Shown here in pieces: positions 1 through 64,000 of a stretch of 64,000 nucleotides of DNA; positions within the stretch are counted from its first letter, which is position 1; every line of letters begins with the position of its first letter. The notes under the pieces are model-generated. The model was given only the letters and a program-made list of their open reading frames with translations. It was not told where the DNA came from and did no database searches. The position numbers and the translations under genes are program-made. Origin of the DNA: Enterobacter sp. RHBSTW-00175. Lineage in GTDB: Bacteria; Pseudomonadota; Gammaproteobacteria; Enterobacterales; Enterobacteriaceae. Location: positions 2,170,001-2,234,000 of the forward strand of contig NZ_CP055930.1 in NCBI RefSeq assembly GCF_013927005.1, read 5' to 3'.

Positions 1-1
1 G

Positions 2-229
2 ATCACCGCCCAGGATAACCTGCTGCTGGTGAAAGGTTCACATGCGGCGGAGCAGAAAGAACGTACCTACCTTTACCAGGGCATCGCCGAGCGCAACTTT
101 GAACGCAAGTTCCAGTTAGCCGAGAACATTCATGTTAAAGGCGCGAACCTGGTCAACGGCCTGCTGTTTGTCGAACTGGAACGCATCATTCCAGAAGAGA
201 AAAAACCGCGCCGTATCGAAATTAACTAA
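2..229 (+). CDS. ibpA: Small heat-shock protein IbpA (3' part only)
   Basis: C-terminal part of the inclusion-body-associated small heat-shock protein IbpA, an ATP-independent holdase that binds unfolding proteins in the cytoplasm. The reading frame is open from base 2, so the gene begins outside the window. Visible are the end of the alpha-crystallin domain ([32 protein letters not shown]) and the C-terminal tail ending RRIEIN. The frame stops at TAA 227-229. ibpB follows 136 bases downstream on the same strand, the usual ibpAB order. Identification rests on close similarity to remembered E. coli IbpA. Confidence 0.95.
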
Positions 230-299
230 TTTAGCGGGTCGCGTTCGCGGCCCAAACCGAATTGCTTGCCGTACCGGGAGCATATGCGAATCCATAAGG

Positions 300-365
300 A
301 TTTGCAGGAACAACTGCGCACAAAATTAAACTGTGCCGAACTCGCTTCTCAGAAGGAGATTTAGT
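300..365 (+). promoter_or_regulatory. ROSE-like RNA thermometer in the ibpB leader
   Basis: The ibpB leader holds TCGCT at 342-346 facing the Shine-Dalgarno AAGGAG at 353-358. TCGCT fits the U(U/C)GCU anti-Shine-Dalgarno motif of ROSE elements: U342-A357, C343-G356, C345-G355 and U346-A354 can pair, with G344 opposite nothing or in a G-G contact. A thermometer in the ibpB leader is known in E. coli. The motif is seen directly; temperature control is inferred. Confidence 0.65.
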
Positions 366-794
366 ATGCGTAATTACGATTTATCCCCCCTGCTGCGTCA
401 GTGGATTGGTTTTGACAAACTGGCTAACGCCCTGCAAAGCACCACCGAGCAACAGACATTTCCGCCGTACAACATCGAAAAGAGCGATGATAACCACTAT
501 CGCATCACGCTGGCGCTGGCTGGCTTCCGTCAGGAAGACCTGGATATCCAGCTTGAAGGCACTCGCCTTAGCGTAAAAGGGACGCCGGAAAAACAAGACA
601 CCGAAACCAAGTGGTTGCATCAGGGGCTGGTGACTCAGCCGTTCAGTCTGAGCTTTACCCTGGCCGATCATATGGAAGTTTCTGGCGCCACGTTCACTAA
701 CGGGTTGCTGCATATCGACCTGACCCGCAACGTGCCGGACGCCATTGCACCGCAGCGTATCGCCATTAGCGAGCGCCCGGCGTTAAATAGCTGA
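366..794 (+). CDS. ibpB: Small heat-shock protein IbpB
   Basis: Partner of IbpA; the two coat aggregating proteins and hand them to DnaK/ClpB for refolding. The 142-aa product begins [19 protein letters not shown] and ends ISERPALNS, as in E. coli IbpB. The alpha-crystallin domain spans roughly residues 35-125. The start at 366 was chosen over an in-frame upstream start at 333 because AGAAGGAG lies 8 bases before it and the N-terminus matches the family exactly. It is probably co-transcribed with ibpA from an upstream heat-shock promoter and controlled by the ROSE-like leader. The next 600 bases hold no gene. Confidence 0.95.
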
Positions 795-810
795 TTTTGT
801 GCGGGCTGGT

Positions 811-1266
811 GCCCTCACTCCGACCCTCTCCTACTGGGTTGAGGGTTCCCCAGAAAAAATACGGGCACGTACGACCCCCTCTCCTTTTTGGGGAGAGGGG
901 GAACATACAGCTCAGGTGGTCATTCCGTTCACTTTATGGTCCTTGCTACTCTGTCACCACAATACCGGTGAACGTGCCAGGGTAGCTCACCGCCGCTACC
1001 CTGGCGACCCGGGCTCCCGGCAAGAAAATCGTCGCTTCGCGATGCCCTCAGCGTTTGCTCCAGGCTAATCGGGGACGGGCGGATGAAACGTCCCTGTAAA
1101 GCCGCCCTCGCCGCGCATCCATGCGCGGCGCCCCGGCCTTCCGTAAACACTTCGGCGATTTTCAGCCGGACCATGGAGCTGCGGTAAGTCTTTTATTTCA
1201 ATGGCGTAATATCATCGCTGAAGAAAGACAAAAATTACTGGGGAACCCTCTCCCACCGGGAGAGGG
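811..1266 (+). repeat. MITE-like intergenic element, copy A (inverted copy at 59093-59545)
   Basis: Non-coding element between ibpB and yidE. The reverse complement of 59093-59545 matches it along its length; between about 916 and 1120 I count only three differences. The ends form terminal inverted repeats: GGGTTCCCCAG at 843-853 and its complement CTGGGGAACCC at 1238-1248, each beside CCCTCTCC-type palindromes (875-901; 1246-1254 with 1258-1266). The core has a 9-bp hairpin, CCAGGGTAG to CTACCCTGG, near 986-1013. No conserved reading frame is evident. The short ORFs across it, including a long upstream extension of yidE, are judged fortuitous. It looks like a non-autonomous mobile element or a structured RNA. 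Confidence 0.75.
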
Positions 1267-1280
1267 CGCAAACACAAAAA

Positions 1281-1302
1281 ACGGTCACCTTTGGGTGACC
1301 GT
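1281..1302. terminator. Hairpin after repeat copy A
   Basis: ACGGTCACC (1281-1289) pairs with GGTGACCGT (1294-1302). The run of six A's just before it becomes a U-tract when read on the minus strand, so the stem is best as a minus-strand terminator. On the plus strand it is followed only by a broken T-run. It may insulate yidE from upstream transcription. Confidence 0.5.
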
Positions 1303-1405
1303 TCTACTTTTACCTTCGGCTTTTTTGTGCGCCATCGCCCATACAACCGCGTCCGGCTCTGAGAGAATCCTTCTTATAACTAAGGTTATGCACAGGAAGT
1401 GGATC

Positions 1406-3067
1406 ATGAGTGATATCGCGTTAACTGTTAGCGTGTTGGCCCTGGTCGCGGTGGTTGGCCTGTGGATTGGCAATATTAAAATCCGTGGCGTCGGGTTTGG
1501 TATTGGCGGGGTGTTGTTCGGCGGGATTTTTGTCGGACATTTTGCTGACCAGCTTGGGCTTGTGCTCAGCACTGAGATGCTGCACTTCATCCAGGAATTC
1601 GGTCTGATCCTCTTCGTGTATACCATTGGTATCCAGGTTGGGCCGGGGTTTTTCGCTTCTCTTCGTGTTTCTGGCTTACGGCTTAATCTGTTTGCGCTCG
1701 GCATTGTCGTGATGGGTGGGCTAGTCACCGCTCTTCTGCATAAACTCTTTGCTATTCCGCTCCCCGTGGTGCTGGGTATTTTCTCTGGCGCGGTCACCAA
1801 CACGCCTGCGCTGGGTGCCGGGCAGCAAATCCTGCGCGATCTGGGTATCTCGCCAGGCATTGTTGACCAGATGGGGATGAGCTATGCCATGGCTTACCCG
1901 TTCGGTATTTGCGGCATCCTGCTCTCGATGTGGCTGATGCGTGTGCTGTTTCGCATCAATGTTGAGAAAGAGGCGCAGGATCATGAATCCACGCTGACGA
2001 ATGGCCATGCGCTGATCAAAACCATCAATATCCGGGTTGATAACCCCAACCTCGACAAAATGGCCATTCAGGACGTGCCGATCCTGAACAGCGTCAACAT
2101 CATCTGCTCGCGGCTTAAACGTGACGACATGCTGATGGTGCCATCGCCCGGCACCATTATTCAGTTGGGGGATTTACTGCACCTGGTCGGGCAACCGGGG
2201 GATCTGCATAACGCGCGGCTGGTGATTGGTCAGGAGGTGGATACCTCGCTCTCCACACGCGGAACCGACATGCGCGTTGAGCGTGTTGTGGTCACCAACG
2301 AGCAGGTTCTTGGCAAGAAAATCCGCGATTTACAGGTAAAAGAGCGTTATGACGTGGTGATCTCGCGTCTTAACCGTGCGGGCATCGAACTGGTCGCTAG
2401 CCCGGATGCCAGCCTGCAATTTGGCGACATCCTCAATCTGGTTGGCCGGCCCTCGTCGATAGATGCCGTGGCGGATATGGTCGGCAACGCGCAGCAAAAA
2501 TTACAGCAGGTGCAGATGCTGCCGGTATTTATCGGTATCGGTCTGGGCGTGCTGCTCGGCTCCATTCCGCTGTATGTACCGGGCTTCCCGGTGGCGCTCA
2601 AGCTGGGGCTGGCGGGCGGCCCGCTGATTATGGCGCTGATCCTCGGGCGTATCGGCTGCATCGGTAAGCTGTACTGGTTTATGCCGCCGAGCGCTAACCT
2701 GGCGCTACGCGAGCTGGGGATTGTGCTGTTTCTGGCGGTTGTCGGCCTGAAATCCGGCGGCGATTTTGTTGATACTCTGGTCAGAGGCGAAGGGATGAGC
2801 TGGGTAGGCTACGGGATATTTATTACCGCAATCCCGCTGCTGACGATGGGCATTCTGGCGCGGATGTTCGCCAAAATGAACTACCTGACACTCTGCGGGA
2901 TGCTCGCGGGCTCCATGACTGACCCGCCAGCACTCGCCTTTGCCAATAACCTGCACGCCACCAGCGGTGCGGCGGCACTCTCTTATGCCACGGTTTATCC
3001 GCTGGTGATGTTCCTTCGTATTATTACGCCACAGCTACTGGCGGTGATTTTCTGGGGGATGAGTTAG
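1406..3067 (+). CDS. yidE: YidE putative transporter (AAE family, RCK domains)
   Basis: Inner-membrane protein of the aspartate:alanine exchanger family; substrate unknown. The 553-aa product has an N-terminal membrane block (about 5-180), two cytoplasmic TrkA-C/RCK-type domains (about 190-375, each with a [20 protein letters not shown] motif) and a second membrane block (about 380-553) with conserved [13 protein letters not shown]. The start at 1406 gives the family N-terminus MSDIALTVS; the frame stays open back to 1121 inside the repeat element, which I do not regard as coding. It converges on yidP and the two 3' ends overlap by 33 bases. Confidence 0.95.
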
Positions 3068-3781
3068 TAACTCTTCCGGGTGGATGCGCCGTAAATGGTA
3101 GTCCACCTGGTAATCACTGGTATTACGGAACATCACGGAATAATTGAGGAACTCGCCGCTGTCGCTGTAAGAGAGAGAAGTGATTCGCAACAGCGGCGTT
3201 TGTTCCGGCAGGTTCAGGTACTGCGCCAGCTGTTTGTCTGCCAGAACGGGCGTCAGGCTTTCGTAGTTCCCGCTGATGGTTATCCCACACTCCTTTTCGA
3301 TGTAATCAAACTTCGACCCTTCAAGATGCGCCAGCGACAGGTTGCGAAACAGCTTCACTGGCATAAAGCTGTCCTCCAGCATCAGCGGCTTGCCTTCTAC
3401 ATAACGCACCCGGCGCGAAAAGTAGATCCGCTCATCAATCTGAATGCGTAACTGGCTGGCAATGGCAGGCGGCGCGGGCATCACCTCAAACTGTAACACC
3501 TTGCTTTGCACCTCTTTTCCCTGCTGGCGTAGCACTTCCACCAGCCCGGTCAGGTTCGTGGTTTCATGGTGGACGTCTTTACGTGCCACAAAGGTGCCGC
3601 TGCCGTGACGACGTTCAACCAGCCCCCAGCTCACCAGTAAATCGAGCGCCTTACGGATGGTCATTCGCGCCACGCCAAACTCCTGCGCCAGCGCTTTCTC
3701 ACCCGGTAACGGGCTACCGACATTGTAATCCGATGAATTCAGCCGTAACCGCAGCCTGTCGGCAATGGATTTGTAGATCAC
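3035..3781 (-). CDS. yidP: GntR/HutC-family transcriptional regulator YidP
   Basis: 248-aa regulator with an N-terminal winged helix (about 1-70; [20 protein letters not shown] recognition region) and a C-terminal UTRA effector-binding domain (about 90-235, ending [14 protein letters not shown]). Closely similar to E. coli YidP. It is divergent from the alpha-glucoside PTS genes at 4005, so it most likely controls them in response to a phosphorylated sugar. Its 3' end runs 33 bases into the convergent yidE gene. Confidence 0.9.
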
Positions 3782-4004
3782 CTGTAGACCTCTCTGTGCA
3801 TATCAGGGGGGAGAGCTGAGTGTGAAGATGTCCATATTTACAACCAAAAGTAGACCTGATTGGCCAAATTAAAACCATGAATGCGATCACGGAACGCAGC
3901 GGTACGTCATGTTTGCTCACCAGTAAATTCTTATGCTCATTTCAGGCCAGCAAAAAACCATAAAGGCCTCTACCCCTTACAGGTTGTTACATGAGGATTT
4001 AAAA
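3782..4004. promoter_or_regulatory. Divergent yidP / glvC control region
   Basis: This 223-bp region separates the divergent genes. The octamer GTAGACCT occurs at 3784-3791, just before the yidP start, and again at 3850-3857, a spacing suited to two operator half-sites for a GntR-type regulator. A TGTGA at about 3821 may be half of a CRP site. Only the repeats are seen; binding is inferred. Confidence 0.35.
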
Positions 4005-6946
<2,942 letters not shown>

Positions 6947-6955
6947 TCTTCCTGA

Positions 6956-6980
6956 CCGGCATCGTCCGATGCCGGTTTTC
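6956..6980 (+). terminator. Terminator of glvCA
   Basis: CCGGCATCG (6956-6964) pairs with CGATGCCGG (6967-6975) around a 2-base TC, followed by TTTTC. It lies 10 bases after the glvA stop. Confidence 0.85.
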
Positions 6981-7038
6981 TTGTCCTTGTCGATTTACGC
7001 TATGCTGAAGCCTGCCTGGAGCACGACAAGGAACCTTC

Positions 7039-7386
7039 ATGAAAATTTCTCGCCTCGGCGAAGCCCCGGACTACCGCTTCTCGCTGGCCAATGAACGTAC
7101 ATTTTTAGCGTGGATACGCACTGCACTGGGCTTTCTCGCTGCAGGTGTTGGCCTTGACCAGCTGGCCCCGGATTTCGCGACCCCGCTGATCCGCGAAGTA
7201 CTGGCCCTGCTGCTGTGTCTGTTTGCGGGCGTACTGGCGATTTACGGCTACCTGCGCTGGTTACGTAACGAAAAGGCGATGCGTCTGAAGCAGGATCTAC
7301 CCTACACGCGCGGGTTACTGATTATCAGCGCGATACTGTTGACGGTGGCAGGTGTGGTGATGGTGCTGGTGTTCTATGGCGGATAG
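7039..7386 (+). CDS. yidH: YidH, DUF202 inner-membrane protein
   Basis: 115-aa membrane protein of unknown function, DUF202 family. Three predicted membrane segments lie at about 27-45, 52-70 and 90-112, after a conserved N-terminal stretch (RFSLANERTFLAWIRTALGF). Nearly identical to E. coli YidH. The 3' end overlaps yidG by 11 bases, so the two are one operon and the proteins may work as a pair. Confidence 0.92.
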   Translation: MKISRLGEAPDYRFSLANERTFLAWIRTALGFLAAGVGLDQLAPDFATPLIREVLALLLCLFAGVLAIYGYLRWLRNEKAMRLKQDLPYTRGLLIISAILLTVAGVVMVLVFYGG

Positions 7387-7723
7387 CCGCAAAGCGCGCC
7401 GCGAAGCCGATCCCGGCTTACAGCCGGAACGAACCTCACTGGCCTGGCTTCGTACGCTACTGGGATACGGTGCGCTGATCGCGCTGGCGATTAAACACAA
7501 CTGGCATCGCACAGGCGTGCCGTTCTGGGTTTCTCTTGTTGTGCTGGCGCTGGTGGCGATCATTTTGTGGCGTTATACCCGCAGCCGTAACCTGATGGAT
7601 GTCGCCCAGGACGACGTTGTCCAGCCAAAAGCGGTGCGGGATAAGTTTCTGATCGCGCTGGCCGTGCTGTCACTGGCGCTACTGTTTGCCGTCACCCATA
7701 TTCAGCAGATCCTGAATATGTAA
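7376..7723 (+). CDS. yidG: YidG, DUF202 inner-membrane protein
   Basis: Second DUF202 protein, 115 aa. It shares the ERTSLAWLRTLLGYGAL signature with YidH, followed by three hydrophobic segments (about 26-42, 49-64, 88-110). Its function is unknown. The gene starts inside the 3' end of yidH. It converges on dsdA, with a palindrome between them. Confidence 0.9.
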   Translation: MADSRKARREADPGLQPERTSLAWLRTLLGYGALIALAIKHNWHRTGVPFWVSLVVLALVAIILWRYTRSRNLMDVAQDDVVQPKAVRDKFLIALAVLSLALLFAVTHIQQILNM

Positions 7724-7732
7724 AAAAAATCG

Positions 7733-7756
7733 ATCCCTCTCCCACAGGAGAGGGAT
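7733..7756 (-). terminator. CCCTCTCC-type palindrome acting as dsdA terminator
   Basis: ATCCCTCTCC (7733-7742) pairs perfectly with GGAGAGGGAT (7747-7756). On the minus strand the stem is followed by a run of eight T's (7722-7729 region), a classic intrinsic terminator for dsdXA. It belongs to the same palindrome family that ends the repeat elements and hosts the IS481 insertion. Confidence 0.75.
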
Positions 7757-7768
7757 ACACAAAAAACC

Positions 7769-9049
7769 TTAACGGCCCTTCGCCAGATATTTCGCCATCT
7801 CGTCTTCCGGCACCATACCGCCGCCGGTCGCCCACACCAGGTGAGTGGCATCGGCTTTAACGCGCACCGGCCCGGCCATACCCGCCAGCGCCGATGGCTC
7901 CAGGCGAATACCCTCTTCCTGCGCCAGCCAGCCGAGCATGTCATACATGCTCTGATCGCTTAAGGTGTAGAAGCCATCGAGCAAACGCTCCATCGCACGC
8001 CCCACGAAACCAGATGCACGACCTACCGCCAGCCCATCGGCTGCCGTCACGTTGTCGATCCCCAGATCCTGCACCGCAATCTCGTCGTGCAGGCCGGTAT
8101 AAACGCCCAGCAGCATACAAGGGGAGTGAGTTGGCTCGGCAAAGAAGCAGTGAACGTTGTCGCCGAAGGCCAGCTTCAGACCAAACGCCACGCCGCCAGG
8201 GCCACCGCCCACACCACACGGCAGGTAGACGTACAGCGGATGTTGCGCATCCACCACGCGGCCCTGTGCGGCAAACTGTGCCTTCAGGCGCTCGCCTGCA
8301 ACGGCGTAGCCCAGGAACAGGGTGCGGGAGTTTTCATCGTCGATAAAGAAACAGTTGGGGTCGCTTTCTGCGGCTTTGCGCCCCTGTTCAACCGCCACGC
8401 CGTAGTCCTGCTCGTATTCGACCACAATCACGCCGTGGCTGCGCAGTTTGGCTTTCTTCCATTCGCGGGCATCGGCAGACATATGCACCGTGACCTTAAA
8501 GCCGATCCGCGCACTCATGATCCCGATGGACATCCCCAGGTTGCCGGTCGACCCTACCGCAATGCTGTACTGGCTGAAAAAGTCCTTAAAGCGTGGCTCC
8601 AGCAGGATGCTGTAATCGTCGTCGACGCTGAGCAGGCCCGCTGCCAGCGCCAGCTTTTCCGCGTGAGTGAGCACCTCATAGATACCGCCGCGCGCTTTTA
8701 TGGAACCCGAAATCGGCAGGTGGCTGTCTTTTTTCAGCAGCAGCGTGCCGGGGATCGTCGTGCCGAACTCTTTCTCCAGCCGCTTATGCATTGCCGGAAT
8801 GGCCACCAGTTCAGATTCAATAATCCCGTTGGTGGCTGCCGTTTCCGGAAACGCTTTCGCCAGATACGGTGCGAAGCGGTTCAGCCGCGCATGGGCGTCG
8901 TCCACGTCGGCTTTGGTCAGCCCGACATACGGCAACCCTTCTTCAAGCGAGGTGGTTCGCGGGTTAAACCAGGTGGTTTCTTTCAGGGCAATCAGATCCT
9001 CAACCAGAGGGAACTGTGCGGTTAGCGTGGTGATAGTTGCGTTTTCCAT
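7769..9049 (-). CDS. dsdA: D-serine ammonia-lyase (dehydratase) DsdA
   Basis: PLP enzyme converting D-serine to pyruvate and ammonia, so that D-serine is detoxified and used as carbon and nitrogen. The 426-aa product has the PLP-lysine motif SGSIKARGG (Lys118), the glycine loop [13 protein letters not shown] and the C-terminal [10 protein letters not shown]. Compared with remembered E. coli DsdA (442 aa) it lacks about 16 residues just before THLVWATGG, where [15 protein letters not shown] replaces a longer segment; the reading frame is kept. It lies 17 bases after dsdX in the dsdXA operon and is controlled by DsdC. Confidence 0.93.
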
Positions 9050-9066
9050 AATAAATCTCTTCGCGC

Positions 9067-10404
9067 TCAGATAATGAAAGAAAGCAGGAATGTGCCGCCA
9101 AGTGCAAGCACCGAGGCGATAAAGGTCGCCGTCGTATAGTATTTGAACGTCTCATTCAGGGTCGCGCCGCAGTATTGCTTCACAAGCCAGAAGAGGGAAT
9201 CAGTCACGATCGTGCAGCCAATGGCACCAGAACCGATGGCAATGGTAATGATTTCCGGGCTGACGTTCGGGTACAGCGGCAGCATCGGGGCCACGATGGC
9301 GGTGGCACCCATCATCGCAACGGTGGCTGAGCCTACCGCTGCGTGTAGAACTAACGCCACCAGCCAGGCGAGCAGGATCGGATGCATATGCAGGTTCGAC
9401 AGGATCTGCGCCAGCGTATCGGCCAGTCCGCTGGTTTTGAGGATAGCGTTAAACGCCCCGCCCGCACCGATAATCAACAGAATGTTAGCAATAGAGCCAA
9501 AGCCGTGTTCGGTATGGGTGAGCATGGTGCTCATCCCCATATGCTGACGCAGTCCAAGCAGGTAGTAGGCAACAAACACGGCGATAAACATCGCGGTGAT
9601 CGGGTTGCCGATAAATTCCAGTACCGTGTACAGGGTGCCCGTTTTCGCCATGTTCAGCTCGGCGATGGTTTTCACCAGCATCAGGCCGATGGGCAGCAGC
9701 ACCGTGAACAGCGTTGCCCCAAGTGACGGCAGCGTGTGTTCTTCCCGGACTTTCAGGTCAGAAAATTCTGCCGGAACCGGTTTGAACGGCAGACGATTGC
9801 CGAGCAGTTTCAGGAACAGTGGGCCGCCCACCAGTGAGGCCGTCAGGCCAACCAGTAAGCCGTAGACAATAACTGTCCCCACATCGGCGCCCAGTTTGTT
9901 GGTGACGAACAGCGCTGCCGGGTGCGGAGGCACTACACAGTGCACGGCCATCAGCGCAGTACAGAGCGGAATAGCCAGCTTCAGTAGTGAGGTCTGGGTT
10001 TTTTTGGCAATCGAGAAGGCAAGCGGGATCAGCAATACCACGCCCACTTCCACAAACAGCGTGATGCCGCAAATCATCCCCACCAGCACCATAATCACAT
10101 CGGCGGATAGCCAGCGGCAGCGTTGAAGCGTGATGCCGATACGCTCCGCCGCGCCGGACACTTCCATCATCTTGCCGAGGATCGTCCCCAGACCAATCAC
10201 CGCGGCGAGGAAGCCCAGCGTGCCGCCAATACCGCTCTCAATGGCGTTCACCATATCCAGCGGGCCCATCCCCATCATGGTGCCGACGAAAAAGCTCGCC
10301 AGCAGCAGTGCAAGGAACGGATGAAACTTCAGTTTTACGATGGTTAATACAATTAACACGATGCTGATGAGCAGCGTCGCCACAACCCAGACCTGAGATC
10401 CCAT
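9067..10404 (-). CDS. dsdX: D-serine transporter DsdX (GntP family)
   Basis: Inner-membrane proton symporter for D-serine. The 445-aa product has about 12-14 hydrophobic segments and GntP-family motifs such as [16 protein letters not shown] near residue 32 and [11 protein letters not shown] near residue 158. It is the first gene of dsdXA, divergent from the activator gene dsdC with a 198-bp control region between. Length and sequence match E. coli DsdX. Confidence 0.94.
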
Positions 10405-10602
10405 ATCTCACCTCACCCTTAAGTAATCTGCGGGTATTGGACGAAAAAACGGCATGGGCTGACAAACGATATAAATTGCCGTTCAGGTGAGCCAGATAGA
10501 ATCAAGTGAGTGACTAAACTCTAAAAAACACACTTATTTCGTGTTTGGTTCACATAAATTCATCTCTGAAAGGTATTCTGGGCAGGTAAAAAGAGAGTGA
10601 GA
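10405..10602. promoter_or_regulatory. dsdC-dsdX divergent control region
   Basis: An inverted repeat AAACAC (10526-10531), 9 bases, GTGTTT (10541-10546) sits midway between the divergent genes and fits a LysR-type operator for DsdC. AT-rich promoter-like sequence surrounds it. The assignment to DsdC is inferred from position. Confidence 0.5.
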
Positions 10603-11535
10603 ATGGCGATGAATGATGCAAATGAGGCCAGAAACCGCCTGTTAAATGGCTGGCAGTTGTCAAAAATGTACACCTTTGAAGTGGCGGCGCGTCACGAATC
10701 CTTTGCGCTGGCGGCGGAAGAGCTATCGTTAAGCCCCAGCGCGGTCAGTCACCGCATCAACCTGCTGGAAGAGGAGCTGGGCATTCAGCTGTTTGTGCGC
10801 TCACACCGGAAAGTGGAGCTGACCCAGGAAGGAAAGCGTGTGTACTGGACGTTAAAATCGTCGCTGGACACCCTGAATCAGGAGATCCTGGATATCAAAA
10901 ACCAGGCGCTGTCCGGCACGCTGACGGTTTACTCCCGTCCATCGATTGCCCAGTGCTGGCTGGTACCAATGCTGGGGGACTTCACCCGCCGGTATCCGTC
11001 GATTTCGCTGACCATTTTGACCGGCAATGATTATGTAAATATGCAGCGAACGGGGGTCGATCTGGCGCTCTATTTCGACGATACGCCGCCAAATCATCTG
11101 TCTCACCATTTTCTGATGGATGAGGCTATCCTGCCGGTGTGTTCCCCGGAATATGCACAACAACATGCGCTGCTTCAGAACCCGGATAACCTGCGCCACT
11201 GCACCTTGCTGCATGACCGCCAGGCCTGGAGCAACGACTCCGGCACCGACGAGTGGTTTAGCTGGGCGCAGCATTTTGCAGTAAATATGCCGCCATCATC
11301 GGGTATTGGTTTCGATCGTTCTGATTTAGCGATTATTGCTGCAATGAACCACGTGGGGGTGGCGATGGGGCGTAAACGTCTGGTGCAAAAGCGCCTTGAG
11401 ACTGGGGAACTGATAGCGCCCTTTGGCGAGAAAACGCTGAAATGCCATCAACACTATTACATCTCCACCCCGTCCGGGCGACAGTGGCCAAAAATCGATG
11501 CCTTTATCAATTGGTTGAAGGCGATGGCGCAGTGA
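10603..11535 (+). CDS. dsdC: D-serine-responsive LysR-type activator DsdC
   Basis: Activator of dsdXA that binds D-serine. The 310-aa protein has an N-terminal helix-turn-helix (about 20-75; SFALAAEELSLSPSAVSHRI) and a LysR substrate-binding domain. It closely matches E. coli DsdC (NGWQLSKMYTFEVAARHESF). The ATG at 10603 has AAGAGAG 5 bases upstream; an in-frame GTG at 10597 is a weaker alternative. It is transcribed divergently from its target operon. Confidence 0.93.
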   Translation: MAMNDANEARNRLLNGWQLSKMYTFEVAARHESFALAAEELSLSPSAVSHRINLLEEELGIQLFVRSHRKVELTQEGKRVYWTLKSSLDTLNQEILDIKNQALSGTLTVYSRPSIAQCWLVPMLGDFTRRYPSISLTILTGNDYVNMQRTGVDLALYFDDTPPNHLSHHFLMDEAILPVCSPEYAQQHALLQNPDNLRHCTLLHDRQAWSNDSGTDEWFSWAQHFAVNMPPSSGIGFDRSDLAIIAAMNHVGVAMGRKRLVQKRLETGELIAPFGEKTLKCHQHYYISTPSGRQWPKIDAFINWLKAMAQ

Positions 11536-11621
11536 AGATTTATTACGCTTTGGCTCTACACGAAATGTGAAAAAGCGTGCTAAATACAGGTTATTGCTTT
11601 TGATTTCTCGCAAGGTACATT

Positions 11622-12710
11622 GTGTTTAAGCCTCTCATTGCCACTGCGTTACTGCTAACTACCGGCTGGGCCACCGCCGCTGAGCCGCCGCTGACGGCTG
11701 CCCTTTATGCGCAGCAGCTTGGCGTGGGTATTGATGTCGACTGGGCGCGCACCGAACGTGGCATCCGGGAATTCGATCCGCTGGTCGTTCGTGATTTTCG
11801 CGCCAAAGGGTTAACGCATGTGCGTATTCGCGTGGCGGATGAACCTACCGAAGCGCGGCTCATTCATCTGCGTAAACTGGTAGAGGCGTGCGAGCAATAC
11901 GGGGTGATCCCCATCATCGCTTATCAGGCTGACGAATATAAAAACGACCCCAAAGCGGACAATGAAAAAGAGGTGATCAACTGGTGGATTGCGGTGGCGC
12001 ACTATTTTGGCCAAAGCTCGCCGCTGCTTGGGTTTGATCTGATCTATGAGCCGGCGGATAAGCTCAACCACAACCAGGCTTCGCTGAACCGGGTATACGA
12101 GAAAACAATAAAAGTCATTCACAGCATTGATGCTAATCGCATGATTTTTATCGCGCCACGCCTGCGTGCCGCGCCGGAAGATTTATCCAGCATGAAGCTG
12201 CCTGCGCACAGCCAAAATTACCTGCTGGCCGAGTGGCATATTTTCCCATGGGGGCCGCTGAAAAATAACGGCAAATATCCGTGGACGTCCGGTACGGCGG
12301 CCGAAAAAGCCGCCATTCACAACCGGATTAACACCGCGTTGCACTGGCAGCAAAAAACCGGACATGTCAGTTGGGTTGGCGGCTGGGGAGTGGGTGAATC
12401 AAGCCGATTTACGCCAACTGCGTCGCAGCTGGCGTTTGCCACGTTTATGGCCTGTGAACTGCAAAAGTCGAAAATCCCGTATGCCATTAACGCCGATTTC
12501 CAGTTTTATGACGGGGAAGAAGGGGCCTGGCGGCCTGCGCCAGAGCCTTTATTGCAGACCATGATTACACCTGAGTGTGAAAAGCCCGCCGAGAAGCCGG
12601 GCCATCATGCAGTTAAACCGGCTGCTCATGATGCGGGACACGGGACGCCAGCGGCAGCCAGCACAGTAAAATCAGCAGCCCCATCAGCGTCATCAGTAAA
12701 CCCAAACTAG
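11622..12710 (+). CDS. Secreted GH5-like glycoside hydrolase
   Basis: Exported protein with a (beta/alpha)8 glycosidase look. The GTG start at 11622 follows CAAGG and gives a signal peptide of about 19 residues ending ATA-AE. The body resembles GH5 endoglucanase-type enzymes: LTHVRIRV, FDLIYEPADK with a Glu in the acid/base position, and a late Glu in GGWGVGES as candidate nucleophile. The last 40 or so residues are Ala/Pro/His-rich, and the final 98 bases lie antisense to the end of emrD, so the tail may be a recent extension. The substrate is unknown. It is not part of the standard dsd locus. Confidence 0.65.
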   Translation: MFKPLIATALLLTTGWATAAEPPLTAALYAQQLGVGIDVDWARTERGIREFDPLVVRDFRAKGLTHVRIRVADEPTEARLIHLRKLVEACEQYGVIPIIAYQADEYKNDPKADNEKEVINWWIAVAHYFGQSSPLLGFDLIYEPADKLNHNQASLNRVYEKTIKVIHSIDANRMIFIAPRLRAAPEDLSSMKLPAHSQNYLLAEWHIFPWGPLKNNGKYPWTSGTAAEKAAIHNRINTALHWQQKTGHVSWVGGWGVGESSRFTPTASQLAFATFMACELQKSKIPYAINADFQFYDGEEGAWRPAPEPLLQTMITPECEKPAEKPGHHAVKPAAHDAGHGTPAAASTVKSAAPSASSVNPN

Positions 12711-13797
12711 CCTGACCGGTTTGCGGTAACAGCGCAGAAAGCCAGGCCAGCGCGCCGGAACCGATATTCTGCAAACCGCCCACCAGCGCGCCCGCCGTGC
12801 CTGCGAGGAACGGGAACGGCTCCATTGCGCCGCTGGTGGCGAGCGGGAACAACATCCCTGCACCGAAAAAGAACAGCGCCGCCGGGATAAGCAGCGTCCA
12901 GACTGTCATCACGCCGAACAACCCTGGGATCCACATCATCACGCCTGCCAGCAGGCAGCTAATCACTGACTGCCACATCAGCGTGGAGAAACGTTTGTTC
13001 GGGCGTCCGGCAAACCATGCGCCGAAAAACGCTGCCGGAATAGGCAGGATAAACAGGATACTCACCACCATACTGCTGAGGCCAAGCCCTGCGCCTAACA
13101 GTACGCCGGAGCAGGCTTCAAACACGGCAATCCCCGCCAGGCCGCCGATCAACATCAGCAGGTAGCAGGTGAACGCCCCGTTGCCGAACAGCGTTTTATA
13201 GCTGGTGATAAGTTTGGTGCGCGGTGCGTCGGTGGGGCGCGTTTCCGGCATCCAGCGCGCCATGCTGAAGGTCACAATCACACACAGCACCAGCAGGAAG
13301 ACGTAGCAGGCACGCCACGACCACATTGTATCCAGCAGGCCGCCAATCAACGGGGCCAGCAGCGGACTCACCAGAATGCCCATATTGAGCAGACTATTGG
13401 CATGGCGAAGCTGGGTGCCCTGGTACAGATCACGCGGCAAGGTGCGCGCCATCACCCCGCCAACGCCGGTCCCGACGCCTTGCAGAGCGCTGGCGGCAAT
13501 CAGTACCGTCAGGCTATGGGTAGTGATGGCAATCACCGTGGCGACCATAAATATGCACATGCCCACCAGAATCACCGGGCGACGCCCGACGCGATCGGAC
13601 AGCGGGCCGTAAAACAGCTGAGAGACGCCATAGGTCAGCAGATAAGCGGCCATGACGCTCTGCACTGCGCCCTCGCGGACGTTCAGTTCCTTTGCCATGT
13701 CGGCGATTGCCGGAATGTAGATGGTTTGCGCCATCTGACCGACGGCCACCAGTAACACCAGCATCAACAATAAGTTAACGTTCCTTTGTTTTTTCAT
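12613..13797 (-). CDS. emrD: Multidrug MFS transporter EmrD
   Basis: Proton-driven drug exporter of the DHA1 group with 12 membrane helices. The 394-aa product begins MKKQRNVNLLLMLVLLVAVG and has the MFS motif GPLSDRVGRRPVIL, as in E. coli EmrD. The start at 13797 gives the exact family length; the frame is open 80 codons further upstream but those residues are not family-like. Its last 98 bases overlap the convergent glycosidase gene. Confidence 0.93.
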   Translation of the reverse strand: MKKQRNVNLLLMLVLLVAVGQMAQTIYIPAIADMAKELNVREGAVQSVMAAYLLTYGVSQLFYGPLSDRVGRRPVILVGMCIFMVATVIAITTHSLTVLIAASALQGVGTGVGGVMARTLPRDLYQGTQLRHANSLLNMGILVSPLLAPLIGGLLDTMWSWRACYVFLLVLCVIVTFSMARWMPETRPTDAPRTKLITSYKTLFGNGAFTCYLLMLIGGLAGIAVFEACSGVLLGAGLGLSSMVVSILFILPIPAAFFGAWFAGRPNKRFSTLMWQSVISCLLAGVMMWIPGLFGVMTVWTLLIPAALFFFGAGMLFPLATSGAMEPFPFLAGTAGALVGGLQNIGSGALAWLSALLPQTGQASLGLLMTLMGLLILLCWLPLASRVPHHEQPV

Positions 13798-13972
13798 GTC
13801 GCTGAATACTTTTGCCAAAAGAGAGAAATAAAGAATAAGTGACTGCTCATTCCCATAAATGCGCGAGGAATCTACCACAGTGCGATGGCAATTTAAGCAT
13901 TGTTGTAGCGAATGGAAAAACCGGGAAAGGCAGGATTTGTAAACAAGATCGGCAACTAATGTTGCCAGTGAT

Positions 13973-14806
13973 TTACGCCAGGCGCAGCAGAATCGCTCCG
14001 CCAGCAATACCCAGCGCCGCAGCAATACGCAGACCCGCAACTTTCTCTTTTAAAAGGACAAACGCGATCAGTGCCCCAAAAAGAATGGAGGTTTCGCGCA
14101 GCGCTGCGACCACTGCCAGCGGGGCCTGCGTCATTGCCCATAGCGCCAGGCCGTAAGAGCCCATAGTACCTATCCCGCCGAGCAGCCCCTTTTTCCAGTG
14201 CAGCCGCAGGTAGCTGGACGCTTCACGCCGCCGCGCGACCATCGCCCAGCTCAGCAGGCAGAAGCCGTTCATAAAGAAGGTCCACAGCGTGTAGCCCAGC
14301 GCGGTGTCAGAGAGCCGCACGCCGGTGCCATCCACCAGCGTATAGCCCGCGATAAAACAGGCATTCAGCAGCGCCAGCCAGATCCCTTTTCGGGACTGCA
14401 TGCGTCCGTTCATCGCCATCGCCAGTATCGACAGGCAGATCACCCCAATGCCGGACCACGCGAGCCATGAGAGGCTATCGCCGAGCGCCAGCACGCTGAT
14501 CAGCGCCACCAGCAGCGGCGCAGTGCCGCGCATCAGGGGATAGGTCTGACTCATATCAGAGACCTGATAGGTCTTCGCCACCAGCACCGTGTACACCACC
14601 TGTAACGCGCAGGAGACGATTAAAAACGGCCAGCTTGCGGCAGAAGGCTGTGGCGAAAAGGGGAGCAGCACCAGGGCAATCAGCGTGGCGGAGCCGCTGA
14701 CGCTGATTGCAGAATAGAGCTTATCCGTTCCGGCTTTGACGATGGCGTTCCAGCTGGCATGCAGCAGCGCGGCGAAGAGTAAAATGCAGAAAACGGTGAT
14801 GGTCAT
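13973..14806 (-). CDS. EamA/DMT-superfamily transporter
   Basis: 277-aa membrane protein with ten hydrophobic segments in two EamA repeats (about 1-130 and 145-275). The second ends APLAVVAALRETSILFGALI and FVLLKEKVAGLR, typical of drug/metabolite exporters. The substrate is unknown. It stands alone on the minus strand between emrD and an acetyltransferase gene. Confidence 0.8.
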   Translation of the reverse strand: MTITVFCILLFAALLHASWNAIVKAGTDKLYSAISVSGSATLIALVLLPFSPQPSAASWPFLIVSCALQVVYTVLVAKTYQVSDMSQTYPLMRGTAPLLVALISVLALGDSLSWLAWSGIGVICLSILAMAMNGRMQSRKGIWLALLNACFIAGYTLVDGTGVRLSDTALGYTLWTFFMNGFCLLSWAMVARRREASSYLRLHWKKGLLGGIGTMGSYGLALWAMTQAPLAVVAALRETSILFGALIAFVLLKEKVAGLRIAAALGIAGGAILLRLA

Positions 14807-14868
14807 GGCGTATCGGGTGATTAATTGTCACTCAACTGTAACATTCACACTCTGATGCTGCCAGCCGG

Positions 14869-15315
14869 TTAGACCGCACAAAAAAGGCGGTGCGTCACCC
14901 GCGGTTCGTCAGACACCAGCGTAAAACCCGCCTGGCGATAGAAACCATACGCAGTGTCCGGCGCATGGGTATTGAGAAAATCAAACCAGATGCTCGCATC
15001 GGCCATTACCACGGTCAAAAGCTGTTTTCCAATGCCCAGTCCGCGGCACTTCTCGCTGACGTAGAGATGGCGAATGCGTCCGGCGCGTGGTTGCTGGCTA
15101 AACGGATCGCGGTTCAGGCCGCATACGCCCACTAGTTTGCCGTTCAGAAACGCCCCCAGCAGTTTTTCACCCGGTGCGTTAAAGCGGTTTTCACCGCGCT
15201 GCCAGTTCTCTTCCAGCCTGCGTAGCATGTTGAAATTCAGCGTGATGCTTTCGGTTTTCAGGGCAATATACCCGGGTTCTTCGGGTGTAATGGGTTCAAT
15301 TAACAGACGCGACAT
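14869..15315 (-). CDS. GNAT-family N-acetyltransferase
   Basis: 148-aa cytoplasmic acetyltransferase. The acetyl-CoA loop is visible as RHLYVSEKCRGLGIGKQLL (R-x-x-G-x-G), followed by the C-terminal YGFYRQAGF. The acceptor is unknown. It is followed by a 53-bp gap to the next minus-strand gene. The tisB terminator lies just upstream, so it is probably a separate unit. Confidence 0.8.
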   Translation of the reverse strand: MSRLLIEPITPEEPGYIALKTESITLNFNMLRRLEENWQRGENRFNAPGEKLLGAFLNGKLVGVCGLNRDPFSQQPRAGRIRHLYVSEKCRGLGIGKQLLTVVMADASIWFDFLNTHAPDTAYGFYRQAGFTLVSDEPRVTHRLFCAV

Positions 15316-15334
15316 AGCATTCCCTCGTTATTAA

Positions 15335-15358
15335 AGAGGGGCGGTTGCCCGCCCCTCT
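15335..15358 (-). terminator. Terminator of tisB mRNA
   Basis: AGAGGGGCGG (15335-15344) and CCGCCCCTCT (15349-15358) form a perfect 10-bp stem with loop TTGC. On the minus strand it is followed by TTTAATAA. It lies 22 bases after the tisB stop. Confidence 0.8.
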
Positions 15359-15379
15359 CAGGTGCGACTTGAACCTGAA

Positions 15380-15469
15380 TCACCGCAGGTATTTCAGGAC
15401 GGCATCAAGCAGTTGCAGTACAGCAACAATGAGTTTGAGGATAAGAACCACCATATCCACTACGCTCAT
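15380..15469 (-). CDS. tisB: SOS-induced membrane toxin TisB (29 aa)
   Basis: Small inner-membrane peptide that depolarises the membrane during DNA damage and promotes persistence. The 29-aa product starts MSVVDMVVLILKLIVAVLQ and ends DAVLKYLR. It is an amphipathic single helix with two lysines and two aspartates, and differs from E. coli TisB mainly by conservative changes. Its leader (15470 to about 15655) contains the complement of IstR-1. Upstream is a LexA box and downstream a terminator. Position beside ivbL-ilvB is as in E. coli. It is easily missed because of its size. Confidence 0.93.
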   Translation of the reverse strand: MSVVDMVVLILKLIVAVLQLLDAVLKYLR

Positions 15470-15540
15470 ACGCGTCTCCTTTTGGTCAAAAGGAGCACGA
15501 TGCTGGCGTACCTTTCCGCCGCCTGTTGCCAGCACCTGGA

Positions 15541-15558
15541 TTGACGTAACACAGTGTG
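15541..15558 (-). promoter_or_regulatory. IstR-1 binding site in the tisB leader
   Basis: The plus strand here reads TTGACGTAACACAGTGTG, identical for 18 bases to the start of IstR-1 at 15788-15805. The tisB mRNA, made from the other strand, is therefore perfectly complementary to IstR-1. In E. coli this pairing blocks the ribosome standby site. It lies about 70 bases upstream of the tisB start. Confidence 0.9.
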
Positions 15559-15658
15559 CTCACTTCAGGGGTTAAGGCACTGACGGTACCACCCGTTTCA
15601 GCCAGGACTTTGTTGCGCCGGTAAAACAGCGGCCCCCTCGCGCACTGCGAACACCCTG

Positions 15659-15688
15659 AGTATAGATAAATACTGTATATATGAACAG
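15659..15688 (-). promoter_or_regulatory. tisB promoter with LexA box
   Basis: CTGT-ATATATGA-ACAG at 15673-15688 is a perfect CTGT-N8-ACAG LexA site. A minus-strand -10 TATACT lies at 15664-15659, so LexA would cover the -35/spacer region. This predicts SOS induction of tisB. Confidence 0.88.
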
Positions 15689-15751
15689 TATTTTATAGAC
15701 AAAGATTGTCAGAGGGTACATACTCAGAAACGTCAAAATCCGTGCCTTAAA

Positions 15752-15780
15752 TTGCGCGTTCGTCGCCGATCGCGTATACT
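15752..15780 (+). promoter_or_regulatory. istR-1 promoter
   Basis: -35 TTGCGC (15752-15757), a 17-base spacer and -10 TATACT (15775-15780). The first transcribed base would be G15787, the expected 5' end of IstR-1. It has no LexA box of its own, consistent with constitutive expression. Confidence 0.8.
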
Positions 15781-15786
15781 TTTTGC

Positions 15787-15862
15787 GTTGACGTAACACA
15801 GTGTGTTCTGCGGTTACCAGCCGCAAACCCTGAAAAAAACCTCGCTCCGGCGGGGTTTTTTG
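15787..15862 (+). ncRNA. istR: Antitoxin small RNA IstR-1
   Basis: RNA of about 75 nt that base-pairs with the tisB leader and prevents TisB synthesis. It begins GTTGACGTAACACAGTGTG, whose 18-base match to the tisB leader is exact. A middle hairpin (TGCGG to CCGCA near 15809-15825) follows, and the end is an intrinsic terminator, CCTCGC (15840-15845) with GCGGGG (15850-15855) and six T's. Size, order and divergence from tisB match E. coli. Confidence 0.9.
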
Positions 15863-15918
15863 TTTTCCGGGCAAATACAACAAACGAGTCAGTTGACTAA
15901 ATGGCAATGCATGTTATT

Positions 15919-15935
15919 GTTGCCATATTGGCAAC
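15919..15935. promoter_or_regulatory. Candidate HigA operator
   Basis: Palindrome GTTGCC-ATATT-GGCAAC lies 21 bases before the higB start, in the promoter region. The antitoxin HigA would be expected to bind here and repress higBA. Only the palindrome is seen directly. Confidence 0.6.
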
Positions 15936-15955
15936 GGACGCGGTGGGAATGCAGG

Positions 15956-16270
15956 ATGCATTTAATTTCTATGAAGGCAATTTTGGATGCAGTCATTACC
16001 TTTCCACAGCATAAGGAAGAACTCCTTTTTCTGGGGAGAGTCATCGAAAAGAGCAATTGCCCTACGCCTGCTGCGCTGAAAAAGCTGTTTCCAACACTTG
16101 ATAATTTTAAGTATCTGGATAAGCACTATGTTATTGATATAGCGAACAACAATCTCAGAGTGGTGGCTCTCATATTCTTTGAAAGCCAAAAGTTTTATGT
16201 GCGCCATGTTTTTACTCATAAGGAATATGACCGTTTTACGGAGAAACATCGCACTAAGGGGAAGAAATGA
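15956..16270 (+). CDS. higB: mRNA interferase toxin HigB
   Basis: RelE-superfamily ribonuclease of the HigB group; in E. coli it cuts translated mRNA. The 104-aa product starts MHLISMKAILDA and has the family core LDNFKYLDKHYVIDI, VVALIFFESQKFYVRHVFTH and the basic tail HRTKGKK. The start at 15956 was chosen to match E. coli HigB; the frame continues upstream into istR. Toxin precedes antitoxin, as usual for higBA, with a 4-base overlap. The pair sits between istR and ivbL, where E. coli K-12 has no such genes. Confidence 0.9.
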   Translation: MHLISMKAILDAVITFPQHKEELLFLGRVIEKSNCPTPAALKKLFPTLDNFKYLDKHYVIDIANNNLRVVALIFFESQKFYVRHVFTHKEYDRFTEKHRTKGKK

Positions 16271-16686
16271 TGATCGTTGCTGATGCAATGAAAGCTACGT
16301 ATGCCCTTGTTGCGGCTGTTCCTCTGCTGGGTGAACATCCTAACGAACAGGATTACAAAGACGCTCTGGAACTGGTTGAGTATCTTCTTATGAACGAACC
16401 GGGTAGCCCTTTACTGGATATCGTATGTGCAAGAATTAGCCGCTACGAAGCGAACCAGCCAGACATTGTCGCGTTACGTCTGGAGATGGAATCTGTACCT
16501 GTCGGTATTGCGGTTTTAAGAACCTTAATGGATCAGTACAACCTGACGATATCTGATTTTCAGGATGAAATTGGCAGTAAATCAATGGTTTCAAGGGTGC
16601 TTAACGGCCAGAGGCAGCTCACTCTGAACCACATTAAAAAGCTTGCAGCCCGATTTGGTGTATCGCCCGCGCTATTTATTGAATGA
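16267..16686 (+). CDS. higA: Antitoxin HigA (XRE family)
   Basis: 139-aa antitoxin that neutralises HigB and represses the operon. Its N-terminal part (about 1-75) is a HigA dimerisation/toxin-binding domain. The C-terminal helix-turn-helix (about 85-139) carries IGSKSMVSRVLNGQRQLTLN and ends GVSPALFIE, close to E. coli HigA. It overlaps higB by 4 bases; ATG 16270 is an equally possible start. A weak T-rich stretch follows at 16700. Confidence 0.9.
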   Translation: MMIVADAMKATYALVAAVPLLGEHPNEQDYKDALELVEYLLMNEPGSPLLDIVCARISRYEANQPDIVALRLEMESVPVGIAVLRTLMDQYNLTISDFQDEIGSKSMVSRVLNGQRQLTLNHIKKLAARFGVSPALFIE

Positions 16687-16835
16687 CAAAAAATCAGGCT
16701 TTTTTTGTTTTCATCACTCAACAAACGAAACGTGATCTTTGACGCATTTTTGCGCAGATGAAAATATTTCCATTGTCACGCCGAAAAACCTGTGTTTGTA
16801 TGAATTCTATCAATGATTCCAAACACAGGTCCCCA

Positions 16836-16934
16836 ATGACTTTATCCATGAACACCGCGACCCTACTAAAAACTGCGCTACCAGCCGCAGTGGTCGTCGT
16901 GCGTGTGGTGGTGGTCGTCGGCAATGCGCCGTAG
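16836..16934 (+). CDS. ivbL: ilvBN leader peptide IvbL
   Basis: 32-aa attenuation peptide, MTLSMNTATLLKTALPAA then a run rich in valine, ending VVVVGNAP. Translation speed through the valine codons (and the rare CTA leucine codons) senses Val/Leu supply and decides whether the terminator at 16959-16990 forms. It closely resembles E. coli IvbL (MTTSMLNAKLLPTAPSAA, Val run, VGNAP). Confidence 0.93.
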   Translation: MTLSMNTATLLKTALPAAVVVVRVVVVVGNAP

Positions 16935-16958
16935 GGACTGGAACAACACACGATTCCA

Positions 16959-16991
16959 AAACCCCGCCGGCGCAAACCGGGCGGGGTTTTT
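16959..16991 (+). terminator. ilvBN attenuator
   Basis: CCCCGCC (16962-16968) pairs with GGCGGGG (16980-16986), followed by TTTTTAG. It lies 28 bases after the ivbL stop and 46 before ilvB. It is the terminator arm of Val/Leu attenuation. Confidence 0.85.
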
Positions 16992-17036
16992 AGTTTAAAC
17001 GCCTCCCGGAAAGTCGGCCCATAAAAGGACTGGAGC

Positions 17037-18725
17037 ATGGCAATTTCGGGCACAACATCCACAAAGACGCGTTTCACCGGCGCGCAGCTGATCGTTCATT
17101 TGCTGGAACGTCAGGGCATCACCACGGTTGCGGGTATCCCTGGCGGGACAGTGCTGCCGCTGTATGATGCGTTAAGCCAAAGCACGCAGATCCGTCACGT
17201 ACTGGCACGTCACGAGCAGGGCGCAGGTTTTATCGCCCAGGGCATGGCGCGTACGCAGGGTAAACCGGCGGTTTGTATGGCCTGTAGCGGGCCGGGTGCG
17301 ACCAACCTGGTCACCGCCATCGCCGATGCGCGCCTCGACTCCATTCCGCTGATCTGCATTACCGGCCAGGTGCCGTCCTCGATGATCGGTACGGATGCAT
17401 TCCAGGAAGTGGACACCTACGGCATCTCTATCCCCATCACCAAACATAACTATTTAGTTCGCGATATCGCCGAGCTTCCACAGGTTATCAGCGATGCATT
17501 CCGCATTGCCCAGTCTGGCCGTCCGGGCCCGGTGTGGATAGACATTCCTAAGGATGTACAAACCGCAGAAATCGACATCGACGTGCTGCCTGAGCCGGGC
17601 GGCCGTGCCCCCGCGCCGGAATTCAGCGCTGATAGCGTGCGTGATGCAGCGGCGATGATTAATGCCGCCAAACGCCCGGTGCTCTACCTGGGCGGCGGGG
17701 CGATTAATGCTTCAGAAGAGGTGCGCCAGTTCGCTGAAAAAGCCAACCTGCCAACCACCATGACCCTGATGGCACTTGGCATGTTGCCAAAAGCGCACCC
17801 GCTGTCACTGGGAATGCTGGGAATGCACGGCGCGCGCAGCACCAACTACATTCTGCAAGAATCTGATTTATTGATTGTTCTTGGCGCACGTTTTGATGAC
17901 CGGGCGATAGGTAAAACCGAGCAGTTCTGTCCGAACGCCAAAATCATTCACGTGGATATCGACCGCGCCGAGCTGGGTAAAATCAAGCAGCCGCACGTTG
18001 CTATTCAGGGCGATGTTGCCGAAGTTCTGGCGCAACTGATCCCACAAACAGACGCGACCGGGCGTGAAGACTGGCGTCAGCTGGTAGCCGACCTGCAAAA
18101 AGAGTTCCCGGGCGCCATCCCGACCGAAGGCGACCCGCTCAGCCATTACGGGCTGATTAACGCCGTTGCCGCCTGCGTGGATGACAGCGCCATCATCACC
18201 ACCGACGTGGGCCAGCATCAGATGTGGACTGCACAGGCTTATCCGCTGAACCGTCCGCGCCAGTGGCTGACCTCCGGCGGGCTGGGCACTATGGGCTTTG
18301 GCCTGCCTGCGGCGGTTGGCGCGGCGCTGGCTAACCCGGATCGCAAGGTTATCTGCTTCTCCGGTGACGGCAGCCTGATGATGAACATTCAGGAAATGGC
18401 GACCGCGGCCGAAAACCAGTTAGACGTGAAAATCATTCTGATGAACAACGAAGCGCTGGGGCTGGTGCATCAGCAGCAAAGTCTGTTCTACAAGCAGGGC
18501 GTGTTTGCTGCGACCTATCCCGGTATGATCAACTTTATGCAGATTGCCGCCGGTTTTGGCCTGCATACCTGCGATCTGAACGCAGAAGAAGACGCGCACG
18601 CGGCGTTGCAGGCGGCGATTTCACGCCCGGGCCCGGCGCTGATCCACGTGCGTATCGACCCTGAACAAAAAGTGTATCCGATGGTACCGCCGGGTGCGGC
18701 AAATACTGAGATGGTGGGAGAATAA
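17037..18725 (+). CDS. ilvB: Acetolactate synthase I, catalytic subunit
   Basis: ThDP-, FAD- and Mg-dependent enzyme joining two pyruvates (or pyruvate and 2-oxobutyrate), the first shared step of branched-chain amino acid synthesis. The 562-aa length equals E. coli IlvB. Glu60 in LARHEQGAG activates ThDP. The GDG-type ThDP motif is SGDGSLMMN with a downstream Asn (MNNEALG). N-terminal PYR, central and C-terminal PP domains are all present. It is followed 3 bases later by ilvN and controlled by ivbL attenuation. Confidence 0.97.
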   Translation: MAISGTTSTKTRFTGAQLIVHLLERQGITTVAGIPGGTVLPLYDALSQSTQIRHVLARHEQGAGFIAQGMARTQGKPAVCMACSGPGATNLVTAIADARLDSIPLICITGQVPSSMIGTDAFQEVDTYGISIPITKHNYLVRDIAELPQVISDAFRIAQSGRPGPVWIDIPKDVQTAEIDIDVLPEPGGRAPAPEFSADSVRDAAAMINAAKRPVLYLGGGAINASEEVRQFAEKANLPTTMTLMALGMLPKAHPLSLGMLGMHGARSTNYILQESDLLIVLGARFDDRAIGKTEQFCPNAKIIHVDIDRAELGKIKQPHVAIQGDVAEVLAQLIPQTDATGREDWRQLVADLQKEFPGAIPTEGDPLSHYGLINAVAACVDDSAIITTDVGQHQMWTAQAYPLNRPRQWLTSGGLGTMGFGLPAAVGAALANPDRKVICFSGDGSLMMNIQEMATAAENQLDVKIILMNNEALGLVHQQQSLFYKQGVFAATYPGMINFMQIAAGFGLHTCDLNAEEDAHAALQAAISRPGPALIHVRIDPEQKVYPMVPPGAANTEMVGE

Positions 18726-18728
18726 GCC

Positions 18729-19016
18729 ATGCAGAAACAACATGATAACGTCATTCTGGAACTCACCGTCCGTAACCACCCTGGCGTCATGACCCACGTC
18801 TGTGGGCTGTTTGCCCGTCGCGCGTTTAACGTAGAAGGCATTCTCTGCTTGCCGATTCAGGGCAGCGAACACAGCCGCATCTGGCTACTGGTTAACGACG
18901 ATCAGCGTCTGGAGCAGATGATGGCGCAGATCGATAAGCTGGAAGATGTCACCAAAGTGGAACGCAACCAGTCCGATCCCACTATGTTTAACAAAATTGC
19001 GGTGTTCTTCGAATAA
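18729..19016 (+). CDS. ilvN: Acetolactate synthase I, regulatory subunit
   Basis: 95-aa ACT-domain subunit that binds valine and confers feedback inhibition on IlvB. The ACT core reads [20 protein letters not shown] and [13 protein letters not shown]. It starts 3 bases after the ilvB stop and ends at a strong terminator. It is one residue shorter than E. coli IlvN (96). Confidence 0.95.
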
Positions 19017-19039
19017 ATCGCTCATTGCTTGAACACCCA

Positions 19040-19071
19040 CGCGCTTATCGATAAGGTAAGCGCGTTTTTTT
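19040..19071 (+). terminator. Terminator of ilvBN
   Basis: CGCGCTTA (19040-19047) pairs with TAAGCGCG (19057-19064), followed by seven T's. Confidence 0.88.
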
Positions 19072-19093
19072 ATCCGCCCGCCAGGAACGCGCC

Positions 19094-19687
19094 ATGACCA
19101 CTATCGCCCTTATCGACGACCACCTTATCGTCCGCTCAGGATTTGCTCAGCTTCTGAACCTTGAACCTGATTTTCAGGTGGTGGCCGAGTTTGGTTCTGG
19201 CCGCGAGGCGCTGGCCGGTTTGCCCGGGCGCGGGGTGCAGGTCTGTATCTGCGATATCTCAATGCCGGATCTCTCAGGGCTGGAGTTGTTAACCCAGCTG
19301 CCAAAGGGAATGGCGACCATCATGCTTTCGGTTCACGACAGCCCGGCGCTGGTGGAACAGGCGCTTAACGCGGGGGCGCGCGGATTCCTTTCCAAACGCT
19401 GTAGCCCGGACGAACTTATCGCCGCCGTACGCACCGTCTCCACTGGCGGCTGCTACCTGACGCCGGATATTGCCATCAAGCTGGCGGCAGGACGCCAGGA
19501 TCCGCTGACCCGACGCGAACGCCAGGTGGCGGAGAAGCTTGCTCAGGGAATGTCGGTAAAAGAGATTGCAGCTGATCTGGATCTGTCACCCAAAACCGTC
19601 CACGTCCACCGTGCCAACCTGATGGAAAAACTCGGCGTCAGCAACGATGTCGAGCTGGCGCGCCGCATGTTTGATACCTGGCAATGA
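19094..19687 (+). CDS. uhpA: Response regulator UhpA
   Basis: Activates uhpT when external glucose 6-phosphate is sensed. The 197-aa product has a receiver domain (1-115) with phospho-acceptor Asp54 in CDISMPDL and a LuxR/NarL helix-turn-helix (about 135-195; [20 protein letters not shown]). It overlaps uhpB by ATGA. It matches E. coli UhpA closely. Confidence 0.96.
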
Positions 19688-21183
19688 GTCCCGTTTTCTC
19701 GCGGCTGATTGCCGTGGTCGCCAGTTTTTTTATCTTCTCTGCCGCCTGGTTTTGCCTGTGGAGTATCAGCCTGCATCTGGTTGAACGCCCGGCGCTGGCG
19801 GTGCTGCTGTTCCCCTTCGGCCTGCGTCTGGGATTGATGCTGCAATGCCCGCGCGGTTACTGGCCGGTGCTGCTCGGCGCTGAGTGGCTGATGCTGGTGT
19901 GGCTGGCGCAGGAAGTGGCGCTGGCGCATCTGCCCTTATTGATTTCCGGCAGCGTGCTCGCGCTTATCCCGGTTGCACTTATCTCCCGATACCGTCACCA
20001 GCGCGACTGGCGCACGCTGTTGCGTCAGGGGGCGGCGCTGATTGCCGCCGCGCTGCTCCAGTCCCTGCCGTGGATGGGTGAAAAAGAGATGCTCAACGCG
20101 CTGCTGCTGACGCTCACTGGCGGCCTGACGCTCGCGCCAACCTGCCTGGTTATCTGGCATTACCTCACCAGCACCGTCTGGCAGCCGCTCGGCCCGGCGC
20201 TGGTGTCTCAGCCGGTAAACTGGCGCGCGCGGCATCTCATCTGGTATCTGCTGTTATTCGTCGTGAGCCTGTGGTTGCAGCTCGGCCTGCCTGCGGAGCT
20301 TTCGCGCTTTACACCGTTTTGTCTGGCGCTGCCGATCATTGCGCTTGCCTGGCATTACGGCTGGCAGGGGGCGCTGATCGCCACACTGATGAACGCCATT
20401 GCCCTGATTGCGAGCCAGACCTGGCACGATCATCCGGTAGATTTACTCCTTTCTCTGCTGGCGCAAAGCCTGACCGGGCTGCTGCTTGGGGCGGGCATTC
20501 AGCGTCTTCGTGAACTGAACCAGTCCCTGCAAACCGAGCTGGCGCGTAACCGTCGTCTGGCAGAACGCCTGCTGGAAACCGAAGAGACTGTACGACAGGA
20601 GGTGGCGCGTGAGCTGCATGACGATATCGGCCAGACCATTACCGCCATCCGCACCCAGGCGGGCATTGTTCAGCGTCTGGCGGCGGAAAACGCGGGCGTG
20701 AAGCAGGGAGGGGCGCATATCGAACAGCTTTCGCTCGGGGTGTATGATTCGGTTCGCCGCCTGCTGGGGCGGCTGCGTCCACGTCAGCTGGACGACCTTT
20801 CCCTTGAGCAGGCCGTGCGTTCCCTGATGCGCGAGATGGAGCTGGAAAGTCGCGGAATTGTCAGCCATCTCGACTGGCGCATCCATGAGCCAGGGCTGAG
20901 CGAAGGCCAGCGCGTCACGCTGTTTCGCGTCTGCCAGGAGGGGTTGAACAATATTGTTAAGCACGCCAGCGCCAGCGCGGTAACCCTACAGGGCTGGCAG
21001 CAGGATGAACGTCTGATGCTGGTGATTGAAGATGATGGCTGCGGCCTGCCTCCGGGTTCGGGCCAGCAGGGTTTTGGCCTTGCGGGGATGCGCGAACGCG
21101 TAACGGCGCTCGGCGGGACATTGACCCTCTCCTGCACCCACGGCACGCGCGTTAGCGTCAGCTTGCCGCTGCGTTACGCATAA
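19684..21183 (+). CDS. uhpB: Sensor kinase UhpB
   Basis: Inner-membrane histidine kinase that works with UhpC to sense glucose 6-phosphate and phosphorylate UhpA. The 499-aa product has an N-terminal membrane region of about eight segments (1-270) and a HisKA_3 dimerisation domain with His312 in [11 protein letters not shown]. The C-terminal ATPase domain shows [20 protein letters not shown]. It is translationally coupled to uhpA and 9 bases from uhpC. Confidence 0.96.
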
Positions 21184-21192
21184 GGACTCACC

Positions 21193-22512
21193 ATGTTTAA
21201 AACGCCTGCCAACGCCACCCCTATAAGCGATAAAGCAGAAATCGACGCCCGCTACCGTTACTGGCGACGCCATATCCTGGCAACCATCTGGCTCGGTTAC
21301 GCCCTGTTCTACTTCACCCGCAAAAGTTTTAACGCCGCAGCACCCGAAATCCTGGCCAGCGGCGTGATGGTGCGCACCGATATCGGCCTGCTGGCGACGT
21401 TGTTTTACATCACCTATGGCCTGTCGAAGTTCTTCTCCGGTATTGTCAGCGACCACTCTAATGCCCGCTATTTTATGGGCTTCGGGCTGATTGCCACCGG
21501 GGTAGTGAATATCCTGTTTGGTTTTTCCACCTCGCTGTGGGCCTTTGCGTTGCTGTGGGCGCTGAACGCCTTTTTCCAGGGCTGGGGCGCGCCAGTGTGC
21601 GCCCGCCTGCTCACCACCTGGTATTCGCGCAACGAGCGTGGTGGCTGGTGGGCGATATGGAACACCGCGCATAACGTTGGCGGCGCGTTGATCCCGATTG
21701 TGGTGGGTGCGGCGGCGCTGCACTACGGCTGGCGGGCGGGAATGATGATTGCGGGCGGCCTGGCAATACTTGCCGGGGTATTCCTGTGCTGGCGTTTGCG
21801 CGACAGGCCGCAGACCGTGGGGCTGCCTGCGGTGGGCGACTGGCGGCACGACGAAATGGAAATCGCCCAACAGCAGGAAGGCGCAGGGCTGACCCGCAAA
21901 GAGATCCTCACCAAATATGTGCTGAAGAACCCCTATATCTGGCTGCTGTCGCTCTGTTACGTGCTGGTCTACGTGGTGCGTGCGGCGATCAACGACTGGG
22001 GTAATTTGTATATGTCCGAAACGCTCGGCGTGGATCTGGTAACGGCGAACTCGGCAGTGACCATGTTCGAGCTGGGTGGGTTTATCGGCGCACTGGTGGC
22101 GGGCTGGGGTTCGGACAAGCTGTTTAACGGCAACCGTGGCCCGATGAACCTGATTTTCGCCGCCGGGATATTGCTCTCGGTCGGCTCGCTGTGGCTGATG
22201 CCGTTTGCCAGCTACGTGATGCAGGCGGCGTGCTTCTTCACCACCGGTTTCTTCGTGTTCGGCCCGCAGATGCTGATCGGTATGGCAGCGGCAGAGTGCT
22301 CGCACAAAGAGGCGGCAGGCGCGGCAACGGGCTTTGTCGGGCTGTTTGCTTACCTGGGGGCATCGCTTTCCGGCTGGCCGCTGGCACGGGTGATCGACAT
22401 CTGGCACTGGAGCGGTTTTTTTGCGGTGATCGCCATTGCAGCGGGGATTTCTGCCCTGCTGTTGCTGCCATTTTTAAACGCTCAGGCCCCACGCGAAACC
22501 AGTGTGATGTGA
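21193..22512 (+). CDS. uhpC: Membrane sensor UhpC
   Basis: MFS protein of the organophosphate:phosphate antiporter family that acts mainly as the glucose 6-phosphate receptor controlling UhpB. The 439-aa product has 12 predicted helices and the family signature near the N-terminus (GYALFYFTRKSFNAAAPEI). Third gene of uhpABC. A 142-bp gap containing the uhpT promoter follows. A long antisense frame through this gene is a shadow. Confidence 0.95.
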   Translation: MFKTPANATPISDKAEIDARYRYWRRHILATIWLGYALFYFTRKSFNAAAPEILASGVMVRTDIGLLATLFYITYGLSKFFSGIVSDHSNARYFMGFGLIATGVVNILFGFSTSLWAFALLWALNAFFQGWGAPVCARLLTTWYSRNERGGWWAIWNTAHNVGGALIPIVVGAAALHYGWRAGMMIAGGLAILAGVFLCWRLRDRPQTVGLPAVGDWRHDEMEIAQQQEGAGLTRKEILTKYVLKNPYIWLLSLCYVLVYVVRAAINDWGNLYMSETLGVDLVTANSAVTMFELGGFIGALVAGWGSDKLFNGNRGPMNLIFAAGILLSVGSLWLMPFASYVMQAACFFTTGFFVFGPQMLIGMAAAECSHKEAAGAATGFVGLFAYLGASLSGWPLARVIDIWHWSGFFAVIAIAAGISALLLLPFLNAQAPRETSVM

Positions 22513-22654
22513 TGCGCTTCACCTTTTCGCCCCGAGTGGTGCAAAACCAGGAAATTTTCCCGGTTTCACCTGGACGGTATCTCAGGCGTCTCTCCCGGCT
22601 GATTTTTACAATGCCTGCCATTCGCAGGTATAAAAATCAGCTCAGGAGCAAACC
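22513..22654 (+). promoter_or_regulatory. uhpT promoter region
   Basis: Gap between uhpC and uhpT. In E. coli uhpT is transcribed from its own UhpA- and CRP-dependent promoter. Here CCTGG/CCTGCC elements and inverted CAGG motifs occur around 22560-22635, where UhpA sites are expected. A stem formed by CTGATTTTTA (22600-22609) and TAAAAATCAG (22631-22640) is also evident. I cannot place the UhpA boxes exactly. Confidence 0.5.
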
Positions 22655-24052
22655 ATGCTGGCCTTCTTAAACCAGGTACGTAAGCCGACCCTGGATCTGC
22701 CGCTCGATGTGCGGCGCAAAATGTGGTTCAAACCCTTCATGCAGTCCTACCTGGTGGTCTTTATTGGCTACCTGACCATGTACCTGATCCGCAAGAATTT
22801 TAACATCGCGCAGAACGACATGATCTCGACCTACGGGCTGAGCATGACGCAGCTGGGGATGATTGGCCTGGGCTTCTCCATCACCTACGGCGTGGGTAAA
22901 ACGCTGGTTTCCTATTACGCCGACGGCAAAAACACCAAGCAGTTCCTGCCGTTTATGCTGATCCTCTCCGCCATCTGTATGCTCGGCTTTAGCGCCAGCA
23001 TGGGCACTGGCTCGGTCAGCCTGTTCCTGATGATCGCCTTCTACGCACTCAGCGGTTTCTTCCAGAGTACCGGCGGGTCGTGCAGCTATTCCACCATCAC
23101 CAAATGGACGCCGCGTCGTAAGCGTGGGTCGTATCTTGGCATGTGGAACATCTCCCACAACCTCGGGGGGGCGGGTGCGGCTGGCGTGGCGCTGTTCGGT
23201 GCTAACTATCTGTTCGACGGGCACGTGATCGGCATGTTTATCTTCCCATCGATTATCGCCCTGATTGTCGGTTTTATCGGCCTGCGCTTTGGCAGCGACT
23301 CCCCGGAATCTTACGGCCTTGGTAAAGCTGAAGAGTTGTTTGACGAGGAGATCAGCGAAGAGGACAAAGAGACCGAAGAAAACGAGATGACCAAATGGCA
23401 GATCTTTGTTGAGTATGTGCTGAAAAACAAAGTGATCTGGCTGTTATGTTTCTCAAACATCTTCCTGTACGTGGTGCGTATTGGTATCGACCAGTGGTCT
23501 ACCGTGTATGCCTTCCAGGAGCTGAAGCTTTCCAAAGAAGTCGCGATCCAGGGCTTTACCCTGTTTGAAGTGGGCGCGCTGGTCGGCACGCTGCTGTGGG
23601 GCTGGCTTTCTGACCTTGCCAATGGCCGTCGTGCGCTGGTGGCCTGCGTGGCGCTGGCCCTGATCATCGCGACCCTTGGTGTTTATCAACATGCCAGCAA
23701 CCAGTACGTTTACCTCGCATCGCTGTTCGCGCTTGGCTTCCTGGTGTTTGGCCCGCAACTGCTGATCGGCGTAGCCGCCGTCGGCTTCGTGCCGAAAAAA
23801 GCGATCGGCGCTGCCGATGGAATTAAGGGCACCTTCGCGTACCTGATTGGCGACAGCTTCGCCAAGCTCGGTCTGGGGATGATCGCCGACGGCACACCGA
23901 TTTTCGGCCTCACCGGCTGGGCAGGCACCTTTGCCGCGCTGGATGCAGCAGCCATTGGCTGTATCGTCCTGATGGCGATGGTCGCGGTGCTGGAAGAGCG
24001 TAAGATCCGCCGCGAAAACCGCGCACAGAAGCAGAAATTGAAAGCAGCCTGA
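22655..24052 (+). CDS. uhpT: Hexose-6-phosphate:phosphate antiporter UhpT
   Basis: Inner-membrane antiporter taking up glucose 6-phosphate and related sugar phosphates in exchange for phosphate; it is also the route of fosfomycin entry. The 465-aa product has 12 helices and starts [19 protein letters not shown]. The membrane core is nearly identical to E. coli UhpT, for example [21 protein letters not shown] strong terminator follows. It is induced by UhpABC. Confidence 0.97.
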
Positions 24053-24070
24053 GTGTGCAGGTAACGTTTT

Positions 24071-24096
24071 GCCCGGTGTGATGCCGGGCTTTTTTA
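24071..24096 (+). terminator. Terminator of uhpT
   Basis: GCCCGG (24071-24076) pairs with CCGGGC (24084-24089), followed by a T-run to 24095. Confidence 0.85.
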
Positions 24097-24137
24097 TGCC
24101 TGCCGCTAAGGCGCATATCATTTAAATCTCAACTGAT

Positions 24138-24638
24138 TTATCTGTTATTTTCTTGCTGCTTTGACGGCTTTATCCATGCATCATCATACTTTATATTTCC
24201 TTTATGGTAGTTCCATTCAATCTCTCTAAATCTTAGCCCTATAACTTCATGCATATTTGGCACAGAGCTTCCCGGATAGTAGATATGAGTAAAATCGACA
24301 GAGGAGATAACTACGCTTTTCAGCGTAATGCTATAAACTTCTACCTCAAATCCCGCCTCTGAAGTTTCATAATATTTAAGTACGGCTTTCTGTAATCGTC
24401 TGGATTCACAAACGGCAATAGCAAAGAAGGGACTTGTTTTATCTAATTGCTTATGAATTTTTATCGGGTCATGCTGTCGCGTTCCCGTCATGCTTCCCGT
24501 AAAACTATCAACACTTTGCCTTAAACCGTAGCTACTATTCAAAACCTCAATCGCCCCTTCTCTACCTGGAGCCTGACAGTCGCTATTGACCTGCACTCCA
24601 TGGTCATCGTATAAAAATAAATATGCTGGCAGTGTCAT
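24138..24638 (-). CDS. hcp: Orphan Hcp-family type VI secretion tube protein
   Basis: 166-aa Hcp-like protein; Hcp hexamers stack into the T6SS inner tube and can carry effectors. Visible family features are AYLFLYDDHGVQVNSDCQ at the N-terminus, EIEVLN-like EGAIEVLNSSYGLRQ, KIHKQLDKTSPFFAIAV, VYSITLKSVVISSV and VIGLRFREIEWNY. GGAGG lies 8 bases before the start. It is last in a three-gene unit (candidate effector, lipoprotein, Hcp), with no other T6SS structural genes in the window. The stretch is AT-rich compared with its neighbours, indicating transfer. Confidence 0.82.
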   Translation of the reverse strand: MTLPAYLFLYDDHGVQVNSDCQAPGREGAIEVLNSSYGLRQSVDSFTGSMTGTRQHDPIKIHKQLDKTSPFFAIAVCESRRLQKAVLKYYETSEAGFEVEVYSITLKSVVISSVDFTHIYYPGSSVPNMHEVIGLRFREIEWNYHKGNIKYDDAWIKPSKQQENNR

Positions 24639-24640
24639 AT

Positions 24641-24970
24641 CTATAATCCTCCATCTTTATCAATAAAGAATGCATCAGTGTATTGTTTACCATTGAGGCC
24701 ATAGTAAATATTATACTGATAACCATTTTCTAATTTAACGTTGATGCATGTTTTAGGGTAAGATAATTGAATGTTATCTTTTGCTGCGATAACCGTGTAT
24801 TTACCTTTCGGTGAGTAGTAAACATTATAATGGTTTAGTATATCTGTTTTGTTCACACTAAAGCAGATGGTGCCAGCTTGAATAAAAACACTACGGTGCG
24901 CAGGAGCTGGTTTACCGCCTGGGCAGCCAGAAAGAAGGACTGTAAACGAAGCAACGATTAACCTTTTCAT
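24641..24970 (-). CDS. Lipoprotein, candidate immunity protein
   Basis: 109-aa predicted lipoprotein. The signal peptide MKRLIVASFTVLLSGC ends in a good lipobox (LSGC), so the protein would be anchored in the periplasm, and a small beta-rich domain follows. It overlaps the upstream metallopeptidase gene by 4 bases (ATGA) and ends 2 bases before hcp. Position and location suggest an immunity protein against a periplasmic effector. This is inference; the domain is not one I recognise with certainty. Confidence 0.6.
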   Translation of the reverse strand: MKRLIVASFTVLLSGCPGGKPAPAHRSVFIQAGTICFSVNKTDILNHYNVYYSPKGKYTVIAAKDNIQLSYPKTCINVKLENGYQYNIYYGLNGKQYTDAFFIDKDGGL

Positions 24971-25527
24971 CCAGGGAACCCATTCATGGCAGAACGATAT
25001 TTATGAATCAAGGTGTAAATAGATTCGTCAGGAGTATAATCAAGATATTCATATAACCCTTTATTACCTTCAAAACCGTAATTGAGTAATAGCCAATAAT
25101 CGCTGGCTATTGATGCTTGTTGCTCTAAGCCGTAATGAAGAAAATGAGATTTATCTAAGCTGTAACTATAATCTGCAAACCGGGAAAACATGCCTCGTGT
25201 TCTGACAAACATTCCTTTTTGTGATTGCCATGCATGAACCATTTCATGCATGAATCTAAGCTTTTTTGTTAGATCTTGTTCTAATGAGAAGTCTGGTGAA
25301 TATGTTTCCTCTCTGAACCAAAGTTCACCGTTGGGCGTCATTGCAACATCTACAGGTTGAAGGTTAAAGGGGAGATGGCTTTCACGATGTACCCAAATTA
25401 AACTGTAATTGAGACTTCCACCGAAAAGTGTTTTAGACAGCGCGATCTCGCCTATCGTAAGTTGTCTTACCCCTCCAGGCATTATGGCTGTCCCTGAGGT
25501 GGGTCTAATTCGTTCATCTACTGACAT
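24967..25527 (-). CDS. Zinc-metallopeptidase-like candidate T6SS effector
   Basis: 186-aa protein with a zincin motif HEMVH at residues 94-98 (RFMHEMVHAWQ) and a downstream Glu135 in LEQQASIASDYW as likely third metal ligand. The preceding VAMTPNGELWF and LPFNLQPVD also resemble toxin metallopeptidases linked to Rhs/VgrG proteins. No signal peptide is seen, fitting delivery by Hcp. It leads an AT-rich cluster with a lipoprotein and hcp. The target is unknown, and an effector role is inferred from motif and neighbours. Confidence 0.62.
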   Translation of the reverse strand: MSVDERIRPTSGTAIMPGGVRQLTIGEIALSKTLFGGSLNYSLIWVHRESHLPFNLQPVDVAMTPNGELWFREETYSPDFSLEQDLTKKLRFMHEMVHAWQSQKGMFVRTRGMFSRFADYSYSLDKSHFLHYGLEQQASIASDYWLLLNYGFEGNKGLYEYLDYTPDESIYTLIHKYRSAMNGFPG

Positions 25528-25781
25528 TTAATATCTTCCCAGTCCCTGATTATTATTTTTCTCTCTAACTTAATGAAAAGGGTGTGTGAATCTTGTGATA
25601 AAACTCTCAAAGCTAAAGTCTTTTGAGGTAATTTTATTTAAAATCCAATGCGGGGTCTGAAATAAAATTAATGGAAAAGATAATAAGCAGAGGAGTGACG
25701 TTAATCATTGCTAATGTCAATATTATTGAGCAATGTTATTTATCCATTGCTCTTATAAATACAAATATTACCGGTTTCAAT
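25528..25781. other. AT-rich intergenic region before the Hcp module
   Basis: Strongly AT-rich 254 bp between the module and the LysR gene. It probably contains the module's minus-strand promoter. A 112-codon plus-strand frame here runs antisense into the LysR gene and has no family-like sequence. I find no tRNA, integrase or direct repeat. Confidence 0.5.
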
Positions 25782-26684
25782 TTATTGCCGCCCGCTCGTC
25801 TCCAGCAACAACTCCCTCAGCCACTGCTGCGCCGGGTTACGGTGCGTGCGTCCGTGCCAGGCCATGCTTTTGGTGAATCCGGCTACCGGAACAGGCGTGT
25901 CACACACAAACATATCCGCCCGGTTTTCGGCCATGCGCTGCGGCACTACGGCGATCATATCGCTGATGGTCAGCACCTCCGGCAGCACCAGGAAGCTGCT
26001 CACCGATAATCCCACGCGTCGCTCGCGCCCGGCCTTTGCCAGCGCATCGTCGGTCACGCCGTGGAAGCTTTCGCCCTCATAAGACACCAGCACATGCTCC
26101 AGAGTACAAAAGCGCTCAAGTGAAAGCGGTTTGCCCGCATCCGGGTGATCGGCGCGCATCATGCAGACGTACCGTTCATCATAAAGCGCGCGGCTGTGGA
26201 GCTCATCAGGTGTGGTGTGCGGCGTCAGCAGGGCGAGGTCGATTTTCCCCTGCTCAAGCTGGGCGACGAGGCGCTCCGGCTCTACCGGCACCACGCGCAC
26301 GCGGATGTGAGGGGCCTGCACCTTAAGGGCGGCAATAAACGGTACGATCACCGCGCGCAGGGCGTAGTCGGTGGCGGCGAGGGTCACGGTGATGCTCGCC
26401 GTGAGCGGGTCAAAAATGACGGGCTGCAACAGCACATCGATATCCGCAAGAATGCGCTTGATGGGCGCGGCCAGCGCTTCCGCGCGGGTGGTTGGCACAA
26501 TGCCGTGTGGGGCGCGGATAAACAACGGGTCGTCGAAGTAATCGCGCAGGCGGTTTAGCATCCCGCTCACCGCAGGCTGCGTAAGGGCAAGGCGCGCCGC
26601 GGCTCGGGTGACGCTGCGCTCGTCCAGCAGGGCATCCAGTGCTTTCAACAGGTTAAGATCCAGCGTGCGCAGATCTGCTTTCAT
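25782..26684 (-). CDS. LysR-family regulator (NodD/SyrM-like)
   Basis: 300-aa LysR-type regulator. The N-terminal helix-turn-helix is LDLNLLKALDALLDERSVTR with AAARLALTQPAVSGMLNRLR, and the effector domain lies at about 95-295. The Leu-rich LDLNLLKALD opening is typical of the NodD/SyrM/NahR subgroup. It is divergent from yicN. The target is unknown; yicN is the only obvious neighbour. Confidence 0.82.
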   Translation of the reverse strand: MKADLRTLDLNLLKALDALLDERSVTRAAARLALTQPAVSGMLNRLRDYFDDPLFIRAPHGIVPTTRAEALAAPIKRILADIDVLLQPVIFDPLTASITVTLAATDYALRAVIVPFIAALKVQAPHIRVRVVPVEPERLVAQLEQGKIDLALLTPHTTPDELHSRALYDERYVCMMRADHPDAGKPLSLERFCTLEHVLVSYEGESFHGVTDDALAKAGRERRVGLSVSSFLVLPEVLTISDMIAVVPQRMAENRADMFVCDTPVPVAGFTKSMAWHGRTHRNPAQQWLRELLLETSGRQ

Positions 26685-26783
26685 GACGATTTTCCACCTC
26701 TTTTCAGTTCACTATTATGGCGCTGCCTGCTGTTGACGCTGCGCGTTTCCCGATATGATGAGCGGCTTATTTAAGGAGAACGC

Positions 26784-27236
26784 ATGGTCTGGATAATGCT
26801 GGCAACCCTCGCGGTGGTGTTCGTGGTCGGATTTCGTATCCTGACCTCTGATTCCCGCCGCGCGATCAAACGTTTAAGCGAGCGTCTGGGTATCACCCTG
26901 GTGCCGGTAGAATCGATGATCGATCAGTTTGGTAAAACGCCCGGCAATGAGTTTATCCGCTACCTTGAGCGCCCGGACGAAGCCCATCTGCAAAACGCGG
27001 CGCAGGTGCTGCTGATCTGGCAGGTCTGTATCGTCAACGGCAGCGAAGAGAACCTGCACACCTGGCACCGGCTGCTGCGTAAAGCCCGCCTGGCGGCACC
27101 GATTACCGATGCGCAAATCCGCCTCGCGCTGGGTTTTATGCGCGAGATGGAGCCAGACCCGCAGGAACTTAATGCCTTCCAGCTGCGCTACAATCAGCTC
27201 TTCTTGCCGCAAGAGGGCGTGTTTTACCTGCACTGA
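26784..27236 (+). CDS. yicN: YicN, DUF1198 family protein
   Basis: 150-aa protein of unknown function with one N-terminal membrane anchor (MVWIMLATLAVVFVVGFRIL) and a soluble helical domain containing HLQNAAQVLLIWQVCIVNGS. Close to E. coli YicN in length and sequence, and next to nepI as in E. coli. AAGGAG lies 8 bases before the start. Confidence 0.88.
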   Translation: MVWIMLATLAVVFVVGFRILTSDSRRAIKRLSERLGITLVPVESMIDQFGKTPGNEFIRYLERPDEAHLQNAAQVLLIWQVCIVNGSEENLHTWHRLLRKARLAAPITDAQIRLALGFMREMEPDPQELNAFQLRYNQLFLPQEGVFYLH

Positions 27237-27237
27237 T

Positions 27238-27252
27238 ATCACGAATCGTGAT
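27238..27252. promoter_or_regulatory. Perfect palindrome upstream of the SRPBCC gene
   Basis: ATCACGA-A-TCGTGAT has 7-bp arms about one central base, just after the yicN stop and 82 bases before the next gene. It is followed by an AT-rich promoter-like stretch (TATAAAG at 27259). Probably an operator for an unidentified repressor. Confidence 0.45.
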
Positions 27253-27302
27253 GAAGAGTATAAAGTATCATCATTAGATTTATACCACTCGCGAGCGCAA
27301 CA

Positions 27303-27330
27303 TCACCTCATCAACAACATGACGAGGTGA
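27303..27330 (+). promoter_or_regulatory. Hairpin sequestering the SRPBCC ribosome site
   Basis: TCACCTC (27303-27309) is complementary to GAGGTGA (27324-27330), which contains the Shine-Dalgarno for the ATG at 27334. The stem would hide the ribosome-binding site. A regulatory role is inferred. Confidence 0.4.
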
Positions 27331-27333
27331 ACC

Positions 27334-27852
27334 ATGAAACAATCCGCGATTATCTGGCCGAACGACTATCTGCCAGGCACCACCGATAACTTTGCATCTA
27401 ACGAAATCATCGTCGCCGGGCTGAGCGCCAAAGACATTTGGGCGCAGCTTAACGACACGACTCTGTGGCCGGGCTATTACAGCAACGCTGAAGATATCCG
27501 CTTCCATGACGGCAGTGGTCCTGAACTGAGTGCCAACGCCCGTTTCCGCTTCACCACCTTTGGCTTCCCGGTTGAAGCGCAGGTGACGGAATATGTGCCG
27601 CCGGTTGACGGTGAAGCGGCACGTATCGCCTGGCACGGCTGGGTGGAAGGAGAGGCGAACTCGCGTCTGGACGTGATCCACGCATGGCTGTTTGAAGACC
27701 TGCCCGGCAACCGCGTGCGCATCCTGACCCAGGAGTCACAAAAAGGCGTTCCGGCACAGGAATTAGCGCGTACCGTGCCGAACCCGATGATTAACGGCCA
27801 CCAGGAGTGGATTGTCGGATTAGCCAATGCCGCCCTTAAGGCTCGCGGGTAA
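27334..27852 (+). CDS. SRPBCC (START-like) domain protein
   Basis: 172-aa soluble protein resembling polyketide-cyclase/dehydrase SRPBCC proteins that bind hydrophobic ligands. Features are an early I-x-V...W-Q-L helix (SAKDIWAQLNDTTLWPGYY), a central beta-sheet with FRFTTFGFPVEAQVTEYVPP, and a long C-terminal helix (NPMINGHQEWIVGLANAAL). The ligand is unknown. It is bounded upstream by a palindrome and an RBS hairpin, downstream by a REP pair. Not part of the E. coli yicN-nepI arrangement. Confidence 0.65.
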   Translation: MKQSAIIWPNDYLPGTTDNFASNEIIVAGLSAKDIWAQLNDTTLWPGYYSNAEDIRFHDGSGPELSANARFRFTTFGFPVEAQVTEYVPPVDGEAARIAWHGWVEGEANSRLDVIHAWLFEDLPGNRVRILTQESQKGVPAQELARTVPNPMINGHQEWIVGLANAALKARG

Positions 27853-27854
27853 TT

Positions 27855-27926
27855 TTGCCCGGTGGCGCTTTGCTTACCGGGCCTACAAACCCCGTAGGCC
27901 AGTGCAAGCGCAGCGCCGCCCGGCAA
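27855..27926. repeat. REP pair (BIME-like)
   Basis: GCCCGGTGGCGCTTTGCTTACCGGGC-type half followed by an inverted half ending GCGCAGCGCCGCCCGGC. Two facing REP units lie between the SRPBCC gene and nepI. Related units lie at 39815, 49011 and 51873. Confidence 0.8.
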
Positions 27927-28019
27927 AAAAAGCTGCGAAAGTTGTCAAAACGTTAAATCCGTCACACTTTTGATGATAAACTGCGCAGCTTTTCCGCACA
28001 TTTATCTTCAGGTGACGCC

Positions 28020-29210
28020 ATGACCGAACATATCCAGCCCACGACCAGACCGCAGACCAAAGAGGTTTCACGCCCGAACTGGTCGGCGGTTTTCTCCGTG
28101 GCATTCTGCGTTGCCTGCCTGATTACCGTCGAGTTTTTACCGGTCAGCCTGCTGACGCCAATGGCGCAGGATTTGGGTATTTCCGAAGGTGTAGCGGGGC
28201 AGTCCGTTACCGTAACTGCGTTTGTGGCGATGTTCGCCAGCCTGTTTATCACCCAGGTGATTGGCACGATTGACCGCCGCAAAGTGGTTATCCTTTTCAG
28301 CGTGCTGCTGACGCTCTCCTGCCTGCTGGTTTCTTTTGCCAATAACTTTACCCTGCTGCTGCTTGGGCGCGCCTGTCTGGGGTTAGGGCTGGGCGGTTTC
28401 TGGGCAATGTCGGCATCTCTCACCATGCGCCTGGTGCCCGCGCGCACGGTGCCTAAAGCCTTGTCCGTTATCTTTGGTGCCGTGTCTATCGCACTGGTGA
28501 TCGCCGCGCCGCTGGGCAGTTTCCTCGGTGGGATTATCGGCTGGCGAAATGTGTTTAACGCGGCGGCAGTCATGGGTTTGCTGTGCATTATCTGGGTGTG
28601 GAAAGCATTGCCGTCCCTGCCGGGTGAAGCGGCGCATCATAAACAGAACATGTTCAGCCTGCTCAAGCGCCCGGGCGTGCTGGCGGGGATGAGCGCCATC
28701 TTTATGGCCTTTGCCGGGCAGTTTGCCTTCTTTACCTATATCCGCCCGGTGTTTATGACCATGGCGGGGTTTGATGTGGATGGCCTGACGCTGGTGCTGT
28801 TGAGCTTCGGTATTGCCAGCTTTGTCGGTACGTCGCTCTCATCCCAGTTCCTGAAACGCTCCCTGAAGGTGGCGCTGGCGGGTGCCCCGCTGGTTCTGGC
28901 GATAAGTGCAGCGGTGCTGGTGCTGTGGGGCAGTGATAAGTGGGTGGCGTCGGCGATTGCGATTATCTGGGGCTTTGCCTTTGCGCTGATCCCGGTGGGT
29001 TGGTCGACGTGGATCACCCGAACGCTTGCCGATCAGGCCGAAAAAGCCGGGTCGATTCAGGTGGCGGTGATCCAGCTGGCGAACACCTGTGGTGCGGCGG
29101 TCGGCGGCATTGCGCTGGATCATCTGGGGCTGACCTCACCGCTGGTGATTTCCGGCACGCTGATGCTGTTGACGGCATTGCTGGTGGCGGGGAAGGTTAA
29201 GGCACGTTGA
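28020..29210 (+). CDS. nepI: Purine ribonucleoside exporter NepI
   Basis: MFS efflux protein that in E. coli exports inosine and related ribonucleosides by proton antiport. The 396-aa product has 12 helices; key stretches are [20 protein letters not shown] and [20 protein letters not shown] (MFS motif A region). It matches E. coli NepI (YicM). Upstream lies a REP pair; a YefM-YoeB module now separates it from yicL. Confidence 0.93.
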
Positions 29211-29238
29211 TTGATAAATAGTCACTTCGGCGATATAC

Positions 29239-29256
29239 TTGTACCGTAACTTGTAC
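29239..29256 (+). promoter_or_regulatory. YefM operator
   Basis: TTGTAC at 29239-29244 and again at 29251-29256, 12 bases apart, immediately before the yefM Shine-Dalgarno (AGGAGG). E. coli YefM binds TGTACA-core repeats spaced 12 bp, so autoregulation is expected. Confidence 0.75.
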
Positions 29257-29266
29257 AGGAGGCAGT

Positions 29267-29539
29267 ATGCAGGTTGTGACTTTTACTGAAGCCCGAAGCC
29301 GGCTCAAAGATGTGTTAGATGATGTGAATGAAAATGTGGAGACGACAATAATCAGCCGCCGCAACGGTGGGGATGCAGTTGTCATGTCTCTTCAGCACTA
29401 TAACTCGATGATGGAAACCATCCATCTGATGAGCTCGCCTGCCAACGCCAGCCGACTGATGGAATCAATCGCTCAGGCAAATACGGGAAAAACCACACAG
29501 AGGGATCTGATAGATGACCAGGCTTCTGATTTGGACTGA
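29267..29539 (+). CDS. yefM: Antitoxin YefM (Phd/YefM family)
   Basis: 90-aa antitoxin that binds YoeB and represses the operon with it. The N-terminal DNA-binding fold includes VVTFTEARSRLKDVLDDVNE and TTIISRRNGGDAVVMSLQHY; the disordered C-terminal tail (QANTGKTTQRDLIDD) wraps the toxin. Its 3' end overlaps yoeB by 26 bases. It has its own TTGTAC operator. Inserted between nepI and yicL, which are adjacent in E. coli. Confidence 0.88.
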   Translation: MQVVTFTEARSRLKDVLDDVNENVETTIISRRNGGDAVVMSLQHYNSMMETIHLMSSPANASRLMESIAQANTGKTTQRDLIDDQASDLD

Positions 29540-29780
29540 TAACGGCTGGGATGATTACCTGTGGTGGCAACAGCAGGACAAGAAAACGCTTCGCAGAATC
29601 AACAAGCTGATTGAAGATGCGAAGCGCCATCCTTTCGACGGACTGGGCAAACCGGAACCGCTAAAAGGCAACCTTTCCGGCTATTGGTCACGCCGGATAA
29701 ACGATACTGATCGCCTTGTTTATGGCGTAACGGATAGCGCCATTACCATCCTGATGTGCCGCTATCACTATTATTCCTGA
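29514..29780 (+). CDS. yoeB: mRNA interferase toxin YoeB
   Basis: 88-aa RelE-superfamily toxin that cuts mRNA in the ribosomal A site. Catalytic residues expected for YoeB are present: Glu48 (KPEPLK), Arg67 (DRLVY), His85 and Tyr86 (RYHYYS), offset by two from E. coli numbering. The start at 29514 lies inside yefM, coupling the two. Convergent with yicL; the 3' ends are 1 base apart. Confidence 0.9.
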   Translation: MTRLLIWTDNGWDDYLWWQQQDKKTLRRINKLIEDAKRHPFDGLGKPEPLKGNLSGYWSRRINDTDRLVYGVTDSAITILMCRYHYYS

Positions 29781-29781
29781 A

Positions 29782-30687
29782 TTACGCCGAGGTCTTCACC
29801 CGTCTTCTCGAATCCATCGAAATCAACACCACCGACGACACAATCAATAGCGTGCCCAGCCAGTCCGGCAGGGTGAACGCCACGCCCAGCAAGATGACAG
29901 ACAGCAATGCGCTGCTCAGCGGCTCGGCGCAGCTCAGAATGCTCGCCTTCGGCCCGCCAATCATCTGTGCGCCTTTCAGATACAGGCTGAACGTCAGCGC
30001 TGTACCGATCACGACCAGATAGAAAAACGCCAGCAGCAGGCTGCCATCAATGACAAACGTTGTTCCGCGCCCGGCGTAGAACGGCGCCAGCATTAACCCG
30101 GCAATCAACATACTCCAGCCGACAATCGGCAACGTGCCGTAGCGGGCAATCAGCGTCGACGGATACGTCGTGTAAAACGCGGCGGCAAAGGCCGAAGCGA
30201 TCCCGAAGAACAGGGCCGCAGGCGAAATGGAGAGCGAGGTGGGATCGCCATGGGTCACCAGCAGAAACGTGCCGATCAGTGACGTCATAATCGCGGACAA
30301 CACAAATATCCCCGGACGCTTTTTCCGCGCCAGCGCAAACCACGCCACGATGATGGTCGGCGACAGGAATTGCAGCACGGTGGCAGTGGCGGCGTTGGAT
30401 TTTTCAATCGTCAGCAGGAAGGTGAGCTGCACGGTGAGCGCGCCAACCAGCGAGAAAATCAGCAGGCTGATGGCATCTTTGCGATTTTTGATGACCGAGA
30501 AAATCTTGTCGCCGTGAACGAAGGAGAGCGTGAGCAGGATAACACCGGTAAACAGCAGGCGAACCATGGTCAGGTAAGGCGAAGAAATGTGGCTTTTCTC
30601 CATGATGTATTGCGCGCAAACCCCTGAACTGCCCCATAAAACGGCGGCGATCAGAACGTTCAGCATCCCTTTACGTGTGGAACCCAT
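29782..30687 (-). CDS. yicL: EamA-family transporter YicL
   Basis: 301-aa DMT transporter of unknown substrate, with ten helices in two EamA repeats. Start at 30687 gives [20 protein letters not shown] as in E. coli YicL; the frame runs 46 codons further up, into the insertion sequence, and is not native there. The IS481 element sits 88 bases upstream and its transposase points the same way, so native promoter signals may have been displaced. Confidence 0.9.
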
Positions 30688-30775
30688 GTTCTCCCCTGCT
30701 ATGTTGTCGTTAATTCGGTCAACAGCATAGCATGGTTGTGTGCGACCTGATGCCCTCACCCCGGCCCTCTCCCAC

Positions 30776-32060
30776 TGTACGTTCCGGGGACATGGTAGAC
30801 AGGTGTTCGGGGACATGGTGAACACTTTTTAACATCCTTTACCCATGGTGATCGACTTTTTCTTCAGGTCGATCACCCCCACTTTCGTGCTGTACCACCA
30901 CACCTCGTAGCTGCCGTCTTCCTGCATCTCCTTCAGCCCGACCCGTTCTCCCCTGAACGCCTTGCCTGCGCTCAGACTTACCCCTTTCACGCTCAGCTTT
31001 CCGCTGATATCCACTTTCCTGACCATCACGCCCTCGTCGTATTCCGGGGGCGTGGTGTTGCCGCTGTACTGCCGCTCTGACGGCTTATACCGCGACCCCG
31101 GTACCGCCATATCCAGCGCCTCATGCGGGCGTTCAAGGTTATAGACTGTCCGCCAGTGGTCGAAGGCGCGCTGCAGTTCGCCCCCGCTCGCGAACCACTT
31201 CCCCTGCAGCACTTCTGCCTTCAGGCTCCGGTGAAAACGCTCCAGCTTACCCTGCGTCTGCGGATGATACGGCCGGGAGTGCCCCACCCGGATACCCAGA
31301 CGCATCAGCCACAGCTCCAGCGCCGTCCAGGTGCCGGTGGTGTCTCCCCACGGAGAACCGTTGTCCATCGTCATCCGGTCCGGCAGGCCGTAGCGCTCAA
31401 ACACGCTGACCAGCTGCTGCTGCACGGTCTCGCGCCGTTCATCGGTACAGTGCGCCAGGCACAGGGAAAATCGGGAGTGGTCGTCCAGCAGGGTGAGCGG
31501 ATGGCAGCGGCCGCCTCCAAAGGGAAAGTGGCCCTTAAAATCCATCTGCCAGAGGCGGTTCGGCGCGTCATGTTCGAACCGTCCCGTGGCGGGAATGCCC
31601 GGTGAAGTGCCCGGCAGCAGACCGTGACGGGCCATGAGGTTATGGACGGTGCTGAAGGCGGGCATGGTGTGCCCCTGGTCTTCCAGCCAGCGCTTTATCT
31701 TGCGTGCGCCCCAGCGTTCATGGCGGTCATGTGCTATACGCAGCAGGGCAGTGATGTCGTCAGATGAGCGGTTCGGGGAATGGTGCGGTATGCGCGGGCG
31801 GTCCTGAAGGCCGGAGGCCCCTTCCTCCGCCCAGCGGCGAAGCCACTTATAGCCGGTGGCAGGTGAAATGCCGAAGCGACGGCAGAGGGAACGGATGTTC
31901 GCCCCGTCCTGCGAGGCGAACAAAACAAACTCGGTACGTAATGACATGGTATCTCTCGCATCCCAGGACATAAGCGACTCCATAAACGGGTTCTTATGCC
32001 TTAGTTGTAAGTGTCTACCATGTCCCCGAACAAGTGTTCACTATGTCCCCGGACCGTACA
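30776..32060 (-). mobile_element. IS481-family insertion sequence, 1285 bp
   Basis: Ends are inverted: TGTACGTTCCGGGGACAT at the left and TGTACGGTCCGGGGACAT (complement) at the right, each followed by a second GTTCGGGGACATGGT repeat about 25 bases inside. The element is flanked by the 5-bp direct repeat CCCAC (30771-30775 and 32061-32065), a target duplication. It encodes one complete transposase and appears intact. Confidence 0.9.
30829..31983 (-). CDS. IS481-family transposase
   Basis: 384-aa DDE transposase. N-terminal helix-turn-helix domains (about 25-120; LCRRFGISPATGYKWLRRWA) precede an rve integrase core with Asp in RLWQMDFKGHF, Asp in RMTMDNGSPWG and Glu in TQGKLERFHRSLK. A C-terminal beta domain follows. 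Start could also be a little downstream (MSWDARD). It occupies nearly all of the element and reads toward yicL. Confidence 0.92.
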   Translation of the reverse strand: MESLMSWDARDTMSLRTEFVLFASQDGANIRSLCRRFGISPATGYKWLRRWAEEGASGLQDRPRIPHHSPNRSSDDITALLRIAHDRHERWGARKIKRWLEDQGHTMPAFSTVHNLMARHGLLPGTSPGIPATGRFEHDAPNRLWQMDFKGHFPFGGGRCHPLTLLDDHSRFSLCLAHCTDERRETVQQQLVSVFERYGLPDRMTMDNGSPWGDTTGTWTALELWLMRLGIRVGHSRPYHPQTQGKLERFHRSLKAEVLQGKWFASGGELQRAFDHWRTVYNLERPHEALDMAVPGSRYKPSERQYSGNTTPPEYDEGVMVRKVDISGKLSVKGVSLSAGKAFRGERVGLKEMQEDGSYEVWWYSTKVGVIDLKKKSITMGKGC

Positions 32061-32087
32061 CCCACGGGGAGAGGGAGCAAACACTAA

Positions 32088-32112
32088 AAACGGCAACTTG
32101 CGTTGCCGTTTT
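32088..32112 (-). terminator. Terminator of the beta-glucoside operon
   Basis: CGGCAAC (32091-32097) pairs with GTTGCCG (32102-32108). On the minus strand the stem is followed by five T's. It lies 14 bases after the porin stop. The other side also carries TTTTGCTTTT, so it may act both ways. Confidence 0.8.
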
Positions 32113-32121
32113 GCTTTTATC

Positions 32122-33507
32122 TTAGAACCACGCTTCCCACATTGCGCCGACGTTGAAGTCGTCGAGGGTTTCGTCTTTTGTATTATTCACGCGAGCGGTG
32201 TGTTCGTTATCCACTTTGCCGCCGGTCACGTAGAAACGCAGCATCGGGCGGAACTCTGGCCCCATGGCGATAGACATGTTCTGCGACAGGGTCAGCTTCC
32301 AGCCTTTGTTATCGCCGCCATTGTCATAATCAACGTGCTGCCAGCCCGCTTCCAGCCAGGTGGAGTGAACGTCGTTCCACCAGTGCATCGGGCGAATAAT
32401 GGCGTTGTAGTTTTTGCGGTTATCGCCCTTGTCGCGGCTATTGTCGTAGTCGTGGAAGGCAAGGATGTACTCCACCTGGGTCTGCGGGGTGAATTTGTAC
32501 AGCCCTTCGAAGCTGGCGTACACCGTGGTCAGATCCTCGGTTTTGTTAAACACGCTGTTGTCCGAGTTATCCGAGTAACGGGCAATCACTTTGTTTACGC
32601 CGCTGTCATTGGTGTGGCTCAGCACCACGCCGCCCTGCCAGGCATTCAGACGCTTATCGCTTTCAACCGCTTTGGAGTCAAAGCCATAGTTGGCGTACAG
32701 CTCCAGATCCAGCGGGCCAACCTTCATGCCGTGGATTTTTGAGGTGGCCGCGTAGTTACCTTTGTCGCCCGTGCCGGAGCCGCCGGTACAGGTGATGCGC
32801 GATGGGTTTGCTTCGTCTGCCATCACTTCCGGGCTACAGGATTCCACTGCCGCCACGGTGGCGACGTCAAACTGCACGCCGCCGATATCGAAGTTTTTCA
32901 CCCCGGCGCCCTGGCCGTCGTGGTTCATCCAGAAGTAGTCGTTGATGCCCTGTTGCGGGCGCTGGTGGAAGTCACGACCTGCCCAGAAATAAGCGTTAGG
33001 GTTAGACGCCATAATGTTGGTCACCCCCGCGTAGGCTTTTTTCAGGTTAACTTCGTCGCTCCAGTGGTCAATCATCACGTTGATGTCCCAGATGGCGCCA
33101 TTTTCGCCCTTGAAGGCTTTAGAAAGCTGGAATTCACCGCCGTTGCCTTCGTTACCCAGACGACCAATCGCGGATGCGCCGTTGTAGGAGCCATCCACCG
33201 CCACGTATTTCTGATCGGCGGCCTGGAAGTGCGCGCCGTAGCGGGCGTAGCCGGTAAATTTGATGCCGAACGGGATAGCCATATCCGGGGATTGCGCCGC
33301 GCTTTGCGGCTCAGTCACCACGTCGACCTTTTTCGCCACCGCCGCATCCATTTTGGCCTGACGGTCTGCCAGGGCTTTATCCACCGCTTTGGCCACAATG
33401 GCGTCGATTTGCTCCTGCGTGAATTCTTGTGCGAGGACAGAAATTGGGCAAAGCGCGGCGATAACCGCCATTGTTAATGGAAGTTTTTTAATATTTTTCA
33501 TTGTCAT
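32122..33507 (-). CDS. Carbohydrate porin (LamB/BglH family)
   Basis: 461-aa outer-membrane porin for glycosides. Signal peptide of about 26 residues ends VLA-QE. A short N-terminal coiled-coil (AIVAKAVDKALADRQAKMD) precedes the beta-barrel, as in ScrY/BglH-type porins. The barrel has many aromatic and Gly residues and ends in Phe (GAMWEAWF), the outer-membrane assembly signal. It is last in the operon IIB-IIC-GH1-IIA-porin and would admit beta-glucosides to the periplasm. A terminator follows. Confidence 0.85.
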   Translation of the reverse strand: MTMKNIKKLPLTMAVIAALCPISVLAQEFTQEQIDAIVAKAVDKALADRQAKMDAAVAKKVDVVTEPQSAAQSPDMAIPFGIKFTGYARYGAHFQAADQKYVAVDGSYNGASAIGRLGNEGNGGEFQLSKAFKGENGAIWDINVMIDHWSDEVNLKKAYAGVTNIMASNPNAYFWAGRDFHQRPQQGINDYFWMNHDGQGAGVKNFDIGGVQFDVATVAAVESCSPEVMADEANPSRITCTGGSGTGDKGNYAATSKIHGMKVGPLDLELYANYGFDSKAVESDKRLNAWQGGVVLSHTNDSGVNKVIARYSDNSDNSVFNKTEDLTTVYASFEGLYKFTPQTQVEYILAFHDYDNSRDKGDNRKNYNAIIRPMHWWNDVHSTWLEAGWQHVDYDNGGDNKGWKLTLSQNMSIAMGPEFRPMLRFYVTGGKVDNEHTARVNNTKDETLDDFNVGAMWEAWF

Positions 33508-33641
33508 CTCTATTAATTTACATTTTATTCAGACAATAACCATCCCATTCCGATTTGACAGAATATGTCGCTATCATCAGAAACAGAGTGATTTATATTT
33601 TCAGGTACAGAGGTATTACATTAACTTTATTTCGCCATAAG

Positions 33642-33947
33642 CTATCTCTGGTATAAATGAATAATTTCTTCGGATAATTCACGCGCCAGCAGGGAATTCA
33701 TTAAATGATCCTGGGCGTGCACCATAATTAACGTCATCGGCTGGCGGGCTTCGCCCGCATCTTGCTCGATCAGTTTGGTTTGCATCTTGTGTGCCTGGCG
33801 CGCGTAGCCATCGGCTTCGCGCAGCAGGTTTTTGGCTTCGTCAAGGTTGCCCTGACGCGCAGCGTGCAGTGCTTCAAAGCACAGGCTGCGCGACTGACCA
33901 GCATTGACGATGATTTCCATTACGGCTTCTTCTAAGGCAACCATCAT
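33642..33947 (-). CDS. PTS lactose/cellobiose-type IIA
   Basis: 101-aa phosphocarrier of the Lac family (ChbA-like), a small helical trimer. The phosphorylation motif is IMVHAQDHLMN with His77 as likely acceptor and His81 and Asp80 nearby. It passes phosphate from HPr to the IIB encoded in the same operon. Eight bases downstream of the GH1 gene. Start could be either of two adjacent ATGs. Confidence 0.88.
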   Translation of the reverse strand: MMVALEEAVMEIIVNAGQSRSLCFEALHAARQGNLDEAKNLLREADGYARQAHKMQTKLIEQDAGEARQPMTLIMVHAQDHLMNSLLARELSEEIIHLYQR

Positions 33948-33955
33948 CTCTTTCT

Positions 33956-35329
33956 CTATTTATCGAAACTATTATTTAACGAGGTAGCGGCAAACCACTC
34001 ACCGCTCTTTTTAACGGTGCGTTGCTGCGTATCTAAATCGAGCTGGATAAACCCATAGCGATTTTTATAGGCATTACACCATGACCAATTATCAATAAAT
34101 GTCCACATATGGTAACCAAGACAATTACACCCTTCGCTAATACCTTTATGCAGCCAGGTTAAATGCCCGGAAATAAAATCAATGCGGTATTGATCGTTTA
34201 TTTGGCCATTTTCAATAAAGCGTTGTTCATTTTCGACACCCATACCGTTTTCAGAAATAAAGCAGCGTGGGTTGCCGTAATTGTCGCGAAGATTAACCAG
34301 AATATCGTAAATACCGGGTTCATAGATTTCCCAGCCACGATAAGGGTTCATCTTGCGGCCTGGCATTTCGTAGTTATCAAAGAACCACTCCGGCATAAAG
34401 GGCGCCTGTGGGTTCACCGCGCTGTCACGGCACTTCACGCGACGCGGCTGATAATAGTTAATGCCGAGCAGGTCGATTTTCCCTTCTGCAATCAACGCGC
34501 TGTCTTCCGGTTTACAGGCCGGAAGCTGATCGTAGGACTTCAGCAGAGTCACCAGGTCGGCCGGATACTCGCCGCGTAACACCGGGTCGAGGAAGCTGCG
34601 GTTAAACATCAGATCCGCAATGTGCGCCGCTTTCACATCGGCCGGGTTTTGTGAACGCGGGTACGATGGTGTGAGGTTTAGCACAATGCCAATTTCCCCC
34701 GCGTAATGGCCCGCTCGGTAAGCGCGAACGGCCTGCGCATGAGCCAGTACCGTGTGGTACGCCACCGTTGCCGCGCGGCGGAAATCCACCACGTTCGGAT
34801 AATGGAAGTCGTACAGATAACCGCCTTCAACCGGGACGATCGGTTCGTTGAAGGTAAACCAGTGCAGCACGCGATCGCCAAACAGCTCGAAGCAAATTTG
34901 CGCGTAACGGGCATAGGCTTCCACCACATCACGGTTTTCCCAGCCACCGATCTCCTGCATTGCCATCGGCATGTCGAAATGGAACAGGGTGATAAACGGC
35001 GTAATGCCCTGTTCAATCAGCTCATCAATGACCTGATTATAAAAATCGACTGCCTGTGGGTTCACTTCACCGATACCGTCGGGGATCAGGCGCGCCCAGC
35101 TAATCGAGGTACGAAAGCTGTTGTGGTTCAGCTGCTTTAATAGCTGAATGTCCGTTTTCCAGTGCTGATAGAACGTGGAGGTCTGCTGCGGCCCCACGCC
35201 ATTGTGAAAACGGTTCGGCTCGCGGGCAAACCAGTAATCCCATGTGGTTTGACCCTCTCTTGTCCCTTCGGTCTGGAGAGCGGAGCTTGCGCTGCCCCAC
35301 CAGAAATGCTCGGGAAATGAATATTTCAT
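33956..35329 (-). CDS. 6-phospho-beta-glucosidase, GH1
   Basis: 457-aa cytoplasmic hydrolase that cleaves phosphorylated beta-glucosides such as cellobiose 6'-phosphate to glucose and glucose 6-phosphate. Acid/base Glu162 is in FTFNEP and the nucleophile Glu near residue 360 is in FISENGMG. The N-terminus FPEHFWWGSASSALQTEG is typical GH1. It sits between IIC and IIA in the operon. Confidence 0.92.
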   Translation of the reverse strand: MKYSFPEHFWWGSASSALQTEGTREGQTTWDYWFAREPNRFHNGVGPQQTSTFYQHWKTDIQLLKQLNHNSFRTSISWARLIPDGIGEVNPQAVDFYNQVIDELIEQGITPFITLFHFDMPMAMQEIGGWENRDVVEAYARYAQICFELFGDRVLHWFTFNEPIVPVEGGYLYDFHYPNVVDFRRAATVAYHTVLAHAQAVRAYRAGHYAGEIGIVLNLTPSYPRSQNPADVKAAHIADLMFNRSFLDPVLRGEYPADLVTLLKSYDQLPACKPEDSALIAEGKIDLLGINYYQPRRVKCRDSAVNPQAPFMPEWFFDNYEMPGRKMNPYRGWEIYEPGIYDILVNLRDNYGNPRCFISENGMGVENEQRFIENGQINDQYRIDFISGHLTWLHKGISEGCNCLGYHMWTFIDNWSWCNAYKNRYGFIQLDLDTQQRTVKKSGEWFAATSLNNSFDK

Positions 35330-35346
35330 GACGCTTCCTCTTTGAC

Positions 35347-36672
35347 TTAATTGCTTGCTGTTTCAGCGGCACCCACGGTTGCCTGAGCTTTCTGCTCTTC
35401 GTTTTTGAGCAGTGAACGCTCATAAGCACGCAGGAACGGTAAATACATCAGCGCGGACATCACCATGCAGACGACGCACATCACCACCGGACTTAACGCC
35501 CAGTTCGCCGCCCATGAGGCACCAATTGGCGCGGGGGTGGTCCACGGCGTTAACGACACAACCTGTGCCAGCCAGCCAAGTTTCGTTGCGCCGTAGGCCA
35601 GGCAGGCGTTTACCAGCGGAACACACACGAACGGGATGAACAGCATCGGGTTCATGATGATTGGCGCGCCGAACAGAATCGGTTCGTTGATGTTAAAGAA
35701 GCTTGGCACAACGCCCATTTTTCCGATGGTGCGCAAGTGCGTTACGCGGCTACGCAGCAGCAGGAACGCCAGCGGAAGCGTCGAGCCTACACCGCCAATC
35801 AGCAGGTAGTGATCCCAGAAACCTTGCAGATAAACGTGTGGCAGCGCCGCACCAGCAGCCAGTGCCGCCTGGTTTGCCGACAGGTTTGCCATCCAGAACG
35901 GGTTCATGATGCCGGTGACAATCAGCGAGCCGTGGATACCCGCGAACCAGAAGATCTGGCACAGCAGCACAGAAAGCAGAATGGCAGGCAGGGAGTCAGA
36001 CGCAGAGACCAGCGGCTCCAGCAGGTGCATAATCGCCTGCGGAATAATCATCCCGGTTTGCGCTTCAATAAACAGGTTCAGCGGGTGCAACGTGCCGATG
36101 ACCACCATCACCGGGATCAGAATTTCAAACGAACGCGCCACGCCGGTTGGCACTTCTTTCGGCAGGCGAATGGTCACGTTGTTCTGCTTCAGCCAGGCAT
36201 ACACGCGGGTAGAGTAAATCGCCGTGATAAGCGCGGTGAAAATCCCCTGACCAGACAGATACTGGGTAGAGATTTTGCCGTCGGCATACGGTGCTGCAAC
36301 CAGCAGAAACGCCATAAAGGCCAGCAGGCCGGACATCACCGGGTCGAGGTTAAACTGACGCCCCAGGCTCGCACCAATCCCCACCGAAATGAAGAAGGTC
36401 ATCACCCCCATGCTGAGGTTAAACGGCAGCATCAGCTGTTCGCGGTAGGTCTGGGAGAAATCCAGCCAGCCGCGGGCGAAGCTGTTGGTGGTATCCGCTG
36501 AGAACGGCGGGAAGATGAACACCAGCATAAACGAGCCGATGATCATGAACGGCAGGGCGGCGGTAAAGCCGTCGCGGATCGCAATCACATACTTCTGCTG
36601 TCCGAGCTTCGCCGCCAGCGGGGTAATAGATTGCTCAATAACCGCGACCATTGATTGATATAACGAACTCAT
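35347..36672 (-). CDS. PTS cellobiose/beta-glucoside-type IIC
   Basis: 441-aa membrane permease of the Lac PTS family (CelB/ChbC type). About ten helices; conserved motifs include ALPFMIIGSFMLVF near the N-terminus and FFNINEPILFGAPIIMNPML near residue 325, the substrate-binding region. It starts 11 bases after the IIB stop and ends 17 bases before the GH1 start. Exact sugar specificity cannot be read from the sequence. Confidence 0.9.
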   Translation of the reverse strand: MSSLYQSMVAVIEQSITPLAAKLGQQKYVIAIRDGFTAALPFMIIGSFMLVFIFPPFSADTTNSFARGWLDFSQTYREQLMLPFNLSMGVMTFFISVGIGASLGRQFNLDPVMSGLLAFMAFLLVAAPYADGKISTQYLSGQGIFTALITAIYSTRVYAWLKQNNVTIRLPKEVPTGVARSFEILIPVMVVIGTLHPLNLFIEAQTGMIIPQAIMHLLEPLVSASDSLPAILLSVLLCQIFWFAGIHGSLIVTGIMNPFWMANLSANQAALAAGAALPHVYLQGFWDHYLLIGGVGSTLPLAFLLLRSRVTHLRTIGKMGVVPSFFNINEPILFGAPIIMNPMLFIPFVCVPLVNACLAYGATKLGWLAQVVSLTPWTTPAPIGASWAANWALSPVVMCVVCMVMSALMYLPFLRAYERSLLKNEEQKAQATVGAAETASN

Positions 36673-36683
36673 GTGAACACCTT

Positions 36684-37004
36684 TTAGTGTGCCGCTTCGA
36701 TGAGCGACAGTGCATAGTCCAGTACTTTATCGCCACGTTGCATCCCGTAGTCCATCATGTCGATGGGTTGTACCGGAATACCTTGCGTAGCCGCCTTGTC
36801 TGACAGTGTCTGTAACATGTATTTCACTTGCGGTCCGAGAAGTACAACCTGGTACTGCGGAAACTGCGTATCAAATTCGGAAACCCCGTACGCATCAATC
36901 TTGACCGGCAAACCACGTTCTTTCGCGACATCGACCATTTTGCTGACCAGCAGGCTTGTGGACATCCCGGCAGAGCAGCACAGCATAATCTTGAACATCG
37001 ACAA
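36684..37004 (-). CDS. PTS cellobiose-type IIB
   Basis: 106-aa phosphocarrier, Lac family IIB. The active-site loop is MLCCSAGMSTSLLV; the second cysteine, Cys10, matches the acceptor position of ChbB, and the extra Cys9 beside it is worth noting. First gene of the five-gene operon. Its promoter region contains two LacI-type palindromes. Confidence 0.9.
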   Translation of the reverse strand: MSMFKIMLCCSAGMSTSLLVSKMVDVAKERGLPVKIDAYGVSEFDTQFPQYQVVLLGPQVKYMLQTLSDKAATQGIPVQPIDMMDYGMQRGDKVLDYALSLIEAAH

Positions 37005-37053
37005 CCATCCTCTAAATGTAAAAAGTTATTGCGAGGATGATTGGACATCATAC

Positions 37054-37067
37054 GGAAACCGGTTTCC
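37054..37067. promoter_or_regulatory. LacI-family operator O1
   Basis: Perfect palindrome GGAAACCGGTTTCC, 50 bases upstream of the IIB start. It fits the AscG/GalR-type consensus with central CG. Likely bound by the regulator encoded at 37293. Confidence 0.8.
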
Positions 37068-37178
37068 ATTTATAAAAGAAAGAAATGTGACAGCCATCAA
37101 GAAGCGGTGCTTATGGGGCTTGTTACCACGATCTGTGTCACAGAATTTGGCGATTAAGACCTCATTTTGAGTGGAAAC

Positions 37179-37193
37179 GGAAAATCGGTTTCC
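37179..37193. promoter_or_regulatory. LacI-family operator O2
   Basis: GGAAAATCGGTTTCC is a near-copy of O1 with one extra base, 126 bases away and 100 before the regulator's start. The same half-site GGAAACGG recurs at 37173 and 37203. Two separated operators would allow looping. Confidence 0.65.
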
Positions 37194-37292
37194 ATGAAAA
37201 TAGGAAACGGATATACTCCATTCTGGCTATAATGTGAGCCGTAGCGGTTATGGATTTTACAGGTGCGGGTTGTTGCCTGTCAGGGGAGAGAG

Positions 37293-38243
37293 ATGTCTAC
37301 AATCAACGATGTATCACGTCTGGCCGGGGTGTCCAAAGCCACGGTATCACGGGTGTTGAGTGGGTCGCGTGGCGTAAAGGAAGCCAGCCGTCTGGCCGTT
37401 CTGAAAGCGGTGGAAGAGCTGAACTACCGGCCGAATGTGATTGCACAGTCGCTGCTGAGCCAGTCTACGGGCTGTATTGGCGTGATTTGTGCGCAGGAGA
37501 ATATTAACCAGACCACGGGTTATCTCTACGCGCTGGAAAAACATCTCAGTCAGCATCAAAAACACCTGCTGTTGCGCTTTGCGCATACCAAAGCGGAAGT
37601 GATGCACGCCCTTGAAGAGCTCTCCTGCGGGTTATGTGATGACATCCTGGTGATTGGCGCGCGTTTCCCGCTGGATATCGACATGGAAAACGTCATTCTG
37701 GTCGACTGTATGGAAACCGATAACGCCAACAGCATTCAGTTTGATCATGCTTTCGCCGCCGAAACCGCCTGTAACTACCTCACCAGCCAGGGGCGCCGGC
37801 AGATTGCGCTGATCCAGCCGCAGGGTAGCGGTTTTGCCGACCAGGTGCTGCTGGGCTATAAGCACGCGCTGGAGAAAAACTTCCTGCCCTTTAACCGTAA
37901 TCTGGTCTTTATGGAGGCAACCTCTTCTTCCGTTGCGCTTCAGGAGCTGCTCAACAACGCCACCACGCTGAATTTTAACGCGCTGCTGGTGGCTGATGAG
38001 CAAGAAGCCCAGCGCGTTATCCCGCAGTTGCAGGCGTTTAATAAATCCGTACCGGACGACATTATGGTCTTCAGCCTTGCCGGCTCGCTGCACCTGCCGG
38101 GTATCCCGGTGATCCCGGCCATTGAGTATTCGATGGATGCGATGGCAGCGAGAATTGTGGCCTGGCTGAACGAGAAAACACAGATGCTTGGATCCTACGT
38201 CTTACGCGGCGATTTAATCATTCCGGATATACGTAAGCGCTAA
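37293..38243 (+). CDS. LacI-family repressor of the beta-glucoside operon
   Basis: 316-aa regulator. Helix-turn-helix TINDVSRLAGVSKATVSRVL at the N-terminus, hinge LNYRPNVIAQSL, and a periplasmic-binding-protein-like sensor domain (about 60-316). Start at 37293 chosen for GGGGAGAG just upstream and the standard LacI N-terminus; the frame is open 10 codons further up. It resembles AscG. Divergent from the PTS operon with two operators between, so it almost surely represses that operon and itself. Confidence 0.88.
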   Translation: MSTINDVSRLAGVSKATVSRVLSGSRGVKEASRLAVLKAVEELNYRPNVIAQSLLSQSTGCIGVICAQENINQTTGYLYALEKHLSQHQKHLLLRFAHTKAEVMHALEELSCGLCDDILVIGARFPLDIDMENVILVDCMETDNANSIQFDHAFAAETACNYLTSQGRRQIALIQPQGSGFADQVLLGYKHALEKNFLPFNRNLVFMEATSSSVALQELLNNATTLNFNALLVADEQEAQRVIPQLQAFNKSVPDDIMVFSLAGSLHLPGIPVIPAIEYSMDAMAARIVAWLNEKTQMLGSYVLRGDLIIPDIRKR

Positions 38244-38247
38244 AAAA

Positions 38248-38273
38248 AAGCGTGAAGCTCAGGCTTCACGCTT
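38248..38273. terminator. Bidirectional terminator between the LacI gene and yicS
   Basis: AAGCGTGAAGC (38248-38258) pairs with GCTTCACGCTT (38263-38273), an 11-bp stem. Eight A's precede it, giving a minus-strand U-tract for yicS. The yicS stop codon lies at the stem's edge. Confidence 0.82.
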
Positions 38274-38568
38274 AATAATCTTCCATACAATCAATCTGCC
38301 CGACTGCCGCCCAGTAGCCATCCAGATTGTCGCGCTTCACCGCCGTAATGGCGTTTTTCACCAGCAGCTGATTTGCCTCGGATGACAAAATCATATCCTG
38401 CCATTCTTTATCACTCTGCTTTCGCTGTGGTGTGCAGGTTTTCTTGATGTCTTTGAGCACCTGCTGCTTAATCTGCGCATCCTTGGCCGGGCTTTCTTCT
38501 TCCTGGGCATGGACGAACGCAGCAAACAGCAGGCAGACGATCAGGCAAAAAAGGTGTGCAGATTTCAT
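38272..38568 (-). CDS. yicS: YicS family small secreted protein
   Basis: 98-aa exported protein of unknown function. Signal peptide MKSAHLFCLIVCLLFAAFVHA, then a charged helical domain with two cysteines (KKTCTPQ and QIDCMEDY) that could form a disulfide. Spacing of TCTPQ and YWAAVGQIDC resembles E. coli YicS. Start at 38568 chosen to begin at the signal peptide; an in-frame ATG lies 5 codons upstream. Confidence 0.72.
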   Translation of the reverse strand: MKSAHLFCLIVCLLFAAFVHAQEEESPAKDAQIKQQVLKDIKKTCTPQRKQSDKEWQDMILSSEANQLLVKNAITAVKRDNLDGYWAAVGQIDCMEDY

Positions 38569-38655
38569 TGAAACCTCCGTCATTGAGTCACATGTTTCAC
38601 CTGAAATATATAGTTACATTCACCGTTCCGACTCAAGCCGAAAGTATGAATTTAC

Positions 38656-39810
38656 TCATTCGCGCGTATGAGTACCGATTACCAGTGCAATGCTATAGCT
38701 GACGACCACGGCGATACTCATTTTCAGCATAGTTTCTCCACCAATCCCGGCAAGTGGTGCCGCAATCCCGCCGAACAAAAACATCAGCATCCCCAGAATG
38801 GCCGATGCCGTGCCCGACTCGCGGGACTCGACGGCGCTCATGGCCTCTGAGCCCGCAATGGTGCTGATCCCGCTGTTAAACGCGACGGTAAAAAATAACG
38901 CGATCAGCGCAAGCGCTGAAAGGTGCATCCAGGCGAAGAGCAGCGTTAATGCTGCCGTGGCAACGGCCAGCACCAGACCCATTTGCATCAACCCTTCCGA
39001 CGGATGGCGGCGGGCCAGGCGTGAAAAAATCAGCGCGGAAATAATCAGCCCAATCCCGTTTACGCCAAACAGCAGGCTAAATTGCATGGCGCTCAGGCCA
39101 TACTCGTTTTGCAACACAAACGAGGAGGCACCGATATAGGAAAACAGGCCCGCCAGCATAAAGGCCTGAATCAGGCAGAAGCGCATAAAACGGCGGTTTT
39201 TCAGCACCGTTTTCGCCGTGCCCAGCAGTGATCCCGCGCCGGATTTTTCGCTGAGTGATTCACGGATAAACAGTTGGCTGGTGATCAGCAGCGCCAGACC
39301 CGCACCGGCCATCACCCAGAACAACATCCGCCAGTCGAAGTGTGACGAGATATAGCCCCCAAGCACCGGAGATACCACCGGTGCAATGCCGTTAACCGTC
39401 ATCAGCAGGGCAAAGAACTGCGTCAGCATCGTGCCGTGATAATTATCGCGGGCGATAGAGCGCGCCAGAACCGAGCCGCCCGCCCCGGCAACGCCCTGGA
39501 CGAACCGCCAGCCGATCAGCGCGTAGATATTCTGCGTGGTGGCGCACAGCACAGAGGCCATCACAAACAGCAGCAGCGAAATCAGGAGCGGTATTTTACG
39601 CCCCATGCGATCGCTCAGCGGGCCGAAAAAGAGCTGCCCAAGTCCCAGGCCAATCAGCGCCGAGGTCAGCGAAAGCTGCGTCAGCGTGGTGGAGGTGTGC
39701 AGATGCGTGGCGATCTCCGGTAGCGCCGGAAGATAAAAATCAGAGCACAATGGCCCGATGGCCGTCAGCAGGCCAAGAATGGCCGCAAATGAGAACGAGA
39801 GTTTTGCCAT
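38656..39810 (-). CDS. Bcr/CflA-type MFS drug transporter (EefX candidate)
   Basis: 384-aa 12-helix proton antiporter. DHA1 motifs: GPLCSDFYLPALPEI at helix 1, FFGPLSDRMGRKIPLL (motif A), and VLARSIARDNYHG. It follows the RND operon on the same strand after a 51-bp gap with a REP unit. A Klebsiella operon eefABCX has an extra gene in this place, so this may be eefX; that link is from memory and unproven. Confidence 0.8.
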   Translation of the reverse strand: MAKLSFSFAAILGLLTAIGPLCSDFYLPALPEIATHLHTSTTLTQLSLTSALIGLGLGQLFFGPLSDRMGRKIPLLISLLLFVMASVLCATTQNIYALIGWRFVQGVAGAGGSVLARSIARDNYHGTMLTQFFALLMTVNGIAPVVSPVLGGYISSHFDWRMLFWVMAGAGLALLITSQLFIRESLSEKSGAGSLLGTAKTVLKNRRFMRFCLIQAFMLAGLFSYIGASSFVLQNEYGLSAMQFSLLFGVNGIGLIISALIFSRLARRHPSEGLMQMGLVLAVATAALTLLFAWMHLSALALIALFFTVAFNSGISTIAGSEAMSAVESRESGTASAILGMLMFLFGGIAAPLAGIGGETMLKMSIAVVVSYSIALVIGTHTRE

Positions 39811-39814
39811 ATTA

Positions 39815-39860
39815 ATCTGTCCCGCAGGCCGGGCAAGCTTCGCGCCGCCCGGCGAACCAT
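39815..39860. repeat. REP unit
   Basis: GCAGGCCGGGCAAGCTTCGC with GCCGCCCGGCG forms a REP-type hairpin between the outer-membrane channel gene and the MFS gene. Confidence 0.65.
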
Positions 39861-39861
39861 A

Positions 39862-41223
39862 CTAAAGACCGCCACCCAGCGACTGCCATAAGGTGATGCG
39901 GTTTTCCTGGTCGGTTTGTTGTAATGAAATCAGCGATGCCTGCGCCGACCACAGCGACCGCTGCGCGGTGAGCACCGTCAGATAATCCCCCGCGCCGGCC
40001 TGATAGCTGCGCATTGCCACATCCAGCGTTTTTTGCTCGGCGGCCACGTATTCACGCTGGGCATCAAGCTGCTCGCTCAGCGTTTCGCGACGCGCCAGCG
40101 CATCGGCCACATCCCTGAACGCGCTCTGGATGGTTTTCTCGTAGGTGGCAATCAGCCCTTTTTTCTCGGCCTCAGCGTAGCGCAGCTGCGCCATGTTGTT
40201 GCCACCGCTAAACAGCGGCAGGGTGATGGATGGCGCGAACGACCAGACCTTCATGCCGTGGCTGAACAGGGACGACAGCGAATCGCTGCCCACACCTGCG
40301 CTGGCGGTGAGCGAAATGGTCGGGAAGAAGTTGGCGCGCGCTGCGCCAATATTGGCGTTCGCGCTCAGCAGGTTATGTTCGGCTTCCTGAATATCCGGGC
40401 GGCGCAGCAGTGTGCTCGAGCTGACGCCTGCCGGGATCAGGGTGATGGCGTTATCGCTCAGGCTCTCCAGCGTGCCGGGCAGCAGGTTATCCGGTACGGT
40501 CGCGCCCGCCAGCAGATTAAGGGCGTTTTTGTCCTGCATCACCTGGGTTTGATAACTCGCCACGCTGGCTCGCGCCTGCTGGTAAACCGCCATTGCTGAG
40601 CTGACGTCCGTGGCTGCCGCGACGCCGACTTGCTGCTGACGCTTCACAATGTTGAGCGAATTTGCGGCGCTCTCCATTGTTGATTTCGCCAGCGCCAGGT
40701 TGCTGTTATCGGCGGCGAGGGTAACCCAGGCTGTCGTCAGCTCGCTGACCATCGTCAGGCGGGTGTTCTGGGCGGTGAATTCGCTGGCAAGCCAGGTTTC
40801 GCGCGCCGCCCGGGAGAGGCTCTGGTTACGGCCAAACAGATCCAGCTCGAAGCTGGATACCGCGCCGTTGGCTTCGTCGCTGGTGGTCACACCGCTTGCC
40901 AGCGTGCGGCTGCGGGTGTGGCTCAGTTCTGCGTCCACCGTCGGGAACAGTGTCGAACGGGTTTCACCGTACTGGGCGCGGGCGGCGTCGATATCCGCAA
41001 TCGCTTTTTGCACGTCGCGGTTGCTGTTGAGCGCCATCGTCACCACGCTTTTCAGGCGCGAGTCGTTCATCACCTGCTGCCACTGGCTGACCACGGCAGT
41101 CGCTTCACCGTGTGCACCCGGCAATGTCGCCGGGACGGGCGCGTCAGGGCGCTGATAAGTTGGGTCTAACGAGACACAGCCTGCGCTCAGCAGCGCTAAC
41201 ACTAAAACAGATACACGAAACAT
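39862..41223 (-). CDS. eefC: Outer-membrane efflux channel lipoprotein (EefC-like)
   Basis: 453-aa TolC-superfamily channel of the NodT type, third part of a tripartite pump. Signal with lipobox LLSAGC, so it is lipid-anchored. Two OEP repeats with long coiled-coil helices (about 60-250 and 265-450); NANIGAARANFFPTISLTASA is typical. It starts with TAATG overlap on the RND gene, so the three genes are tightly coupled. The Eef name is assigned by operon likeness to Enterobacter/Klebsiella EefABC. Confidence 0.8.
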   Translation of the reverse strand: MFRVSVLVLALLSAGCVSLDPTYQRPDAPVPATLPGAHGEATAVVSQWQQVMNDSRLKSVVTMALNSNRDVQKAIADIDAARAQYGETRSTLFPTVDAELSHTRSRTLASGVTTSDEANGAVSSFELDLFGRNQSLSRAARETWLASEFTAQNTRLTMVSELTTAWVTLAADNSNLALAKSTMESAANSLNIVKRQQQVGVAAATDVSSAMAVYQQARASVASYQTQVMQDKNALNLLAGATVPDNLLPGTLESLSDNAITLIPAGVSSSTLLRRPDIQEAEHNLLSANANIGAARANFFPTISLTASAGVGSDSLSSLFSHGMKVWSFAPSITLPLFSGGNNMAQLRYAEAEKKGLIATYEKTIQSAFRDVADALARRETLSEQLDAQREYVAAEQKTLDVAMRSYQAGAGDYLTVLTAQRSLWSAQASLISLQQTDQENRITLWQSLGGGL

Positions 41224-44200
41224 TATGGCCTCCGGTTTGCGTGCTTACCGGAGAACAGACGTTTCACCAGTACAAAGAATAAAGGGACGAAGAAGATAGC
41301 CAGCAGCGTTGCGGCGAGCGTCCCACCGATGATGCCCGTACCGATCGCCACGCGGCTGTTGGCCCCTGCACCGGTTGCCACGGCCAGCGGCGTCACGCCT
41401 GCAATAAACGCCAGCGAGGTCATGATGATTGGGCGCAGACGCGTCTGGGCGGCGCGTATGGCGGCGCGGGTCAGGGAATACCCTTCAGCCACTTTCGCCT
41501 CGGCGAATTCAACAATCAGAATGGCGTTTTTCGACGACAGGCCGATGGTGGTCAACAGCGCCACCTGGAAGTAAACGTCGTTGTTCAGGCCGCGCAGGGT
41601 GGCTGCCACTGTAGCCCCCAGTACGCCAAGCGGGATAACCATGATCACCGAAATCGGCACTGACCAGCTCTCATACAGCGCGGCCAGACACAGGAACACC
41701 ACCAGAATGGAGAGGGCATACAGGCTCATCGCCTGGCCGCTCGCCAGTTTCTCTTGCAGCGACAGGCCGCTCCACGCCCATGTCGTACCGGATGGCAGGT
41801 TGTTGGCCAGTTGTTCCATTTTGCTCATCGCAGTACCGGAGCTGGAGCCGCTGGCGTTTTCGCCCTGAATCTCATAGGCCGCCGAGCCGTTGTAGCGCAC
41901 CAGGCTTTCCGGGCCATATTCCCAGCGGGTGGTGGCGAAAGCAGAGAACGGCGTCATGGTGCTGTCACTGCCGCGGACATACCATTTGTTAAGATCGGAC
42001 GGCACGGCGCGGTAATCGCTGTCCCCCTGGATATAGACCTTTTTCACGCGACCCCGGTCGATAAAGTCGTTCACGTAGGTCCCGCCCCAGGCGCTTGAGA
42101 GCGTGTCGGTCACATCGCTGAGGGAGAGCCCCAGAGACACGGCTTTGTTGTTATCAATATCCACCTGCAACTGCGGCATCTGCGGCAGATCGTTGGCACG
42201 CACAGCGTGCAGGTCGCTATCCTGATTGGCCTCGCCAATCAGCTGGTTACGCATTTTCAGCAGGGTTTCACGGTCGGTATTACCGGCCGCCATCAGCTCG
42301 AAGGTAAAGCCGTTACTCTGCCCCAGGCCGTCGACCGAAGGCGGCGTCATGGCAAAAATGGTGGCATCACGAATGGTGCTCAGCTCCTGCGTGGCACGCA
42401 GGGCAATCGCCTGGGCGGTGTTCTCAGAGCCTTTACGCTCAGACCAGTTTTTCAGCGAGACAAACGCCATCCCGGCATTCTGGCCGCTACCGCTAAAGCT
42501 AAAGCCCTCAACGGTAAAGATGACATCGGTATTGGCTTTCTCTTTGTTGAGGAACCATTCGCGCACCTGGCGGCTCACCTCTGCGGTACGCACGGCTGTT
42601 GCCCCTGCTGGCAGGGTGTACTGCACCATGATTTCGCCCTGGTCTTCCGTTGGCAGGAAGCTGCCCGGCAGTTTCAGCATCGCCAGCCCCATCGCACCGC
42701 AAAGCAAGGCGTAGATAGCCAGCATCCCGCCGGAGCGGCGCAGTGCGCCCAGCACCTTGTTCTGATAGCCGCGTTCGGTTTTGCTGTAGAAGCGGTTAAA
42801 CGCGCCGAAGAAACCTTTTTTGTGCGGTGGGGTGTGGCTCAGTACCGAGCCGCAGAGCGCTGGCGTCAGGGTTAGCGCCACCACGACCGAGAGGATCATT
42901 GCCGAAATAATGGTGACCGAGAACTGACGATAGATAACCCCGGTGGAGCCGCCGAAAAACGCCATCGGCAGGAACACCGCGGAAAGCACCAGCGCAATGG
43001 CGACCAGCGCGCCAGAGATTTCGCCCATCGATTTTTCGGTGGCTTCGCGGGCGGGCAACCCTTCGTCGCGCATAATACGCTCGACGTTTTCCACCACCAC
43101 GATGGCGTCATCCACCAGAAGCCCTATCGCCAGCACCATCGCAAACAGCGTCAGGGTATTGATGGAATAACCGAACAGCGCCAGGACGCCAAACGTACCC
43201 AGCAGCACTACCGGCACGGCCAGCGCCGGGATCAGCGTGGCGCGGATGTTTTGCAGGAACAGGTACATCACCACCACCACGAGGATAATGGCTTCGAACA
43301 GCGTCTGGATCACGTCCTCAACCGAGATCTTGATGAACTCGGTGCTGTCTTTCGGATAGGCAACGTCGTAGCCTTCCGGCATCGCACGTTTAAATTCAGC
43401 GATTTTGTTCTTCACCGCCGTGGCGGTATCCAGCGCGTTGGCACCCGGGGAGAGCATCACCGCCATACCCGCTGCCGGGTGGCCGTTCAGCTTTGCGGTC
43501 GCGGTGTAATCTTCACTGCCCATTTCCACGCGAGCAACATCGCTTATGTGCACGACCGCGCCGTTGGACTGGCTCTTAACAATGATGTTTTTGAACTGAT
43601 CGACCGTTTGCAGACGCGACTGGGCGCGCACGGTGGCGGTCAGTTGTTGGGCGTTTGATGACGGCAGCGCACCGATTTTACCGGCAGAGACCTGCACGTT
43701 CTGCGCTTCAATCGCGCTTTGCACGTCGGACGGCATCAGCGAGTAAGAGGCCAGCTTCGCCGGGTCGAGCCAGATACGCATGGCGTATTCAGCGCCAAAC
43801 ACCTGCAGGCTACCCACGCCTTCAACACGCGCCAGCGGGTCCTGCATGTTACTGACCATCCAGTCGGCGATATCGGAGCTGCTGGATGTGTCGGTCTTAT
43901 CGTACACGCCCATGATCAGCAGGAAGTTACTCTGCGATTTTTCGACGGTGATGCCAGATTGCTGCACTTCGGTCGGCAGGCGTGATTCCGCCTGCTGGAC
44001 TTTGTTCTGCACCTGAACCTGCGCGGTGTCCGGGTCGGTTCCCTGTTCGAAGGTCACATTAATGCTGACCGAACCGTCCGAGCTGCTGGTGGAGGTGAAA
44101 TAGAGCAGGTTATCCAGCCCGGTCAGCTGTTGCTCTATGACCTGAGTGACGCTGTTTTCCAGCGTCTGTGCCGATGCACCGGTATAGGTGGCGGAAATTT

Positions 44201-44333
44201 TGATCGACGGCGGAGCGACGTCCGGGTACTGCGCAACCGGCAGTGTGCGGATCGCCAGCATCCCCGCGAGCATAATCAGAATGGCGATCACCCAGGCAAA
44301 TACCGGGCGACGCACAAAGAAACGGGAAAACAT
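41223..44333 (-). CDS. eefB: RND multidrug efflux pump, inner-membrane component (EefB-like)
   Basis: 1036-aa AcrB-type HAE1 pump driven by protons. Twelve helices with two large periplasmic loops. The proton-relay aspartates are in LAIGLLVDDAIVVVENVERI; the N-terminus MFSRFFVRRPVFAWVIAILI is standard. The second half ends GVTPLAVATGAGANSRVAIG and GGTLAATLLAIFFVPLFFV. Couples to the membrane-fusion gene by TGATG overlap and to eefC. Exports drugs from periplasm or membrane through EefC or TolC. Confidence 0.88.
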   Translation of the reverse strand: MFSRFFVRRPVFAWVIAILIMLAGMLAIRTLPVAQYPDVAPPSIKISATYTGASAQTLENSVTQVIEQQLTGLDNLLYFTSTSSSDGSVSINVTFEQGTDPDTAQVQVQNKVQQAESRLPTEVQQSGITVEKSQSNFLLIMGVYDKTDTSSSSDIADWMVSNMQDPLARVEGVGSLQVFGAEYAMRIWLDPAKLASYSLMPSDVQSAIEAQNVQVSAGKIGALPSSNAQQLTATVRAQSRLQTVDQFKNIIVKSQSNGAVVHISDVARVEMGSEDYTATAKLNGHPAAGMAVMLSPGANALDTATAVKNKIAEFKRAMPEGYDVAYPKDSTEFIKISVEDVIQTLFEAIILVVVVMYLFLQNIRATLIPALAVPVVLLGTFGVLALFGYSINTLTLFAMVLAIGLLVDDAIVVVENVERIMRDEGLPAREATEKSMGEISGALVAIALVLSAVFLPMAFFGGSTGVIYRQFSVTIISAMILSVVVALTLTPALCGSVLSHTPPHKKGFFGAFNRFYSKTERGYQNKVLGALRRSGGMLAIYALLCGAMGLAMLKLPGSFLPTEDQGEIMVQYTLPAGATAVRTAEVSRQVREWFLNKEKANTDVIFTVEGFSFSGSGQNAGMAFVSLKNWSERKGSENTAQAIALRATQELSTIRDATIFAMTPPSVDGLGQSNGFTFELMAAGNTDRETLLKMRNQLIGEANQDSDLHAVRANDLPQMPQLQVDIDNNKAVSLGLSLSDVTDTLSSAWGGTYVNDFIDRGRVKKVYIQGDSDYRAVPSDLNKWYVRGSDSTMTPFSAFATTRWEYGPESLVRYNGSAAYEIQGENASGSSSGTAMSKMEQLANNLPSGTTWAWSGLSLQEKLASGQAMSLYALSILVVFLCLAALYESWSVPISVIMVIPLGVLGATVAATLRGLNNDVYFQVALLTTIGLSSKNAILIVEFAEAKVAEGYSLTRAAIRAAQTRLRPIIMTSLAFIAGVTPLAVATGAGANSRVAIGTGIIGGTLAATLLAIFFVPLFFVLVKRLFSGKHANRRP

Positions 44334-45454
44334 CAGGCGTTTCCTCCGTTGGCTTTCATCTCTTCGGCTTTCACTTCCTGACCGGCAGCGACTTTGTCGG
44401 TGCCTTCGACAATCAGTTTATCGCCGGCTTTCAGGCCGCTCAGCACCAGCCATTTGTCGCCGTAGGTATCACCCGTTTCCAGCTGACGCTGTTCCACTTT
44501 GTTGCTGGCATCAACGACCAGTGCGGTGGCGTTGCCTTTGGCATCGCGGGTAATGCCTTGCTGTGGCGCGAGGATCGCATCGTCCATGATGCCTTCATCC
44601 ACTCTGGCGCGGACGAACATCCCCGGCAGCAGCAAATGCTGTGGGTTCGGGAAGACGGCGCGCAGCGTAACCGAGCCGGTCGATTCATCGACTGCGACCT
44701 CGGTCAGCGCCAGGCGGCCTTTTTCGCTGTAGGTACTGCCGTCTTCAAGCAACAGGGATACGCTCAGGGTGTCGCTGTTGCTGGCGAGGGTCTGTTTGCG
44801 TAAGCGCAGCAGGTCGGCGCTGGAGCGGGTTAAATCAACGTACATGCTGTCCAGACCACGAACGGTGGCCAGCGCGGTGTCCTGCTGGGCGGTGACCAGC
44901 GCGCCTGGCGTGACGGAAGAGATCCCAATACGCCCGGCAATCGGCGCGGTGACGGTCGTCCAGTTGAGGTTAATGCGTGCGCTCTCCTGGGCGGCTTTTT
45001 TCGACTCCACGCTGGCTTTGTCCTGCGCACAGGTGGATTTCGCGTCTTCTGCATCCTGGCGCGATACGCCGTCGTCTTTCACCAGCAGCGCATAGCGCTG
45101 GGCTTTCTGGCAGTCGGCTGTTACCAGCGCCTGCGCCTGTTTCAGTGCCGCTGCGGCTTCATCGTAAGCCGCGCGATAGCTTGAGGGATCAATCTGATAC
45201 AGGGCTTGCCCGGCTTTAACGGTATCGCCTTCGGTAAATAGCCGCTTCTGGATAATGCCGCCGACCTGTGGGCGCACTTCGGCGCTCATGGCGGCGGTGG
45301 TGCGGCCGGTCAGCTCGCTGACGACCGACACCGGCTGGCTCATAAGGGTGACTATACCCACTTCCGGGAGGGGGCGCTGGGGAGCAGATGTTTGCGCATT
45401 ATCGCACCCTGTCAGGAGGAATAATGCCGCGATGGAGGTTGTTATGGTTTTCAT
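44333..45454 (-). CDS. eefA: Membrane-fusion lipoprotein of the RND pump (EefA-like)
   Basis: 373-aa AcrA-type adaptor. Lipobox LLTGCDN, lipoyl/hairpin and beta-barrel domains (VRPQVGGIIQKRLFTEGDTV, LNWTTVTAPIAGRIG). First gene of eefABC. A TetR gene lies 147 bases upstream on the same strand. The whole set resembles EefABC rather than AcrAB, but only a search could settle the name. Confidence 0.82.
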   Translation of the reverse strand: MKTITTSIAALFLLTGCDNAQTSAPQRPLPEVGIVTLMSQPVSVVSELTGRTTAAMSAEVRPQVGGIIQKRLFTEGDTVKAGQALYQIDPSSYRAAYDEAAAALKQAQALVTADCQKAQRYALLVKDDGVSRQDAEDAKSTCAQDKASVESKKAAQESARINLNWTTVTAPIAGRIGISSVTPGALVTAQQDTALATVRGLDSMYVDLTRSSADLLRLRKQTLASNSDTLSVSLLLEDGSTYSEKGRLALTEVAVDESTGSVTLRAVFPNPQHLLLPGMFVRARVDEGIMDDAILAPQQGITRDAKGNATALVVDASNKVEQRQLETGDTYGDKWLVLSGLKAGDKLIVEGTDKVAAGQEVKAEEMKANGGNA

Positions 45455-45601
45455 AATTTTTTCCAGGGTGAACGATGCCTGCCCTGTTAATGGATTAACA
45501 AGGAGGAGGGCTATTTAAAGGCACAGCGATACCGCATCTCCGGCAGCGCCGGAAATGTAAAAACGAGAAATTACCTATCTCTTTTAATTATTCACATACG
45601 A

Positions 45602-46171
45602 TTACTTTGCAGTGAAAAGCATATTTAAAATATCCTGGTAAATGGGCTGTAACTGTTCTGATGGCACCTTTAAGGGTGTTAACCGACGGTATATGGTGCC
45701 CTCGATCATCACGGCGGTGATCTCCACGCAGCAGCGGATATGCTCGTCGCTGAGGTGGGGAAATTGCTTTTTCAGGTGTGTGCAGGCGTTGGCAAACATG
45801 CGGGCTTCGGCCTCGATAAGCATGGTCGCCACCTGCGGGTTGCGTGTTGCTTCGGCGGACATTTCGAGCATCAGCGCATCGTCATCTTCGTTAAGCGTCA
45901 GGCGTGAGGCCAGGGCTTCCGGCATTCCTTCTACCAGCGTTTTGCCTTCCATCTCTTCGATGCGCGAGTCGATAATCCGGCGGATCATCTCTTCGATAAT
46001 GGCATCTTTGTTACTGAAATAACGATAGATTTGCCCGACGCTGAGCTTCGCCTCGCTGGCGATTTGCGACATGCTGGCAGCGTGAAATCCGCTGACGCGA
46101 AAACAGCGTCGTGCCGCAGTGAGGATCTCGTCCTGGCGTAATTTTTGGCGTTCTGCAAGCGTTGGGCTCAT
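45602..46171 (-). CDS. TetR/AcrR regulator next to the eef operon
   Basis: 189-aa TetR-family repressor. N-terminal helix-turn-helix at about 15-60 (MSQIASEAKLSVGQIYRYFS) and a helical ligand domain. Same strand as eefABC and 147 bases upstream, so it probably represses the pump and may be EefR. The T/A-rich 3' gap could hold a promoter for eefA. Confidence 0.82.
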   Translation of the reverse strand: MSPTLAERQKLRQDEILTAARRCFRVSGFHAASMSQIASEAKLSVGQIYRYFSNKDAIIEEMIRRIIDSRIEEMEGKTLVEGMPEALASRLTLNEDDDALMLEMSAEATRNPQVATMLIEAEARMFANACTHLKKQFPHLSDEHIRCCVEITAVMIEGTIYRRLTPLKVPSEQLQPIYQDILNMLFTAK

Positions 46172-46358
46172 CGTTGGTTACCGTGCAAAAGTGAGGGTGA
46201 TCGTTCTCATTATATGTTTTAAGAGCGTATTGGAAAGAGTTTTTTTTAATTACATTTTGAATGAATATTTCCAGATAAAAAGAATGAAGGAATTAAGGAG
46301 TTTCTGTGAAGGAAAGGCTGTGAGATATTAAGAATGCACAGAAAATAAGGAGAACAAT

Positions 46359-46778
46359 ATGCACCTGAGCACGACTGATAATGTCACACAGCAAGAGAAA
46401 GACGAGTTATTAACGGGATTGAGAGCCTACAACGGGCAATTTTTGGATCTGATGACCTTTAGTAGTGATATTGGCGTTTATGTGCGAGACGATAAAGGCG
46501 TAATGTTGGGTGGGTTAATCGGCGTGCGTAAAGGCGACTGGTTAAACATCGACTTTCTGTGGGTCAGCGATAGCGTGCGGGGTTCCGGCGTAGGCAGCCA
46601 GATTATCAAAACGGCAGAAGATGAAGCCCGACGCAAAGGCTGCAAGCACGCGCTGGTGGATACAGCCAGCTTCCAGGCGCGCCCGTTCTATGAAAAGCTG
46701 GGGTATCGGCTACAGATGTCCCTGCCGGACTACCCGTATCCGGGAATGCAGCGGCACTACCTGACCAAATCTCTCTAA
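46359..46778 (+). CDS. GNAT-family N-acetyltransferase
   Basis: 139-aa acetyltransferase. Acetyl-CoA loop [20 protein letters not shown] and C-terminal [10 protein letters not shown] identify the fold; VDTASFQ lies before the last strand, as in small-molecule acetyltransferases of the YesJ/bleomycin type. The substrate is unknown. Its last 4 bases overlap the convergent TetR gene. Confidence 0.8.
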
Positions 46779-47422
46779 CCGCCTATCCCATGGCCAATCA
46801 CCGCTAAGGCATGGCGCACAATGATCTCCGGCGAGAGGGTTTTCAGCCTCTCGTCATTGCGCATCCGCGAGAAGGGCACAAGCACCAGGCTCAGCAGCGT
46901 GGTGAATAACAGCTCCGGCGCAAGCTCACGATTCAGTTTTCCTTCCTGCTGCCAGCGTGTGATGGCGGTAAGCGTTGCCTGATATTTCTCATCGCCAAAC
47001 CGCGCGTGCAGGTGCGTGCGCAGAACCGGCATCTCGCCAATCACTTCCTGCATCCACAGCGGCGCAAACCAGTGGTGTTGCCCGGCCAAATCGGCCAGAG
47101 CCTGCACCATCTGCGTCAGGGCTTTCACCGGGGAGTCCGGGTATTCGGCAAAAACAGCGCCGATCTTGCTGCGTAATGGCAGGAAACGTTCCTCAATCAT
47201 TGCATCGAGCAGCTGTTCCCGGGAGTTAAAGTAGTAGTGCAGCATCGCAGGCGTCACGCCCGCTTCTTTCGCAATCGCGTTCAGCGACGTATTGGCAATC
47301 CCCTGGCGGGAAAAGAGATGCAGCGCGATATCCAGCAGCTGCTCGCGGCTGGCGGTAACACGTTTGCCACCGCGCGGGCGGCCAGGGCGGCGGGGTTCAG
47401 AATTGTCCTTTTGTGCTGACAT
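46775..47422 (-). CDS. TetR-family regulator of the divergent MFS pump
   Basis: 215-aa regulator starting [20 protein letters not shown], an N-terminal basic tail, then helix-turn-helix [20 protein letters not shown]. An in-frame GTG two codons up is possible. Divergent from the MFS gene at 47516 with a 93-bp gap, the usual layout for a TetR repressor and its pump. Confidence 0.82.
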
Positions 47423-47464
47423 GGTCACAGTATCTCTTGATCTTATTCATCACTTACACAAATA

Positions 47465-47480
47465 TTAATTATCCAATTAA
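47465..47480. promoter_or_regulatory. Candidate TetR operator
   Basis: Palindrome TTAATT-ATCC-AATTAA in the AT-rich gap between the TetR and MFS genes. Confidence 0.5.
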
Positions 47481-47494
47481 TTAATTTCAAGTGA

Positions 47495-49003
<1,509 letters not shown>

Positions 49004-49010
49004 TTTCCTT

Positions 49011-49084
49011 CGCCCGGTGGCGCTACGCTTACCGGGCCTACAACTACCACTCACGGAGGCCGGGTAAGCGCAGCGCCACCCGGA
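49011..49084. repeat. REP pair
   Basis: Facing REP units, CCCGGTGGCGCTACGCTTACCGGG-type then GGCCGGGTAAGCGCAGCGCC-type, 7 bases after the MFS gene. Possibly an mRNA stabiliser or terminator aid. Confidence 0.85.
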
Positions 49085-49191
49085 AAAAAATTGTATATAA
49101 CTTATCCTTCTTATTGATTCCTTTTCGGTTTTTAGCACGCCGCTTCGTTGTCGATATAGTCATCAAAACGTTTATCAAAAGGAACTGTCTG

Positions 49192-49992
49192 GTGAAATTT
49201 CGATTGGGTGCTCTGGTTCTCGCGGGCCTGCTGCTGGCGGGTTGCGATCAAGGTGGCAGCGATGCCAAACACATTAAAGTCGGCGTGATTAACGGCGCGG
49301 AGCAGGATGTGGCGGAAGTCGCCAAAAAGGTCGCAAAAGAGAAATATGGCCTGGATGTCGAGCTGGTGGGCTTTAGCGGATCGCTGCTGCCAAACGATGC
49401 CACTAACCACGGTGAACTGGACGCCAACGTCTTCCAGCACCGACCGTTCCTGGCGGAAGATAACAAGGCGCACGGCTACAAGCTGGTGGCGGTTGCCAAT
49501 ACCTTCGTCTTCCCGATCGCCGGTTATTCCCGCAAGATAAAATCCGTGTCTGACCTGAAGGATGGCGCGACCATTGCCATTCCGAACGACCCGACCAACC
49601 TTGGCCGCGCGCTGTTGCTGCTGCAAAAAGAGAAGCTGATTACCCTCAAGCCTGACGTTGGCCTGCTGCCGACGGCGCTGGATATCACCGCAAATCCCAA
49701 AAACCTGAAAATCATGGAGCTGGAAGGGGCGCAACTGCCACGCGTGCTGGATGACCCGAAAGTCGATGTCGCCATTATCAGCACCACCTATCTCCAGCAA
49801 ACCGGGCTGTCGCCTGTGCATGACGGGGTCTTTATCGAAGACAAAAATTCGCCGTACGTGAACATTGTGGTGACGCGTGAAGACAACAAAGACGCAGAGA
49901 ACGTGAAAGAGTTTATTCAGTCGTATCAGTCACCTGAGGTGGCGAAAGCGGCAGAGACTATCTTTAACGGCGGCGCGGTACCTGGCTGGTAA
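49192..49992 (+). CDS. nlpA: NlpA lipoprotein (MetQ/NlpA substrate-binding family)
   Basis: 266-aa inner-membrane lipoprotein related to the methionine-binding protein MetQ. Signal MKFRLGALVLAGLLLAGC with a lipobox; Asp follows Cys (CD), the classic inner-membrane retention signal. Body matches E. coli NlpA: HIKVGVINGAEQDVAEVA, AIPNDPTNLGRALLLLQ, NGGAVPGW. The GTG start has AAAAGGA 9 bases upstream; the frame is open further up without family likeness. In E. coli it weakly supports methionine uptake. Confidence 0.92.
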   Translation: MKFRLGALVLAGLLLAGCDQGGSDAKHIKVGVINGAEQDVAEVAKKVAKEKYGLDVELVGFSGSLLPNDATNHGELDANVFQHRPFLAEDNKAHGYKLVAVANTFVFPIAGYSRKIKSVSDLKDGATIAIPNDPTNLGRALLLLQKEKLITLKPDVGLLPTALDITANPKNLKIMELEGAQLPRVLDDPKVDVAIISTTYLQQTGLSPVHDGVFIEDKNSPYVNIVVTREDNKDAENVKEFIQSYQSPEVAKAAETIFNGGAVPGW

Positions 49993-49999
49993 GCACTCT

Positions 50000-50020
50000 G
50001 GCGGGGAAACCCGCCTTTTC
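50000..50020 (+). terminator. Terminator of nlpA
   Basis: GGCGGG (50000-50005), loop GAAA, CCCGCC (50010-50015), then TTTTC. Confidence 0.8.
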
Positions 50021-50116
50021 ATATTGACCCGATTCCATCGATCATCGCCCTTTAGCCCACATCACAAAACGGCTCATCTGGCTATTCTCCTTATCACACC
50101 AACCGGAGGATAACCC

Positions 50117-50896
50117 ATGAACATCACCCAAATTCGCAATGCCACCCAGCTGATTACCTACGCCGGAAAACGTTTTTTAATTGACCCGATGCTGGCACCA
50201 AAAGGCGCGTATCCCGGCTTTCCTGGCACGGCGCGCGCAGACATTCGCAACCCGATGGTCGAGCTGCCCGTTGACGTAAAAACGCTGCTGGATGCCGATG
50301 CGGTGATTGTCACCCACACCCATGACGATCACTGGGATCATACGGCCATTGAGCTTATCGCCAAAGACAAGCCTGTCTACGTGCAAAACGACAGCGATGC
50401 CGCGCTGCTGCGCAGCCAGGGATTCACTCACCTGACGGTGATGACCGAAGAGACGACCTTTGGCGATATCCGCATTGCGAAAACCCACGGCGGCCAGCAC
50501 GGTACCGACCGCGCTTACGCTGTGCCGGAGCTGGCAGAACGTCTGGGCGAAGCCTGCGGCGTGGTCTTCCGCCATTCTGACGAGAAGACGCTATACATCG
50601 CAGGCGATACCATCTGGCGTGAAGAAGTGGCGGCCGAACTGCAAAAACACCAGCCGGATGTGGTAGTACTGAATGCCGGTTATGCGCATGTGCTTGGTTT
50701 CGGGCCGATTATCATGGGCGAGCAGGATGTGCTGAACGTCCATTTCCTGCTGCCGCAGGCGCAGATTGTGGCGACCCATATGGAGGCGATCAATCATTGC
50801 CTGTTAACCCGTCGCGCCCTGCGCGAATATGCCGAAGCCAACCAGTTCAGTGATGCGCTGAGCATTCCCCAGGACGGCGAAAGCGTTATATTCTGA
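50117..50896 (+). CDS. Metallo-beta-lactamase-fold hydrolase
   Basis: 259-aa cytoplasmic hydrolase (UlaG/L-ascorbate-6-P lactonase-like group). The di-metal motif THTHDDHWDH lies at about 66-75. Further ligands are His in THGGQHG, Asp in IAGDTIW and a final His in ATHMEAINH. The substrate is unknown. A GlxA-type regulator gene follows 26 bases downstream and may be co-transcribed. Confidence 0.8.
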   Translation: MNITQIRNATQLITYAGKRFLIDPMLAPKGAYPGFPGTARADIRNPMVELPVDVKTLLDADAVIVTHTHDDHWDHTAIELIAKDKPVYVQNDSDAALLRSQGFTHLTVMTEETTFGDIRIAKTHGGQHGTDRAYAVPELAERLGEACGVVFRHSDEKTLYIAGDTIWREEVAAELQKHQPDVVVLNAGYAHVLGFGPIIMGEQDVLNVHFLLPQAQIVATHMEAINHCLLTRRALREYAEANQFSDALSIPQDGESVIF

Positions 50897-50922
50897 ACAC
50901 CACAAAGGGAAAGGAGAGACTG

Positions 50923-51876
50923 ATGCCGCCAGTAAACGTCGCGATTGTCGCGGTGGATGGGTTTAGCCCGTTCCACTACTCCGTTCCCTGCATTCTGTTT
51001 GGCGATACGGTATCGGGTGAAAAGCGCTTTAACGTCACGATCTGCGCCGAAAAGCCGGGATTGCTGACCTCCAGAGACGGCTTTGCGCTGAATGCCTCGC
51101 AGGATTATTCCGCGATTGCGCAGGCCGATATCGTGGTAGTGCCTTACTGGCAGCACGTTCTGGAGCGCCCGCCGCAGGTATTGCTCGAAAGCCTGGTCCA
51201 GGCCAGGGACAACGGCGCGGAGATCGTCGGCCTGTGTCTGGGCTCGTTTGTGCTGGGCTATGCGGGCATTCTCGACGGCAAACGCGCGGCAACCCACTGG
51301 GAGTTTGAGCACCAGTTTGCGTCACAGTTCCCCGACGTGAAGCTGGATATCAACGCGCTCTATGTTGATGACGACAACATCATCACGTCCGCAGGCACCG
51401 CCGCCGCACTGGATTGCTGTTTGTATATCATCCGCCAGCGCTTTGGCAGCGTGGTGGCTAACCAGATTGCCCGGCGGATGATTGTACCGCCGCACCGTGA
51501 AGGCGGGCAGGCGCAGTTTATTGCCCAGCCGGTGCCAAAAGATACCCGCGATGCGCAGATTAACTGCCTGATTGATTATCTCCAGCAGCATATTACCGAG
51601 CCGCATAATCTGGACTCTCTGGCGGAGGTTGTTTCCATGAGCCGCCGTACCCTGACCCGCCATTTTGTTAAGGCCACGGGCATGAGCGTTGCCGACTGGC
51701 TGACCGCCGAGCGCCTGCGGCGCAGCCAGATCCTCCTTGAAGCCGGAAATCTGCCGATCGAAAGCGTGGCCGGGCAGGTGGGATTTGTGTCGGCGGTGAC
51801 GTATCGCCAGCAGTTTAAGGCGCGTTTTGGGGTCAGCCCGGCGGAATGGCGCAAGACCTTTCGGACTCATTCGTAG
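50923..51876 (+). CDS. GlxA-family AraC-type regulator
   Basis: 317-aa regulator. N-terminal DJ-1/PfpI-like domain (about 5-190) with the Cys of the nucleophile elbow in VGLCLGSFVLG, and a C-terminal AraC helix-turn-helix pair (about 215-315; SLAEVVSMSRRTLTRHFVKA). It follows the metallo-hydrolase gene on the same strand and probably controls it. The ligand is unknown. Confidence 0.82.
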   Translation: MPPVNVAIVAVDGFSPFHYSVPCILFGDTVSGEKRFNVTICAEKPGLLTSRDGFALNASQDYSAIAQADIVVVPYWQHVLERPPQVLLESLVQARDNGAEIVGLCLGSFVLGYAGILDGKRAATHWEFEHQFASQFPDVKLDINALYVDDDNIITSAGTAAALDCCLYIIRQRFGSVVANQIARRMIVPPHREGGQAQFIAQPVPKDTRDAQINCLIDYLQQHITEPHNLDSLAEVVSMSRRTLTRHFVKATGMSVADWLTAERLRRSQILLEAGNLPIESVAGQVGFVSAVTYRQQFKARFGVSPAEWRKTFRTHS

Positions 51877-51904
51877 GCCGGGTAAGCGTAGCGCCACCCG
51901 GCGT
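51873..51904. repeat. REP unit
   Basis: GTAGGCCGGGTAAGCGTAGC with GCCACCCGGCG folds into a REP hairpin between convergent genes and overlaps the end of the regulator gene. Confidence 0.75.
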
Positions 51905-52993
51905 TTATCCCAGCCTCTCCATCCTCGTTTCCCCCTCTACCATCGACAGCTGATACAGCGAAAACGAACGGTGTTTTTCAATCAGCTTTGCCAGCTCTGG
52001 TGAGTGGCTGGTGAGCCAGATCTGTGAGTAGCGGCTGGCCTCGGCAATCAGGCTCGCCAGCGCGGGCAGCATCTGCGGATGCAGGCTGTTTTCCGGCTCG
52101 TTGAGGGCGATAAAGGCCGGTGGGCGCGGGCTTAACAACGCCACCGCCAGACACAGGAAACGCAGCGTGCCATCGGAGAACTCAGCCGGCTCCAGCGGTC
52201 GGCTTAACCCCTCGCGCTGCATCATCATCCGAAAACGTCCGCCAGAATTGTCGCTGTAAAACACGCAGCCGGGGAACGCCTGATCGAGGATGCGCATCAG
52301 CAGCAGCTCGTCGCCAATTTCGATAGTCGTCTGAAACGCCGCAGCCAGGTTGGAACCATCGCTGGCCAGCACCGGCGAGCGGAAGCCAACCTGCGGGGCG
52401 CGGATCGCCGAGCCGGATGAGACAGAAAACTCGTGATAAAAACGCCAGTTCCGCAGGGATTCACGCATCTGCGACACTTCCGGGTAGAGATGCGGTTCGC
52501 CGAGCTGCCCGAACACCGATTCGTTCTCATACAGCGTGCCGCTGTGGGTCACTTTTTCGTGATGCACGTTATTCAGAAACACGGCCTGGTTTTTGCGCTT
52601 CATCAGCTGTGACGACGGGCGACGATGCTGGCCGCTCAGCCAGATGGACTCCTCTTTGATCACCGGGTCGAGCTGAAACTGCGACGGATAGGGCAGCTTT
52701 TCGACAAAACCCACCTGCAATTCGTATTCGTAGGTTTCGGTTTCCACCGCCAGGTTCATGCGCCGCAGCTGGTCGCTGCGCGTTTTGCCTGCCCAGAATA
52801 CCTTCAAAATCCCGCCCTCATTCGCCAGCGCCTGAGAAAACTGCCCCTGCGCCGCGCTGTGCATCAGGTAAATCGCCTTATAGATATTCGATTTCCCGGT
52901 GCCGTTTGGGCCGAAGACGATGTTGAGCTGTTCCAGCTTCAGCGACATGTCGCGGATTGAACGGTAATTCTGAATGTGCAGGGTGTTAATCAT
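51905..52993 (-). CDS. AAA-family ATPase (RecF/OLD-like)
   Basis: 362-aa ATPase of the AAA_21/SMC-like type. Start at 52993 gives MINTLHIQNYRSIRDMSLKL, followed by P-loop FGPNGTGKSN (about 27-36), signature EFSDGTLRFLCLAVAL and Walker B-like FIALNEPENSLHP. His switch in LTSHSPEL. No TOPRIM domain is seen, so it is not a full OLD nuclease. Function unknown; it stands alone, convergent with the GlxA-type gene. Confidence 0.78.
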   Translation of the reverse strand: MINTLHIQNYRSIRDMSLKLEQLNIVFGPNGTGKSNIYKAIYLMHSAAQGQFSQALANEGGILKVFWAGKTRSDQLRRMNLAVETETYEYELQVGFVEKLPYPSQFQLDPVIKEESIWLSGQHRRPSSQLMKRKNQAVFLNNVHHEKVTHSGTLYENESVFGQLGEPHLYPEVSQMRESLRNWRFYHEFSVSSGSAIRAPQVGFRSPVLASDGSNLAAAFQTTIEIGDELLLMRILDQAFPGCVFYSDNSGGRFRMMMQREGLSRPLEPAEFSDGTLRFLCLAVALLSPRPPAFIALNEPENSLHPQMLPALASLIAEASRYSQIWLTSHSPELAKLIEKHRSFSLYQLSMVEGETRMERLG

Positions 52994-53047
52994 CAGCGAG
53001 GGCCTGTTTTTTGAAAAAAAAGTCATCGTCTTTGTTATTCATATCAT

Positions 53048-54013
53048 TTAAACCACTAAAACGGCGGCGTAATCCGCCAGCCTTTCGGGTGGGAAATGCA
53101 GCGATGCATCCTGGCGAAAAGCATCCAGCAGATACTCCACTGTGGCTTTCACGCGCGGCGCGACCAGCGCACGGTGGGGATACTGGATAACCATCTCGTA
53201 ATTACCAGGGTCGTGCTGACCGACCAGCACGGCTTTTAGCGCCCCGGCCTGCAAATGCGCCAGCGCGTGATGCACACCCACCTGAGCAATACCCAACCCC
53301 AGCAGTGCCGCTTGTGTCTGGGCTTCCGGTGCGGAGAGCGTCACTGCCGCGGCGTCTGGCTCAAGTGTGGTCAGGCTGCCATCGCTTCCCCTGAACCCCC
53401 ATGGCGAGACACGTCCCCCTAAAAAACGCCTGGCGATAAGATGATGATGCGCCAGGTCAGCAGGTGTTTTGGGTACGCCGCAACGCGCCAGATACTCAGG
53501 CGAGGCAACTAGCGCGGTTTTGAGCTGGCAGACGGGCCGCGAAATCAGCGACGAATCGACAATGCGCCCGCCGCGAATGGTCAGGTCGTAGCCGTCGGCA
53601 ATCAGGTCTGTCACCCGGTCGTCAAAATCCACTTCGACTGAGATACCCGGATAACGTGCCCGCAGCCCCGGCAGCACCGGGAGCAACTGCTCGCGCCCGA
53701 AGGCGGCGCTGGTGGAAATGCGTACGTGACCGCGGGTTTCCATTTTGCGAGCCACCACGGCATCCATCGCCGTATCCAGCGCGCCGATAGCAATCCGTGC
53801 CTGTTGCAAAAAGGCGGTTCCCTCTTCGGTCAGGCTCAGCGTGCGCGTGGTGCGGTTCATCAGCCTGACGCCCAGCGCCTGTTCCAGCCCGGCGATGTTT
53901 TTACTGACCGCGGCAGGGCTGATCCCCTGGCTGCGTGCGGCGGCGGCAAAGCTGCCCGCACTGGCGGCTTCTACGAATGAGACAATCGCGCGAACTCGCT
54001 GTGATAACTCCAT
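53048..54013 (-). CDS. LysR-family regulator
   Basis: 321-aa LysR-type regulator. N-terminal helix-turn-helix FAAAARSQGISPAAVSKNIA and effector-binding domain (about 90-300). The CrgA/AaeR-like order VRAIVSFVEAA, RLMNRTTRTLSLTEEG is typical of the group that controls flavin reductases and efflux. Divergent from the DUF1330/oxidoreductase pair, which it probably regulates. Confidence 0.82.
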   Translation of the reverse strand: MELSQRVRAIVSFVEAASAGSFAAAARSQGISPAAVSKNIAGLEQALGVRLMNRTTRTLSLTEEGTAFLQQARIAIGALDTAMDAVVARKMETRGHVRISTSAAFGREQLLPVLPGLRARYPGISVEVDFDDRVTDLIADGYDLTIRGGRIVDSSLISRPVCQLKTALVASPEYLARCGVPKTPADLAHHHLIARRFLGGRVSPWGFRGSDGSLTTLEPDAAAVTLSAPEAQTQAALLGLGIAQVGVHHALAHLQAGALKAVLVGQHDPGNYEMVIQYPHRALVAPRVKATVEYLLDAFRQDASLHFPPERLADYAAVLVV

Positions 54014-54068
54014 GTTTCACTCCCGTATTCACAACCTGAAGTTGATTATCTATTAACCATAACCCTAA

Positions 54069-54083
54069 TTCTCGTTACGAGTA
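54069..54083. promoter_or_regulatory. Candidate LysR operator
   Basis: TTCTCGT-T-ACGAGTA palindrome (perfect core CTCGT-T-ACGAG at 54071-54081) in the gap between the divergent LysR and DUF1330 genes. Confidence 0.55.
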
Positions 54084-54127
54084 AACGGGCACATACTCTT
54101 GCCATCAACCCACAGTGAGGAACTTGT

Positions 54128-54442
54128 ATGAACGTGTCCGAGCCTGCTTATTTCATTTTTGATGTGGTTATTCATGACCCTGCGGCGATGCAGCCGTACC
54201 GGGAAAAAGTCGAGGCCAGCTATAAAGCCTTTGGCGGTAAACGCCTGGTGATGGGAGGCCGGTGCGACACCGTGGAAGGCAACGGCCCGCAGGGGATGCT
54301 GGTGATGTTGCAGTTCGACAGCGCGGAACAAGCGCACGCCTGGCACGATTCCCCTGCGTATCAGGAGATCATTCACTACCGACACGCCGCCGCCAGCACC
54401 AACGCCTGGCTGGTAAAAGGCGTAATGCCGGAACAACAATAA
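54128..54442 (+). CDS. DUF1330 family protein
   Basis: 104-aa small ferredoxin-like (dimeric alpha-beta barrel) protein. Signatures: YFIFDVVIHDPAAMQPYREK near the start, FGGKRLVMGG, and a C-terminal HAWHDSPAYQEI. Function unknown. Precedes the oxidoreductase gene by 11 bases, so the two form an operon under the divergent LysR regulator. Confidence 0.78.
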   Translation: MNVSEPAYFIFDVVIHDPAAMQPYREKVEASYKAFGGKRLVMGGRCDTVEGNGPQGMLVMLQFDSAEQAHAWHDSPAYQEIIHYRHAAASTNAWLVKGVMPEQQ

Positions 54443-54453
54443 AGGAGACACCC

Positions 54454-54981
54454 ATGAAAACCTTAGCGATTGTATCCCATCCTTATGCGTCTCAGTCTCG
54501 TATTATCAAGGCCTTACAGCAGACGGCAGAGGGTGTAGATAACGTCATCGTCCGCAATCTGGAAGCGATGTACGGCAACGACGTGAACGCCATTAATGTG
54601 GCGGCAGAACAGGCGGCGTATGACGGCGTTGACCGCGTGGTGTTTATCTACCCGACTCACTGGTTCAACCTGACGCCAATGCTGAAAGGCTATCTGAATG
54701 AAGTATGGCAGTACGGCTGGGCGTTTGGTGCAGGTGGCGAAGCCCTGAAAGGGAAAAGCCTGATGGTGGTCACCTCCGCAGGAGCCAGTCCGTTTACGTA
54801 CTCCCACGAAGGGCTGATCCAAAGTTCGATGGATGAAGTGCTCAGCCCAATGAAAGCCAGCGCGCTGTATGTGGGCATGAACTGGCTGCCACCGCTGGCG
54901 TTTTATGAAGTGGCAGCGGCGAATCGCGACAAGTTACCGCAGTTCCGCGAGGCGCTGGCTCAGGCGCTGTGCGCGGCGTAA
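54454..54981 (+). CDS. NAD(P)H-dependent oxidoreductase (flavodoxin-2 fold)
   Basis: 175-aa enzyme of the KefF/MdaB/NQO1 family, probably FMN or FAD dependent quinone or azo reduction. Motifs: LAIVSHPYASQSRI, FIYPTHWFNLTPMLKGYLNE (active-site/flavin region) and VTSAGASPFTYSHEG. Start at 54454 with GGAG 7 bases upstream; an upstream in-frame extension overlaps the previous gene and is not real. Confidence 0.85.
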   Translation: MKTLAIVSHPYASQSRIIKALQQTAEGVDNVIVRNLEAMYGNDVNAINVAAEQAAYDGVDRVVFIYPTHWFNLTPMLKGYLNEVWQYGWAFGAGGEALKGKSLMVVTSAGASPFTYSHEGLIQSSMDEVLSPMKASALYVGMNWLPPLAFYEVAAANRDKLPQFREALAQALCAA

Positions 54982-54986
54982 AAAAA

Positions 54987-55008
54987 AGACGACAGTGAGG
55001 TGTCGTCT
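54987..55008 (-). terminator. Terminator of the DUF523-DUF1722 gene
   Basis: AGACGACA (54987-54994) pairs with TGTCGTCT (55001-55008). A-run 54980-54987 gives a minus-strand U-tract. It can also end the plus-strand oxidoreductase transcript less well. Confidence 0.75.
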
Positions 55009-55064
55009 AAACGGGGTACTGCCTGAGGCCTCTTTCGTTCCATGGACCCTTTGCATACTTTCTT

Positions 55065-56024
55065 TCAGGTGATAGCCAGGCGCAGACCTAAATCGTCCGG
55101 GTAGGGATCAAAATAGTTTTGCGTCATCAGATACCGGTCAGGATATTCGGCCATGTAGTGTTTGAGCAGAGTCAGCGGCGCGAGGATAGGCAACAGCCCA
55201 TCGCGATAGTGCAGGATCACATCGCGCAGTTCGCCACGCTGGCTGCTGTTGAGCTGATTACGAAAATAACCCTGAATATGCATCAGCACGTTGGTGTGAT
55301 TTTTCCGCGAAGCGGGTTTCTTCAGGATTGTCATCAGCTTATCGCGGTACGCCACAAAGAAGGCGTCCAGATCCTCCCACTCGTGCAGCGAAGCGACGAA
55401 CGGGCCGATTTCGCGGTAACCCGCCTGATGGTGCGCCAGCAGCTGTAGTTTATAGCGGCTGTGGAAGTCCAGCAGCGCGCGGCGCGTCAGGCCGTTGGCA
55501 CGCAGGGTGTTCAGCTCATGCAGGGCAAAAACGCGTTCGATAAAGTTTTCCCGCAGCACCGGGTCGTGCAAACGACCATCTTCCTCTACGGGCAGCCACG
55601 GCCGGGATTCAAGGAGGGCGGAGGTGAACAGCCCGACACCCTCCTTGCGGCCCCGGTTGCCGTTTTCATCATACAGCCGCACACGCTCCATACCGCAGCT
55701 TGGCGATTTCGCACAGACGATAAATCCCGCCAGATCGTCGATTTTAGGCAGATAATCCGCCGTAAAGTCCGCCATTTTCTGCGTGAGGTTTTCGTGAGGC
55801 GGCTTGCTGAAACGCAGCTGCGTATCACCGCTTTCTGTCAGCGTTAAACGAATAGCAGGGCGCGGCGTAGGCAGGCCAATCGCCATTTCAGGGCAGACGG
55901 GCCTGAAACCGACCCACTGGGCCAGTTCATCCATCACAAAGCCCATACGCTTGTGTCCGCCGTCAAAGCGAACGGCGGAACCGGTCAAACATCCGCTAAT
56001 ACCCAGCACAGGTTTCGTTGTCAT
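55065..56024 (-). CDS. DUF523-DUF1722 (YbgA-like) two-domain protein
   Basis: 319-aa protein. N-terminal DUF523 domain (about 5-155) with cysteines GISGCLTGS, RPVCPEM and VCAKSPSCGM placed to bind an Fe-S cluster, as in TudS thiouracil desulfidases. C-terminal DUF1722/YbgA domain (about 180-315) with FHSRYKLQLLAHHQAGYREI. E. coli carries the DUF1722 part as separate YbgA. The reaction is inferred. Single gene with its own terminator. Confidence 0.8.
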   Translation of the reverse strand: MTTKPVLGISGCLTGSAVRFDGGHKRMGFVMDELAQWVGFRPVCPEMAIGLPTPRPAIRLTLTESGDTQLRFSKPPHENLTQKMADFTADYLPKIDDLAGFIVCAKSPSCGMERVRLYDENGNRGRKEGVGLFTSALLESRPWLPVEEDGRLHDPVLRENFIERVFALHELNTLRANGLTRRALLDFHSRYKLQLLAHHQAGYREIGPFVASLHEWEDLDAFFVAYRDKLMTILKKPASRKNHTNVLMHIQGYFRNQLNSSQRGELRDVILHYRDGLLPILAPLTLLKHYMAEYPDRYLMTQNYFDPYPDDLGLRLAIT

Positions 56025-56126
56025 GGTGTGTATCTCCAGTTCATATCATTAAAACTTACACAACATGTCTAATTTGTCCAAGTATTAGCGGAATTGTTTT
56101 TTCTTTCCGTTTAAAATCAATGGTGA

Positions 56127-56537
56127 TCAACTACCCTTGTAAGTCGAATATCCGTACTGGCTAAGCAGGAGCGGGATGTGCAACTTTTCGTTGGTGCGGG
56201 TCACGGTAAACAGCACCGGGATTTCCGGGAAGAACGTGTCCAGTTTCTTCGCGTGGAAGTAATCAGCCGTTTTGAACGTCACTTTGTAGACGCCTGGCTG
56301 CATATCCTGATCCTCCGGATAGAGGGATTTGATGCGTCCGTCATGGTCGGTTTTACCGCTGGCAAGCGGGGTCCATTTATCCTGCTGCTGCTTTTCCAGC
56401 GTGACGGTAACGCCCGGTGGCGGTGTGCCGGTTTGCTGGTCAAGAATGTGAACACTCAGCGTACCGACAGGGGCGCTAAACGCGGCGGGGGCGAAGGCCA
56501 TGGTGGCCAGGATCAGCAGGGGGGTTGTCTTTTTCAC
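56127..56537 (-). CDS. hiuH: 5-hydroxyisourate hydrolase, periplasmic
   Basis: 136-aa transthyretin-like enzyme converting 5-hydroxyisourate to OHCU in urate breakdown. Signal peptide of about 21 residues (TMAFAPAAFSA). The catalytic His in TLSVHILDQ, Arg in HDGRIKSLYP and His in KLHIPLLLSQ are present. The C-terminal signature is YKGS instead of the usual YRGS. Start at GTG 56537 for CAGGA upstream; an earlier in-frame GTG adds nine residues. No other urate genes lie nearby. Confidence 0.85.
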   Translation of the reverse strand: MKKTTPLLILATMAFAPAAFSAPVGTLSVHILDQQTGTPPPGVTVTLEKQQQDKWTPLASGKTDHDGRIKSLYPEDQDMQPGVYKVTFKTADYFHAKKLDTFFPEIPVLFTVTRTNEKLHIPLLLSQYGYSTYKGS

Positions 56538-56635
56538 GGTATTTCCTGTGGAGTTATCAGTCACAGGAAAACGTTAGCATCTGCGGTGCGGAAAAATATT
56601 CAACTTTTCGTGAAGTTTCCCGCAGAGGAAAATAA

Positions 56636-57361
56636 TCAGAGGATAATGACGTCCAGCGATACCTGCTGCTGCCACTGTTCCACCTGTTTTTTCCGCGCCA
56701 CGGTGAGTTTGCCACGAGTCACCAGCAGCCATTTCCTGTCCGGAAAAATCTCCGGTGCCAGCATGGCTGGGGGGGTGGGCAAAACATCAATGCGGTGGCC
56801 CTGGCCGGTACGCGTTAAGGCTTCGAGCCAGATTTCACCCGGGTCGTTCAGGTGCCAGCCGGTCAACAGAAGGTTATCACCCGGCGCTTTTTTATCGCCC
56901 TCCAGGCAAAAGGAGGTATAGGCGATGATAATACCGTCGAAGATATCGCGCAGGGTCATGGCCGCAGGGATGTTGGCCGACATTTGGCTTCGCACCGGAC
57001 GCAGAACATTCGCTACCAGTTCAGGGCGCGGATATTCGCGACCGGCGTCGTAAATCATCTGGCGCAGGGACTCGATTTTGCCCTCCTGCAGACGTTGAAG
57101 CATGTTTTGTTGCAACGTTTGCCAGTTGTTGGTACGACGCGGCACCGGGCGTTCCAGCAACGGTTTGACCTGGCCAATCGGAACGCCTTTTTTTACCCAG
57201 TCGAGGATTTTCAGCGCCTGTTGAACATCTTCTTCGCTGTAAAGGCGATGACCACCCTCCGTGCGCTCTGGCTTAAGCAGGCCGTAACGGCGCTGCCACG
57301 CCCGGAGCGTGGTGGCGGTGATGCCGCTGAGTCTGGCGAATTCGCCGATGGAGTAAGCCAT
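56636..57361 (-). CDS. MerR-type regulator, MlrA/BluR-like
   Basis: 241-aa regulator. N-terminal MerR winged helix (YSIGEFARLSGITATTLRAW, then QRRYGLLKPERTEGGHRLY) and a C-terminal B12-binding-like domain without a clear cobalamin His motif, as in MlrA and BluR. It controls biofilm or stress genes in that family. Divergent from blc. Which paralogue it is cannot be decided here. Confidence 0.8.
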   Translation of the reverse strand: MAYSIGEFARLSGITATTLRAWQRRYGLLKPERTEGGHRLYSEEDVQQALKILDWVKKGVPIGQVKPLLERPVPRRTNNWQTLQQNMLQRLQEGKIESLRQMIYDAGREYPRPELVANVLRPVRSQMSANIPAAMTLRDIFDGIIIAYTSFCLEGDKKAPGDNLLLTGWHLNDPGEIWLEALTRTGQGHRIDVLPTPPAMLAPEIFPDRKWLLVTRGKLTVARKKQVEQWQQQVSLDVIIL

Positions 57362-57438
57362 GTCAGTGCCCGGAGAGGTAGAATAATCTCAATATACTAC
57401 GAATTTTTGCTGACGGGATGAAGCACCTTCACGGTGCA

Positions 57439-57448
57439 CTACACTTAA
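57439..57448 (+). promoter_or_regulatory. Candidate sigma-S -10 of blc
   Basis: CTACACTTAA at 57439-57448 resembles the sigma-S -10 (CTATACTTAA). It lies 31 bases before the blc start, and a GCACC/GGTGC hairpin precedes it. E. coli blc is RpoS-dependent. Confidence 0.5.
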
Positions 57449-57478
57449 CGTCCGATCGTGCAAATGAAAGGAATTCTC

Positions 57479-58003
57479 ATGAGGATATGGCCTGTTGTGA
57501 CCGGTGTCGCCATTGCCCTGAGTCTGGTGGCCTGTAAATCTCCCACGCCGCCGAAAGGCGTGCAGCCCATTACTGGCTTTGATGCCAGCCGCTATCTCGG
57601 CAAATGGTACGAAATTGCCCGCCTGGAAAACCGCTTTGAGCGCGGGCTTGTGCAGGTGACTGCAACCTATGGCGAGCGCGGAGACGGCGGTATTAGCGTA
57701 CTTAACCGGGGTTACGATCCGGTGAAAAACGAGTGGAACGAGAGCGAGGGTAAAGCGTACTTTACCGGCGCGCCGACTACCGCCGCGCTGAAGGTGTCGT
57801 TCTTCGGCCCGTTCTACGGCGGCTATAACGTGATCGCGCTGGACGATGCGTACCAGTTTGCGCTGGTCAGCGGTCCGAATCGTGATTACCTGTGGATCCT
57901 GTCGCGCACGCCAACCATTCCCGATGAAGTGAAACAGGAATACCTGAATACTGCACGTAGCCTGGGCTTCCGGGTTGACCAGCTGGTGTGGGTGAAGCAG
58001 TGA
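57479..58003 (+). CDS. blc: Outer-membrane lipocalin Blc
   Basis: 174-aa bacterial lipocalin anchored in the outer membrane by a lipobox (SLVACKS), binding fatty acids or lysophospholipids. Lipocalin motifs are LGKWYEIARLENRFERGL, EGKAYFTGAPTTAALKVSF and RDYLWILSRTPTI. Start at 57479 with AAAGGA upstream. Close to E. coli Blc. Likely induced in stationary phase. Confidence 0.94.
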   Translation: MRIWPVVTGVAIALSLVACKSPTPPKGVQPITGFDASRYLGKWYEIARLENRFERGLVQVTATYGERGDGGISVLNRGYDPVKNEWNESEGKAYFTGAPTTAALKVSFFGPFYGGYNVIALDDAYQFALVSGPNRDYLWILSRTPTIPDEVKQEYLNTARSLGFRVDQLVWVKQ

Positions 58004-58080
58004 AGATCGTGCTTTCTTCGTAGGGTATTACTGGCCTGCCTGGATAGACTTCCGTTAAAAGCGCAACGGGGGACGATGAG

Positions 58081-59079
58081 ATGAACTGGCAGCCTTTTCG
58101 CGGCAACGCGCCGGAAAATATGACCATTTTTAGCGCCTCATTTCCCGACGTCAGCGACCAGTGGCCGATGAAAGACGACACCATCCGCGAAATAAACGCT
58201 ATCGACCAGGCACTGAAAGCGGATACCCGGCTCATGTCCCCGTTGCTGGATTACGAAGAAGGCGGGCTGCCGATTCTGGTGCCCCGGCACCGTTATTCTG
58301 AACAAGCCTACCGCAACCGCCCGGCGCTGGAAGCCTGGCGCACCCGGCTTGTCCCCACTGCGCTGGCGCTGTTTGTGCTGCAAAATCCGCTGGAGGAACG
58401 CCTTCCCGAAGGAACAAAAATGGACAGCGACAGCCGCCAGTGGTTTATCCACGCCAACGATGCCATCGGCATTCGCTCTCGCGCCAGGGTGTTGGGCGCA
58501 CTGGTCGGAAAGTATATTCACAACAATATCGAAAGCGACTGGGTTAGCCTGGCGTGCGGCGCGGCGATTCCGGTGCTGGAGGCATTGCGCATCGCCAGAC
58601 TGAATGGGCAAAACGTGCATCTTTCGCTGGTGGATAAAGACCCGGTTGCCCTGAGATGGGCGGAAACGATGGCGGCGCAGGATGGGCTGACCGTGGATGA
58701 ACAGCTGACCCTGCTCAGGCGTGATCTGGTACATACCCTGGTGCGAAACGAAGATTTACTGCTGGAGCTGGGCGAGCATCAGGCCGACCTGGTGGATGCG
58801 CTGGGGATTTTCGAATATTTCAACGACACGGATGCGGCGGTTTTTTTGCAACGCGCACTGCGGCTGGTGAAGCCTGGCGGCGCGGTGATTGTGTCGAACA
58901 TGCTGACCAGTAGCCCGCAAATCGACTTTGCCCTGCGCTGCATTGGCTGGGAACACATCTTCCCGCGTTCGTTGCAGCAGTTGCAGGATATTCACCTCGC
59001 GGCGGGTGTGCCGGTGGAAAATGTCACCGTGATTGTGCCGAAGGACGGGGTGTATGCGGTGATGGAGATTAGAACGTAG
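58081..59079 (+). CDS. SAM-dependent methyltransferase
   Basis: 332-aa class I methyltransferase. The SAM loop is VSLACGAAIPVLEAL (about 158), acidic loop SLVDKDPVALRW (about 184), with motif LVDALGIFEYF and the VKPGGAVIVSNM strand after it. The first 110 residues have no recognised motif. Substrate unknown. Follows blc by 77 bases; the inverted repeat element begins 14 bases after its stop. Confidence 0.7.
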   Translation: MNWQPFRGNAPENMTIFSASFPDVSDQWPMKDDTIREINAIDQALKADTRLMSPLLDYEEGGLPILVPRHRYSEQAYRNRPALEAWRTRLVPTALALFVLQNPLEERLPEGTKMDSDSRQWFIHANDAIGIRSRARVLGALVGKYIHNNIESDWVSLACGAAIPVLEALRIARLNGQNVHLSLVDKDPVALRWAETMAAQDGLTVDEQLTLLRRDLVHTLVRNEDLLLELGEHQADLVDALGIFEYFNDTDAAVFLQRALRLVKPGGAVIVSNMLTSSPQIDFALRCIGWEHIFPRSLQQLQDIHLAAGVPVENVTVIVPKDGVYAVMEIRT

Positions 59080-59092
59080 CGCGATCGGTTCC

Positions 59093-59545
59093 CTTTCCCC
59101 GTGGGCTGAGGGTTCCCCAGTAATTTTTGTCTTTAATTCAGCGATGATATTACGCCATTGAATTAAGGGACTTACAGCGGTGTCATGGTCCGGCTGAAAA
59201 TCGCCGAAGCGTTTACGGAAGGCCGGGGTGATGCGCGGCGAGGGCGGCTTTACAGGGATGTTTCATCCGCCCGTCCCCGATTAGCCTGGAGCAAACGCTG
59301 AGGGCATCGCGAAGCGACGATTTTCTTGCCGGGAGCCCGGGTCGCCAGGGTAGCGGCGGTGAGCTACCCTGGCACGTTCACCGGTATTGTGGTGACAGAG
59401 TAGCAAGGAACGTAAAGTGAACGGAATGACCACCGCAGCCGTATGTTCCCCTCACCCCAACCCTCTCACCAAAAAGGAGAGGGAGCCGTCCGTGCTCGTA
59501 TTTTTGTGGGGATTCCTCAACCCCGTGGGAGAGGGTTAAGGGGAC
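59093..59545 (-). repeat. MITE-like intergenic element, copy B (inverted relative to copy A)
   Basis: Reverse complement of 811-1266. The terminal GGGTTCCCCAG is at 59110-59120; the other end has a decayed GGGGATTCCTC near 59508. CCCTCTC palindromes lie at 59461-59483 and 59533. The hairpin core CCAGGGTAG/CTACCCTGG lies at 59344-59371. Relative to copy A it lacks about 10 bases beside the GCGCAT palindrome. It fills the whole gap between the methyltransferase gene and the next gene; no CDS is apparent in it. Confidence 0.75.
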
Positions 59546-59564
59546 AGGTCGCAGAGAAGCGTTA

Positions 59565-60173
59565 TTATTTGCTCAAGATACAGACATAGGCGGTTGAGGG
59601 TACTGTAACCCCTGGCACAACTTGTGACAGAACACATGTAGGTTTGCATGGATCAGAGGGAGGCTTATCCGCTAGTGAATCTATTACCCCTATCAAAATG
59701 CAGAGGACAATAATGAGCGAATAGGGTAGATGAACAAAATCCTGAAATGCGGCGCTTCTGAATCGTTGCCATTTTTTGGCTGGTCTGTAGGCGGTTTCGT
59801 AACCGTAGATGGGTTCATCTTTCGAGTAAGACTTAAACCACCAATGATAAATTTGTAATGGCTTCGGATCTTTGAATAACACATGTGGGTCCTGGCGAAA
59901 GTGCGCTTCAATAATCCGGATTCGATCCGCAATAGCATACTGGAACGTTTTCCATTTTGCCTCGAGATACCAAAAACACAGGGCGATCAACGAAATAGCA
60001 AACAGAGTGAGTAATGTTACATGTTTGTCTGCATTGGTACCCAATGCGAACCCAGCCAATGCCCCAGCGCCAATCCATCCCTTTATCACTAAAGCTCTGC
60101 GATCGTAGTCTTCATATTGGTCCTGTAGCTTTAAATATTCATCTTTGAGAAAGCCATCGCTTTGATCTGCCAT
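59565..60173 (-). CDS. Membrane protein of unknown family, possibly SLATT-like
   Basis: 202-aa protein with an N-terminal charged helix (FLKDEYLKLQDQYEDYDRRA), two close membrane segments (about 29-47 and 50-68), a 75-residue cytoplasmic region rich in Trp and Tyr, and a third segment near 149-168. The layout of helix, two close segments and cytoplasmic region recalls SLATT-domain predicted effectors, but I do not recognise the family. Composition is more AT-rich than the backbone. It stands alone beside repeat copy B. Confidence 0.55.
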   Translation of the reverse strand: MADQSDGFLKDEYLKLQDQYEDYDRRALVIKGWIGAGALAGFALGTNADKHVTLLTLFAISLIALCFWYLEAKWKTFQYAIADRIRIIEAHFRQDPHVLFKDPKPLQIYHWWFKSYSKDEPIYGYETAYRPAKKWQRFRSAAFQDFVHLPYSLIIVLCILIGVIDSLADKPPSDPCKPTCVLSQVVPGVTVPSTAYVCILSK

Positions 60174-60349
60174 TTCAGGATCTCCAGCCGCTTATGTAGC
60201 CATCGTATTCAGATCGTAGTTTTGTTCTTGGCTGGCGCTTTCACATTCATGCCTTTGCATTAGCCCTGCAACTTTTTCCCTTTGGCCTAAGACTTTTCTC
60301 TACTTCTGATGGCTTGATTTTAGGTTGGCTGATAGCCATGATCCCCCCC
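60174..60349. other. Intergenic region before the YjaB-like gene
   Basis: I see no terminator or clear operator here. It probably contains the promoters for the two flanking divergent genes. Confidence 0.4.
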
Positions 60350-60787
60350 ATGAAAATAGAAAACGCAGTCCCCTCACAATTCGAACGTCTTGTCGCGATC
60401 TGGGAATCTTCCGTTCGTGCCACTCACCACTTTTTGCAGGAAAGCGATATTGCGGCGCTGCGCCCGTTATTGCTTAACACGTATTTACCCAACCTCCGGG
60501 TCGTGATTGCCCGCGATGAAGCGGGAGTGATTCACGGCTTTTTAGGTGTTGATGAAAACCGCATTGAAATGTTATTTGTCGATGACGTAAGCCGTGGGAA
60601 AGGTGTCGGCAAATTACTGCTGAAATACGCCATTGAACATTTTGGCGCGAACGAAGTGGATGTTAACGAGCAAAACCCGCAGGGCGTCGCGTTTTATCGC
60701 CATATGGGGTTTGAGCAGGTTGGCCGCTCAGAACTGGACGGGCAGGGGAATCCGTTTCCGCTGCTGCATATGCGGTTGGGGTTATAA
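60350..60787 (+). CDS. GNAT acetyltransferase, YjaB-like
   Basis: 145-aa acetyltransferase from the ATG at 60350; a 12-codon longer start at 60314 is possible. Acetyl-CoA loop VDDVSRGKGVGKLLLKYAIE and a C-terminal VNEQNPQGVAFYRHMGF with GRSELDGQGNPFPLLHM, closely like E. coli YjaB in the same order. Substrate unknown. Confidence 0.82.
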   Translation: MKIENAVPSQFERLVAIWESSVRATHHFLQESDIAALRPLLLNTYLPNLRVVIARDEAGVIHGFLGVDENRIEMLFVDDVSRGKGVGKLLLKYAIEHFGANEVDVNEQNPQGVAFYRHMGFEQVGRSELDGQGNPFPLLHMRLGL

Positions 60788-60837
60788 TATTTACCCCGCT
60801 GGGGCTCAGAACATCCCCTCAAAAAATGTCTGCACGA

Positions 60838-60868
60838 ACGTCCTCTCTCCCTTTGGGAGAGAGGACGA
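60838..60868. repeat. CCTCTCTCCC palindrome
   Basis: GTCCTCTCTCCC-TTT-GGGAGAGAGGAC, a 12-bp perfect stem with 3-base loop and another copy of the palindrome family in this window. It lies 50 bases after the acetyltransferase stop. Confidence 0.7.
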
Positions 60869-60896
60869 CGTCACCGAACATGAATAATGATGCTTA

Positions 60897-61076
60897 TTAT
60901 GAGTTCTTAACCCCTGGTGGAACTTGTAAGTCCGGCTTACAAGTTGCTTGCGACAGCTTTTCCTCTTCCTCATCCAGTTGCAGATCGATTGCATGGCTCA
61001 TTTCCTCTGCCATCTCTTTAACTCGCAGCTGGCTTTCCGGTGGACGGGATGCAATCGCTTCATTTAACGTTTTCAT
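60897..61076 (-). pseudogene. Truncated XRE-type antitoxin remnant
   Basis: 59-aa minus-strand frame starting MKTLNEAIASRPPESQLRV and continuing KEMAEEMSHAIDLQLDEEEE. This resembles the opening of XRE/HigA-type antitoxins up to the first DNA-binding helix, after which it ends CKPDLQVPPGVKNS with no helix-turn-helix. Either a decayed antitoxin or a short protein of its own. No intact toxin partner is adjacent; the SymE-family gene is 53 bases upstream. Confidence 0.5.
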
Positions 61077-61129
61077 TTTGTTGCCTCCAGGCTTACCCGT
61101 CTGTTTTGTTATCCAGGTTTCCGGAAAAA

Positions 61130-61414
61130 CTAATGAGCCAATGCACCCTGGATTTCGGTCAACTTCGCTTGCGCGTGTTTGTAATCGTCCAGCAACTTCT
61201 GCTCGTTCTCGCTATACGCCATCAACACTATGCAGCCTTTCATGACTTTCACCGTGACCTGGTGTCCGGTTTCAAACCCCGCCGCGCGCAGCCATTTGCC
61301 GGAAAGAATAATATTGGGTGTAGATTTGTCGTGAACCTTCGGGCGATATCCCACAATTAACGAACGCTCGGTTCCGGTTTCGTCGGTGTCTGGGGTAGAA
61401 TGCAAATCAGCCAT
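61130..61414 (-). CDS. SymE-family toxin
   Basis: 94-aa protein of the SymE (AbrB/SpoVT-like fold) family; E. coli SymE is an SOS-induced nucleoid-compacting/RNA-cleaving toxin silenced by antisense SymR. Family core: GYRPKVHDKSTPNIILSGKW, AAGFETGHQVTVKV and MKGCIVLMAY. Start at 61414 has GGAG 8 bases upstream; an upstream TTG is possible. I see no LexA box upstream, and an antisense SymR-like RNA cannot be assigned. Confidence 0.78.
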   Translation of the reverse strand: MADLHSTPDTDETGTERSLIVGYRPKVHDKSTPNIILSGKWLRAAGFETGHQVTVKVMKGCIVLMAYSENEQKLLDDYKHAQAKLTEIQGALAH

Positions 61415-61539
61415 AATCAACTCCTTGATAGTTGGTGAGGTTAGACGCTCCGGTTGTGTTCCCGCACATCGGGGCGTTGCAAGTAAAGGAGGTTTAGGTG
61501 GCCTCCTATGTGCCTCAGAGTAGATGGATAGGTGGCCTC

Positions 61540-61731
61540 ATGTCAATCATATCGCGCGAAAAAAAACCAAAAGGCGGCGGGCAGTCTCCGCAGTTTAAAA
61601 TGCGTATTGATCCGGCATTGAAGGAGCAGTTGGATGCTATGGCTGCTGAGGAAGGGGTGAGCCTCGCCAGCTGGTTGAAGGAGCTAGCGAGGGAGGAGTT
61701 GAGAAGAAAAGGATTTGAGCCAAAAGGATAA
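61540..61731 (+). CDS. Small ribbon-helix-helix (Arc/CopG-like) protein
   Basis: 63-aa protein. Pattern QFKMRIDPALKEQLDAMAAE then EGVSLASWLKELAREELRRK is the ribbon-helix-helix fold of antitoxins and phage regulators. ATG at 61540 preferred; the frame is open 14 codons upstream. The 11-base repeat TAGGTGGCCTC lies at 61495-61505 and 61529-61539, directly before the start, a possible operator. Partner unknown; the DUF3644 gene follows 62 bases later. Confidence 0.65.
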   Translation: MSIISREKKPKGGGQSPQFKMRIDPALKEQLDAMAAEEGVSLASWLKELAREELRRKGFEPKG

Positions 61732-61793
61732 GGAATCTACTAGGTATAACTAATCAGCAAGTTGCATTGATTAAGTGGATAAAAGGAATTTTT

Positions 61794-63005
61794 ATGACAC
61801 GCACAGTTAATCAGTTAAAATTACTAGAATCGCTAAGAATAAACGAAAAAAATAATAATACATTTACACCGTTAGATTTAGCCAAAGAAACAGGTTATTC
61901 AGAGAACAGTATAAGGAAATATATAAATGAAAAGTTGAATGGAAAATATGTACATAGCGCAGATGGAAAGACTTGGAGATGCCAAGGGATTTTGAAAATA
62001 TCAAATGATGAATTCATTTCATTAATGTCCCAATCTTTAAAAGCTAAATCATTAACTCCGGATATAAAAATTTATAGGTCACTCTTAAAAAGAAGCCTAG
62101 ATGCATTTATATTATCCTTGGAGGTTTATAACAGACCTAGTCTAGATAATAGAATCGAAGCATTTTGTATTTTGTCGGTAAATGCTTGGGAGCTTTTATT
62201 AAAGGCTGAACTAATAAAATCCTCAGGTTTGACGACGGTTTTCAACAAAAATGGATATTCCATCTGTATTTCTGATGCAATAAATAAACGTTTGCAGCAA
62301 AATGATCCTGTAAAGAAAAATTTAGATGTTTTAATTGAACTTAGAGATGGTGCAATACATCTTCTCCTCCCTGAGTTGCAACCAGAATTATCTCGTCTTT
62401 TTCAGGCAAATGTTTTAAATTTTCAACAAAGATATTTAAATGAAACTGGAATGTCCCCATTAGCAGGACAAAGCGTAGGGATGCTTAGTCTAGTTATTGA
62501 TGGACCTAAAAGTAATTTAGCAACGATTAAAGAAAATTACGGAGAGATGACGGCAAATGTAGCAAAGGATTTTCTAACACGGTTTCATAATACTGTTGAA
62601 GAGCAAAATTCAAATGAATTCAGTATATCCATTGATTATAGACTGACGCTAACTAAATCAGAAAAAGACAGCGATCTGTCTCTAGGTGTAGGAAATAATG
62701 GAAGTAACGCTATTATTATCAGGGAAACCCGTGATCCAGATATCACACATCCTTATTATCAAGGATCTGCAATTGAGCGAATCAATCAATTGTTAAATAG
62801 TAAAGCGATAACAAAATATTCTTTTAATGCCATAATTAAAAAACACAATATCCAAAAATCAAAACGTTCTGAAATGCACTATACAATTGATGAACGTCAT
62901 CGTTACTCTGAAAGGTTCATTCAATGGATAGTTAAGAATTTGGAGCAACCAAAATGGTTAGATGAATCAATTACATTTTATAAAAATATAACGAAGAAAA
63001 AATAG
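61794..63005 (+). CDS. DUF3644 protein with HEPN-type motif
   Basis: 403-aa protein. Residues 1-65 look like a winged helix ([20 protein letters not shown]). At about 100-200 lies a helical domain with [20 protein letters not shown] and R184-D-G-A-I-H189 in [12 protein letters not shown], the R-x4-H pattern of HEPN ribonucleases. The C-terminal half (about 230-403) carries [12 protein letters not shown] and a predicted DNA/RNA-binding look. The start at 61794 follows AAAGG. The gene is far more AT-rich than its surroundings and abuts the 3' end of selC: acquired. DUF3644 identity is from memory; a defence role is inferred. Confidence 0.6.
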
Positions 63006-63013
63006 CAAACTAT

Positions 63014-63108
63014 TGGCGGAAGATCACAGGAGTCGAACCTGCCCGGGAACGCTGGCGTCCCCAACTGGATTTGAAGTCCAGCCACCTCACCGGAGATGAC
63101 GATCTTCC
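63014..63108 (-). tRNA. selC: tRNA-Sec (UCA)
   Basis: 95-nt selenocysteine tRNA. Reading the minus strand: 5' GGAAGATCG, extended acceptor/D arm, anticodon TCA (63072-63074 on plus as TGA) in CTTCAAATCC, long variable arm, T-arm GGTTCGACTCC, CGATCTTCC-type acceptor and encoded CCA (TGG at 63014-63016). Nearly identical to E. coli selC. A frequent island insertion site; here its 3' end faces the DUF3644 gene 8 bases away. Confidence 0.97.
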
Positions 63109-63139
63109 GCGCCTGCATTGCTACATGGAGGCGGGGCGC

Positions 63140-63145
63140 ATTATA
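63140..63145 (-). promoter_or_regulatory. selC -10 element
   Basis: TATAAT on the minus strand (plus 63140-63145), followed by the GC-rich discriminator GCGCCCCGCC, as for stringently controlled stable RNA promoters. A -35 hexamer is not clear. Confidence 0.6.
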
Positions 63146-63435
63146 GCTACTTTCAGGCATTTACCACATACCCCGACACACTTTTTTCACGTCTCTTTTG
63201 ACCTGTATTAAGTCATTTAAGTTAATTCTTAAGAAAATCCTCATGTTAGCCCTGCGTGCTCCCAACATTTACCTCGATCACAAAAAACAAGAAACGTAAT
63301 TTGCTAACCAGAAAACGCAATACTCGCCCCTGGAACAATGGTTTAAAACCTCTGTAACCGGTCTCAGTGACCTTATCGCTACAGGGCAGGCATCTGACGA
63401 CCAGCAAAGAATTACAGAACTAAGAGGACGATAAG
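63146..63435. other. selC-yicI intergenic region
   Basis: The 327 bp from 63109 hold the selC promoter and, presumably, that of yicI. AT-rich patches around 63205-63235 and 63290-63300 could be promoter. I find no yicJ transporter gene, which precedes yicI in E. coli. Confidence 0.45.
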
Positions 63436-64000
63436 ATGAAAATCAGTGATGGAAACTGGCTCATTCAACCTGGCCTGGAGGTAACTTACCCGGTGCAGGT
63501 ATTTGATGTGGAACAGCAGGGCAACGACCTGGTGGTCTACGTTGCGCCGCGTGATGTGCGCGAGCGCGCCTGGCAGCTCGACAGCCTGATGTTTACGGTT
63601 CGTCTGTTCGCGCCACAGGAAGGGATTGTCGGGGTGCGCATTGAGCACTTCCAGGGGGCGCTGGATAACGGCCCGCACTATCCGTTGAACGTGCTGAAAG
63701 ACGTGAAGGTAGAGATTCAAAACAATGCGGAATTTGCCGAGCTGAAAAGCGGCAACGTCAGCGTACGCGTCACCAAAGGTGAGTTCTGGGCGCTGGATTT
63801 CCTGCGTAATGGCCAGCGTATTACCGGCAGCCAGCTGAAAAACAACGGCTACGTGCAGGACAGCAACACCGATCGCAACTATCTCTTCGAACGTCTGGAT
63901 CTGGGTGTGGGCGAAACGGTCTACGGGCTGGGCGAGCGCTTTACCGCACTGGTGCGCAATGGCCAGACGGTCGAAACCTGGAACCGCGATGGCGGCACCA
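63436..64000 (+). CDS. yicI: Alpha-xylosidase YicI, GH31 (5' part)
   Basis: First 188 residues of the cytoplasmic alpha-xylosidase that releases xylose from isoprimeverose-type oligosaccharides. Begins [20 protein letters not shown] and continues with the GH31 N-terminal beta domain and [20 protein letters not shown]; the active-site Asp residues lie beyond the window. Near-identical to E. coli YicI here. The partner symporter gene yicJ is not upstream. Confidence 0.93.

Follow-up and report, generated by a model that had tools for sequence, protein, structure and literature searches.

We examined a 64,000-nt stretch of the genome of Enterobacter sp. RHBSTW-00175 (referred to here as the window), which carries two inverted copies of a short repeat. 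The first copy lies between ibpB and a yidE-type transporter gene, at what we call site 1. Positions 811 to 1266 align along their full length with the reverse complement of positions 59093 to 59545. The original prediction had described two inverted copies with about three mismatches in the core, and this was borne out: over the 214 core positions compared, the copies were 93.9% identical, with 3 mismatches and one 10-base deletion in copy 2, which takes out part of one hairpin (P4). Of the features that it had listed, the inverted repeats (GGGTTCCCCAG), the palindromes (CCCTCTCC), and a central hairpin were all present, the hairpin measuring 11 bp by eye rather than 9 bp. The features of both copies are collected in Table 1. 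Two open reading frames (ORFs) overlap copy 1 (799 to 1068, plus strand, 89 aa; 929 to 1174, minus strand, 81 aa), and a coding role for them was set aside because structure accounts for the conservation. Elsewhere in the window are an istR antisense RNA (15731 to 15861; RF01400, 130.1 bits) and a selenocysteine tRNA gene (63018 to 63108; RF01852).

Table 1. Coordinates of the two window copies, their parts, and adjoining features
Feature	Position in window	Strand	Basis
Left arm of BoxC-like target palindrome, CCCTCACTCCGACCCTCT	812..829		empty sites in relatives
Left 9-bp target duplication, copy 1, CCTACTGGG	830..838		7/9 identical to 1252-1260 by eye
MITE copy 1, terminal repeats TTGAGGGTTCCCCAG ... 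CTGGGGAACCCTC	839..1251		~413 bp (413 by eye, 414 by script)
Structured RNA unit GGUC...GACC, ~255 nt	918..1172	-	covariation; boundaries by eye
Helix GTGAACG (968-974) with CGTTCAC (926-932)	926..974	-	by eye
11-bp hairpin GCCAGGGTAGC/GCTACCCTGGC (976-986 with 995-1005)	976..1005	-	compensatory changes, columns 191-223
Central domain, covariance model R1, 128.3 bits	1023..1162	-	R1 search
Hairpin P5, tip UUUACAGGGACGUUU, GGA in loop	1077..1107	-	GGA in 87/93 units
Hairpin P4, RNA GCCGCGCAUGGAUGCGCGGC, GGA in loop	1110..1129	-	GGA in 91/93 units
Right target duplication, copy 1, CCCACCGGG	1252..1260		by eye
Right arm of target palindrome, AGAGGG	1261..1266		sequence and empty sites
Terminator-like hairpin downstream of ibpB, outside the element	1280..1303	+	window scan
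Target duplications of copy 2, CCCACGGGG on minus strand	59097..59105 and 59521..59529		exact, 9 bp
MITE copy 2, 415 bp, inverted relative to copy 1	59106..59520		end search
RNA unit of copy 2, 98.7 bits, 10-base deletion in P4	59197..59326	+	R1 search

The repeat is present in its own genome in numbers far beyond chance. With the best 40 of 131 candidates scored, BLAST with a 456-bp query gave at least 39 matches; with the best 150 of 1,737 scored, a covariance model of the core gave at least 22. Copies were abundant in related genomes as well, in keeping with the reading of a dispersed element, one that is probably unlike the 127-bp ERIC repeat in length and sequence. Among 22 nonredundant copies, chosen from 43 extracted, mean column identity in the core was 0.85 to 0.96 in most 25-base windows and 0.75 in one. 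Outside the core, it fell to 0.65 to 0.67 over the 50 bases 5' of the core, was 0.76 in a single window on the opposite side, and was 0.84 to 0.87 at the very termini. The predicted higher conservation of the core than of the ends was thus recovered over these 22 copies.

The transposon and its insertion target

The element carries CTGAGGG[AT]TCCCCA at both termini and is flanked by a 9-bp target duplication, and these 9 flanking bases form the tip of a hairpin. Most copies are 424 to 429 bp long (413 and 415 bp in the window), one is 497 bp and contains a 75-bp insert, and the elements are too short to encode a transposase. Both ends were located in 25 of the 28 stretches read (27 sources), and the duplication was exact in 12 of these 25, copy 2 included; in this search, we rejected L008 (521 bp, with mismatches at 9 of 9 flank bases) as spurious, and no pair of ends was located in L006 or L009. 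For copy 1, the script used a shifted frame with 4 mismatches, and the 7/9 identity in Table 1 comes from the frame set by eye. In one E. hormaechei genome, both ends were found at 17 of 20 loci, 7 of the 17 with an exact duplication. Several elements have shifted or inverted 9-mers in place of exact duplications, which we read as probable junction changes between palindromic arms.

At site 1, the conserved flanks are 520 bases apart in the window and 50 to 149 bases apart in 28 of the 29 relatives read; in the 29th (L085), a 1.36-kb gap holds an IS481-family insertion. The element is absent from site 1 in 28 of the 29 relatives, a count that stops short of 29 because one gap includes 46 unread bases. 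Site 2 was apparently occupied in at least two relatives (G157 and G164). An anchor motif located 27 of the site 1 sites. A perfect CCCTCNCCC..GGGNGAGGG hairpin was kept at 14 of these 27, and the full triplex pattern CCCTCNCCC N3-6 GGGNGAGGG N3 GGGNGAGGG, as given in an excerpt of PMC4666352 and with 3 or 4 bases allowed in the last spacer, was found at 11; the remaining anchored empty sites have imperfect hairpin versions or other repeats. Since the hairpin is kept at empty sites, the outer CCCTCTCC palindrome is older than the insertion and, on this comparison, is a BoxC-like insertion target and not part of the element. The terminal palindromes had been predicted as ends of the element; their sequence stands, and their outermost arms now fall to the target, a known BoxC repeat.

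The likeness to BoxC, also described as the TMECO intrastrand-triplex repeat, extends to the outer palindrome of the window copies and to about half of the empty sites. The excerpted text of PMC4666352 describes 23 such motifs in K-12 without an association with mobile elements and without mobility genes nearby. Here, in contrast, the repeat serves as a target, with the hairpin tip as the insertion site. We also noted a second element, of ∼1.3 kb, in BoxC hairpin tips, including tips inside MITE copies of the Enterobacter genome (G000:C1:1836286-1838031 and 2857085-2858843) and in L085. The L085 element encodes an IS481-family transposase, and the copies in the Enterobacter genome start alike by eye. 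BoxC tips seem to be the target of more than one element.

The earlier suspicion of a MITE agrees with the terminal inverted repeats, the empty sites, and the 9-bp duplications of the target, and we regard it as established by comparison that the window element is a nonautonomous transposon. A DDE_Tnp_1 match (E ≤ 1e-10), sought as an autonomous partner, was present in 7 of 30 same-genus genomes and absent from 23. Window-type ends were missing from all 30 DDE_Tnp_1 loci read, and the search turned up no transposase that has them. The closest likeness among insertion sequences is to IS10 (IS4 family), whose end we take to be CTGAGAGATCCCC, a sequence that occurs in 1,163 plasmid records. This end resembles CTGAGGG[AT]TCCCCA, and IS10 also produces a 9-bp target duplication; the window element differs in being without a recognized transposase and in the lack of its ends at the DDE_Tnp_1 loci. 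A phage origin received no match among 50,697 phage records, and 36 of 72,556 plasmid records matched, several of these being chromosome sized.

The structured RNA unit

The minus strand of positions 904 to 1172 has a minimum free energy of −123.6 kcal/mol (z, −3.47). We aligned 37 cores from ∼25 genomes by sequence alone, and RNAalifold returned 48 pairs for this set, 35 of which had at least one double change that kept the pair. Model R1, built from 32 cores and run over 63 loci, yielded 93 units (92 distinct), in which all 42 modeled pairs showed compensatory double changes. In these units, 93.1% of the cells were paired, versus 67.1% after shuffling and 31 to 41% with the partner slid; the 93-unit alignment was fitted to the model structure, so this test favors the model, and the sequence-only alignment of 37 cores agrees with it. 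On the strand that carries GGA in its loops (the GGA strand), G-U cells exceeded A-C cells (37 versus 8 in the 37-core set and 74 versus 18 in the 93-unit set), which supports this strand as the RNA strand. Units in other genera, at 70 to 80% identity, keep their pairs through double changes. In the E. coli/Klebsiella type, GCGCTCC/GGAGCGC-like arms replace the helix CGTTCAC/GTGAACG (by eye; outside the model).

From this covariation, we consider it established that the cargo of the element is a structured RNA. Selection on the core, as originally proposed, is consistent with the structural constraint seen in both covariation and column identity. The same proposal had named gene conversion as another cause of core conservation, and this is not required, because the conservation spans many species with compensatory stem changes.

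Two hairpins of the unit, P4 and P5, hold GGA in the loop in 91 and 87 of the 93 units, respectively, and both do so in 85. The loop of a third hairpin, taken as a contrast, has GGA in 3 of the 93 (4 in a wider slice). The motif CANGGA occurs in 82 P4 and 59 P5 loops, a shorter CAGGA loop occurs in about 20 of the 93 P5 hairpins, and the stems beneath the GGA loops vary. The two GGAs are 19 to 36 nt apart (median, 25). A third such hairpin, GCCCCAGGGATGGGGC, lies on the 75-bp insert at four places in the Enterobacter genome. The SELEX consensus for CsrA, as it appears in the excerpt of PMC4347634, is RUACARGGAUGU in a hairpin, with ACA and GGA fully conserved. The strict core ACARGGA was found in 8 P4 and 33 P5 hairpins of 93 and is scarce because a G-C pair often sits below the loop; exact ACARGGAUGU was found in 6 P4 and 19 P5 hairpins of 93, and the full 12-mer was found in 1 of 93. 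Judged by their loops, the two hairpin tips resemble CsrA docking sites.

No Rfam 15 family reached its gathering score on the RNA unit in the searches made. The only recurrent match was to TwoAYGGAY (RF01731; cutoff, 43 bits), at 30.4 bits in the window and 29.1 to 34.6 bits elsewhere, the best on a core unit being a full-length Citrobacter match of 34.6 bits (E, 0.001; 601 bases searched). RF01731 and the unit share two adjacent hairpins with AYGGAY-type loops, and at some loci the match covers the full model (1 to 168) on the GGA strand. They differ in that the unit scores below threshold, has different outer domains, and is mobile and multicopy. Since all scores are below 43 bits, we call the unit TwoAYGGAY-like and not a member. 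RF01731 belongs to the same clan as CsrC (CL00106), and the available portion of PMC4333381 proposes it as CsrA binding from motif matches.

Among the CsrA-sequestering small RNAs (sRNAs), CsrB and CsrC also have repeated GGA loops. Model R1 had no match to CsrC, and the unit departs from CsrB/CsrC in that it offers only two sites (in some copies three) within a rigid multibranch fold, is dispersed in many copies, and has no promoter signal. The regulatory 5' tnpA RNA of IS200 is likewise a structured RNA of insertion sequence origin; unlike the unit, it derives from a transposase mRNA and is not MITE cargo, and its authors, in the excerpt of PMC12594629, leave protein titration possible. The excerpts returned by our literature searches included no publication that names the present element.

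Other carriers, distribution, and genomic context

Paired RNA units in Citrobacter, in the Enterobacter genome itself, and at other places have the ends of IS4, TAATGCC..TCAGTTAA[GC], at their borders. The K-12 IS4 ends, TAATGCCAGTCAGTTAAG and TAATGCCGATCAGTTAAG, match the ends of these paired elements, which hold RNA units where IS4 has its transposase. Among eight IS4-ended loci (two of which are the same place), two had a shared flank of 13 bases, one of 17, one of 11, and the duplicate pair of 10; at the other two (L038 and L237), it was imperfect. Inspection by eye shows split terminator stems with a T run behind them in most of these flanks, but not in L237. Five further Citrobacter loci had 12- to 13-base flanks with one mismatch (two loci), poor flanks (two), or none (one). 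Neither type of end was found in full at five Klebsiella loci or at the Leclercia and Kluyvera loci. On these comparisons, the RNA unit is independent of the window MITE and present in many genera.

Over the 63 loci searched, 51 R1 matches fell in loci with more than one match. Neighboring units less than 150 bases apart were head to head in 18 of 18 cases, and the eight wider gaps comprised five tandem, one convergent, and two head-to-head arrangements. Two IS4-ended loci in the Enterobacter genome (L039:5185-5660 and L040:4763-5254), where the model finds only a diverged partner unit, have flanks that resemble split terminator stems. In Citrobacter, C4 antisense RNA matches lie within ∼600 bases of a head-to-head pair (L226:1814-1999 and L227:3645-3829), and the same loci give subthreshold c4-a1b1 and isrK matches.

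Matches were found in at least 24 of 149 genomes of the family (BLAST, 5 candidates scored per genome) and in at least 28 of 247 genomes of the order (model, 13 candidates scored per genome), six other families included. A pattern scan of named genomes gave at least 119 stretches, and of the 80 listed, 78 were from Enterobacteriaceae, 1 was from Desulfacinum, and 1 was from Chryseobacterium. The double-hairpin pattern was also seen in seven viral contigs (L331 to L337). The six most deeply searched genomes each had at least 9 to 22 model matches; with the best 150 candidates scored per genome, these included at least 9 in K. pneumoniae, 18 in C. youngae, 21 in E. hormaechei, 11 in Leclercia, and 11 in Kluyvera.

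In E. coli, the core had a match in 5,374 of 5,426 complete genomes (over ≥80% of the core in 4,790), at a median of 3 places, and the full element (≥80% of the query covered) was found in 17 genomes. Nothing was annotated beneath the core match in 29 of the 30 E. coli rows listed. In K-12, an 88-bp inverted remnant is all that lies in the yegH-asmA gap, and BoxC-like repeats take the place of the unit at alx-sstT. Between yegH and asmA, the unit is in opposite orientations in L032 and L035 and truncated in K-12; the L032 unit is flanked by inverted REP-like sequences, which suggests inversion in place.

To describe the genomic context, we used the 133 pattern matches listed in 119 stretches and left out 42 that were paired or without a called neighbor. 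ORFs came from a simple caller (100-aa minimum), and units whose partner was too diverged for the pattern were counted as single. Among these listed matches, 91 units lay between convergent (51), tandem (35), or divergent (5) genes. The GGA strand was sense in 18 and antisense in 17 of the tandem pairs listed, which amounts to no orientation bias. Likewise, the region upstream of the 93 units showed no sigma-70 promoter signal (mean best score, 6.38 versus 6.41 in Markov shuffles), and no promoter was found inside copy 1. An independent sRNA gene is thus unsupported. Both genes next to copy 1 are on the plus strand, and the GGA strand of copy 1 is therefore antisense to each of them.

Possible roles of the mobile RNA

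The reading that we prefer, with a little less than even confidence, is that the RNA is a mobile, dispersed decoy for CsrA, transcribed by read-through. Binding is suggested by loop sequence and family resemblance, and transcription is suggested by placement. The transposon enters the tip of a BoxC hairpin and duplicates 9 bp of that tip. Its cargo, a structured RNA of ∼255 nt on the GGA strand (minus in copy 1, plus in copy 2), offers two neighboring GGA-loop hairpins in a context near the CsrA SELEX site, and CsrA dimers may bind them as a decoy or an anchor. The elements appear to lie mostly at gene 3' ends, in BoxC hairpins or split terminators, so read-through transcripts would include the RNA. 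Where units form head-to-head pairs, as is common in other genera, either direction of transcription would give one sense unit. The main weakness of the decoy reading is the absence of both a promoter signal and an orientation bias, and the second is that the strict SELEX core is matched only loosely; both would allow for an RNA involved in transposition or a role at the level of DNA. The window copies themselves speak against a decoy, in that the GGA strand of copy 1 is antisense to both neighbors and P4 of copy 2 is broken.

The RNA could instead serve the transposon, binding or guiding an IS4-type transposase or controlling its expression; every mobile copy would then have to keep the fold. 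We think this unlikely, although the unit lies within two kinds of IS4-family-like ends, seven copies in one E. hormaechei genome have equal model scores, and promoter signal and orientation bias are missing. Set against it are the retention of the RNA at all five Klebsiella loci that have neither recognized end type, the 23 of 30 same-genus genomes without the DDE_Tnp_1 match, and the two CsrA-type loops, which it leaves unexplained. To our knowledge, ordinary IS4-family elements require only their ends. That the element acts as DNA, with stems that form cruciforms or single-stranded hairpins during replication, recombination, or insertion, and with a coincidental likeness to CsrA sites, is in our view rather improbable. 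The G-U excess over A-C on one strand is not predicted by DNA pairing, and a GGA loop conserved in two unrelated stems would be unexpected, even though hairpins (BoxC and terminators) are targeted, long imperfect inverted repeats are often formed, stems are GC rich, and a promoter signal is absent.

Placement between convergent genes (51 of the 91 listed units, against 5 between divergent genes) is what a structured 3'-end element in cis on the neighboring mRNA would predict, acting as a stabilizer or a substitute for termination like some REP elements. Tolerated insertions would also settle near gene ends, however, and the tandem pairs listed show no strand preference, so we consider this very unlikely. 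Least credible to us is a decaying MITE whose core looks conserved solely because its copies amplified recently or underwent gene conversion. Several cores in the Enterobacter genome are indeed 98 to 99% identical, but this account is contradicted by covariation across genera, where units at much lower identity keep their pairs by double changes, and by the drift of the 50 bases 5' of the core while the core holds.

Returning to the CsrA decoy, we regard as possible, though somewhat doubtful, a wider picture in which an Enterobacterales superfamily of transposable decoys would carry two to three CsrA-type hairpins, move with at least two kinds of IS4-like ends, insert into hairpins at the 3' ends of genes, and draw on the transcription of neighbors. 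Gain and loss of copies would then retune Csr between species and strains, and head-to-head pairing would guarantee a sense unit from either side. BoxC repeats gain a concrete part as an insertion target. The unit itself is a structured RNA with covariation at every modeled pair, with a core that matches nearly all complete E. coli genomes and many genera, and it stayed below every Rfam 15 gathering score in our searches. If the proposed CsrA binding is true, mobile DNA would change the dosage of a global regulator through the decoys that it spreads.
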